From Phoenix dactylifera (taxonomy: Eukaryota; Streptophyta; Magnoliopsida; Arecales; Arecaceae): 64,000 bases of DNA. The notes under the pieces are model-generated. The model searched no databases. It worked only from the letters and a program-made list of their open reading frames with translations, and was not told where the DNA came from. Numbering within the stretch: the first letter of the stretch is position 1; each line of letters starts with the position of its first letter. Below, one piece after another: positions 1 through 64,000 of the stretch. The stretch lies in contig NC_052409.1 in NCBI RefSeq assembly GCF_009389715.1, forward strand, positions 6,993,605 through 7,057,604, read 5' to 3'. Made by a program: the position numbers and the translations under genes.

Positions 1-537
1 TTTATTTCCGAAATACATAGAATATATAATAGGAGTTGAGAGACTCCTGATTTACATGGAGACTTGAGAAGCTTACATATTAACCATATTTGTAACAAAT
101 CTTATCAGATTTTTCACACCAAGAATAGTAGAAGGTAATGAATTAAAATTTTCAAATGATAATTGTATTCATAGTATAGGTTTACCTATTTTCTTCAAGT
201 TCTAAAAGACCTGAGCAGCAACTCAGGTTTATTAAAAAAAAAAGTAGAATGACGTGTATTTCAGTTATAAAGAAATTAAAGTCTATTACTTTCATTCGTT
301 GTTACATTTTATAATCATTATATTCCTTTATAAAAAATACGTTTGCTATTTACTTATATAATAGAAGAATCCTTATTGGCATGGAAAAATTCTTAGTGCT
401 ATTATCCAATAGGTCTAATCCAAGATAACTGGACATCAAGCCTATTGGCCTATTAACATCGTCGTCTGGGTCATGCAAGGCCCGCTAAGAGAGGAGGTAG
501 GTTTTAAGATACAAACAAATACTGGAGTATTCATTTA
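1..537. other. AT-rich intergenic stretch, no gene seen
   Basis: No open frame of recognisable family, no tRNA-like boxes and no clear inverted repeats were found. The stretch is AT-rich with short A and T runs. A slightly GC-richer patch near 450-500 is not interpretable. Confidence 0.5.
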
Positions 538-838
538 GGGCATGTTTGATCGGAAGAATCAAGTTGGAGTCTGAAATGAGAATGAGAATGAGAATGAGAA
601 TGAGTGACTTTCATTTTAGCTATTTTGTTAGGACAAGTCTTATTCTATTTTCGATTTTGGAAAGAAAATGGAATCTCTTAATCTTCCAAAAATTAATCCT
701 TACTTTTTCCTACTTATCAAATTTTATTTTATTTTTAATTTTGATTTCGATCACAAACCAAACATATTGAAATATATGCTCAATTCTGATTCCTGCTCCA
801 TTCTAATCCGATCTCATTTCCGGTTGCGAACCAAACGT
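538..838. repeat. possible degenerate MITE with GTTTGGTTCGC-like ends
   Basis: The left end reads GGGCATGTTTGATCGGAA and the right end, reverse-complemented, reads CGTTTGGTTCGCAACCGGAA. These are imperfect inverted repeats resembling the ends of the clear MITE at 1127-1607. Near the left end is a short GAGAAT hexanucleotide run. No convincing target duplication was seen, so the exact borders and the family (Harbinger-like) are inferred. Confidence 0.4.
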
Positions 839-929
839 TGGTCACAAGAGGAGCATCGACGATGGCCGTATGTAGACAAATTAGTTGTTCTAACAAATGA
901 GCTGCATTTTCTGACGTAGTCCAAGCTAT

Positions 930-1070
930 GGTGCAGTTATCGATGCGGCCATCGGATAGTGCAGTTGCATAAAAAACAAGTCCAAGTTAATGGCGCAGTT
1001 ATTGATGCGGCCATGGGATGGCGCAGTTATTGATGCGGCCATGGGATGGCGCAGTTATTGATGCATAAAA
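930..1070. repeat. 28-bp minisatellite
   Basis: Units beginning GGCGCAGTTATTGATGCGGC start at 992, 1020 and 1048, giving a 28-bp period. The third copy is partial, and a more diverged copy lies near 930-960. No coding potential is apparent. The array lies just left of the MITE at 1127. Confidence 0.8.
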
Positions 1071-1126
1071 AAACTTATCTTATGACTTCCCAAATTGTTT
1101 TCGCACGACTCGTTGGTTGCTTCTAA

Positions 1127-1607
1127 GGGCTCGTTTGGTTCGCAGGAAAAGAAGGGGAGAAAGTGTAGTCAACGGGAAAGTAATGAAATGCCTCTTGTTT
1201 GGTTGGAGTTTTCAAAGGAGAGAGATGGGAAAGTTGTATTCCCATGGGAATATGATTCCCACATTTCATGGGAAAGTCTTTCCCATGAGAAACATGAGAA
1301 AGTTACTTTCCCATGAGGTGGGAATCACTCCTTTTTTATTTTTTCCCAAAAAGACCCTTCAGCATTAAATAAGCATTAAAGAGGCATTAAAGACCTAATT
1401 TTTATTAAGGGCATAATAGGAATTATACATAACTTTCCTAGGAAAGTGGATGGTCAACCAAACATAAGCACTTTGGAAATTTGTCACTTTCCCATGGTTA
1501 ACCAAACATGCCAAAAGTACTTTCCTAGGTATCCTCTTCCTAGGAATATGATTCCCAGGAATCATATTCCTAGGAGGGAAAATACTTCCCGCGAACCAAA
1601 CGAGCCC
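1127..1607. mobile_element. Harbinger-like MITE, 481 bp, with TIRs and TAA target duplication
   Basis: The ends are near-perfect inverted repeats: GGGCTCGTTTGGTTCGC at the left and GCGAACCAAACGAGCCC at the right. The element is flanked on both sides by the trinucleotide TAA. A 3-bp TWA-type duplication is typical of PIF/Harbinger elements. The interior has several TTCCCATGGGAA-type palindromic words and no transposase, so it is non-autonomous. A second copy in the opposite orientation lies at 56787-57245. Confidence 0.8.
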
Positions 1608-1776
1608 TAATATTTTTCATCCTGTATGTTTTCCTAAAGCTCGCATCACCTAGGAAACATGTGGAGTCCAAGATCCAGTTAAAAACAAAAGGCTGGTGGG
1701 ACACATTAATTCGTTTCTCATTTCATCATTTGCAGTTCCGCCTTAACCCTCCTCCTCCTCCTCCTCCTCCTCCTCT

Positions 1777-1835
<59 letters not shown>

Positions 1836-2378
1836 GAAACATAGTTTTTTTTATATCGAAGAAATATATTATTCAGTTCCAATCTCAAGGCAAGAAGTAA
1901 TATAAAAAGTGAAAAGAAGTGAAGTTGGAGTGGTCAACAAAAGGTCTAGGAGTTAGAGAGGACAGGTGGAAGAAAGCTTTTCGCTAGAAGAGTCCGACCT
2001 CAAAAGCAATCTTTTTGCCGCTTTATACTAGCTTTAGAAGTTGGCCCACGGAGGAGTAAGCATCAATTGCCGAAGACAGAAGCATTGTCTCCTCGGTGGG
2101 GTGCCTCTCAAGAGATCTTTTGCAAAATAGGATAGAAGTTCCCTTTCTTCTTCCCAGTCAAAAACATCACACGTAGTAAACAGTACTGGTACAAGAATAC
2201 AACATAACGTACGTAAACATACTTGGTCCTAGTTGTCAGCTTCTCCACAGCAAAAGAATCTCAAGTGGGCAAATTGACATTGGCACATTGCCGAAATATA
2301 TAGAGGTGGAGCCCATATATGCTTGAAATACAACAAAACCTCCTCCTGCCTAGCTAGGCACCAGCATTTCTTGTCTCT
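1608..2378. other. intergenic, with (CT)n microsatellite
   Basis: A CTC-rich then (CT)n tract occupies about 1750-1832. The remainder shows no recognisable gene. Confidence 0.5.
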
Positions 2379-2760
2379 GTTTTTTTTTTTTTTTAAGCAA
2401 AACGGTAGCAAGATATCTCATATTTCATTGATATACATGAAATGAGAAAGAGCATAAAGAAAAGAAATAGAACAAATAAAGATGAAAAAGAAAAAAAAAG
2501 AGAAAAGAATGAAAGAGGCAGGAAGTAGATCCGGCCTATGAAATTATAAAGCTCGATCCAGCACATCCTTTTTCATTTGGAGAAGTTGAAGTCACCCAAA
2601 AAAGGGCGACAGATACAAATGTGGGAATTCCTTCAAGTAATAAATTAAGGCTTGCCGCATATCCAAGGTTGGAGACCCCATGATCAGAAGCCTAATACCA
2701 AACCAAAACCACCCTGCGAGACCCACCCTAAATGATTCATGAACGTGGCAAACGCTTGGA
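2379..2760 (-). mobile_element. possible 5'-truncated retroposon (LINE-type 3' end), minus strand
   Basis: Read on the minus strand, the stretch ends TTTTGCTTAAAA followed by an A run (plus-strand T run at 2380-2394). Just before it is an ATATGAGATATC-type phrase of the kind seen before the poly-A of plant L1 elements. No reverse transcriptase or RNase H could be read, and no flanking duplication was found, so a transcribed gene's 3' UTR remains possible. Confidence 0.3.
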
Positions 2761-5700
2761 GCAAGCTCTATCCATCCGGTATTAGATTTCTGGTGGCGTG
2801 AACACCTTCAGTGTTTCGAAAGTGGCCGTCTATTTCCATTCACCCTGCTACTTGAACTTGTAACACATGTACGTACGAAGACAACTTCACTTTGAATACA
2901 TATATGTACAAGTGATATGCACGAAACTATCATATGCACCTTAAACAATGTATATATTCTAACAAAAACAAGGTGTATTGCATTGGGCACCAGACTTGAT
3001 GAATCATTATAATGTTTGGAAGTCATAATAATTTGGCATGGACAAAGCCAAACTCCAAGTTGTCCAGCCAACAAGAGATAAAAAACAAAGGTACGGAAAG
3101 AGGAGATGATTAGAGAAGGCACTAAAGGAAGATTAAGGTGGGGCTGACCGCAGGCGTGGAACGAAAGGAGGACGGAAGAATTTGGGGGAGAGGTGGTAGC
3201 ATGATGGAAAGTCACATGAGAGCTTTCACGCAGACATCATGCTATCTTCCTCCACAAACAACATGCACTTACCAACACCACCCTTAATCATTCCTTTCCC
3301 CATTCCAAACACCTCCATGCGTTAGTGTGCATGCAAGTATGTCCACTTAGTTCCCAGCAACCCACCCTTTTTGACCTTGGACTCTCTCTCTCTCTCTCCC
3401 TCAAAGTCGCGTGGTATTGAAAATTAGGTTGCTTTAAAGAGATGAAGGAGTTGGCTTGCTTGCTTGCATGGCTTTCATGTGGGCTCTCTCCTCCCCCTAT
3501 ATAAACCAGAAGCCAAGTAGGTGGGAAGCAATGTTGGTTAATGCTTGATTCTCAAAAGGGATTAAGCTTTCCTGCTTCCTTTCTTGCCACAAGTTTCCAA
3601 CTAAATCGTCTTTAGGGATTCGATGCCTCATGGTCCATCACTCCTGGCAGGTGACTGGTGGGTTGAATTTTCATTTGTATGCATCAATGTCGGAAGATCT
3701 TATAAATTTTGGTTTGCAGTGGATTTTCTCGTCAACCTTCAGATTTTCTTTTTTTCATACTTCGAGTATTAATTCTTCATGGATGAGTTGCAGTTTAGGT
3801 ATACATAGCTAATTCTCCTTACAGCTTATTGAAGTTAATTTAGATATATATATAGCTCTCCTTACGAAAGGCTCCCAAGGCTCTCATAACAGTTTCACTT
3901 CCCCGATTTATAGATAAACCCTGGTGATTCAATGATATATACTGCAGATCAAAAATAACTTGCTTTCACTAATTTCAACCCAGAACTCGCCTGATAGGTT
4001 TGTGCATCAGATAAGATATTTTGATGCATGCATGAGAGACATTTCCACATGCACATGCTTAGCTGTGTTTTGAGAGGAGAACAGAACCTTGATGGTCGTG
4101 AGCTAAGCATGGTGCTCTTTCTTTCATGAGTACAACAATAGTCACGGTGCTGTTTGTAATTAGAGGGATGTTAACTGGGGTTCTATGCTTGTACCAATGA
4201 GGATTCCTAGCCATGCCTCTTCCATACACATGGATGACATGAAAAATAGAACAATTTCAGGCTCTGGCATCCTATCATCCTTCTAGTGATTATGGTTTTG
4301 CATCTAAATATATAAAACTTTTGCTTCCCAGTTCCGCACTGGATCATGCTCAATAGGTTGACCCTTTTTAAAATAATGGTTATCCATTCTTTCTGTTAAT
4401 ATTTCCTAGCTTAGTTGCACAGTGGTTAGGGGTGCCATTAGAAAGTAAAAGATTGCAAAATGCACACCACAAATAGGTGGTGCCTCTTGTGCCAACGTAT
4501 TGCTTAGAAAAACGTAATGATGTTGAACTTCTTGTAAGAGAGCATCTTAGGCGCTGCTGAATGCTGATGCAAGAAATAAGCTATTGTGAATTTAGTATGG
4601 TTATGGTTGTGTAGTCGATAAAGATAATAGTAGCAATTGCATGCAGCAGTAGTTCTGTGCTGTTCTTGTTGTTATGCACATGCTGTTATTGCTGCAATTG
4701 ATGTTTTGTTGTTCTTAAGCTGGAGATATTATGTTACTTTGCTTCAATCAAAAAAAAAAAGAATTATGAAAATTTGTATTTCTTTTTGCACTGAATCAGT
4801 TAAGTGTAAATCATCTGTTACGTGGAGTGCGGCAAAGTTCGAAGTCCTATTTACTCTGCCCATTATGTCATTCTGGCTATTTTATTATCGGCTTACTCTA
4901 AAGAAAATGATTCTTACCGTATCAGTTCCCAAAGATAGATTTGAGATAAGATTCATCAGGCTATTATGTCCTGTGCAAGGTGTCATTTTCTTGAGGAGGT
5001 AAGGTGGGAAGCCTCTTTCTCTTGATTATACTTGCTCTTTTCCGGTAGTCGAAGATAGAGTGTTACTACCTACTTCTTTTAAAAATTAATTAACAAAAAA
5101 AATTCATGAGGTGTAATTTCATTGTAATGTTTGTAAAAACATTTATTCTGCATAAATTCATTTGATCTTTTATAAATGTTTCTTATAGTGCGAATTCATG
5201 TTATACTACTAGAATATTATGTTAAGATAGATATAACTTGACGTCCAAAAAATAAATATGTATTACAAAATGGACAAACAACTTATTACTTGTGAGAGTG
5301 TTAATAATTTTATTTTAAGATGATCTTTTTGCCACTGGAAGAATCTTATCGTGTTTATTTCATTATTTATACAAAAAAGTAAAAAAAAGTGCAGAAGTTC
5401 CAAGTAGATTAGTTTGGAGTGGTAGGCATATAATGTGCAATAGTTTAGAAAAAAAATCATGTCTTTTGTTATCAGAGTTTAAATTTCAGTAGTAGAGCTC
5501 AATCAATATGGAAGCATGTCATGAACCTGCACTCTTTGGAACACTGTTTCCTTACAGACAAAAAATGCATCTAGTTGGATTTCAAATAACCTGCTACAAG
5601 CTACAACTGTAAACAACACTCTTGTATCGTTGCTGATTTAGTCTTAATTACCTAGGACATATATTCGATTCTATTTTATTTTTTTTAAGATTTCCAGTTT

Positions 5701-6117
5701 CTGACTCTCATACCTCTTTCCAGAGCAAGCAGCATTTGCAGTACTCCTAATCTTTAATTTCCTTTCTTTCATTCGTTCTTTTTGTTAATTTAATTTGGCC
5801 ATTGTTTTGAAACAACTAAAATTTTCTCGAATTTTATCAGTATTTATTAACTGTTGCTTAATTCTGCGCACAAGACATATATATTCAACAATAAAAGCTG
5901 ATTTGGCCGTCGAAACCCTAAAGTCCATCACACATCCCCTTATTCAATTAAGTAATATCATCTAGTACTACAAATGTCCGAAGCACAACTGACACTACAA
6001 ATTTCAGTCGCTTATGTACAAAAACCATATTCATGCCTTGTTCATCTGATTGATATCAAATTATCTAAGATCACTAATTATATATGCTTCTAATTCTTCT
6101 ACCATTATATTATTGCT
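2761..6117. other. intergenic; includes a TATA-bearing candidate transcription unit
   Basis: About 3.3 kb without a recognisable protein. The one notable part is 3370-3660 (see separate entry). The rest is AT-rich, and its short open frames show no family resemblance. The right end should hold the 3' flank of the NAC gene. Confidence 0.45.
3496..3509 (+). promoter_or_regulatory. candidate TATA box of an unidentified plus-strand transcript
   Basis: CCCCTATATAAACC is a strong plant TATA match, preceded by a CT tract at about 3380-3400. An ATG at 3623 opens a nine-residue start followed by GCAG/GTGACT, which would suit a splice donor near 3650. No downstream exon could be recognised. A non-coding RNA is equally possible, and none of the conserved plant microRNA sequences I could recall was found. 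Confidence 0.3.
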
Positions 6118-9100
6118 TCACTTCAATAGATCTATTTGGCAGCTTGAGGTGGATGTTGAAGCATATTCCACAGCCACTTCTTGTTTATCAGAAACTTGAA
6201 GAATTTCAGCTGCATCTGAATATTCAGGTCCTTTTGATACATCATGGCTAAGCTGAGAAGCAACAAACTTGTCAAGAACTCTCCAATCTGTCACTTGCTC
6301 AACTGCTTGATCTATGTCTCCGCCACTATTATAAAATGTGATCATCTGAAGTTGGTGGCTGGGCTGTACTGTTTTGTCCTCTGAAGTAGTAAAGCATTGG
6401 AAGGAACTTCCATGGTTGATGTAGTTAGGAAGTTTAGGGCTCTCTAATTGAGGGAGCTGGTGGAAAGGTTCATGTGGTAAGTGGTAGTGCATCTTTGTCT
6501 CTCCCTTGTAAGATTGAAGATGCTGGTGGTATGTCATGTTGGGCTGGATTGCAATCCTATTCGGGAAATCAAGTTGGTCTTGCATGATGGAGACTTGATC
6601 ATCATACCAACAAGGAGATTCAAGTTCACTTGCCCTCCTTACTGTCGGCATTCGCTTCTTGAACACCCTGCAGACAACCCAACCCTCTTCCTGTAACATG
6701 AAATTTGGAAAATAAGTCATGGAATCACAGTTTAAAGGACTTTGATATTTAATAATGGAAGTAGTGCAACAAAAATTATAACCGAAAAATCTGCTATATC
6801 AAAGATTGTCTTTGGTGCAAAGTAACATGTTGCACTAGCAAAACATGATCTCAACCAAAAAAATGGGGGAAAAAAAAGAAAGAAAGACATGCTGCCATTT
6901 ATGAGAATTAGTGATAATAAGATTGAAGCCCCGTCAAGACACAGATGGATTACTCAAAAAAAGGAAAAGCCTGAGAATAAGTTTGAATATACTTCAGACT
7001 GACATTATGTGTAAGAATAAGGATTACAACTTGCTTGCTCATCATTAATTAAATTTCCTCATGAATCAATGAGTCAAGACTAGCTAATCATCAAAGAGAT
7101 CGCGAGTCTGAAGGAAGTTGAAAAGCATGTGATTCTGGTCTTTCCTACAACTTAGTCTCGAGAGGTCATTAATTTATTTTTTCTTCTTTGACTCTCAAGA
7201 AGTAGAGCAAGTAGACCAGTTTCAGATCATTATATTGGTTACTCTTATTGGCTTTTTGCTTCTCCATATGAGTGTTGTTGGTTAAATAGCTGCTACGTCC
7301 AAGTTGTGTGACATCCAGTTTGGTTAAATAGATATTGTTGGTTCAATAGCTGTTGAGATTGCACTTATGTCAACCAATTGAATTGTGCTCCAAATTCATA
7401 TGATTTCATCTGTAATGCTCATTCATCAGTTCTCAGGAAATTTTATGCAGGTCACAAATTGAACATGATGTTTGTTGGTGAGATTTTTTTTCTTCTCCAT
7501 TTTGAGAACTGAGATTCTAATAGTATTATATAACAAATTATAATTAAAAAGAAGAATGTGCCATATTAGTCATGTCATAAGATCATAGCAGGACTATACA
7601 TAAGACTTTAGAAGCTCCACTGAAAAAACCAAAATGCATAAATCATTTAGAAATTTAAAATGTCATTGAAATATTCCAAGCATAACTCCTAAATGAAACC
7701 CCTTGCAAGGCTCCCAAAGTAGGAATTACCCTTGCATGTTCAATCAATTTTCTGGCTAATAGAGATTTTATTACAGTTAGCGACGAGAAGCATATTATTT
7801 CTATGTTAAAGAGTTTAGAAGCTTCAGTAGGATACTATACTAACATCGTGGATATCACTTGCATGAAAATTTATATATGACTTACTATTAACCACTAATT
7901 AATATCGATAGTGGTGAAACTGGATCAGTCTGAACAGACACCTGAACTCCAGCAGATTAAGGTGTGGATCGCGCTTGGCAGATTCCAATCTAATTGTACT
8001 AAAAAAAAAAAGCAACCAAAACCCTGTACAGAAATTGGTTCAATCTGACTTGATGTGCTAGAAGATGGATCTGATGTGGGTCTAAATTATACATGTTCTG
8101 AAGAAAATTTGAGTCTGGGTCAGATCTAAAGTTTGACTAGATCTGTAACTGAACTGCACTGTGGTGAATATTTATGTCACTAAATTTCAAAGTAACTCAT
8201 AATATATAGTGAAAATAAAACCTAAATATGTGTTGTTTTCATGTGAAACTTCTGAAAATCCAAATTATGCGCATCCTATGATCTGATTGTAATGATTAGA
8301 AGGTTTGTTTGCCTAACATTCTATTATTAATGCAGTCATTATACTTTTTCTCTTTCCTTGAGAAAAATATACGTATATTTTGAGAACATAAAAAAATAAT
8401 TTCCTTTTCTATTCTCTTGATGTTGTATCCAATAAATAATTTAACATTAGAACTATATCATTTGCTTGTGTAAACACCGATCTTTTGCCATCGATCTTGG
8501 TCCATATTTCTTAACTTATAAATTTCACCTTACAACTCAATTTTCTTTTTGAAACAAAATCCAAGACAGAAGCAAAATAATCAGAATAGAGAGAGCAATG
8601 CGCTAGAAGAGTTTGTTGTGTTGAATCAAAACATTTTAAATTGATTGGTGTCAATGGCCCATTAAAAAATAGAAAATTAAGGTTTAAATTTAGAAATACT
8701 TGCCTGAGGAGGTGCATTTTCATTAGTTTCAAGCCGATACTCATGCATGATCCAGTCTGACTTTTGCCCATTTGGCGCTCGGCCTTGATAAAATACTAAG
8801 GTCTTCCTCATGCCAATCAGGTTGTGCTTCGAGTAAATTGGCTTGTCTCTTCCAGTGGCTTTCCAAAATCCTGCTGCTGTTGCTCTATTAGTGCGAGTAC
8901 CAGTTGGATACTTCTTGTCTTTGTGACTGAAAAAGTACCATTCATGCTGCTCTTCTGCTCCTATCCTACATTTTTCTATTTAAAGGAACATGTCATTTGA
9001 AAATAGAAATGTCTATGGACAAGTTGATCATCAATAACTACTTTGTAAATGGTACCTTGAAGATCCCATGGCTCAATTCTGTACAAATCAACATCTTTTA

Positions 9101-9215
9101 TTACATCAAGGTCGATCTTTTTTGAAGCCATCTTTTTTCTAAGATAGTAATTCACAAGTTCTTCATCGGTAGGATGGAATCGAAAACCTGGAGGAACATG
9201 GGAAAAAGTATCCAT
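6118..9215 (-). CDS. VND-type NAC domain transcription factor (3 exons)
   Basis: Exons on the minus strand are 9215-9056, 8975-8704 and 6690-6118, joining in phase to 334 residues. Residues 1 to about 155 form a full NAC domain: [13 protein letters not shown], the [11 protein letters not shown] segment, [57 protein letters not shown] and [12 protein letters not shown]. The start [13 protein letters not shown] and the spacing match Arabidopsis VND1-6, which switch on xylem vessel secondary-wall genes in the nucleus. The C-terminal half is Gln/Ser-rich and variable, with a [14 protein letters not shown] segment near residue 265 like the activation-region motifs of this clade. Intron 1 is GT-AG. 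Intron 2 begins CAG/GCAAGT, a GC-AG intron, at the position conserved in NAC genes. Clade assignment is by recall, without alignment. Confidence 0.92.
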
Positions 9216-10818
9216 ATATATTCTCCTGGATGTATCAAGTCCTGTAAATAATGCAAACAGGTACCATTAATATCGAGATTGACTAACCATCTCATAGTAT
9301 CAATTTATGTGATGACATTTGTTACTCTTCTAGCTTAATTATGAAAACTAAAATTAAGCAACATGAATGATAAAAAATATGGACATATTTGAAAGGCTGC
9401 AATTAAAGTGCAGGATCGAACAGCCTCCTAAAATATTTAGATTGCAAAGCTAGCTAGAAATTTAAGTATAAACATTTAAAAATATCATTTCATGCACGCA
9501 CACCTTACCCAACTTTGAAGAGAAAAGTTAACAAAAGAAATAAAAACTGTTGGACATGAAGACATTGTAGGTTTCACATATTTCACATATTTCAGGTGGA
9601 CAAAGATTTTTTTTCCATATATACGGACGTCAAAAATAGATGTTTTCCATGCTTTTGGCATTAATTTCTGGTATATTTAAATTTCGACATTGTAATTGTA
9701 TGATGCTTATTAGAGGATCTAATTCATGATGCACATATTTCATATGTACATCTAGTTTTAGTCATTATACTGAAAATAAACCAAGTGCTTAGTTGAACTT
9801 GTAATTGGCAAACCAGTGCGTTGCTTTATAAATGAACACCATGAGTATAGATGTATATTATCAAAAATAGTGAAAGTCAGACTACTTAAAATTTCCTAGA
9901 TCATCAAAATTCATGATTTGGGCTTTGTTTTCTAGCAGCTAGGCTGCAACATGTGACGCAATGACATTGAACATATTAGATGGAGCAAAGGAGGCATGCA
10001 ACATATTCCTGATGTATCATCATTTAGTATAAGAGCATTCCTTTAATTTGTTTGAGGAATTATTTCAGAACCAACTTGTAAAGTATTTTGATGTTAGTCA
10101 ATTTCTATATTATTTTCTTGTCGTTTGGACAATTTATTTTGGCATATTTTCCGCTAGTAAAGTATAAAATATCTCTCCCCAAGTAATCATAAGCCAGTTG
10201 CAACTAAGCGGAGCATTATATTGGTCAACATGGATAAGACACAGAATTCTCTTTATTTGGAGCCAAAGGAAATAACCTTACAGACAATTCTCTTTGGAGC
10301 TCCTTCATTAACAATCTCAAAATACTTGGTTCGATCTATGCATGGAACCAACCACATCAAATGCAAACAAGATGACAATGAGCAAGATGACTTAACTGCA
10401 GCTAGTAAATGCAAGAATGAGATTCTGACATTCTTTTGTGGAATCTCAAAATTAAAGAACTTATATATTGAAATATCTTTGTTAAAACAACCTAGTTCGG
10501 ATGTGATTAGTTATAAGCTTTGGACAATGAACGACTAAACCATAAAACCTTCTATTGTTTCAGTCCAAGAGAACCAGATCCTCTTGCAGAGCCTTGATAA
10601 GAATCTCTGCAGCCAAAAACAAAAACACAAATAAACTCATCGACAGGAGGTAGATCTACACAACCATAAATCCTTGGCCGAGATGTATCAACCCATCCAG
10701 AGAGAAAGAGAGCGAGAGAGACCTCACCGGCTGTAGCACCTGGATTCCCTTGCTATTTGTGTTTCTGAGCTATTTTTGCCGCTTCTTTGATCCAACTCAG
10801 CAAGATCAGGCACTTCTC

Positions 10819-10857
<39 letters not shown>

Positions 10858-11100
10858 GAGAGCTTTTGGCCTTGTCCTTTTTGTCCGGGAGCAACACCAA
10901 CCAACCTTGGGACTTGAACCGCTGAACCTCGTCCTTCACTCCCTTCAACCGGCAGTTCAGTTCACGAGCACTGAAAGGAATCCGATCCCAAGGCAAACAA
11001 ACCCCAGAGAGAGAGAGAGAGAGAGAGAGAGGAGCGATGGAAGAAAGAAGGCCAGATGCCGTTAGGTATCTATATCTAATAACATGGATGTGGTGAGAAA
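9216..11100 (-). promoter_or_regulatory. probable 5' leader of the NAC gene: UTR exon and UTR intron
   Basis: Just upstream of the NAC ATG the minus strand reads TTTACAG/GACTTGATAC, a good acceptor ending at 9246. At 10728/10727 it reads CAGCCG/GTGAGG, a good donor. Together they suggest a non-coding first exon (10728 to about 11100) and an intron of about 1.5 kb. The proposed exon is CT-rich (GA on the plus strand at 10721-10851 and 11008-11031), as plant leaders often are. This is inferred from splice signals only. Confidence 0.4.
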
Positions 11101-11262
11101 GGATTGCTTGTAAAGACTTCCTGGCGTGAAAAATGGCGGGGAGAAAGCCTTCGCCGCAACCGCCACCCACCCGCCTCCGATAACGACCAGATCCGATTGC
11201 CTCTCAGAGGACAGAGAAGAGAGGGCTGGAGAGAGGGGGAGAGAGAGAGAGAGAGAGAGAGG
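10822..11262. repeat. cluster of (GA)n microsatellites
   Basis: GA runs occur at about 10822-10851, 11008-11031 and 11237-11262. The open frames across this area consist largely of Arg-Glu or Ser-Leu repeats generated by these tracts and are not genes. Confidence 0.85.
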
Positions 11263-12468
11263 AAGAGAGGCAGCAAACGGAACGGGAGAGAAAGCAAAAC
11301 GGGGATAACCAGAACTCAAGCTTTGTTAAAAGCTCGTAAAGTTTGGAACACCCCCTCCCACCTGCAGAAACAAAAGCAAAACTTATAAAAAAAAACGGTA
11401 TTAAAAATTTATCTAAAGAAAGCTAAACAAACACCGGAACGGGAGAGAACGGAGAAAGAAAGGAAGATATAGAGGAGACGTAATCGAACAGCCACCTCGT
11501 CCAGCCCATTCCCTTTGGCCCGCACCCAACCTTCCATCACCTTTTCCATCACTCCCCTCTTTTCCCCCTTACCTCTTACCACATCCATCTCGCAATATTC
11601 TTTTTACCAATAGCTCATAGTAAAAAATTTTAAGAGTCAAAAGGAATGTGCTCCAAAAAGAGGACAACCTTTAATCACCCCAGTGGTCCATGGACCATTC
11701 CAAGCTTTCAAGCCTTCACCTCACATTAGATATATATCTCTCTTCATGGTTGGTTGCCTAGTGACTACTATTTCTTTCTACGCTTTTGTCTAGCTCTCCC
11801 TGTATTCGCTTTTGGGTCACGGACCCCACCAACCGACCTACGATAAGGACATCCCTCCAATAGAATTCCACAAGCAGAGAGCGAGAGCGCGCGAGAGAGA
11901 GAGACGGGAGAGGGGCAAGAGTGAGTGGAGATGGGACCAAATGTGGAGGGAAATGATGGGGGCGGGGGGTGGCGTGGGAGGGCGGCTCGCGGTCCGGCGT
12001 GGGCTGGTCCCGATCATTAGGCTCGCAATTTGGGTGCTGGCCTGTTGTCCTCCGTGGGCCCCGCACGTAGGACCGTGTTCTCGAAGGTTGGCACGTGCCG
12101 CGGTGGTGCAGTCTGGGTGCGTGGCTGAATCCGACGAGGTCCGGCCTGGATAGATAAGCCGGTTCCATGTCGTCTTCCATCCACGAAATTTTCATGCGTT
12201 TTGCTTGGGCCTTCGTTACATCATGAATGCTAATGGAGACAAATATTTCATAGATAGTCTTGCATCCAAATGGAATTTTATGAATGGAGGCGATGTTTAC
12301 GTATGTGTTTTAGGTGTAGAAAAGTGGAGCAAGAAGTGTCACACGTATCAAAGAGTCATCTAACATCACCAAAAGTCATCTTTCAAGGGCTTAATGGTGA
12401 ACATGGATATATTCAAGGTCTGTCCAGGCGATATAGTTTTCAGCAAACATTAAGAGAGTAGCAGACAC
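11101..12468. other. GC-rich non-coding stretch, likely promoter flank
   Basis: The stretch 11880-12150 is clearly more GC-rich than its surroundings, with many CpGs, and could be a promoter-proximal island upstream of the NAC leader. Open frames on both strands resemble no family. No TATA box or donor site stands out. Confidence 0.35.
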
Positions 12469-12482
12469 CTTGAACGAGGATT

Positions 12483-12517
12483 CCTCTTTTTTTTCTTTTT
12501 TTTTTTGGTTGATGAAA
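12483..12517 (-). mobile_element. very short retroposition scar (poly-T plus about 10 bp)
   Basis: A mostly-T tract followed by GGTTGATGAAA is flanked by a 14-bp direct repeat: CTTGAACGAGGATT at 12469-12482 and CTTGAATGAGGATT at 12518-12531, one mismatch. This is the structure left by an extremely 5'-truncated poly-A retroposon inserted on the minus strand. Confidence 0.6.
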
Positions 12518-12531
12518 CTTGAATGAGGATT

Positions 12532-15404
12532 TAGTTTAAGTAAATTTACTAATAATGTTGCTACTTTTTCAGAATGATCATTTCTAGTATCTTGGCAAGT
12601 CAAGAAACAGAGATCTGGATAAATATAATTATTTCATAGGATCTGAATCCTCTGATAGCCATTGATCAGAACCACAATGGAGTCTTAGCTGATGCAGCAC
12701 CAATCTAATGGTTCCAGTCAACATAGCTCTATCATCTGGTCTCGAACCAAAAACTAGCATTTTTTCGCCAAGTAGAAAAAGGTAACAATTACTAAACTAT
12801 GGAAACATTCTTGTGGTACAGCTATTGGAGACTGGGTAGTGAAAGGAGAGGAAATCTAGTAGAATTCAGATCGAGGACATGAGAATGACATGGGCGAAAG
12901 ACAACATTCTCTTAAATCTTCTCAGTCCACTTTTTGTTGTTGCAAGATGGTTCTCTGCGTGGATTTATAAAGACAACATTCTCTTAAATCTTCTCAGTCC
13001 ACTTTTGTTGGTGCAAGATGGTTCTTTGCATGGATTTATAAGAAAAACTGTGGCAAGCCACCAAAAATTTTGTTGACAAATTAAATGAGACAAGTACCAC
13101 ACAAAACAACAAGCATCTCCGCATGAACCTATGTAGTACAACATGACAATTTGTATCCCTTTACAATTAATTCATGACTACATTTAAAGACAAAAATAGT
13201 TATATGCATAGAACTCAGATAGACAACCATAAGAAACTCTCTTTAGCTTTTTTCATTGAATAACTAGTGTGTATGCAATTAATATTTCAGAACTGCTTCA
13301 CTAAATTCGGTTTAATATCCAAAAACTACAATTAGACATGTAAATTTTTGTTAGGATAAATATGAGATGCTGCAAAACTTACCTTGATGAAGCCATAGGA
13401 GCCTTCTGCCTCTTCTTCTTTTTTTCTCAAAATTATCACTTGCGTCAAAAACTCAAAGTAGGACTGATGTGCTTGATCGTGATCTCTCTAAGCATAAGAA
13501 AAACAGAATTTACTTGATGTTGAATGAGGAATTGATGCATTGACAATTTCCAGAAGAAAAAAAGGCATTGCATTAACACAGAAAAAAAAAAAAAAAAACC
13601 CAGTAAAAGATAGATAGAACCTCAGCCAACCTTACTCCTCCATCTTGGCCCATGAATCCTTATAAGAAGATGAATAAACAAGAAAGGAAGAACCCCATTT
13701 TTAAGGCACTTTTTTGACTCTTTAACATGTTTGTTCCGCGAACAATGGAAAAGGAGCGTGTCTATAAGTCTTAGCAAGTCCTTTTGAGGTCAGATCAGCA
13801 CCCAATTTCAGTCAACCTCTCAAATATATTTCTAAAGATCAATATAAAATATTGATCAGAATACCCATACAGAAATAATTTAGCTCCACAAAAGTTTAAC
13901 GTGATCCCTCTAGCAAAATGCTTATGCTTATGACCTAAAGGGGACCATACACCAACTTATTGATGCCATGGAAACAAGAATTACTGATGTAATTATGACC
14001 ATTTCTGAAGTAATGTCTTCCACTAGCATATGTTTTAGGTTCACAATTGATATCAAATTCCTTGTCATTATGGTCTATCATCAGTTTCAACTGCCAATGT
14101 TTCAAGTGGTTATCTTCTTGTTATCTACACAAAACATCAGTTCGCTGCATTTGTCACTCTCATTGCTCACTATCTGATCATATTTACATGGGAGTCCGTC
14201 CATCGGAACAGTAATTTTTTTTCATTCATCCATGCAAAGTGCGCATAATCCCAGTCAGAGATGAATATGTAAGAGACCATTCTAGATCGGTTCATTTAGC
14301 CCTTCATGCTGTATAAAGACTTGTACATTGTTCTCCTTGTCTCGTATATAATGTCAGAGTCTTGAGGCCAAGTCTTTTGACAAGAAATGCTCATCAACTC
14401 TCTCTCTCTGACTTTCTCCCTTAGTGGCTCCTCATGTTCTAGAGCAGTGGCCCGGCTTAATGGATTTCATAATGGCATGCTACCCTCTAAGTATTGATGC
14501 TACTTTGTTGGGGGAGGTTGTGAAGTATATGAGATCTCACCAAAAAGAAAATGATAATAATAGCAGGAGAACATATATATGATTGCATTTGGTTTATATA
14601 TCCATTCAAAGTAGCAACACCTGCTATAGCCATGCGAGTAGAACACAAATAAAGATCACTACTTGTGAGTGGAATATGGAATGATTAGGATCATGCTCTC
14701 AAAAGGTAGGGTATGGGATAGAAAGAAAACCAGATATAGTAGATGCCATTAACAGGAGGAGGATAAAGACTACTAGGAAGGACAAATTGCTATTTAGATA
14801 GATTGATGTACATTTCAGCATGCTTTTAAAAGAAGACAACAGCAAGCTTTGCTCAAAAAATAGAAGCCAACAGGCAGACACATGAGCATTTTAAGTTTAG
14901 GGGTTGTTTCTATCCTTGCAGAAAAGGAGGTATAAATCCTTGGCAAATGCAGCCATTAATTTTCCAGCTAAGTTCCTTTTCTCAAGAAAGTGCAAAGAAA
15001 TTAGTACAGGACATCGACTTGGGATCATAACGCAGCTTGCAATTATATTGAATAATTTTCGCATCATCAGAAAAAGCTGCTCATGGCATGCTACTGCTTC
15101 GACACCGGCACCTTCAATGAGATCTATATATACTTGATCAGGATAACACTGACTTGGAACATCGATCCCTCCCTGCTGAGACATCAAGATCTCTTCATTG
15201 GTAATTACTCCAGTATTCAAAGCATGTATCCAGGGTCTCTAGTGCCAATTCAGTCATACCAATTAAAGCGGGTACTTCTGTCCTTCATTAACCAGGACAT
15301 CAGCTATGAATTCAGAATTTTTTTCTTTATATCATTAATAATCAATGGTGTTGGTTGTATTGGGGAAATCTTAGGAATTTATATGGGGTAACCTTCTAGC
15401 TAGC
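12532..15404. other. intergenic; unrecognised open frames and a 72-bp tandem duplication
   Basis: A 72-bp unit starting AGACAACATTCTCTTAAATC occurs twice in tandem (12899 and 12971). A minus-strand GTAAGT donor-like site lies near 13383 after a purine-rich stretch. A 107-codon open frame on the minus strand (15220-14897) contains ITNEEILMSQQGGIDVPSQC but resembles no family I know. No confident gene. Confidence 0.35.
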
Positions 15405-15757
15405 TTTTTTGGATAAAGTTCTGGATTATTACAAATAGTATCAGAGCAAATTACCTAGCCCATAACTTATGTGGATTACGGAGATACTATAGCACGGGCC
15501 TATTTGAGACAATCATAGGATGATATCTCTGATAAGAATTGTGATACTTGTGAATAAATTTGAACGAATTTAGACCCTTATCTTGATGAGGATAATAGGG
15601 CTTAAATATGAAGAGTATGTGAGGACCCATATGGACGCATATTTAGTCTCACATTAGCTATACAGTAGAGAGATCTTGGGTACTTAATACGGTTGGCCAA
15701 AGAGCCCAAATAATATCTTCCAGATAATCTTTTTGGATGAAGTCTTAGGTTATTACA
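15405..15757 (+). mobile_element. TRIM-like LTR-retroelement fossil
   Basis: Two similar terminal phrases occur, TTTTTGGATAAAGTTCTGGA (ending ATTACA near 15434) and TTTTTGGATGAAGTCTTAGG (ending ATTACA near 15757). Just after the first comes AGTATCAGAGC, matching the initiator-tRNA-Met primer site used by plant TRIM and copia elements. No capsid or polymerase coding is present, as expected for a TRIM. It looks incomplete at its left end and old. Confidence 0.5.
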
Positions 15758-18700
15758 TTAGCTAAATCATTATTGCCAAACTAAGCATAACGTTGTTGCC
15801 AATCATTCATAAACAACTTAATTTTATTTCCAAAGAATGTGGATTCCTTTGTGCAATGTTGTTTTTTTTTTTTGGAATAAAGCAAAGGGAAGCTATCCTG
15901 CACTTGATTTTTGATATTGCTATCAGATTCAGCTGAGATTTTTTTTTTAATTTTAAACCAGAAGAGCTTTGCCTATAAGGTTAAGCCTTTCAATACCAAG
16001 CTCACCGAACTTCACAATTCATCCAGCAATTACCTTTAATATTTAAAAGAAGAGAAAAAAAGGCAGTTCTTAAACATCCGAGTCTCCTGAAAATATTCTT
16101 TGCAACTAAAATATATAGCGTTAACATTGACAAACCACCCGATCTTCCACTTATAATCATAAGCTATTTTTAGAGCTCGCAGTACTTCATGAAACTAATT
16201 TCCATGGATGTTAAATAAAAAACATATTGCTGGTATTAACTGCACATTTCCCCCCTCTCTATCAATCATCAATCATCAAATCTAAAACAAATCTGAGGAT
16301 TTTCTTCAAACAAAATGTGGATATTTTCTACTTTCATGAAACTTGAATTAGTCTGGGTTTTCTAGTTTTCTTAAGAAAACAAAGGTAACTTGTGTCTTTG
16401 TTTTCAAAGCAAAAGGTCGGTGTGCATGTCAAATTTTTTTTTCAGTGGAATATAAATTACCTGGTACAAGTTTCGACCAACTCAATTTTTTAGCATTGTT
16501 CTTGATGGTCTGCCATGATCAATCTTAGTAAATTTGGAACCCATTCTTTTTGTACAACAGTGTCGATGGTTTTAAAGTTCAGTAGCATTGCTAAATTGCT
16601 TGAGATTGTCAAACATTGCTGCACCTTGTGGAAGACATCTTGGAGATTTTTGAGTAAGCTCGTAAAAGACCAGAGTCTGCATAATGAAGTCCTAATACCC
16701 TTCCAATATATGAACCTTGAAGAAGCCCCCCCAATGGGATAACCTTATAGAGCAAATCATTTTCGAGTTTCATGCCAGGGGGACAGCAGAACACTTCGGT
16801 AATGGAGAGATAGAACCTTTGGATTGGTGGTATACAATTTGAGCTGCATAATTGACATTAATGAGTACTTGATTTCTTGCGCTTAATTTCAGAGAGATTC
16901 TTCCGGTGTCCGAAATCTGATATCTCTAGCTTAAGACAGATGAATAATTTGCTTATTTCTGAAGTTAGTGCATGGAATTCAAGAAAATTGGGCAATGTTA
17001 AGATCTTGCAGGATGAGATCAATGGAGTGTTATGGTTTGAGAGCATGTTGTTTCTCTCATTTCATTCTCTAAATGAAATATGAGGTGTCCACCATCATTT
17101 GCCTCGAAATATGTTTGAGAACATGCTGTTCCAACGAGGTGAAATAGTTAAATATAGTTCACATATGACATTAAGACCAAGATGTCAGGAAATCAACTCA
17201 ACAAAATATTTGGGTTCTATGATAAAGACAATACTGGAGGACTGGCTTACTCTGTCTAACAAAAAAGTAAGGTCCGGTGTAGCAAAGAAAGACTTCTGGT
17301 AGGTTGGTGAGCTGAAATTGGTGACATATTGCTGCAAATTAAAATTTTGTCTGATCATGAACTAATAAAACCATGTTTAGGTCAGACGCAAGTCCTTTGA
17401 GATAAGCAGGTTAGCCTGAGATGCGCGATGCTGTCTGCAATTGTGCATCTTCCAGTAGTCCATCGAACCATTTCACAACATCTTATCATTTCAATACCAA
17501 CAAAGTAGCAAGGTAGGTGGCATACCGTGTTCGTAGGCCCTACCAAAGAACCGAAAGGAAGAGGGCTTGCCTTATTATTCTAAACCCATAGCAGAATAGA
17601 AAGTCGACTGCCGACCCTTCGACTCTGAACGGTGCACTCCCGGCTAAGAGTAATACCCTGCTTCTAGCTAAGTAGTTGGGCCTGCCATTTCTGCTAAAAC
17701 AAGATCAACTCCGTAATTTTCATCCGTTTGCCACCAAAGGTACCTGAACAGTTTTTTGGTTCCCTTGCGGACCTCTTCTAACTTTTCTTGTGCAACGCCA
17801 AAAACATGATGTTAAACACAAATCTAAAAATCCAATGTGTATTGCAGACAGTCATGTGATGGAAACTCGAGAAATATGGACCGAAAAGGTTTCTGATTCA
17901 TTTGGGGAGAGTAATTAAAACTGGTCTAACATTCGAAGATACCTTGCATTTCATTCTTTTGCTCTGCAATGGTGCCCAACTTGAAGTCCAAAGGTCTTTG
18001 ATCATGATGCTTGCATTCTACTTTTTATAGATGCATGCGTTAATTTCTTATTCAAATTTCAGTTTGAGAGAAAGGAAGGAATACCCATCTACACTATAAT
18101 TATCCAGGTCCATATTTTTGGAAACAACCATCCAAAGCATGAATCAAGAACCCGTCGTCGATGAACGGATGGATCTGACCTTTAGGACAGGCCTCATTTT
18201 AACTGCCGTATATTCAAATTAGTACTGACCTTAAGAAAATATGAATTATATCAACACTGTTGTGGAGATTTTTTCCTCAGCACCCTCACATACAGCTGGG
18301 GTGATGGCTTCATAGTAAAAGAAATCTAATCAACAAGTGACCATGTCATTTTTATTTTTGAGAACAGTGATGGAAGCAATCCTTTTTTCTGTTTGAACAC
18401 AAAATTCTTGTCCAATACAAGCATTGAGGGCAGAGGTGCCAACCGATGATCTTCCAGTGGGCTCTAAGTGATCAACTGGTATAGTTTTAGAACAAAATAC
18501 CAGCACAATAGCCTTTAATATAATCCAAATTAGTGTCATACATCCTCTCACAAAGAAATACAATTGAGTCGCCCTCTCTGTCTTAATACATAGTTAGAGG
18601 CTTTACTTTGCATTGCTTCTCCTCGAGTTTCTATTTATTGTTTCATCCATCCACTTGTCAAAACATCTAGTAGCTCATATATTTTTCGGTAATTACCTGC

Positions 18701-19673
18701 TCATATGTCTACCAAGAAAAAAAAAATCTTGGCTTGGTACCAATGGGACTTCAATCCACTGGTTAGCGCATCTCTCCTTAGTTCTTGTGAAATAAGAAGA
18801 GATTCCCAGTTCAGCTCAGAAGGACAACTCTTCCATTGTTATCAAGATAGAAAGCTCTCTCTGCTTTGCAGGATGAGAGCAGAGTTTTGAACATCCGTCT
18901 TATGTAGTACATCTTGTCACAAAGAAGAAGACGTAGTGTTGCCATCCTCCACATGTTCAAAAACATATGTTGGAGAAATACATCCATAGAACTTTTCCTG
19001 CACCAAAGAGAGAACACACCAACTTTTTGGAAACACCAACACCCAACTAGGTGAGAAGGATAGGAACTTGCCTGTCCAAATAGTTGGTCCAACAAATGGC
19101 TCTCTCGTCCACAATAACTTGCCCTTGACGCCCCCAGAATGGTAATCCAAGTAACAGAACACGTTTAGAACTTAGAAGTCACATAGAAATGAAGGAGTTC
19201 CTAACAAACTAGTTTTCTTGCCGCTAGACTGCTCTCTTTCCCATTTCCATATTTAAGATGAGCATCAGAAACCAACAGAGACGGCATCGAACAAGCAATC
19301 ACCTTTAAAACAAAGGAAATAGGAGAGCAAGACAGCAACCCAAGCCCACCCGGCTTGGCCGCACGGAAACACAAAGGACTCCATCCGTACCGTACCTCTC
19401 TGTCCTATATCTCCTCCCACCTCTCTCCTCCTCTTTCCTTAGAAACAGGGAAGGCTCCCCTGTTCTTCTCTTCTCTGAAAAAAGATGGAATTTTTAGAAG
19501 GGAGTGAGGTGGGGATGTCGAACAGCCCTTCCTTTCTCTCCCTGACGCCCGCCTGAACCTATGCCGTCTCACCATGTCCATTGCTGATCCCTAGTCTTTC
19601 TCCTAAACCACACACTGTCCCCTTCATCTTCTGCTAATCTTTCCATAAAAAAGAGATCTTTTTGGCTCCAACC
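15758..19673. other. intergenic stretch without a recognisable gene
   Basis: Several open frames of 60-95 codons on both strands (about 16515-17302 and 18330-19162) look protein-like in places but match no family I recognise. They could be decayed exons. The segment 17500-17730 differs in texture and may be organelle-derived (see findings). A poly-T tract followed by GGAATAAAGC at about 15862-15885 resembles a minus-strand LINE tail. The last 250 bp is the 5' flank of the SAUR gene. Confidence 0.4.
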
Positions 19674-20213
19674 ATGAAGAAATTGAGAGGTTCTAAGCTG
19701 CGAATAAAGCTAGTCTGCATTTGGAGATGGGCCTCTCGTAGACGCTCCAAAACCGCTCCTCCTCCCTCATGCCTACTCCAACTTGGCCGCATAAAGGCCA
19801 CGACTTTGACGACGAAGCTCCGGGAGTGGGGCCTCTCCCTCGCCCACGGGCTCGGCGGCGTCGGTTGTGACCGGACGGAGAGGGAAGAGGTGGCGCTGCA
19901 ACTGCTGGAGGGTGGCGGGGGACGGGGGCCTCCGCCGCCCCCGCCGAAGGGACACCTGGCGATTTACGTGGGCGGCGGGAGGAATGGGGAGGAGGGAGCG
20001 CCGCCGCGCCGGTTCGTGGTGCCAGTGATCCACTTCAACCATCCGCTCTTCGGGGAGTTGTTGAAGGAGGCCGAGGAGGAGTTCGGGTTCAACCACCCCG
20101 GCGGCATCACCATCCCCTGCCCCGTCTCCCGTTTCGAGCGGCTCCGGAGCCGGATCGCCGCCGAGCCTTGCCGGACCGGGCTAAGGGTAAATCGGTCCGG
20201 ACTGGCCACCTAG
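19674..20213 (+). CDS. SAUR family auxin-responsive protein
   Basis: An intronless gene of 179 residues, as is usual for SAURs. The SAUR domain occupies about residues 90-165: PKGHLAIYVGG, then RRFVVPVIHFNHPLFGELL, EAEEEFGFNHPGGITIPCP and SRFERLRSRI. The N-terminal 85 residues are basic then Gly/Pro-rich, longer than in the shortest SAURs, and have a run of six prolines just before the domain. A loop of about 12 residues (GGRNGEEGAPP) is inserted between the GHLAIYV strand and the RRFVV strand. SAURs bind PP2C.D phosphatases and promote acid growth. The ATG at 19674 is the first in frame; the frame is open upstream but only with a TTG. GC content is far above that of the neighbourhood, typical of monocot single-exon genes. 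Confidence 0.9.
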   Translation: MKKLRGSKLRIKLVCIWRWASRRRSKTAPPPSCLLQLGRIKATTLTTKLREWGLSLAHGLGGVGCDRTEREEVALQLLEGGGGRGPPPPPPKGHLAIYVGGGRNGEEGAPPRRFVVPVIHFNHPLFGELLKEAEEEFGFNHPGGITIPCPVSRFERLRSRIAAEPCRTGLRVNRSGLAT

Positions 20214-20277
20214 ATGTGAGACCTGACCGCCTTAGTGACGTCATTTCGATGTGCTACTTCTTTTTTTTTTTCTTTCT

Positions 20278-20308
<31 letters not shown>

Positions 20309-22589
20309 TAACTACGTTGATCGCATCAACCTGATAACTTCCTATACTTTTCATGCACAAATTTATTGGTTAGTATATCTTTCAGTTTAGTTGTCTTTGG
20401 GCTAGGTATTTTATATTTTTAATTTTTGCAAAAAATATTTTTACAGGCTGACCATTTTGGGAGAGGTTACTGGGTTGGTAAGATGAAGCTGCCTAAAGCG
20501 CTCTTAACTTATTACTTTTTAATTTTTTGAATATATCATACTAAAAATATACGAGTCATCCTTTATAGCAAAAAAAAATGTTGGTGTTTGATAATATAAT
20601 TAATGAGAACCATATAATACATGTATAGATTATATAATTCACAAAATTACAATATTTGTTTGGATGACATCCACCTATATGATTAACTCTAAGGTTAATA
20701 AAATGGATTATGTGTGATGATATTTTGCATTATTGTTCAAATATAGTGCCTTATTTGATTAGAGCTCTTAAAAAATTATATGTCAATTTATTGAAAAAGT
20801 CATTAACTATATAATGAAAAAATTACTTACGAATGAGATTATTGAAAAATTATTATGGAACTAAAAAAAAAGGAAGAACTAAATATTTTCTATCATGTAT
20901 GTGTCATAATGCAAATAGTTTGCCACATATAGTGAAATATTTTTTTTAACCAACTCGTACTTGCCATTTAAATATTAGAAATTTCAACTCAAATTTGGTC
21001 TTATGCAACTACTTATAAATGCACAATGTATGAAGAATGAACCTAGTTAAGAGAGAGAAAGAGAGAGAGATAAGTAGAAAACTCTAAAATAAGATGAGGA
21101 CAGTACGTATGAAAATAGTAATGTATATATACATGTATGTGAAGTTGCCTATAGTATTCTCGACTCATACCTCATCAATTAAATTTTTGACCCCTGCTTG
21201 AGTTAGATGTGAGATTTGTGTTAAGAGAGTGTTGTTCATGCCACATAATCTACTTGGTCTACATCCATGTATGTGTCTACTAGCATTTTAAAAAGTGTAA
21301 TGCATTCATTTGTTTTGCATGCACACCTGTATGGCTTATAGCTTTGCAAAATTTTAAGTCCATAGTTCATTTAATATAGTCTTTAAACTAGGATCACTCC
21401 AACAAGTGATCTACATCTATTTGGATCCTATTTGCACCCACTAATCCATGGCTTTACCATTTTTCGCTCAAAATTTATAGAATTTAAATTTTTATTCGTA
21501 ACATAATTTGCTCCTTTGCTCGCACACCTTTTCATTGTGCAAACTCGAGTTATCTCTAAATGAGAATGACCTATATATTGATGTTTAGAGATTTTGTTCG
21601 ATCAAATGAAATGAAACCTCCTTCAACTTGTGACTCTCTATTTAAACGTAGCATTAACTTTGATGACAGAAGGGGCACAACTCACAAGTCCAAGGATCAC
21701 AAATTGACATGTTAAAGCAGCCGAGTGGATTTTCCCCTCTACTATTTAATGAGAGAGCCCTTCAAGCTGAACATTTCTTTTATTAATGGACTACCCTGAT
21801 GTAACTAGATTTTCTATAAACCCCTGCTAATTATTTATTCTTTTTCAAGATATCTTTTCTCAGAAGATAATATCCTCAAAACAATGCTACTCAATTTTGT
21901 TCATTTATTTTTCCAACCACTACATATTAAATAAGATCTCAGCCATTTATCATCCTTCATGTGCAATGGATATGCAAACTACTAGTTATACATAGTGGTT
22001 TGTGCTTTAATTGAAATTTGAACAAAATAATGCAAATTCATATGATTGCTAAGTATCCCAAAAGCATCCTAAACTCCCATAAAAGCTCTGATGGACCAAA
22101 ACAGTGACTCATTATGGCTACAGAGACCCAAATTCTTAGCAGTTCTTGTTTTTTCCTTTCCATTCTTCTTAATTAATTCTAGGTTAGGAGTTATTTATAT
22201 TTGTTAAATAAAATAATTTTCATGACATTAAATATGTTGGAGTAGCTTGGTTAGGGTGGGTGGCCCATGACCGTAGGATCAAGCCCTTCTTTTTAGAGGT
22301 TTTAGTTTTTTATTTAATTACTTTGATTTTTGAGTTTAAGTTCTTTAGCTTCCTCTAGCACTTAACATTTTTTGATTTTTTTCTTAAGCTTTATCTTTCT
22401 TGTTTTTTATTCTTTAAGCTTGTTTATTCTCTTAGAAAAGGGCTATTTTTATGCCAAATGATCTATCCAATAATTATTGAAAAATTTAAAGAAAAGTCAT
22501 CTTCCCTCTAAGGATAATTCATTTTAGTTGTTTGCCATTTTTCAACTAATTTTTTATTTCTTATACTTCAATAATTTTCGGATGATGAT
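20214..22589. other. AT-rich intergenic stretch between SAUR and CACTA element
   Basis: A pyrimidine-rich tract follows the SAUR stop (20260-20310). The rest is AT-rich without recognisable genes. I searched here for the CACTACAA left end expected for the neighbouring transposon and did not find it. Confidence 0.5.
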
Positions 22590-22619
22590 TCAAAAATTGT
22601 TGAAGAACATTTGGTATGA

Positions 22620-25280
22620 AATGATTTTCTAAAGGATTATACTGAATGGGTACTCCATGGAGAGTTCATACCTTCATGTAACCAACCCTCCTATCTAGAA
22701 GACACCTTCAATTTTGGATGCAGTGACATGGAACAAAATTCTGTAGAAGAAGATGATATAAGGAGCTTATTTAGAGATACTCTTGGACATAGTATTAGAA
22801 CTATAGGAGAAGATGAGCGTACAGTTATTGATCAGTCTATGCATGTTGAGGAATCTATACATTCTGATGACACAGCTCATTATGATAATTTGGTGAAAAA
22901 TTGTGATCAAGAATTGTATCCGAGTTGTAAGAATTTTACGAAGATTTCTTTTCTTCTGCATTTATTACATTTGAAATATTTGAATGGGTGGTCCAGCAAG
23001 TTTTTTACTATGCTTCTTCAATTATTAAAGGATGTATTTCTGGAAGGTATTACTTTGCCATCATCTTCATATGAAGCCAAAAAACTAATAAAAGAGTTGG
23101 ACCTTAGATACGAGAAAATACACAGTTGTCTGAATGACTGCATTTTATATCGTGGTGAAATTAGGAACCAAGAGTCATGCCGAATATGTGGAACTTCACG
23201 ATGGGTAAAACATAAAGAAGACGAGAATGATTCGTTGACTGAAGTGGATGCTGCACCGACTAAGAAAAAACCAGCTAAAATTTTGAGATATTTTTCTCTT
23301 ATACCAAGATTGAAAAAAATGTTTGCATCATCGAAGACGGCTTCCTCAATGAGATGGCATGACAAAGGCCGTATAAAGGATGGAATGTTACGACACCCAG
23401 CGGATAGTCCTGCATGGAAAACATTTGATGATAGGCATCCTGAATTTGCTTCAGATGTTCGCAGTGTTAGGCTAGGTTTAGCTACTGATGGGTTTAGTCC
23501 ATTTCGAACGATGAACTCAACATACAGTACTTGGCCGGTTGTTTTGATTCCATATAATTTGCCACCATGGATGTGTATGAAACAGTCTTCAGTAATTCTG
23601 TCAATGGTTATTCCAGGTGACAAGGGCCCAGGTAATGATATTGATGTTTTTCTACAGCCTCTAATAGAGGAATTGAAACAAATATGGGAGGGTATTGATG
23701 CATTTGATGCTTTCGCTGGCAAAAATTTCAAATTGTGTGCAACTCTTATTTGGACTATCAATGATTTTTCTACATATGCTAATTTATCTGGTTGGAGCAC
23801 TAAGGGGCGTATTGCATGTCCTTCTTGTGGAGATTCAACCCATTCGTATTGGTTAAAATATGGAGAAAAGTTCTGTTATATGGGCCATCGTCGGTGGTTA
23901 GAAGCAAACCATCCATTTCGATTTCAGAAAGACTTGTTTGATGGTACCATAGAGTTGAGATCTGCCCCTATTCCACCAACTGGAATTGAAGTCTTTAGAC
24001 AAATGCATGGCACCAATTATATACTGAGTAAGATCTCCAAATGTTCAAAGAAGAGGGAAAGGGAGCATGTTGGCAGCACAATGAATGAAGGATTAATAGC
24101 AGAGGTTGTTGAGGATGCTGACAACTTTTTTGAGAATGAAGACAACGTATATGGTCAGAAAAATGATGATGACTCAATGGCAGCATCTACACAGAAACAA
24201 CTATGGAAAAAAGAGCATTTTCATTAATTTACCTTATTGGGAGTATAATCTTCTTCGACATAATCTTGATGTGATGTATATAGAGAAGAACGTTTGTAAT
24301 AACCTGATTGGAATATTGTTAAATCTTGATGGAAAGACCAAAAATAACTTGAAAGCGCGTCTTGATTTGAAAGATATGGGCATAAGACAAGAGCTTCATC
24401 CGACAGAGCTTGCCAATGATAAATTTTATACACCTCCTGCATGTTATACAATGTCTACTCAAAAGAAAGATCTTTTTCTAAAGGTTTTAAAAAATATGAA
24501 GGTTCCTGATGGATACTCATCAAATATTTCACGATGCGTATATCTCAAAGAGCGTAAACTTTCAAATCTTAAAAGTCACGATTGTCACATTTTGATGCAA
24601 AATATCTTTCCATTGACTTTAAGATTGTCAACACCGAAACAAGTTTTCGGAATTGTTTCTCAATTGTCATTATTCTTTAAGGCATTATGTTGCAAAGTTC
24701 TTGATCCTAAAGAGCTTGATCAATTGGAGTCTAATGTTGCACTTACACTATGCCATATGAAAAGGATCTTTCCTCCTGGGTTTTTTTACTATTATGGTTC
24801 ATCTACTTATTCACTTAGCGGCGGAAGTTAAACTTGGTGGAGCGGTTTACTACCGATGGATGTATCCTATTGAGAGGTGATTTTTCTAAACTCTAATGTT
24901 CATATTTAATAATTAGTTTGATTTTAATATTTATTTTAAAAATTTATTGTTGAAGGTTTTTTGTGCGCTTAAAAGATTATGTATGCAATCGAGCCTATCC
25001 TGAGGGATCGATTGTTGAAGGATATATTGCTGAGGAGTGTTTGACATTTTGTTCGAGATATCTTGAAGGTGTTGAAACGGTTTTCAGTCGACCTCAAAGG
25101 AATTGTGATTTCATAGAAAATCCAGATGTTTACAAGTTCTCATCTGGTGGAAGAGTTTTGGAAAAAGTTAAAAGTGTTGTTCATGACCAGAAATCGTTGG
25201 CACAGGCATATCGCTTTGTCTTACTTCATAGTGATATAATATCCGAATCTCGCAGGTTAGTACGGTTAATTGAAATCTAA
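22620..25280 (+). pseudogene. CACTA TNP2 transposase remnant
   Basis: Coding resemblance starts with KDYTEWVLHGE near 22632 and is open to 24227. It includes the CRICGTSRWV zinc-like motif, PRLKKMFASSKTASSMRWH, the GLATDGFSPF catalytic-core signature, a YNLPPWMCMKQ segment and RIACPSCGDST. Near 24200-24225, in an A-rich stretch, the frame shifts by one, and the protein resumes as FINLPYWEYNLLRHNLDVMY to about 24831. A probable intron then leads to RLKDYVCNRAYPEGSIVEGY at 24963-25280 (DUF4218 type). This is the cut-and-paste transposase of CACTA elements. Confidence 0.88.
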
Positions 25281-25529
25281 ATTTACTGTCATGTCAGGAG
25301 AATGTAATATTGGTGCTTAATTAAAGATTTTCTGATCGTACAGAAAAATTTTAATAGCTCAGCGAAGTCTCAACCATAACATTCGTCCTACACTAAGGAT
25401 TGAGCAACGATGATTGGTTGAGTTATTTTCAGAATGTCTTTTCAAACAGGCTAGATGTCTAATATATTAACCTTTTTTTTAAATTTTTATAGAGAGAAAT
25501 TAATCGTTACTTCTATAAATTTTTTTAGG

Positions 25530-26115
25530 TACCAATGATGATGGAGAGAAATTGTTCTGAGGAGTTAATGTCATTGCTCGAGGTTCAAATAATATTGTCA
25601 ACAGATATAGTGGGTTCATTATAAATAATTTTAAATTTCATACTAAAGAGCGTGAAAAATTTAGAAAAATCCAAAATAATGGGGTTATGGTTGAGGCGGA
25701 CGGAAAAAATTATTATGGTGCTCTAACAGATATTTATGAGATGGATTATTATGGAAAGTTTAAGATAGTATTATTTCGATGTGATTGGGTGGATATAAAC
25801 TCACCTAGAGATTTGAGACAAGATATAAATGGATTCACACTTGTAAATTTTTTAAGGTTGATACATACTGGTGTATTATTGAAAGATGATTTATTTGTTT
25901 TTTCATCTCAAGCTCAACAAGTGTTTTTTGTGCAAGATTCAAAAGATAAAAATTGGTCTCTTGTTATTAAGACGAAACCTAAGAACTTGTATGATATGGA
26001 AAAAAGGTTGGAAGAGGAGGACGATGATACTTATACTCAGTGTATGCCTTATAATATTGTGCCAACTGATGAAGTAAATGCGCCAACGAGTTTGGTTAGG
26101 ACGAATGTTGAATGA
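25530..26115 (+). pseudogene. DUF4216-like segment of the CACTA transposase region
   Basis: The segment runs ...RYSGFIINNF, YGALTDIYEMDYYGKFKIVL and FRCDWVDINS, then a VFFVQDSKDKNWSLVI phrase. This matches the DUF4216 domain that follows TNP2 in many plant CACTA elements. One in-frame stop lies upstream of the 142-codon open frame at 25687. Confidence 0.8.
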
Positions 26116-26489
26116 GAATGTAGTTTCATAATGGTAAGTAAAATTTATCAAGTATACGTTGAATAAGTTATTATCTTCTCTTTTATTAGCACTTTATTTA
26201 GTATAAATTTATTATTTAACCAAATATTGATTTTTTTTGTGCATACCAGGTTACAATATGCTTCGAGGAAGACGATTTAGAGATGTGGAGTTCCAACATT
26301 CTCAGGTGGGATCTACTTCTGATCAGTTCTTGCAGTCCCAGCAGCCATGTGAGCACCAGCAACATGAGTCAGGATCTCAGTGCGAGCCTCCTGCTGATTT
26401 TCCGGAGGATGAGCTTCGGATTCAGGATAATTCGATTTAAAGTTCATATTTTATGTTAATATTTGTCTTCAACTTTTTAAGACATATTT

Positions 26490-28080
26490 TAATTAATTTT
26501 AATAGATGGACAAGGAACGGTGAGGACAAGAGGGGGACCCACTCAAGCAAAGGATGTGTGGAAGCTTCCTCCGAATGAGAAGATCATCATCTGATGCAAC
26601 AAATTGGGGCAGCCTATCAATAGAGCTGGAAGTCTTCTATCAAGCTTTAAATTTTAGGATCGGTTGCACGCAAGGGTCAGCTGTGTCCGCTCAACTATAC
26701 GAAGTGGAATGACATGCTTCCTTCGTATAAAGTTGAGCTTCTTAGACTTATACAGCTAATGAATTGAATTTATTCTTTTTAAATTGACACCTCCTGTATG
26801 TTAATTTGCTTATTAGCATAATTTTACTTTTGAGGTTTAATATTATTATAACATTTTGTATCTTATTGTAGGGTAAGTTTGTACTCCCTCCAGAGAGCCA
26901 TGATTGGGTGCTAAAGTCCCTCAACCACAAATGGAAAGAGTATAAAGCAAAATTGAAGACGGACTTCAAGCGCAAGGATATGACAGAGGAGGAGGTTGCT
27001 CGTGTGACTCCTCCTGATGTATACCCTCAGTAGTGGAGGGAGCTTGTTCACTACTGATTTTCTGAAAGAGGACAGGTCACGTATATTGTTTCAATATCTT
27101 GTATTATATTTATTATTAATATAGATTGCAAATATATACATTAAATCAAATTATATTGTATGCTTTTATTTTGGCAGACATATTCTAATATTGGTAGAGC
27201 TGCACGAGAATCTCAAGCAGTTTCTCACACTTCAAGCTTGAAGAGTTATGCGAAACGTAGAAATGAATTCGTAAGTTCTTTTGAAACTATTTGAAACTCT
27301 ACTAACATATAGCACGTATCATTATATATAGTTTGCCAATATACCTGTATGTGTAGATAGTAGAGCATGGAAGGGAGCTTGGTGAGGTAGAGTTTTATAA
27401 GATGACCCATACTCACCGAGATGGTAGCTTTGTCTGGGACGAGTCGAGAGATATAGTTGTATGTATTCATTTTTTATTTGTTCACAATTTTTTTATTAAT
27501 TTTACTTCTTTTAAAATATTAATGTGGTTTTTTTTTTGAGAGAAAGATATAGGAAAGAGCTACAACTCTTATTTCAGAACGCGTCGGAGAGTCATCATCA
27601 TCCGATGCGGCCAGTCACGTCGAGGCTCAGTTCTATGCCGAATTAATGGGCCCAGAACGTTATGGTTGCGTGAGAGGTTACGGTGTCGGAGTTACCCCCA
27701 CTCAGTTGTCTGCAGTGAGCCGATTTACCCAAGATGCCAGACAAGGTACTTTGAAGACAGAGATGGCACAGATAAAGCAGTCATATGAGACAAGGATAGA
27801 GGAGATGAGGCAGAGTCATATGACTGATATGGCGGAGTTGAAGCAGAGCCAAGAGTTGAAGATACAATCTTTGTAGGATCAGCTTGACCATATTTCATCT
27901 TTTTTGCAGAGATTTGCTCCTCCGGTACACAACTAAATCTATATGAATAATTACATAATTATAATGTATTCTTGTATGAGCGTGATGACTTTCGTATTCT
28001 TAGTCTCTAAAGTATTTTTTTTCTTGTAGGTTGCTGATACTTAATCTACTCGTAGAGATAATGATGCCGTCGATCCTTGA
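26490..28080 (+). pseudogene. TNP1-like (plant Transposase_24 type) remnant of the CACTA element
   Basis: Pieces separated by putative introns and stops can be read in order: KDVWKLPPNEKIII near 26550, GKFVLPPESHDWVLKSLNHK near 26874, SERGQ and ARESQAVSHTSSLKSYAKRR near 27210, GRELGEVEFYKMTHTHRDGS near 27373, then GPERYGCVRGYGVGVTPTQL and a coiled-coil tail to about 27876. This order is that of plant Ptta/En/Spm second proteins, which bind subterminal repeats. It is clearly broken. Confidence 0.75.
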
Positions 28081-28300
28081 TACATCATAGATTGTTTACT
28101 TAGGAATTTGAGATGTATGTTTTTAGTGTATTTTGAAGTACAATGTAATCAAATATGATAATATGAATATTTTGAACGCAAAGTTTTTGTTTGTGATTTG
28201 CATTTTGTTATCTATGTAATTTAGTGTATTTGTTTTATTGAAATTTAATGTATACAGAATATTAAAAATTGTTTTTACAAAAAAAAAATAAAAAAAATTT

Positions 28301-28332
28301 CTATTGCCGACGCTTTTAAGCGTCGGCAATAG
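28301..28332. repeat. 32-bp palindrome in CACTA subterminal region
   Basis: Two 15-nt arms, CTATTGCCGACGCTT and AAGCGTCGGCAATAG, are exact reverse complements around a TT centre. Diverged half-copies follow at about 28358-28372, 28395-28430 and 28500-28545. In CACTA elements such repeats bind the TNP1-type protein. Confidence 0.85.
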
Positions 28333-28562
28333 CAACTGGAATGGAGCCTTGGCACGCCTTTAACGACGCTTTATAGCATCGGGCAAGACCAACAAGCCGA
28401 CGCTTTTAAGCATCGGCATAAAGCGTCGGCGTAAACTGATCCCACCCCACCTGCCCGACGTCTTACCCACGCTTTGGGGGGCGTTGGGAGGAATTCTACC
28501 GACGCTTAAAAGCGTTGGTGAAGACCAAATAAAGCGTTGGAAATATCCTTTCTTTTGTAGTG

Positions 28563-29291
28563 CAGCCTAAATTGCAATCTTGGTAGTAATTGAATGTCGA
28601 AGAGCTGAGTAAAAAAGTTTCATATGCTCTCAGAAAAAGGGCATGAAAGAAGGAAATGATCAGTAGCCTTCTTAAAATTTCTGCAAACAAAAGAAGGGTT
28701 AGGATGATCCTTCTTCTTTTTTTTGAACTTTCTACAATTAATACTTCATTTTTACATAGGAATTAATTAGATGCACGACTGCTAAGAGAGATCGATTAAT
28801 TAGAAAAAATATCTCTCGATTTCAAAAATTCTGTAAGAAAAGCTTGGTTTTACTCTTTAATCCTATCTGGTTTTCTTAGAAAAAACCAGACTGTTTCAAA
28901 GGATATCGTATGAGGCTGAATTCTTAGACAAGGCTGGCCTATGCCAGAATATTTTTTTAGAACATGGCTGCTTATGCCAACTTGTTTTTAATTATAATTC
29001 GAACATAGCAAAAGAAAAATTATTTCATTTGCATACTTCTTGTTAATTTTTATTTTTTGATTCTTCGAGCTTCTCTAATTTTCTCAGCAAAGGCCTGGCC
29101 ATGCCAAATAGTATAGAACATTTCTAATTTCTAAAAATTTCTCACAGAAAGACCATATGTTTGCCAAGTAGACAGGGGTTACTTGTTTGTATCCATCACT
29201 ACGGCTGCCACCAAACCAACACATGGTGCCTCCTCCCTCTTGACACTCCTCTCACCCTACTCCTGACACCACCCCTACTTGCCACTTGGTA

Positions 29292-29356
<65 letters not shown>

Positions 29357-29429
29357 CCCTCTTATATTTTAGAGCTTATTATTTAGAAGATCATTCCAGC
29401 TATCCTCTCTAACCTCAAGGACCAAAGAA
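28563..29429. other. intergenic; pectinesterase upstream region
   Basis: A phrase like TGGCCATGCCA recurs near 28932, 28966 and 29089 in diverged forms. A (CT)n tract of about 60 bp (29293-29353) sits about 75 bp before the pectinesterase ATG, probably in the promoter or leader. CTTATATTTTAG at about 29360 could serve as a TATA element. No other gene is seen. Confidence 0.5.
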
Positions 29430-32245
<2,816 letters not shown>

Positions 32246-33419
32246 GCTGAAGTCCGACTACTTGCAAGTACGTAGGCATCGGAAAATGTTACTAAATTAG
32301 GCACCTATGTATATTGTACGGTAATATCACGTGTATATTGTATTATTTCCACGTATATTATACAGCAATTAGAAGAAGTTAGCTACCGACTGGTGAGGCT
32401 TCTGAAAAGGTCGAATGCACCCATAGAAAGAAGTCATCATAGAAGAAAATAGTGGGTCGTCATGATTCGTGTTGTATCCTACTTTAAAAGAAAATAGCTG
32501 ATATAATCTTGTCCTACTTGTCAAATAACTTCTTTCTTGTCAGGCTGATTTCGCAATTGGTTTTTTGAAAGATAATTAAACCCCAAAATCAGGTTATTGA
32601 TACGTGATGAATCACCTGGAAACAAGGGAAAACTCATTCAATATATATATATATATATAAAAAGAAAAACTCTTGTGATTTCCTCGAGACTACGTTCGTT
32701 CTTCAGAGCTTATAAAACCTGAGAAAAAACAGACAATTTACATTATAGCAAGTTAGTACCACTGCTCTAGCTTAATATAATTATTATCCAGCAACATGAC
32801 ATTCTCACCTCATTATGCTGACATTTATGGCAATATATAAGACAAACCTTAGATTAGTAATATGTTTTCATTTAGCAGTCCTTAAAATTTTCTTCTGGAG
32901 AATTCTTTTCAGAAACCTTAGGGAATGACCTCCCAAAGCACAAGTTCATAATAATTTCTTTTGCTTGAATGTATACCCCTGATAACAAGAATTTTCACTG
33001 CAGACCAAAAATTGATTCCACCACAAAATTATTGCCTAAAAGCATGCATGATATTGGGACAAAATGATTCCACATACAGATGATCAGACGGATCATAGCC
33101 TTGCTTCACTTTGCCAAGTCCAAAATTGTTTAGCCGATTCTCATGCAGAGTGGATATATGGAAACAACTTCACAAAAACCTGTCTCGTTTAAATATTCCA
33201 GCACCCAAGAGACATAAAGTGCAAGGCCTTTTTCATCTAACAAAAATAATCTTATTCCTATAACCAACAGGATTTTCTTTCATGCTCTTCTAAATTGAAG
33301 ATGGCAATAGCTGACACGAGAACAGTTTCTCACATCAGTTCGACTCTCCTTGGAATTTTAAGAAAAAAACCAAGTGCGTAACAACTTGGAAAAACCTTTC
33401 TATTCAAGAATGTCAAACT
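32246..33419. other. convergent 3' flanks of two genes
   Basis: The stretch lies between the stops of the pectinesterase (plus) and the NDUFAF6-like gene (minus). It should hold both 3' UTRs. A short TA run is at 32641-32660. No other feature is seen. Confidence 0.6.
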
Positions 33420-34334
33420 TTAGTATGTGTTTCTCCAGGCATGCCACTTCAGCTTTAACTGATACCACAGAGGAGAGATCCCCAAGACACCACGTGATAT
33501 CCTTGAATCAAACACGTTGAATTGCCTATGTTTTAGAGAATCCAGCAGGACCTGAGCAGGCACTGCTGGAAGAAGCACAGGAACAGCCTCAGCAGGAACT
33601 GTTTTAGCCAACTCCCGTGCCTTCTGCAAGTGAATGTTAGCAATGGAAGCCACCTCAAAAACAGCATCTGATAATCCCTCACCTGACTCCATCCTAATGT
33701 CAGACCGGCCATTCCCTGTTATTAGCAACCCATGTCTAGCTGCTACATCAGCTGGAATGTAAGGTATTCTCCCATGATGACTTGCATGGTGAGGCAGAGA
33801 TTTGAGCAGCAATAGCAGTCCACTCGCTTTCCCAATATGTGACACAGCATGATCAGCTGCAGTGGACCGAATCCCACCAGCTTGAAGAGTTGCATACAGA
33901 ATGGTAGATACAGTATCCTCTGCATACCCCTCCAAATCCCCTATAGTTTCTGGGATAGCATGCTCTTCTCTGCTTGCATCATTTATCCGGGCCTGCACAG
34001 ACCTTTTGAGCCAATGCTTGCTGATTTTCTGCTCCGAAATCACTGAAGAGAGGGCTTGAGCTGCTGGGTGCTCTATTAGCTTGTTGGCAAATATTTTATC
34101 GATAGCTTCTTGCCACCAGAAGAGGCGCATAAGACCTATCTTGGGATCGGAAGCAACATCCATAGCCCGGGCGGTTTCAACATTAAAAGCACGGAGGGCA
34201 AATGCAGCCTTCCGCATGGCTGGGGGAAGGTGAAGAAGGCAAAGGTAGTGGTGATAATCATAACTGCGCACTTGCTGCACGCAGTAAGAGAAGGCTGCCC
34301 GGATGCTATTGCTGGATATGGAAGTGCCATTCAT
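33420..34334 (-). CDS. NDUFAF6-like squalene/phytoene synthase-fold protein (complex I assembly factor family)
   Basis: A single coding exon of 304 residues. The fold family is squalene/phytoene synthase: FSYCVQQVRSYDYHHYLCLL, MRKAAFALRAFNVETARAMD, IGLMRLFWWQEAID, then EGYAEDTVSTILYATLQAGG, HIGKASGLLLLLKSLP and IPADVAARHGL. The Asp-rich catalytic motifs of true prenyl synthases are not visible, as in NDUFAF6, a mitochondrial protein needed to assemble respiratory complex I. The sequence matches my recall of Arabidopsis At1g62730. I place the start at 34334 (MNGTSISS). An in-frame ATG at 34379 lies inside a TTCATGCAG/GAAG acceptor and is probably intronic. If it is exonic the protein gains 15 residues. 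No clear mitochondrial presequence is visible. Confidence 0.88.
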   Translation of the reverse strand: MNGTSISSNSIRAAFSYCVQQVRSYDYHHYLCLLHLPPAMRKAAFALRAFNVETARAMDVASDPKIGLMRLFWWQEAIDKIFANKLIEHPAAQALSSVISEQKISKHWLKRSVQARINDASREEHAIPETIGDLEGYAEDTVSTILYATLQAGGIRSTAADHAVSHIGKASGLLLLLKSLPHHASHHGRIPYIPADVAARHGLLITGNGRSDIRMESGEGLSDAVFEVASIANIHLQKARELAKTVPAEAVPVLLPAVPAQVLLDSLKHRQFNVFDSRISRGVLGISPLWYQLKLKWHAWRNTY

Positions 34335-34373
34335 CAATTCCTTGGAGTGATGACTTAATAGTAAGTTAACTTC

Positions 34374-39215
<4,842 letters not shown>

Positions 39216-39520
39216 CAAGAATCGCTTCCCCTGTTCCGATCGAGACCAGCAACCGCAAAGCGGAGCTCTGAGAGCTTCCCTTCGGAAGCAACGACAGCCG
39301 TTAGCGACCGAGATCAGCTCCAGAGAGAAAAAAGGCGGAGACGAGAGAGAAATCGAGAGGGTTCAAATGAGCAACAAGAGACGTGAGAGCAGAGGCAGAG
39401 GGGGTGACGCCGCTCGCTCTCCGGCAATGGGAAGCGCCACGTGTAGAAGCCAGGGGGCGACGATTTCCGTCAGATTTAACGGAATGCTCGGGGGCGGATG
39501 TGACGCCCTAAGCTGTTACG
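39216..39520 (-). promoter_or_regulatory. candidate leader exon and promoter, minus strand
   Basis: The stretch is GC-richer than its surroundings and CT-rich on the minus strand, ending in a good donor (GATTCTTG/GTATGG). It looks like a plant 5' UTR exon with promoter sequence to its right. The nearest minus-strand coding exon without a known leader is the NDUFAF6-like gene. No TATA box is evident. Confidence 0.35.
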
Positions 39521-41424
39521 ATGTTATAATCCATGCTAATGTATTTCTAGTTATATGGAAATGCCCTAAGCTGCATCTATAGCTTCATGGTAACCAACAT
39601 AAAAAAAAAAAAAAAAAAAAAAAGCAAGCAGAAGCTTCTCCCTTACTAAAACTTGAGCTAGATCAACATAAATGGATAAGAAGTCAACTTATATTCCTTT
39701 TTATAAAAGCACCTCCATATCTCACAACACATATGAAGTTAGAATTGCCTATAGCAAGTTATTTTAGAGTTGATTCAAGTTTTGACATAAATATGTGGCG
39801 CACCAGCAAGAAGGCTCGATTCTATGCGCAATTCTTGTCCTCTGAAGAAGACAAATCAAAAAAGTTTATGGACTAAAATTGAAAAAAATAATCAAGTTAT
39901 AGATGGCACCAAATGATTTTTAATCATAGGAAACTATTGTTCTTGTTTTGTCTTTTGTTGTTGCATCAATGCATAAAAGGAGTGGATATGTTTTCTTTCC
40001 ACAACAATGGATAATGAATCTAAAACTTTAGACTCGGTGCAATGAGCTATCTCTAGAGGGTTTGATATGTTTTCTTTTCTTCATCGTCCTACTACTAAAA
40101 TAAAATTGTTTGGTCTATCTTAATCATTTAAATTACTTGGTTTGATTGAGGATTCAGAAAATAGCAAAATCATTTGACTTCTTCAATAACTTACCATCAA
40201 TTTATTTGAAAGGTTGGGATAGAAAAAACGGTCCTAGAATACAAGATTTCTATTATTTATGGTTTCTAGAACAAATCAAGTTATTCAGCCACAGCCGGTA
40301 ATAAAAGAAAGCAGAGTAGACCAAAGAGGCTTTGTCCATTGGATCAGAGAGAAAAAAAAAAAGAAAAAACAAAAGAAAAAAAAGGGGAAACAATATAGTT
40401 GCCGAAAACAAGAACAGCCTTAGACATAAAATAATGGCCATATTTCACATTCTTCTATCAATTTGAATTTAATAAAGGAAAAAAATGATCTATTCATACC
40501 TTATGCCTACTGAAAATATTTTTTTTATTTAATGAAAAATAGCTGGAGCAAATAACATTTCAATTCTTCTGTTATTTTTCATTGCTTCCCGTAACAATGC
40601 AAATAATGGCCAGTATAACAGTTATTATGCTCCTCACAACCCCAAGTAAAAATGGTTAAAATGGCAAATAACAATCACTATATCACAGCAATAATAATGG
40701 CACCATCCAAACCTCGATACTACGCTAATTTGCACCTACCAGATTGTTTACAAGTTAGGCCAGTCCATGTGTACACAGCAATGACACTATTTCATGGTTG
40801 TACATGGAGTTTAAGAATATCGAACAGGTCAGAAAAGGGCTATGAAATGCCTACAATCACCAGCAAACTTTTCTGTCATGGTTTTTAAATTGAATTACTG
40901 CAACTAGTGAAATCAATTAACCCACAAACACTTGCATAATTGCTTCCAATTAACAGAAGTAATTCAGGGACCCACAATTCTTATATCCATATGTGATGCC
41001 TCTGGGTAATAGCCAAACTACAAAATTACTCTTTGAAAAGAATACATTCGGCAAGTGAACAAGTCATTGCCAAAATGGTCGCACACTCCCTATGACAAGG
41101 AGGTGTTGGATTGGAGTTTGGGGTGGAGGATCCCAAAGTGTATAAGGCTATGTACTTTGTACAGGGTGGGAACCCCTCCCTTTCTCTTTAAAAATGAAGA
41201 ATTGGACCAATACGTGCAGCAGTTCATTTACCAACAAGAGATGCTTCTACAGTCCAGGTGATGGGTCCTGGCCCTTTCACTGCGAATTTGCTCCAGGAGG
41301 CTGATTGTAAATCGTCAGGTCTTGAAAGAATTTCATCAAGTGCCTCAAAGCAAAGGTCTCAGCTGTCTCAGCTCATGAATGAAAGCAGCAGGATCTCAAA
41401 GGACCTTGAAACCTCATACAGGAT
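39521..41424. other. intergenic, includes methyltransferase 3' flank
   Basis: A poly-A tract of about 23 bp is at 39601. The second copy of a 45-bp block shared with 35697 is at about 39719. The right part should contain the methyltransferase 3' UTR. No gene recognised. Confidence 0.5.
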
Positions 41425-44400
41425 TCAACCTTGTGCTCTTTTGCGGCATATTGTCATGCCATCCCCAATTGGCACCTGTGGATTTCTCATGGTTTATTCA
41501 TTTGCAAACTACAAAAGGGGACAAAGGAATGTCCAACTAGGCTTGGCAATCAGATGAAGGCATAACAGAAATGTAGCAGAAAGAATTCATACCATACAAA
41601 TGCTAATGCGCTCGTCCTCAAGAATTTTCTTATTAAAATTTCGTATACTGATGGTCTTTGGGTCATTTACCTGCTCAAAATGTACTAAAATATTTATTAA
41701 ATAGATACCTAGATGAATAGCATACTCATGAAGACAGAAGTAACTTACTTGGGGATCTGCAACTTTGCCATGCCAAAGAACATTATCAATGACAATAAGC
41801 CCTCCAACCCTCACCTGTTAATCGACACAATGCATCAATTGGTAAGGAGGGGAAAAGGAAACTAGAAACCAAGGTTCAAATGATCAGTTTTGGTTTTGGT
41901 TTTGGCTGTTCAAAATGAGGGTCAGTTTGGAAAGTTTCAGCAAGTTTAGCAATTGTAGTTAGGCTTTCTGCAGTTGCAACCAAAATATAATAAACATATG
42001 AGAAAAATAAATTAGACATCATCGTAAAGTATCTCGTATTGTTTGTGACCTTTGGGTTTATTAAATCAATCATTTCACGCTAAAGCCATGCAAACTATAA
42101 TTTTTAAAAACATAAAAAACCATATCACAAACTAACAGTAAATAGTACATCATTTTCTTGTTTGATGACATCTTAACATACAGTAATTACACGTCTATAA
42201 CATTGCAGGTGTAGCATAGACAAACATATGTCAAAAAGTTTGCCTCTTCTAAACTTTTTGAAAATCCAAGGCTGCATATACTTCCAAATCTTTTCAAAAT
42301 TTGCAATAAAAATTTTATTTTTAGAAAAAATACTTTCTACAGAATGTTGAAATAAAGAAATGACAAAATATTAGCAAAATTCACCAATATCTGCAATGGT
42401 CTCATAAAAGTCATTTTTGTAATTGTTCTGAAAAAGGATTCCAGTTTCTGATTGGTTTCAGCTCAAACCATAACATTTTGATTTTGGTTAAAAGTTTCAG
42501 TTGAAGCTTAAAGCTATGCTGAAATGTAAGAAGAAATGAGCACACATAGAGAGAAGCGGCAGGGGGGATTGCGATGATATGGTAAAGGAAACCAAGCAAT
42601 ATATTGATACAATTAAGGAGAATTGCGATGAGATAAGCTGTTCTTGCAAAATTTGTTGTATCGGTACTAGGCATTGTACCACTACCTTATTGGTATGGTA
42701 TGGTATACCCCCTAAAATAGCACAAATTCAATTGCCCTTTTCTCATGCCTGGCCATAGCACCATGCATAAGCGGAACATACAAGTCGGTACAGCATGAAA
42801 CCGGGTGAAACAAACCGGTTACACTCAGCAAAGACCAATTCGACTCTTGCTCCGTATCCAACCTTAGTCCATACCAGTACCTTAACAGTATAGTAGGACG
42901 GTTCCACCCAGCAAAAACCAATTCAGCCTTTGCACTTTATCAAACCTTAGTCCATACCAGTACCTTACTAGTATTGTATGATATGCCCGATACAAGTCGG
43001 TATGGTGAACCATGCTTCATTGATTTGTGATGCTTTGACAATCCAAAACAAGAGTATAGTAAATTTCCTGGTCTACTATTTTATGGATAAAAAGGAGATG
43101 CTCACTCTTACATAAGAAAAATTGAAAGTGATATATGAGAGGGCTTTTCAAGATAAAAGAACATATAGCAATAAAAAAATAAATTTTTGATGCAGAAATT
43201 TTTTGAGAAGCTTGTTGCAGAAAATTTGCATTTATTTTCATGCAAAATTACTAGAAACATTACCAGTTGCAATAGTAACTCAAAATATTCGTTGTACATT
43301 CGCTTTTCAGCATCAACAAATGCAAAATCATAGCTGGAACATCAATGAGACATGATAATGTTAGTAATATAGTAACCACGAAATAAAAAAAAATTGTATA
43401 AGGGGGAAAAAAACTAAAGAGTATCTATTGTTCAGTAACATAAGAAAGATAATGGAAGCATGATACATGCAAATGATAGCTGGAAGGACAAAAAAACATG
43501 ACAATGTAAGATATTAATCTGAACATGAAATAAATTAAATAAAATAATAAACCAAAGAAATAAATATAATAAGTGAAAACATCGCATATATGTACGACAA
43601 CATTAGTCCAACATATATTACATGACGAAAAACAATCTTCAGATAGATTCCTTGATCCTTGTACTATTGTGATTAGAAATAATCTTGCGATTGTATAAGG
43701 AAAACTAAAAAACAATGTGAATTCTATGTTTTGTATAATTTAAAGATAGAGAAAGACTCACTTTATGAAAGTATTTTCTCTGATGTACTCCATAATTATG
43801 TCATTCATTTTCTAAACCTTTAGCATTTCCATGTGTTCTTATTTAATTTTCTATAGTTTCATATCACTGACATTGTGACAAAACAAGGTCATCAGAACTG
43901 ATTATTTGAACAGTCACCCTAACAATAATGCACCATCCAACCATTTAATTAGTACTTGTTTAAACATTGAATGGGTATTGATTACCTATTTAAACATCTG
44001 TTCAAATGGTTTTGGCAGTTTTCAGATACTTGTTAGAATTATTTCTTATAAGGTAGCAACATCATTACTTAAGGTACTCCTCCATACCTTTTAATAGAAC
44101 ATTGGACCAACTTAACGTGACCCAGTCAAGCAGGGTTCTGTTCCTTCTTGCACAAGGAGTCAGGGTACCTCTTAGGGTCAGGATCATTGCTGGCCGGGTC
44201 CATGACAGCTATAAATATAGTATCTTGGTCCCTCTCTCTATTCATGAAAAACAACACCCCAGAAAGACGATCTCATCAATCCCCTTGTCAAAGTTGGAAG
44301 ATGAGGAGAGAGTAGACTAGACCACCCATAGTCTCTAGTGTATCATGGACTTATTTGGCAATAGTTTGAGAGTGCATGGAATGTAGCAGGATTTAACAAT

Positions 44401-47400
44401 GATGCCTTGATAGCACAAGGTACACATGCTATGCTATTGCAGTTGTGATCTTGCATGATTGCATCAGTATCAATCCCACATACAGCAGTTTTTTTTTATT
44501 GCAATACCTTCCATTATGTAGACAATTATCGACACTTACTTTGGCAGCTTAATGTGAGCAAAAACAAATATTTTTGCATATCAAATGAGCGGTTAAAATA
44601 AATACAATATACTTTTTAAACATTATGTAGTTTCCCAATGACTGAATAAATTGAGCATTATGGTACTCAAATGTATTTGTATAAGCAGAAAAGGTATATA
44701 TTTAATCCATGATACCTCTATAACTCAATCATTTTGTTTAGTATAAAGTACAAAAATCTTGAAAAAAAAAAATAACATAAACATCATTTAACTTGGCGAT
44801 TAATTTCATGCAAAGGTGCTTAGACGACATACTAAGATACTCTCACTTCAATGAATTAATGAAACAAAATAAAACAATATATTATGTATGAAACACAATA
44901 AAACAATATATACTGCATTATTGCTTATATGAGAATTCAAATTGAGTCCATTCCATTTTGTATACCTGCAAGCTTCACCATTCAGAATTAAAGCTTTTAA
45001 AGAATCCACTGCTAGGGCATGCTTTACATCCACCTAAAAGAAGAAATATATAATTCAGAAAGTTGTTAAATCATGCAATAGTACAACTAGCATAAAAAAG
45101 GATGATAACTGTATATTCTAAATGCATATCACAAGTTAAGAAATTTGTACTCCAACATCACCTATATACCAGTTTGCAGTTCACATGGATAACCTTGCGA
45201 ATAAGTATGGCTAGTATAGTCTTTATAAGGACCTTTTTCCTCTACAAAATCAAGGATCATATCGCACCACAACAACCAGCACACCCTTACCACATGCCTA
45301 TGATTGCCTAACTTAGTAGAATTAGCTCCGATATAGAGCCTATCTGGATGTAATATGGCTAAATCACCACCCCATCCCCACCACCCAAAAGAAGAAGGCC
45401 CTATTTGGCATTGTTGTTGGAGGTTACTTATTGTAGAGCTAAAAGCTCTTTTGGATACTTTTGAGGAGTTTGATAACAATTTTGAAACAGATTTCTAGCT
45501 CCTCCAAAAGCTGAAAAAGATCTACTTGGGAAAAGCTTCAATTTAGAGCTCCTAGGTAAAAGCTCTATTTGAGATGCGCCAAATTTTTTTTTTGGATAAA
45601 AGCTCATCCAAGAGACCCGAGATCGTGTCCTGACAATCGAATTTTTTAAAACAATTAATTTCAAAACTTTTAATTGCTATAATCATTTAAGTTGGTGTCT
45701 TTTGTTGTCATAATCATTTAAGTTGGTAAGCATTTATGTTGCTATTATGATTTTGGATATATAAACAATATTATTGTCATTTAATAACTGGGTGAATAGT
45801 CAAACATTTATATTGCTATTAGAATCAATATGCTACTATGATATTTTTGTTGCTTAATAATCACCCAAAAAATAATTATATTATTTAGATGAAAAAAATA
45901 ACTTATATACTTTCTATGAATAATTTTTGATGGTACAATATAATAACAATCTAATACAATATAACAAATTAACAATAATGCAATCATATTATTATATTGT
46001 ATCATATTATATCATATCATATCATATTATAATAACATTATATCCTTATCATATTTATTATATTATAATAATCATAGTACTACAATATAATAACATTATA
46101 ATGTTATATTAAAATAATATCATATTATTATATTATAATAATATTATAAAAATGTCGATATATTTTTACAATAAATATAAAATTTATTATATATAGATTA
46201 AATATCAAATAAATGATTTATAAATTAAAAATACTTTATAATAATAGTTTTTGATAGTATAAATAATTGGATAATTGACAGTATTGTGTAATGTCGATTA
46301 TTATCATTTCCTAATATCAAAAGCACTTTTTCATTTTGTTTATCCAATATATATTTAAGTTTTATAACATTTCAGAAATATAGTTACCAAACAAAAAATA
46401 TTTTTTATTAAAAGCTCTACTGCCCAAAGCTCTATGGACAAAAGCCCTATTACCTATAGCAATGCCAATGAGGCTGAAAAAGATGAATTGGAGGAGCAAA
46501 TCCTGAAAATAGCATATACATCATGGATCAATGTATTATTCTTTTAAATGAAAATAATGTAGTAGGACCATTATTATATGTTAAATATGATCTCAACATC
46601 AATGCTTGTGAAGCATACATACAAGTAAACAAGGAAAGATAGTTGACAAGAAGAAAGGAGAGATGCAGAAGGAAGATTTCTGAATTTTTTTTTTTTTTTT
46701 TTGCACAGTGTCCCACCACAAGATGTTTCCAAATTATTGTAATAATGAACCACAGCTTTCTGTTTCGTTCAATTTAACAAATTTCAGGATTGCCATATGG
46801 ACGGGAATATCAGGTAATCAGTCTGCTGAATAATAGAGGATTTGATGAATCTACAGTAATGTAGGAAAAGGAAACAAGTCTGTTAAATTCATATACTTCT
46901 AAAAATCCAGGATCTAAGTTCAAAAACTGTAAGAGCAAGTACCCTAACAAAAATATATACTAATCTGAGTACATAGCTGATACAAAACAAACAAAAAAAA
47001 GTAATCACCTTGTGAGAGACACCAGCCCGCTCATAATACTTCTTGGCAATTTCAAGACATTTGGCATCTCTTTCGCATGCAACCAAACGGCCTGATTCAG
47101 GAAGAACTAGTGCAATAGCTAAAGAGGAGTATCCCTGAGGGCATCATCAATGATGGTGAGTGAAACTGCTGTAATTGAAAATTGGGGAAAATAACTAAAT
47201 AATACATCATATTCTTTGTCCAAGAAATGAAATGTAGATGATTCAACTATTGTTAAGTACACATACTGTATATACACCAACTTCAATGCACCTTTGTGCC
47301 CCAAGAATCTGTACAAGCATTGCAAGCAGTTGGGCCTGATCAGGAGATACCTACCAGAAAAATGAATACTTTTAGTCAACAAAGCGTGCAATTGCAAAGG

Positions 47401-48211
47401 ACATATTCTAGTGATCAAAGGGTTTTAGCTGCAACGAAGAGATTTAGCTCCTAATTCCGTAATATTTTAAGTTACAATTAGATGGGATTCATTCAATTTG
47501 AAACCAACAAAAAAATCTCAACACTTGCTTAGATTCTTAAGGCTTTCTTTGTTGTTCCCTTTTGTTTCAAAGCCAAATGTTTCATCTTCAACATTTCCAA
47601 CAATACCAAATCCTGAAGAGACGACCACCAAACACCAACATGCCCTCTTATCCACAACACAACATTCCCGAAAACAATCTTGATTTCTCAAAATCCAATT
47701 TTTTTCACGCCAATCCATCTATCTCAAAAATCCGACCCAAACTATAAACCAGACAAAAAAATAAACAGAGGAAATTACTAGAACCTGCATCTGGCTCCCT
47801 CTCATGGCTGCCGTTTCTTCACGAAGCTCACGAAGGATCTGAACTATAGAGTTCAATCGATAAGAAAAACAACTAAAAAATTAAGAAATAGAAATAAAAA
47901 TTGGAAAAGGAAAAAGCATTAGAAACAAGTGTAATTACCGGGGGCTCACGAACATTGGACAAGATGAAATCATAGAGCTGAGGGGTGACGCTGACGACCT
48001 GCTTCTTCCCGTACTTGTCGTTGCCGGCGACCACGACGGGCGCCGCGTCGTTGCTCAGGCTTCGAAGGGGCCTCCCGAGGCATGGGAGGAGAGAAGGCGA
48101 AGGGGGTATCTTGGGGTGAGAGCCAGGGGAGCGAGAAATCGATGGCTTTAGAGAGCGGCAGAGCAGAGGTAGGGGTTTTGCCATGGAATTGAATTGTGCG
48201 AGGGATGGCAT
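41425..48211 (-). CDS. SAM-dependent O-methyltransferase, CCoAOMT-like class (9 exons)
   Basis: Exons are 48211-47939, 47838-47785, 47350-47267, 47134-47009, 45033-44966, 43333-43264, 41814-41749, 41670-41593 and 41475-41425. All introns are GT-AG and phases agree, giving 289 residues. Residues 1 to about 55 are Ser/Pro/Arg-rich and look like an organelle transit peptide. The Rossmann methyltransferase follows: [21 protein letters not shown]-binding [15 protein letters not shown] (132-146), VACERDAK (155-161), FVDAEK (207-212), metal-site [12 protein letters not shown] (235-246), and the ending [13 protein letters not shown]. It resembles bacterial YrrM-type enzymes and the Arabidopsis At3g62000 group rather than true lignin CCoAOMTs; the substrate is unknown. 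Introns 4 (about 2 kb) and 6 (about 1.4 kb) contain mobile elements. Confidence 0.92.
42640..43015. repeat. repeat element with internal 83-bp duplication in methyltransferase intron 6
   Basis: The block with CAGCAAAGACCAATTC (42826) and CCTTAGTCCATACCAGTACC recurs 83 bp later. The outer parts are rich in GGTATGG-type words in opposite orientation (TTGGTATGGTATGGTATACC near 42690, TCGGTATGG near 42997). This suggests a small inverted-repeat element, but its borders are not certain. Confidence 0.45.
45398..46474. mobile_element. non-autonomous TIR transposon, copy A, in methyltransferase intron 4
   Basis: The left end is GCCCTATTTGGCATTG; the right end, reverse-complemented, is GCCTCATTGGCATTG. 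Flanks AGAAGAAG and TGAAAAAG could be a decayed 8-bp target duplication. The interior is extremely AT-rich. Its right portion, inverted, matches the left portion of copy C (TTTGGTAACTATATTTCTRA). It is hAT- or Mutator-like; the superfamily is not settled. Confidence 0.65.
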
Positions 48212-48336
48212 CTGGGTGATAGATCGTGATTTGGAGGAAGGGTAAACGGGCAAAAAGCTCGGCCCCGTGGGAGACTGACGCCCTGAGCGAGGCGTTAGTA
48301 GCTAGTAGTAGAGCCGTGCGAAGCAGAACATCCATA

Positions 48337-49297
48337 AGAGGTTGTTTGTTATTTGATAACTATATTTATAAAAAGGCACAGCTCTTTAACATATATTTAA
48401 TAAATAAATTAAAAAAATAATTTTATATGACAAAATAATCATAAAAAATATTACCAGTATTATATAACATAACATAATAAAATATAATATATATTAATAT
48501 ATAAATATATGATATAGTATAATATTATTATAATATAGTACTATAACATTATGTATTATAGAATAATAATTTAATATAATATTAAATTATTTAACATAAC
48601 ATATCAATATATTATAATATAATATAATATTATATTATATTTATCGTATAATATAATAATAAATATATAAAATATTATAATTATTAGTTTAAATTATTTT
48701 TTCATCCTTCTAATGACCATTTATCTCTCTAACAAATTTTTCTAACTAGGTGATAAAATTAATTAAATAATTACTAATATTTATTTTTATTTATTTATTT
48801 AGATCAGATTATTTGCCACTCACTCATTATTTTTCTTTTTATTTTATTTATTATTTTATTTCATTGAAATATAGAGGGGTCGCCAGCCATGGGTGGTGGC
48901 CGGCATGGTGGCTGCCACCATAGGCAGCCACGAGCTCCCAAAACAAAAAAAAGAAGAAGAAGAAAGAACAGAGGCGGCAGCGTTGAGAGGAAGAAGAAGA
49001 TAGAGAGAGAGGGAGATGATGAGTGAGAGAGGAAGAGGTGGGATGAGGGTTTTGGGGAAAAAAAAGTGTGATTTAAATGGAGGTATTTTGGTCCAAAAAA
49101 TAACTTCCCGACAAAGCTGAAAACAGCATTTTTGGAAAGCTCCAAATTGAAGCTTCTCTCCAAAAACTGTTTTCAGTTTTCCGCAAAAGCTAAAATAGCT
49201 TTCCGAAAATTTTACCAAACACCATTTTTTATCTAAAAGTACTTTTGGAGGGTCAGAAAGTATTTTTTGGCCCTCCAAAAGCTCCCCCAACTTAGAC
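48337..49297. mobile_element. non-autonomous TIR transposon, copy B, immediately upstream of the methyltransferase
   Basis: It starts about 125 bp upstream of the methyltransferase ATG with TTGTTTGTTATTTGATAACT. It ends TTGGCCCTCCAAAAGCTCCC...AGACCC. The right 230 bp closely parallels the right end of copy C. The left end is shorter than in copy C, so it is probably truncated. The core is AT-rich, with a GC-richer patch at 48880-48990. The methyltransferase promoter must therefore lie partly within this element. Confidence 0.65.
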
Positions 49298-51229
49298 CCT
49301 GTTTAGGGGAACCATTGGCAGTAGAACTGTTGGTAGTGGAGCTTTTATAAAAAGCTGTTTGATATTTGGTAACTATATTTCTAAAGTGCTGTGACATTTT
49401 AACATGTGTTTGGTAAACAAACTGAGAAAATATTTTTGTATGGCAAAAATACCATAAAAGATATTGCATAGTATTATACGATAGAGCATAATAAAACATA
49501 ACATATATAAATACATAATATACGATATAGTATAATATTACTGTAATGTAAAATAATATTATTATAATATAGTAATATGACATCGTATAGCATAGCATAA
49601 TAGTAATATAATTATTAGAGTAAATTAATTTTCCATCATATAACATAATATTAAATTATTTAACATAACATATTAATGTATTATGATATAATATAATATA
49701 TATTATATTTATAATATAATACAATAATAAAGGTATAAAATATTATAATTATTAGTATAAATTAATTTCTCATAATATAACATAATATTAAATTATTTAA
49801 AATAACATATTAATGTATTATGATATGATGTAATATAATATAATATCTATAGTATAATACAATAATAAAGGTATAAAATATTATAATTATCAGTATAAAT
49901 TAATTTCTCATAATATAGCATAATATTAAATTATTTAACATAACATATTAATGTATTATGATAATATATTATAATATTAAATTTATAGTATAATACAATA
50001 ATAAGGGTATAAAATATTATAATAAGTAGTATAAATTAATTTTTCATAATATAATATAATATTAAATTTTTTAACATAACATATTAATCTATTATGATAT
50101 AATGTAATATAATATTATATTTATAGTATAATATAACAATGGTGACAAATTCACTGTACCTATTAATATCATAAAGTTCAGATTATTTGCTACCCAGACA
50201 TTATTTTTTTTTATTTTTTTATTTATAAATTCATTAGTATATATATTAATTTATGCATTTATTTATTTTTTTATTATTTTATTCAATAAAATATATTTAT
50301 TTATTATCTTATTTATTCATTCATTCATTTATATATATATATATTTATTTATTTATGCATTTATTTATTTATTCTTTTCTTTTTTTTCTTTTCTTCTTTT
50401 TTTTCTTTTCTTTTCTTCTTTTTTTTCCTTTTCTTTTTCTTTTCTCTTCTCTTTATCTCCTTCCTTCCTCTCCCCCCTTCTCCTTTCTTCTCCTCCCAGG
50501 GGGCCGGCGGGGCCGGAAGGGGGCCAGGCCGCGACAACCGCAGGAGGGGACTGGGTCGTAGCCTGCGGCAGTCTCGACGGCCGCGGCTGGCCCCCTGCGA
50601 AGTGCACTCCTGCCACGAGGTCAACAGCGCCGGAAAGGAGACGAGCCGTGGTGGACGTGGAGGGGTGGGTCGTTGCCAGCGGCGGTTGTAGGAAGCGGGA
50701 GGGCGCCCCCTTCTTCTTCTTCTTCTTAGGCACCTCCTGGGGGCGAGGACATCCGCGGCGACCGGTCGACCTCCTTCTTCTTTGGCACCTCCCCATCCGC
50801 AACGGGGACATCATGGCCGGTGGCGGCCGCAGGAAGGGAAAGACCGCCCCTTCTTCCTCTTGTTCGGCACCTCTCCACCGTAGGGGCGGCAGCATGGGGG
50901 GGACGGTGGGGTAGAGGGAGGGCGGAGGGTGGGAGAGGAACGAGAGGGGGGGAGAGAAATGGGTGGTGAGATGAGCGTTTGGGGAGGAATTTTTTTTTTA
51001 AATGGAGGTATTTTAGTCAAAAATAAAGCTTTCCCGCAAAGCTCAAAACAACGTTTTCGAAAAGCTTCAAAATGGAGCTTCTGCCAAAAAGCTGTTTTCA
51101 GCTTTCCGAAAAAGCTGAAACAGCTTTCCGAATTTTTTACAAAACACCATTTTTTATCTAAAATTATTTTTGGAGGGCCAGAAAGTGTTTTTCGGCCCTC
51201 CAAAAGCTCCCCCAAACGAAGCCCGCTTT
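49292..51229. mobile_element. non-autonomous TIR transposon, copy C, about 1.9 kb
   Basis: The left end is AGACCCTGTTTAGGGGAACC; the right end, reverse-complemented, is GCGGGCTTCGTTTGGGGGAG. It abuts copy B, sharing a few bases. The left half is over 80 percent AT and contains a 137-bp tandem array (49600-50145). The next part is T-rich, followed by a GC-rich segment at about 50490-50930. No transposase was recognised. Confidence 0.65.
49600..50145. repeat. AT-rich tandem repeat, about 137-bp period, about 4 copies
   Basis: The word TATTAATGTATTATGAT recurs at 49671, 49808, 49946 and, as TATTAATCTATTATGAT, at 50082. The spacings are 137, 138 and 136. Each unit also contains TAATATTAAATTATTTAA and AAGGTATAAAATATTATAAT. 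The array lies inside transposon copy C. Confidence 0.85.
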
Positions 51230-52555
51230 TGATTAACTAAATATATAAATATTATTTGTTGGATATTATATATTAGGTTTTCTGCAAGCATACTCTGCTA
51301 AAAATTCAAATCCGCATGAATACCTCTCTAGAAGTAAAGTCTTAAAAAACTCAGGTACTAAATACTGTGGTCCCATAAATACTAGATATCTCTCAAAAAG
51401 AACCAATGCTGAACCCATATATCTCTCTTAATTATAATAGCTTTTCTTCAACGCTCTCTCCCTAACTCTCCCCTCAGTTTTGTTAATACGCATGCATATC
51501 ACATACAAAATACTTGCATATTTACTTATAGCTATCATTTTATCTTATTATAGAATCCATCATATAAAAGGAGAGTGACTTTGCGGGCTCCATATCTGAT
51601 TTACTAAAGCATTATTGAATTTTTTATTATTGACAATAAGATTCTTTTGTTAGTTTTATATATAGTTTATTCTCCTTTTAGTTACTTATCGGGATCATTC
51701 AATTTAATAATTCATATCTCTCATGGTTAAATAATAATACCATGATATTTTATGAGAAATAGTCATTAAGAAAAAAAAGGGTGTCTTGGTGCTACAGTAA
51801 GGTTGCTTTATTGTGATCTAGAAGTTATAGATTCAAAATATGGATAAGACATATCCGTATGTTGTGGTAAGGATGCATACTTCTAACCTTCTTCAAATCT
51901 TGTAATAGCAGGAGTTTTATAATGTTAGGTCGCCCTTTTTTTAAATGATCATTAAGAAAAATCAAGTTGAATATGATGATCTTATTTGAGTTGGGCTTAG
52001 GTTGTCTTTAATTATACACAAACATATAGCACGATAAAAAAAATATGACAATATTTTACAATTTTGTATGCCTTTAGTTCACACATCATGGACAAATTGT
52101 ATGTCTCTAACTATTTGATGCTTGTACGTCTCTTCTTCAATCTCCATAGTACCACACAAGAGAACATATGCTAATTTAAAACAAGCTATCAGTATTGGTT
52201 TCTCTTGGACTTGCAAAGTTTGTGCATGTGTGTGAAGCAGGAACAGGAGTTCTAAGAGGAGCATGTTAAGTAGATAGATTGCAACTTGCGAGTTCATCAA
52301 AAATGTATGGCGAAATAGAGGAAGTCTTATGATTCATCACTTATCAACACAAACACTTAATTTAAATAGGAAAATCTTATACATCACTATTTCATTCACC
52401 ACCCTATTCATTCTTTGTGGGTAAGTCACTGCTCTATTCATCACACCATGGTGAATAGAGCATCGCCACACAGTGTTTTCCATTTAAGCTAGCACAAATC
52501 TAATTATTGATAAATGTTATGATCTAACATTTAATCATATTTTGTAGCTGATGAA
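51230..52555. other. intergenic stretch, no gene seen
   Basis: AT-rich, with short open frames that resemble nothing known. Confidence 0.5.
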
Positions 52556-53639
52556 CACTACAAGAAAATACACTTTCAGCGACCACTTTCGGCGACTAAA
52601 TGAATAGTGGTCCCTGCAAATAAGGCTATTTGCAACCAACATACTTGTTAGTTACTGAATGATTGTCCTACACCGACTAAATGCATATTTGGTCGCGGAA
52701 AATCAAAACCAAGTTGGCGGGATGGAGGTAAAACGTTTGGCGACTAAAGTTTAGTCGCTGAAAATAAGACTATCTGCGACCACCATTCTTGTTAGTTACT
52801 GAATAATTGTCCTACACCGACTAAATGCATATTTGGTCACGGAAAAGCAATACCAAGTTGGGACGAGTCCAATATTTCGCACAGGCTGGAGGTAAAACTT
52901 ATGGTGACTAAATTTTGGTCCTTAAAGGTTCACCTCCAGCGACTAAAAAAAAATTTAGTCCAGAAAAACTTTTACGAATGACGCCTTTTTCCGATGAAAA
53001 AATTGGGCAAAAAGTTTAAGTTTTTTAGTGACCAAACTTTTGGTAGTGGAAGGTTCCCGTAAAACCGAACGATGTTGTACTAGCCCCTGTAAGATGCTAA
53101 TTTCTAAGCTCAAAAAAAAAAAAAAACTGCTTATTTTCAAACTGTGCCGTTTAACACCTTAATTCACTTAGGCATATCCTCATCTCTTCGGCTGAATCTC
53201 AATCCCATAACTTTTCTTCATACTTAAATTTTTTTTATTATTATAATATAATTTTAAAAGCTCAAGCTCAGTGCTTGACTCCTTGTCAAATAAATATACG
53301 AATCGACAGGATACGCGGCATGTGGACGTGGGAACGGAAATCCGCTTAGAAATATATAGAATTCTTGGACATCTTATGGGCATGATCGAAAATCTGCTTA
53401 GAAATAAATTTGCACGCATCCTTGTTAGTTACTGAATGATTGTCTTACACCAATTAAATGCATATTTGATAGTGAAAAATCAAAACCAAGTTGGCGCGAG
53501 TCCATTATTTTGCGCGAGCTGGAGGTAAAATTTTTGGCGACCATAGTGATTAATGGCAGTAAACTGTTTGGAATGCTCCATCAGTAATGCTATCAATGGG
53601 TACATGACCCATCGTGGCAAAAAATAGAAAATGCACGCC

Positions 53640-53870
53640 TCTTCGATATAAAAGGCGGCAACGCAGGTGCAGCCTCCTTCGCATTGTTCGCACACCAGCG
53701 GCAGACCAACCCTCCTGATCTGTTCACGAGAGGAGAGAGCGAGCCGAGCGACCGAGGAAGACACAATGAAGAGAAGAGAAGGAGCGGGCGAGAACGGGAA
53801 AAGTGGTCGTTTTTCACTCCTTTCGGGCATCGCCGCAGCATCGTGTCCCGCTGTTTTGTGATATTTATTA
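53640..53870 (+). other. GC-rich segment in CACTA element, possibly a captured first exon
   Basis: The composition differs sharply from the rest of the element. An ATG at 53766 opens MKRREGAGENGKSGRFSLLS and GIAAASCPAVL before a stop at about 53859. It lies about 80 bp before the captured kinase exon and could be the leader and first exon of the same donor gene. This is a guess from position and composition. Confidence 0.35.
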
Positions 53871-53941
53871 AGAAAAAATGTTTATATCACCTCGCCATCT
53901 TTCATTCGTGCTCTGCCTTGCTGCCTTTTTTTCCTTTTCAG

Positions 53942-54103
53942 ACTATCAGTATTCATTAATCATTATGGGGGCTTAAAGAAGGAAGTATTGAATGGTTGAG
54001 AGCCAAGCATGAAGTCCATAATCGGTTTGCTTATATGCTTCAAGAGTTATGCTTCCATAATGGAGGAATTTACATCAAGCTTGCTCAACATATTGGTCAA
54101 TTG
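53942..54103 (+). pseudogene. captured exon of an ABC1/ADCK (UbiB-family) kinase gene
   Basis: After a good acceptor (TTTTCAG/AC) one reads DYQYSL, then WGLKEGSIEWLRAKHEV, FAYMLQELCFHNGGIYIKLA and QHIGQL, then a donor (TTG/GTATGT). This is the start of the ABC1/UbiB atypical kinase domain, with the family phrase LQELCF.NGGIYIKLGQH. It resembles plant mitochondrial ADCK1-like proteins such as Arabidopsis At4g24810. The exon keeps its flanking splice sites, so it was copied from genomic DNA. A 7-bp tandem duplication (ATCATTA) breaks its frame, so it does not encode a working protein. Confidence 0.85.
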
Positions 54104-54160
54104 GTATGTTTCAAATTAGACCGTCTTATTCTGTACAATATGAATTTTTCTAATGCATTT

Positions 54161-54260
54161 CATGAAACACTGGAAAAGCATGTCATCTAGTGTCACGAAA
54201 TTATGAACCTCATGAAACACTAGAAGAACATGCCGTCTCATGTCACAAAATTATGAACCT
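54161..54260. repeat. 50-bp tandem duplication inside the CACTA element
   Basis: Two copies beginning CATGAAACACT start at 54161 and 54211, with several mismatches. They lie in the intron sequence that follows the captured exon. Confidence 0.85.
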
Positions 54261-54797
54261 TGAATTTCATTGGTCAACAACCAAGGAACTGGAGAAGTCA
54301 ACTAGTGTAATCTCAAAAAAATAAATCAGTTGGATCAGGGTGCCTTCTTTCTCCCCAAATATCATTTTGTTTGGACTGTTGGAGAGCTAAATTAAAATCT
54401 TTGCCTTTTACTGCATAAATATCTGGTATATTCACTGAAAATTTCCAGATTAGGAATGATAATGTGCACAAAACTGAGCGTTAAAGAGGGAGAATGAGAA
54501 CATGCAAAATAAGAGAGCATTAAGACTACTGAAAACAATCTTATGCATAAGAGTTGAGTTTCGGCGACCATATATGGTTATTCGGCAACTAGAATCTTAG
54601 TCGCTGAATATGTATTTTCTTGTAGTGGAAGTAGAGCTTTATTCTAGTGGTCACATTCCTCCAATAAGCAATCAAAGATTCTAGGACATGTAATTTTTGT
54701 CTATATGTTGGAGAGCCTATCAACTTTGCTATCAATTTTCTGAACTAGAAGTACCATGGAAGTGCTGTGAAAAAGTTGGTTGAAATGGAAGTATTTG

Positions 54798-55111
54798 GCC
54801 ACCAAGGTGATAGCACAGTTGGAACGGGGCTAAGATTCCACCGGAGTGACCCAGGTTCGGAACGCGCGGGCATCGATTAAATGTGGAGACCGGATGCCCT
54901 CCGCCTGATTTGCTCGGTAGAGTCGTCATCTGGTCCGCCGGTATTGAGGTGGCGTTGGGGTGACGTACTCACACGTGGGGTAACCCACGAGTCGGGGAGG
55001 ATATGAGTAAGGATGGTCATCCCGTCTACCTGCATCGAACATTCTCTGGTGGAAGGGAGGCCCAGTGAGGCCTTCCCCCCCTTCCTATTCCTTTAGCAAA
55101 AAAAAAAAACA
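54798..55111 (+). mobile_element. tRNA-derived SINE, about 314 bp, with target duplication
   Basis: Internal RNA polymerase III boxes are visible: TAGCACAGTTGG (A box, near 54812) and AGGTTCGGAAC (B box, near 54852). The body is GC-rich and ends TTTAGCAAAAAA in a short A tract. The direct repeat GAAGTATTTG flanks it (54788-54797 and 55112-55121). Structure and length are those of a plant SINE that appears complete; the one mismatch in the B box hints at some age. Confidence 0.9.
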
Positions 55112-55121
55112 GAAGTATTTG

Positions 55122-56379
55122 CAGACTTCTTTAAATCGTCTGATGGCAGCTTCATGACACAAAAGGAGAGAGTGGTGACTCGCAAGTTTACCCATAAGAA
55201 GGAAAGCCTCGGAAAGTAGAAGAGAGAGAGAGAGAGAGATTCCTGTGTAAAAGCCGAGACATCTATGCTTGGTTTTGTCTCACTTTTCAAGTAATGGAGT
55301 TGTTGAAGACCTGTTTGAGTTGGTCGATGCCTTGTTAAAATATTTGCTATAGAACTTCTGCTTGATTTTGTCTCACTTTTTAAGTGTCCCGAGAAAAAAT
55401 TGTTGTTGCCTTGCTCTGCATTGTATCTGTGGGTCAGTCTGTGTTGTAATCTCTTCTATGTATCTTCTCTGGACTCTCTCTCTCTCTCTCTCTTCTCTGT
55501 ACACTCATTTCTTCGACATTCTAAATAAAGTTGTCATCGTTGTCATATCCTCCTATATTCTAAAACGAGCCTGAGTTTGGATTCTAAGGAGGTGAAGTGA
55601 AAATTTTGCTTCAAATTAGACTCCTTACCTTCTACAATCATTGGGGGGTGAGATGGGGTCAGTTTATTAGAAGATCTAACAATGTATAGGTCGTAAGCAA
55701 CAAAGAGTTGAATGCTGCATTCAAAGAGCTTGGTTGAAGTAGGAACTCATAAGAATGTAAAAATTGAATTGACTAGAAAATTCGTTAGTTTAATTGGGAT
55801 AAAAATCTCAAGACAGCTCCCTTCTGAATCAGCTAAATACTAGGATAAAGGCCATCTAAGTTGTGTTATTGCTCATTAATCTTTATTGTGTCCTGCGGAT
55901 ATATGACAAAAACTCCTTGCGATGGGAATCCAAATTTCATGCGAACCATGGTCGTAAGAGAATTCCTATGACTGCAGACCTTTGTGCAGCTTCTCAATGT
56001 CTGCTCCTTTTTCTTTTTTTTTTAGAGGGAACATTTGGCACAATTTATCTATTCAATTTCAAGTGCTTATCTCTCTTTCAGACGTGATTTTTGAAATACT
56101 TAATCTATTAATTAGCCTAAAATCTATAAATGATGGAATTCAGTACCGGCACTGGCACTGATATGATTTCAGGTGTGCAGAGTTGGATCCCAAAATGGCG
56201 TCTAATAAATCATTTAAATACTTTTTTGAGGAAAAAAAAAAAAAAGCTTACACCAGTAAAAAAATATAAAATATATAAATAAATTTATCTCATCCTATCA
56301 ACTTAAGCTTTTGGGATAAGTAGTGACTTTAACAACAGCTAAGATGTGTGTAAACAATGGAAATCAATAGCTACACTAT
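55122..56379. other. intergenic stretch
   Basis: Short GA (55222-55239) and CT (55476-55493) runs and AT-rich sequence; no recognisable gene. Confidence 0.5.
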
Positions 56380-56606
56380 ATTTGGGACATGGTGCATGAC
56401 ACAGTAGCCTTTCAGGCTAAACATGTGTACCAAGAGGCCAACGAGGCAGCAGACTGAGCGGTAGCGTATATAGCGAACCACTCAGAAGACACCCAATAGG
56501 CAAGGAAGAGAAAATTGCTTAGGGCACTGTGTAACTTATTGTTTGCTGATTCTACTGGGTGTATTCGTTCTCGTAATATATGAAATATCCGTTTTTTAGC
56601 AAAAAA
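56380..56606 (+). mobile_element. LINE (L1-type) 3' end: RNase H tail, 3' UTR and poly-A
   Basis: The plus strand reads HVYQEANEAAD then AYIANHSED, the end of the RNase H domain found in plant L1 elements. It is followed by CNLLFADSTGCIRSRN and a stop. The element ends TTTTTTAGCAAAAAA. An in-frame stop within the RNase H segment shows decay. Only the 3' part is visible; no flanking duplication was identified. Confidence 0.75.
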
Positions 56607-56638
56607 TAGCCAGATCGTATTGTATTATCATTCCCAAT

Positions 56639-56640
<2 letters not shown>

Positions 56641-56680
<40 letters not shown>
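56641..56680. repeat. (AT)n microsatellite
   Basis: A simple AT run of about 40 bp shortly after the LINE tail. Confidence 0.95.
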
Positions 56681-56681
<1 letters not shown>

Positions 56682-56786
56682 CAGGTACATGATTATATAG
56701 CTACAATCATAGGTTCTTAAGAAAGGGAACATTGTGCGGTTACAACCATGAAACGTCGAATGAGTATTCTGAGTGGTTACAACCAA

Positions 56787-57245
56787 GGGCTCATTTGGTT
56801 CGCGGGAAGCATTTTCCCTTCTAGGAATATGATTTCTGGAAAAAGATTCCTACGAAGAGAATGCCTGAAAATGTACTTTTGACATGTTTGGTTAAACATA
56901 GAAAAGTGACAGATTTTCAGAGTGCTTATCTTTAGTTGACAATTCACTTTTCTGAAAAAATTTTGTGTAATTCCTATTATACCCTTAATAAAAATTAGGT
57001 CTTTAATGCCTTTTTAATTCTAAAGGGCCTTTTTGGGAAAAAAATAAAGATGGAGTGATTTCCGCCTCATGGAAAAGTAACTTTCCCATGTTTCTCTTTT
57101 CCATGAAATGTGGGAATCATATTTTCATGGGAATACAACTTTCTCATCTTTTTTCTTTAAAAAATCCAACCAAACGAGAGGCAGCTCATTACTTTTCCGT
57201 TGACCACACTTTCCCCCCTTCTTTTTCCGCGAACCAAACGAGCCC
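56787..57245. mobile_element. Harbinger-like MITE, 459 bp, second copy of the 1127 family
   Basis: The ends are GGGCTCATTTGGTTCGCGGG and CCGCGAACCAAACGAGCCC, with CAA on both sides (56784-56786 and 57246-57248). The interior is recognisably the reverse orientation of the copy at 1127-1607, with more sequence differences. No coding capacity. Confidence 0.8.
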
Positions 57246-57499
57246 CAAGAGATATTCTGTTGTCATCCAATACTTGATGAACGGCTAGATGATGGCCAAG
57301 AGTGTGCAACAAACTTTTGCTAGTTGTGCATTTTGGCCCTGCATCCAATTCAACCATGCTAATTTATTTTAAATGTAAAATAAGTTTCCTCCAGGTCTCT
57401 TAGCCAAGCAAAACCTGCAATGTTTCTGCAATTTAGATTATATAGGATTTGTTTGTGATCATCGTAGGCCTGGTGACGAGTATTGAGAACATACAAAAA

Positions 57500-57530
<31 letters not shown>

Positions 57531-60500
57531 CAAAACAAAACTTTAGACTGGAGAGTGAGGAGAGAGACTGAAGAAGGAACAAACCTTTATTTACTTATTA
57601 TTATGACTCACTAGAAGACACTTCTAGAGCTCCTTGTCGTTTAACGCTTCATCGATCACTGCCACAGTACCTCGCATTATAATAAAACCAAAGCTCAACA
57701 AAGATTAGCACGGTAAGAGCCATGTCTTGCAAAAAAAAAAAAACAAAGAAAGAGCAAAAGAAAGGTTGTCTCAACTCCTAACCTAACTATAATATGATAT
57801 ATCTTGGATCCGACACAGCTGATAGATCGATCAATCAGAGCTCGCCATGAAGTCCCCAATCAACTAGTAAAGCATGTCATATAGCTAGCCCACAAGCATG
57901 CAAAGGTCCTTCGAGTTTCAAAATTTCTTTCCAACTGGTGATACCTTAGCCACAATCATGAACAGTTTCTTTAACCACATAGGAGAGATGCATAGAGCGT
58001 GATGTACGAGTGAAACACCCACATGCGATCTTCAAGACGTGTGATGGGTTACTAAAGACGGCTAATCTGCACGTCCGAATCCTTCGGCGGCAGATGCCAA
58101 CCCTCACCCATACAAATCAAACTTAAGATACCTTTAAGTAAGTGCTCTCAAGCCCTCATTAATCTTTATGTTGTCGCTCTGCCGCTCTCAAAATACCTCT
58201 ATTATTTTCTAAGAGTTTGTCTGACTTAAGCATTGATAGTCTTTTGCTGGACATTCTCTAGAAGAGGATTTCTCCATCTTTGCTATTTAAGGTTGGATTC
58301 AAGGTCAAGGCAAAGATCCAAGAACGAACTCCTCTTTCCAACTCTCTCTTGGAAATTACCATGGAGTTGTTGCCATCCGAGCACATCGACCACCATCCTG
58401 CTACCTTGGAGGTACATCGCAATCTTCTGTCAATTTTTATGGTCTAAATAGTTGATTGTTGAGCTCTCCACCGACTCAATAAGCTCAACATCCCGATCAA
58501 ATCGATTCGCAACAGCAACATAATCTAACCCTTGAAGTTTTATTATTTCGTACTCTATAAGCAACAAAAACAACGGCTATTATATAACTATTGGTGTGGT
58601 CCCTCCTCATATGGAGCCCACCTCATTTGATTATTAAAAAAAAAAAGATAAAGATGAAACCACCAGCTTGGGTGATGGAATCACAAAGAAACAAGAGTCT
58701 TGGGGCTACGAGGGAAACGGAAGAAAAAAAAATAGAGAAGAAAAAGAAATAGAAAATGTGTTACTTTGTCAGATGATCGAATGGTTGATTATATTCAAAT
58801 TTGGCTGAAATTTCAATATATTGTTTCCGATATTGAAAGCTACAGATTGAATAGTTTGAATCTTTGAAAAGTCTTTTCTATTGATTATTTTAAGCATCAA
58901 CATTTGGTGAGATCTATCTTCTATTTTTTTGTTTATTGTTGAAATCCGTCTTATTGATGATGAATGTTCTTGTTGTAGAAACCAAGATTAAATCTTGTTA
59001 ATATTTGTGCAATCTCTAGTTAAACTAGGAGGAATCTATTATAATCTCATTATTCTAAATAGTGGGAGTTTTTGGCGGGACTAAGTTCCGTAGTTTTTTT
59101 TCGCTTCACATAGAAAAATTTTCAACATTAAAAATTGTATTATCTCTTGTTTCTGAATTGCTTGATTATTTTACCCGTTAATTGCCTGAGTAAATTATAG
59201 AGATGATTGTTGCTTGGTGAGTAATATTCTATTTAATTATATAAAGAGAAAAAAAAATTACAACATCATTATTTTTGATTATTTTTTCCCAACAATAGCA
59301 AGTGTGACCATCTCACTTATAAAAAAAAAAAAAAAGGCTTTCCCATTCTAAACTTAAATTCATAGTTCCATTAAACACATGCTTTACGTTACATCAGTCC
59401 GATTCATGTGGTGCTCATGTTGAAGTCGCCAATATTACTTTTCTTCCTTTCATTGAGAACATGTGGTGATTGATCCATGTATTTGTTCCTGTCACATCCT
59501 TAAGTTTGTCAGTATGTCTACTCTATTTTTATCATCCTTTTCCAAAGGATCTTAGAATTTTTCTCTCCTATGATGTCTACACCAACCAGCAGGAGCTCAT
59601 ATCCAGCAGCCTATATCAGTTTTTTTTTTTTTTTTTTTTGGTACATAGGCTATATCAGTTCAAGTGCGCTTGAAGTCAAAGCAAAGTGGTTGAAACAAAT
59701 GGCTTTAACCATGATTTTGAGATTCATTTTCAACAAATAAGGCTGGTTATTGGTAGGTACGGTGAGAAATTGATCATTAAGTCAGACACAAATTTCAAAG
59801 TCCATTAGCATCTGGTCCCAATGAAGACTCCAAATTTGTTTCCACTGTATAATGAACGCAAACCACAAATTGGAAACAAGATCATATACCAAGAAGTCCA
59901 TCCCTCAGCCCTTGATAACCCTATTGCTTCTTGCTAGAGGGATTACATCTTGGCTGATAAATTGATGAATACAATTGTCTCTCTAACCTCATACACCACA
60001 AAAAAAAATAGAAATTAATTTTCTATCGTCCTGATGATGACTGTGGTATAATAGAAAGTTTTTATTGACCGAAATTGCCATTTCTGGCCCACAAATAACG
60101 CTAATCCTAAAATATAAATAAATAAAAGAAATGCAGCAATTCTATGGCGCTCACATTGCTCTCTTCTCTGGTGGCTTTGGCCTTTGAGAAAGCTCTGCTT
60201 ATGAAAATAACCTATGCTCAAGAGTGAAGGAGAATTCACAAAAAAAGATGCTTCTGAGAATGAACCATTGTCGTATTGGTAAAGAAAGAACACCCCCACA
60301 CAGTAAGGTCAAGCCAGAGAGTCACTTTCTTAGTGCGGTGGGTGCCAAAATCACTCCACTCAAAGGCACCAAAATCGCCATAGTACACTATCCTAAGCCC
60401 CAAAATTCAAAAAAGACCTCCCCCTTACCGTCCTCTGAGTCAGTTGAGACATTGCTGGACTCCATTTCTTTTTCTCCAGAAAGATTTTTTTTTTGGGAAA

Positions 60501-60789
60501 TGGCGATCAGGGAGAATTGGATCCTCCACTTTGACACCACTATCACGGATGGAACTCTCCGAGAAATGAAGGACATTGAATATCCCTAGAATATTCATAA
60601 TAAAGGCATAATGAGAAGAATATAAGATATCCATGGTTCGATGAATTTATTCCTCATGCCATCATTAAAATATCTAGGCACTTTTTGTTTTATACAACAG
60701 CGACTCACACTAGTTGAGCGAGAGTGCGTCTAATAAAATCAGAAAATAGTATATAATGGAGTGAAAAAGGAAGATACTCATGATTCTTT
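57246..60789. other. intergenic stretch with small repeats
   Basis: Contains a (CAAAA)n-type run at about 57495-57541 and several A or T runs. Open frames near 58233 and 60224 resemble no known family. No confident gene. Confidence 0.45.
59622..59649 (-). mobile_element. very short retroposition scar (poly-T plus 10 bp)
   Basis: A T run followed by GGTACATAGG is flanked by an exact 11-bp direct repeat, CTATATCAGTT (59611-59621 and 59650-59660). It looks like an extremely truncated poly-A retroposon on the minus strand. Confidence 0.65.
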
Positions 60790-61229
60790 TACAGAATCTT
60801 TCCTGAATGATGCGCAGTATAGAAAGCAATCCAATCTATTGTACTGTTCGCCTTCCGATGGACGTGAGATGTTTGGAAGGAGCTAAACTCTCTCGCGAGC
60901 CCATATATGTTCCAAAGAAGTGGGTGTCGATCATCACAGATGTGCTAGCCTCAAATCCACTCGCTCATCATAACTGTGTCTCTTTCCAATAAATGATGTC
61001 CGCACCAAGAATCCGCCTCGCGTAGGTGATACCCTCTCACGCCGCCCTCAAACTCTTCTTCGAACATCGACTCATTAAAAATGCGCCGCCCTTCGGCTGC
61101 GACGAGTCTGGAGTCGTGATCTCTAATCATAAAGCCAACACTTCTTCCGCCTTTGTCCCGAGAGATACTGTCGTCACAGTTAACCTTAAGAGTGCAAAGA
61201 GAAGGAGGCTCGTAGGATACGAAAACCAT
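60790..61229 (-). mobile_element. LINE (L1-type) RNase H domain remnant
   Basis: The minus strand reads PPSLCTLKVNCDDSISRDKG, GFMIRDHDSRLVAAEGRRIF, then after a frame change HVHRKANSTIDWIAFYTAHH. These are the first Asp-bearing strand and the closing segment of the RNase H domain carried by plant L1 elements. The catalytic Asp (VNCDD) and an acidic second site (EEEFE) are still recognisable. The remnant is frameshifted and old; neither reverse transcriptase nor a clear poly-A could be found. Confidence 0.75.
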
Positions 61230-61725
61230 CCTGATTGCTATAAAAGCAGAGTAGGAGTTCTAGATATCTCTAACTGCTTCAGATAAAACTACCAGTAGTG
61301 CTAGTAACCTCCGTAGTATGAAGTAAAGCCATGTCTGCAACAATCTTCGTGTGCACTTTTCTATTCTCGAATATTAGGATATTTATGTCCAGCCAAATCT
61401 AATTTAGACGCATTACAGCCGTCAAAACCAAGAGGAAACATCCCGGCGCAATAAGCAGAAAAAACAAATTTTTGGTGCGGTAGCGAACGTTGACTTGGCG
61501 GAAAGATTCCCCATCCCCAGCTTCGAAATCCTTAAAATCCGAGCCCCTTCTCCGTTTCATTGACTGCTACCCTCGCGTGCTGAGCCACTTAACACCTGGC
61601 TTTCTCGTCACGTTTCTTCGGTTTCCCACTTTCCCTTCTTCGGCCCCATTCCGTTCCATCCCCGAGAGCACCCTTATAAATATCCTTCTCTCCTAAGAAA
61701 ACCCATCTCTACGCGGAAAGAAGCC
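61230..61725. promoter_or_regulatory. upstream region of the DUF599 gene with TATA box
   Basis: CCCTTATAAATATCC at about 61671-61685 holds a good TATAAATA box about 45 bp before the ATG at 61726, so the leader would be short. The C/T-rich stretch 61560-61665 is typical of plant core promoters. No gene was seen in 61230-61560. Confidence 0.6.
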
Positions 61726-62657
61726 ATGAGGAAGGAAGAGCTTGATTTCGTCTTGGTCCCCGTGGGCCTCATCGTTATGGTGTCCTACCATCTATGGCTC
61801 CTGTACCGTATCCTCAAACACCCCACCTCCACCGTCATAGGAATCAACGCCATCAATCGCCGCATCTGGGTCCATACCATGATGGAGGTTAGCACTTTTC
61901 AGTCACCATCTTCTTTTCTCTATATTTTTCAAATAATTCAATCTCTAATAATGATTCCTGCTGCTTTCTAATTCTTTATTAACTTGTTCCTTTATAGAAT
62001 CCGTTGCTCGAGCACTGGAGTAATTGTATTTAATAATACGATATTTTATATATATATATATATAAGCTTGGTGATGTGATCTAGGATCGTCTCAAGAGTG
62101 GAGTTCTTGCGGTGCAAACGCTGAGGAACAATATCATGGCGTCGACACTCCTGGCGACGATGGCGATCATGCTGTGTTCGTTGATGGCAGTGTTGATGAC
62201 GAACAGCAACGGCGGCTACCGCGGCCTCCGGGGGAAGGATTTCGTGCTGGGCGACACGAGCGATCTCGCGCTCTCGGTCAAGTTCTTCTCCATCCTCATC
62301 TGCTTCCTGCTGGCTTTCCTTCTCAACGTGCAGTCGATTCGGTACTACAGCCATGCCGGCATTCTCATCAACGTGCCGGCGAGGAGCCAGCGGGCGGCGC
62401 AGGGCCTCGCGGCGGGGTACGTCGCCAGGGCTCTGAACCGAGGGAGCTATTTCTGGTCTCTTGGCCTCAGAGCTTTGTACTTCTCCGTCCCTATGTTTCT
62501 CTGGCTCTTTGGCCCTGTGCCGATGCTGGCTAGCTGCTTGTTTCTGGTCTTTACGCTATATTTCCTCGATGTGTACTCGGGTTGGGGGGAGAAGGGGGAG
62601 GAGGAGAAGGGGGAGGAGGAGGAGGAGGAGGACCGGGGGGTTCATGGACGGTGCTGA
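61726..62657 (+). CDS. DUF599 family membrane protein (2 exons)
   Basis: Exons 61726-61887 and 62085-62657 join in phase 0 (GAG/GTTAGC ... CTAG/GATCGT) to 244 residues. The DUF599 pattern is clear: LDFVLVPVGLIVMVSYHLWL, then HPTSTVIGINAINRRIWV, VQTLRNNIMASTLLATMAI, LKFFSILICFLL-type and HAGILINVP segments. Four to five hydrophobic segments lie near residues 8-28, 72-92, 113-136, 186-206 and 208-226, so it is an integral membrane protein of unknown function. The C-terminal tail is Glu/Gly-rich (EEEKGEEEEEEDRG) and probably disordered. GC content is high compared with the flanks. A TATA box lies about 45 bp upstream of the ATG. Confidence 0.92.
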
Positions 62658-64000
62658 GGACAAGTGGCACCTCGAGGTGCAGATCCGGATTCAACGCTTG
62701 TTGAATCCTTCTAATAACAAGTGCCATGTAGTGCGTAATCTTGGTAAACTCGTTGCCAAATAAATGCTGTCCTTTCAGAGTGGCAGACTAGTTACCTCCT
62801 ATGTTGTTTTATTTGAACTTATGCCGATGAGCTTCCTCTTTTCTTCAGAAAATCTATGCATGGACTTTGTTAAACTATCATTTTGAGTTGTTATCCTTGT
62901 CTGCTGGTGGGCTAAGATTTTGTATTGCATGCATGTTCCGGTTGAGAAGCATTTAAATAGTTTTTCGATGATGCCTTCATGTTTTCATTTCAAATCATTT
63001 GATGTCAAATCTTTAAGTTCTTGAAATCTTGGGGAACAAGAAATGGCATTAAACTGCTATTGTAGGATTCAGTATTTGTTTAGAATTAGCAGATGTAATT
63101 GCAATTATAAACTAAATATATTGCTTGGTACGTAACTACGTACGTCTCATACACTTGACTTGACCATGGGAAGGAAGAACCTGATTTAAATAGCGTTGAG
63201 TGTGAGATTAAATAATGTCATCTCATAAATACATCGAACATGCAAGATGCGTCTAAGAATATACAAATGCCATGCGGTTAGTCAACGCCGTTCTCGTGTT
63301 AATGTTAGGCACGTGTGGCTCTAAGACTCTAAGAAAAAAATAAATAAGCAAAGATATCTATGTGATATTCTAGGCGATCCTATGAAGATAGCATCACAAC
63401 TTGATTATTATTCCTAAATTATAATTAATAATAGAGATTAGAATTTATATATATTAAATAAAAAATAAATTAATAAATGATACGCCTTGCTTACGGATGC
63501 TTTAGCATTTGGGAAAAAAAAGCCGTCGGGATATATAGTTTTTATTGACGATTATTTTATTCATCTATATTATTATCTATAAATATAATTATTCATCAGT
63601 AAAAAATAAATTATTGATAAATATTTTAATCCATCAGTTAAAAAAATTATATAATGCCAACTGCTGATTATTTTAATATACCAACAGATATTTTAAAGTG
63701 TGGGTTGAGCCTTCACCGGTTCAAGTACTCAGACCGGCACCCAAGACCGAACAGCCGGTTGGTTTGAGCTTCCCATCGGGATTCAAACCGTGGGTGCGGT
63801 AGAAAGGTGGTTCAAGAAATTAAGAAATAGGAAGGCGAGCAGACTAGTAGTAGATTGGGAAAAATGTTTTAGACGTCGGCGTCAGACGTTTTTTTTTTAT
63901 ATATTTTTTATTTTTTTACAATTTGGCGGGTTATACGTAATGAGTAGCCATTTTTATAAAAAAAAAAACTAAAAAAAAAACCAAGAAACCCGTGGCTTCG
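62658..64000. other. 3' flank of the DUF599 gene and intergenic sequence
   Basis: No second gene recognised. 63470-63690 is AT-rich with several diverged repeats of a TTTTAATCCATCAGT-like phrase. A GGTTCAAGT/ACCGG-rich patch at 63700-63800 resembles no tRNA cloverleaf. Confidence 0.45.

Follow-up and report, generated by a model that had tools for sequence, protein, structure and literature searches.

A Pack-CACTA element with a composite interior in the date palm genome

How does an exon of a kinase gene come to lie, with both of its splice sites, between the ends of a transposable element, and where did the rest of that element's interior come from? These questions are raised by a locus of the date palm (Phoenix dactylifera) within a stretch of 64,000 nucleotides (C18:6993605-7057604, hereafter the window), which we compared with a genome of 773 Mb in 2391 contigs. 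A preliminary description had read this locus as a gene-capturing CACTA element, or transduplicate, and its complete ends, target duplication, family and host-gene DNA agree with that reading. We are confident that it is a non-autonomous Pack-CACTA element (En/Spm-type) whose interior derives from at least two unlinked sources, and it was probably moved to this site by transposition. The two sources are a fragment of another CACTA family that brought the start of an FF-domain gene with it, and an intron-exon-intron copy from an ABC1-kinase gene. The features are as follows, in window coordinates.

52553..52555, no strand: left target-site duplication, GAA, read from the sequence
52556..53541, plus strand: left part of the element's own CACTA family (family A), with terminal repeat CACTACAAGAAAATACACTTTCAGCGAC and subterminal repeats; from the end repeat, family matches and cover by six sisters
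53541..53630, plus strand: non-gene fragment from a further CACTA family, family B, which has ends CACTACCAGAAAACACGCGT; from two blocks of about 40 bp common to L023/L024 and other loci
53616..53849, plus strand: start of an FF-domain (PRP40/TCERG1-like) gene with putative TATA box and leader; from the breakpoint in L023/L024, the kind of gene being taken from the FF exons of a homologue on C5
53851..54558, plus strand: ABC1-kinase intron-exon-intron, 708 bp; 97.3, 96.3, 95.4 and 93.6% identical, gaps left out, to four other genomic copies
53942..54103, plus strand: kinase exon with AG before and GT after, a 7-bp frameshift insertion and KLAQ; from sequence comparison with the four copies
54558..54627, plus strand: right end of family A, 70 bp, with terminal inverted repeat; 97% identity in L012 and L013
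54628..54630, no strand: right target-site duplication, GAA, read from the sequence

The element is complete and spans 52556-54627. Its terminal inverted repeats (52556-52583 and 54600-54627) match at 26 of 28 positions (93%), GAA stands directly outside each end as a 3-bp target-site duplication, and the exact occurrences of the 14-mer CACTACAAGAAAAT in the window are the two element ends only. The open reading frames inside are all short, the TNP2-type transposase domain (PF02992) is absent from the element in a genome-wide search (best 150 of 534 candidates), and the interior is explained by other, non-transposase sequence. On these three points, the paired ends, the GAA and the lack of a transposase, the preliminary description was right. 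The flanks (about 170-200 bp on each side) have no other match in the genome, and a joined flank query (196 + about 170 bases) matches this site only, such that no empty site was found. The best 40 of 314 candidates in the whole-element search include no other copy of this exact element. With a single copy, it is the ends and the duplication that argue for movement after the cargo was assembled. Positions within the element are counted below from window position 52556 as position 1, such that 986-1294 correspond to 53541-53849 and 1296-2003 to 53851-54558.

Several other features of the locus can be recorded here. The RNA fold of the left part (52556-53541) is more stable than its shuffled versions (z -4.07, 20 shuffles), which is probably an effect of internal inverted repeats. 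In the right flank a SINE-like insert with an A-rich tail (54797-55111), bounded by the 9-bp duplication gaagtattt (54788-54796 and 55112-55120), interrupts an exon-like open reading frame, for which our searches gave no identity. Further away are an AT-rich tandem array (49607-50140; 138-bp unit, 3.9 copies, 90%), an O-methyltransferase domain exon on the minus strand (46892-47140; PF01596, 43.9 bits), and a PF02992 (TNP2) domain in a 535-aa open frame on the plus strand (23379-24008) that belongs to another CACTA element.

If the element is a genuine CACTA transposon its termini should recur as a family, and they do. The whole-element search returned at least 53 matching stretches (best 40 of 314 candidates), comprising the element itself, at least 36 other places that match the left part, and three kinase loci. 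With the final 70 bp as query we obtained at least 40 matches including the element itself, i.e. at least 39 other right ends (best 40 of 148 candidates). We then paired 34 left matches that start within 6 bases of the element end with the 39 right ends, accepting pairs on one strand and within 20 kb; the matches on C90 and at C12:12854053, which start at position 178, were left out. Among the matches listed, 11 of the 34 left ends pair with a right end, giving elements of 1,748 to 9,271 bp. Six of the 11 (L012, L013 and L037-L040) were read as sisters. Together with the present element they make seven, of which six have a perfect 3-bp duplication (GAA, TAT, AAG, AGT, TCG and CAT), and the seventh, C17:180447-184279, lacks one. 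A coiled-coil open reading frame in the sister L012 falls below every Pfam cut-off.

Three of the 34 left ends, on C13, C1153 and C1355, have a PF02992 domain on the same strand, 3.0-3.4 kb inward; for right ends on C1248 and at C4:19124383 the domain lies upstream, at 2.1 and 5.5 kb respectively. This comparison took in the 10 of 150 listed hits that are on shared contigs; with over 11 kb between them and the right end, the hits on C167 and C285 fall outside the element. Family A is a multi-copy family, some members of which carry a TNP2-type transposase domain. Ends that start with CACTA, a 3-bp duplication and such a transposase in relatives place the element in the CACTA (En/Spm) superfamily, and host-gene DNA in an element that has no transposase of its own (the 708-bp kinase stretch and the FF-gene start) places it among the Pack-TYPE elements, as a Pack-CACTA.

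Comparison with the six sisters, counting runs of at least 40 bp, leaves only element positions 987-2002 uncovered, and this part of the interior is therefore foreign to the family. One of the six sisters read has a different patchwork interior. This is L038 (C2:19854396-19858356), where a 1,455-bp stretch is missing from the other sisters; a first part of it matches C244, C592, C198 and C4 at 90-97% and a second part matches C68, C3 and C11 at 91-92% (best 40 of 76 candidates). Within the cargo of L038 there is an exon-like start with a GTAAG donor after it. Three further sisters have uncovered runs of 211, 557 and 557 bp.

The larger of the foreign pieces is the kinase stretch. All five candidates of the search with this segment were scored, one of them being the element itself, and the other four are copies elsewhere in the genome. 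Gap-free identities to the element are 97.3% for C3:820724-821424, 96.3% for C2364:10213-10919, 95.4% for C9:22742556-22743245 and 93.6% for C3:24740218-24740916; with gaps counted, as in BLAST, the values are 96.3, 96.3, 90.7 and 92.4%, respectively. When the four copies are compared with window positions 50556-56627, every match is confined to 53851-54558. Kinase exons that run outward past the CACTA ends, which would speak against a capture, are thus absent, and the flanks of the element match nowhere else. In the stretches read, allowing up to 2 mismatches, no family-A or family-B ends bracket any of the four copies.

The exon itself (53942-54103) has its acceptor AG at 53940-53941 and its donor GT at 54104-54105, and it can be assigned through a relative, the exons of which downstream carry the ABC1 domain (PF03109). 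The ABC1/ADCK exon with both splice sites that the preliminary description reported is therefore real. Intron sequence flanks it on both sides, which means that the stretch was copied from DNA and not from spliced RNA, again as proposed. Read in its native frame, the exon of the element runs into a stop shortly past the acceptor; an in-exon TAA precedes the part in which the kinase frame is open. The four other copies read KLGQ where the element reads KLAQ; KxGQ is a motif of the ABC1 kinase family. Given the 7-bp frameshift and the stop codons near the exon start, no kinase protein is possible from the element, and the captured piece does not hold an open reading frame able to encode its part of the kinase.

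Searches of Pfam, NCBIfam and PDB with the captured exon by itself gave nothing useful, and a first joined peptide from one kinase copy (L009) was also uninformative in identity searches. The kind of gene is read from the copy at C3:24.74 Mb, the most complete one, with six exon matches over about 12 kb including an HCDPHAAN segment that we take to be an ABC1/UbiB kinase motif. Its downstream exons match PF03109 at 57, 64 and 32 bits singly and at 172 bits when joined; one more downstream exon, at 14.5 bits, stays below the cut-off. With both PF03109 and HCDPHAAN, the exons at C3:24.729-24.738 Mb identify an ABC1/UbiB (ADCK) gene, and a genome-wide PF03109 search finds them at C3:24729071, 24729235 and 24737850 (best 150 of 265 candidates). 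The match at C3:24737850 contains a stop in its aligned stretch, which probably falls past the exon end. Of the 19,801 bases read here 3,419 are N, and "most complete" does not imply that this copy is intact.

Which copy served as the donor? The preliminary description pointed to an intact kinase gene, and this expectation probably does not hold. None of the other three copies shows more than exons 1-4; C3:820724 and C2364 contain frameshifts, and in C9 the third exon is damaged. We are fairly sure that exons 5-6 are missing from C3:820724 (12 kb of sequence read past exon 4) and less sure of this for C2364 (7.7 kb read) and C9 (5.5 kb read). These damaged copies are closer to the element (97.3, 96.3 and 95.4%) than the most complete one is (93.6%), and the 7-bp exon insertion is common to the element and C2364 alone, from which a damaged donor is likely. 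The donor was probably one of this group of damaged duplicates; substitutions favour C3:820724, which they place nearest to the element, and the insertion favours C2364. A further partial copy with exons 3-4, at the start of contig C22, begins after the position of the captured exon, and no comparison with it is possible.

The kinase copies (L009, L010, L011, L033 and L045) tend to lie near sequence ends. The copy at C3:24.74 Mb is 9 kb and that on C9 about 4 kb from an end, the C22 copy is at the first bases, the contig of C2364 is only 21 kb long, and C3:820724 is 0.8 Mb in. This may reflect subtelomeric spread or assembly breaks in repeats. The C2364 copy (L010) also hosts, at 238-1387, a CACTA-like insert of about 1.15 kb that starts with CACTACAAGAAAAT, ends with CATAGTG and has TCA on both sides. 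It is about 3.2 kb from the kinase segment, is absent from L009, and has no match in the elements of family A or family B with which it was compared. The exact end-like 14-mer of L010 is thus the start of a separate insert and not a bracket of the kinase segment.

The second foreign piece had escaped notice. The preliminary description placed the kinase sequence at 53640-54110 and named no other captured piece. The kinase exon does lie inside that interval, whereas the real kinase stretch is 53851-54558 and the preceding 53541-53849, counted in part as kinase, is a family-B fragment with an FF-gene start. We searched with 53541-53849 and scored all 22 candidates. The loci L023 (on C7) and L024 (on C869) are complete family-B elements with ends CACTACCAGAAAACACGCGT and duplications TGT and AAT; for most of their length the two agree at about 97%. 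Both are about 4.5 kb long (L023 1034-5598 and L024 3856-8318) and carry FF-domain gene sequence. Two family-B blocks of about 40 bp, adjacent in the element, are roughly 160-250 bp apart in L023/L024 and other loci. The element and L023/L024 have family-B sequence up to an identical breakpoint, after which the leader begins; L025 (on C2), which we take as a gene copy, is without that family-B sequence. A fourth locus, L026 on C35, has gene sequence and family-B end sequence, with no recognisable end within 5 mismatches. In the element the TATAAAA at 53647-53653 is a putative TATA box, placed before the leader in a likely promoter role, and the leader stops before the gene's apparent first splice donor.

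The kind of gene comes from a more distant gene copy, L027 on C5, which matches the leader at 69%. Some 12 kb onward on the same strand of C5 lie FF-domain exons (L034; 66 bits joined, another at 26 bits), which we infer to belong to one gene with the leader. A genome-wide FF-domain search found C177 only, and the open reading frames of L025, L027 and L023 have no Pfam match, for which reason the joined L034 exons were used. In PDB these exons match TCERG1 best and PRPF40A next, the two not being separated; we prefer PRP40, presumably the better choice from a resemblance in the N-terminal region.

How were the two pieces brought together? In the scheme that we favour, family B would first have taken up the start of the FF-domain gene, the family-B fragment with this gene start would have been handed to family A, and the kinase intron-exon-intron would have been added to the family-A element. 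The pieces could have been joined via break repair (aberrant gap repair or end joining) or by hybridisation of neighbouring insertions, leaving a left part of 986 bp and a right end of just 70 bp, and the hybrid would then have been moved to its present site by the transposase of a family member, acting in trans. At the three junctions (near 53541, 53850 and 54558) the overlap, judged by eye, is 0-1 bp, and this, together with a right end reduced to 70 bp, fits end joining or a neighbour hybrid. The latter model has been published: two insertions lie side by side, their terminal deletions complement each other, and together they form a single element (PMC13317346).

The hybrid model needs just one contiguous stretch between two insertions, and this leaves some room for another history, in which both pieces were taken up at once from a place where a family-B fragment and a kinase copy were already neighbours. 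Rearrangements are seen in the kinase copies, and the TCA-flanked CACTA-like insert, of neither family A nor family B, is near the C2364 segment. We found no such locus, however. The leader has matches on C7, C869, C2, C35 and C5 (69%), the kinase segment on C3 (two), C2364 and C9, and no contig is common to both. We consider a single capture possible, and a minority prospect beside assembly from unlinked sources.

The hand-over between the two families can also be questioned. Both gene pieces might have been caught directly from genes, the likeness of the leader to family B being secondary. The leader is equally close to the gene copy L025 (92.0%) and to L023 (92.0%), and the three sites that separate L023/L024 from L025/L026 are split 1:1:1. 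The second-hand relay is therefore argued from the common breakpoint and not from substitutions. Direct capture is already disfavoured, and we think it improbable: the family-B sequence runs to the identical breakpoint in the element and L023/L024 and is missing in L025, and L023 matches L025 over about 2.6 kb, well beyond the share of the element, which makes transfer from the element to family B unlikely. Since L023 holds far more of the gene than the element does, transfer from family B to family A is the most likely direction.

The divergence of the pieces gives a hint of the order of events. The leader part differs from its nearest relatives by 8% and the kinase part by 2.7-3.7%, and this larger leader divergence suggests that the leader was captured before the kinase piece, although the two stretches may differ in evolutionary rate. 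Across about 676 gap-free sites of the kinase stretch, 13 changes are peculiar to the element. At the rates of grasses and palms, these would correspond to an age of about 3 to 7 million years, a rough figure only.

What might the element do at present? Most likely it is a passenger, inert or silenced, by which gene pieces are shuffled. Transcripts might start from the captured gene start, or the exon might serve as a cassette exon if the element is inside a transcribed unit. It is unlikely that the element is a promoter-plus-exon construct built from second-hand gene pieces, transcribed and acting as an exon trap or small-RNA source; if it were, one CACTA family would have caught a gene start and another would have taken the fragment and added a same-orientation exon with its splice sites. 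A stronger proposal, that a sense gene start upstream of the exon would drive transcripts or small-RNA precursors which affect the ABC1-kinase gene, would account for the kept TATA-like box and leader, the shared orientation of the pieces and the intact splice sites of the exon. We nonetheless hold it to be improbable, as the leader's apparent splice donor is lost at the junction, the most complete kinase gene is no more than 93.6% identical, and the same orientation has a one-in-two chance of arising anyway. The remaining alternative, that there was no transposon capture and that chance CACTA-like ends or two element remnants surround a kinase pseudogene, has nothing in its favour and can be set aside as extremely improbable, given the matching 26/28-bp ends with their 3-bp duplication, the family with identical ends, and the lack of any relationship between the flanks and the kinase copies.

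The element is a Pack-CACTA, a known kind, and this class of event is well described. Two published accounts (PMC8903248, PMC13317346) describe Pack-CACTA elements of Arabidopsis, rice and maize with CACTA ends, no transposase and captured gene DNA, as here, and one of them reports that an element can hold several captured loci, maize Pack-CACTA having the most (PMC8903248). The date palm element differs in that one of its pieces, a gene start, most likely arrived by way of a further CACTA family, and in that its exon probably derives from a duplicate that was already damaged. The soybean Tgm-Express1 is a CACTA element with five unrelated gene fragments that keep their splice sites, much as here; its insertion is in a pigment-gene intron, and splicing of the fragments as cassette exons has been shown (PMC1947982), whereas for the date palm element this is a possibility only. 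Grapevine Cactavine-5 likewise has transduplicated gene sequence, which there is a PPR-gene piece downstream of the transposase open reading frame; in date palm the cargo is composite and a transposase was not found (PMC2528002). At the level of titles and abstract openings we found no date palm Pack-CACTA in the literature, and we do not claim that none is in print. The hand-over of a gene start between two CACTA families seems to be the less usual feature.

In summary, the element provides a palm example of the stepwise assembly of gene pieces by CACTA transposons, with an order that is partly readable: family B, family A and then the kinase piece. It suggests that other transposons and damaged duplicates, and not working genes, can be the source of such cargo, and this origin matters when captured exons are taken as potential regulators of their donors.
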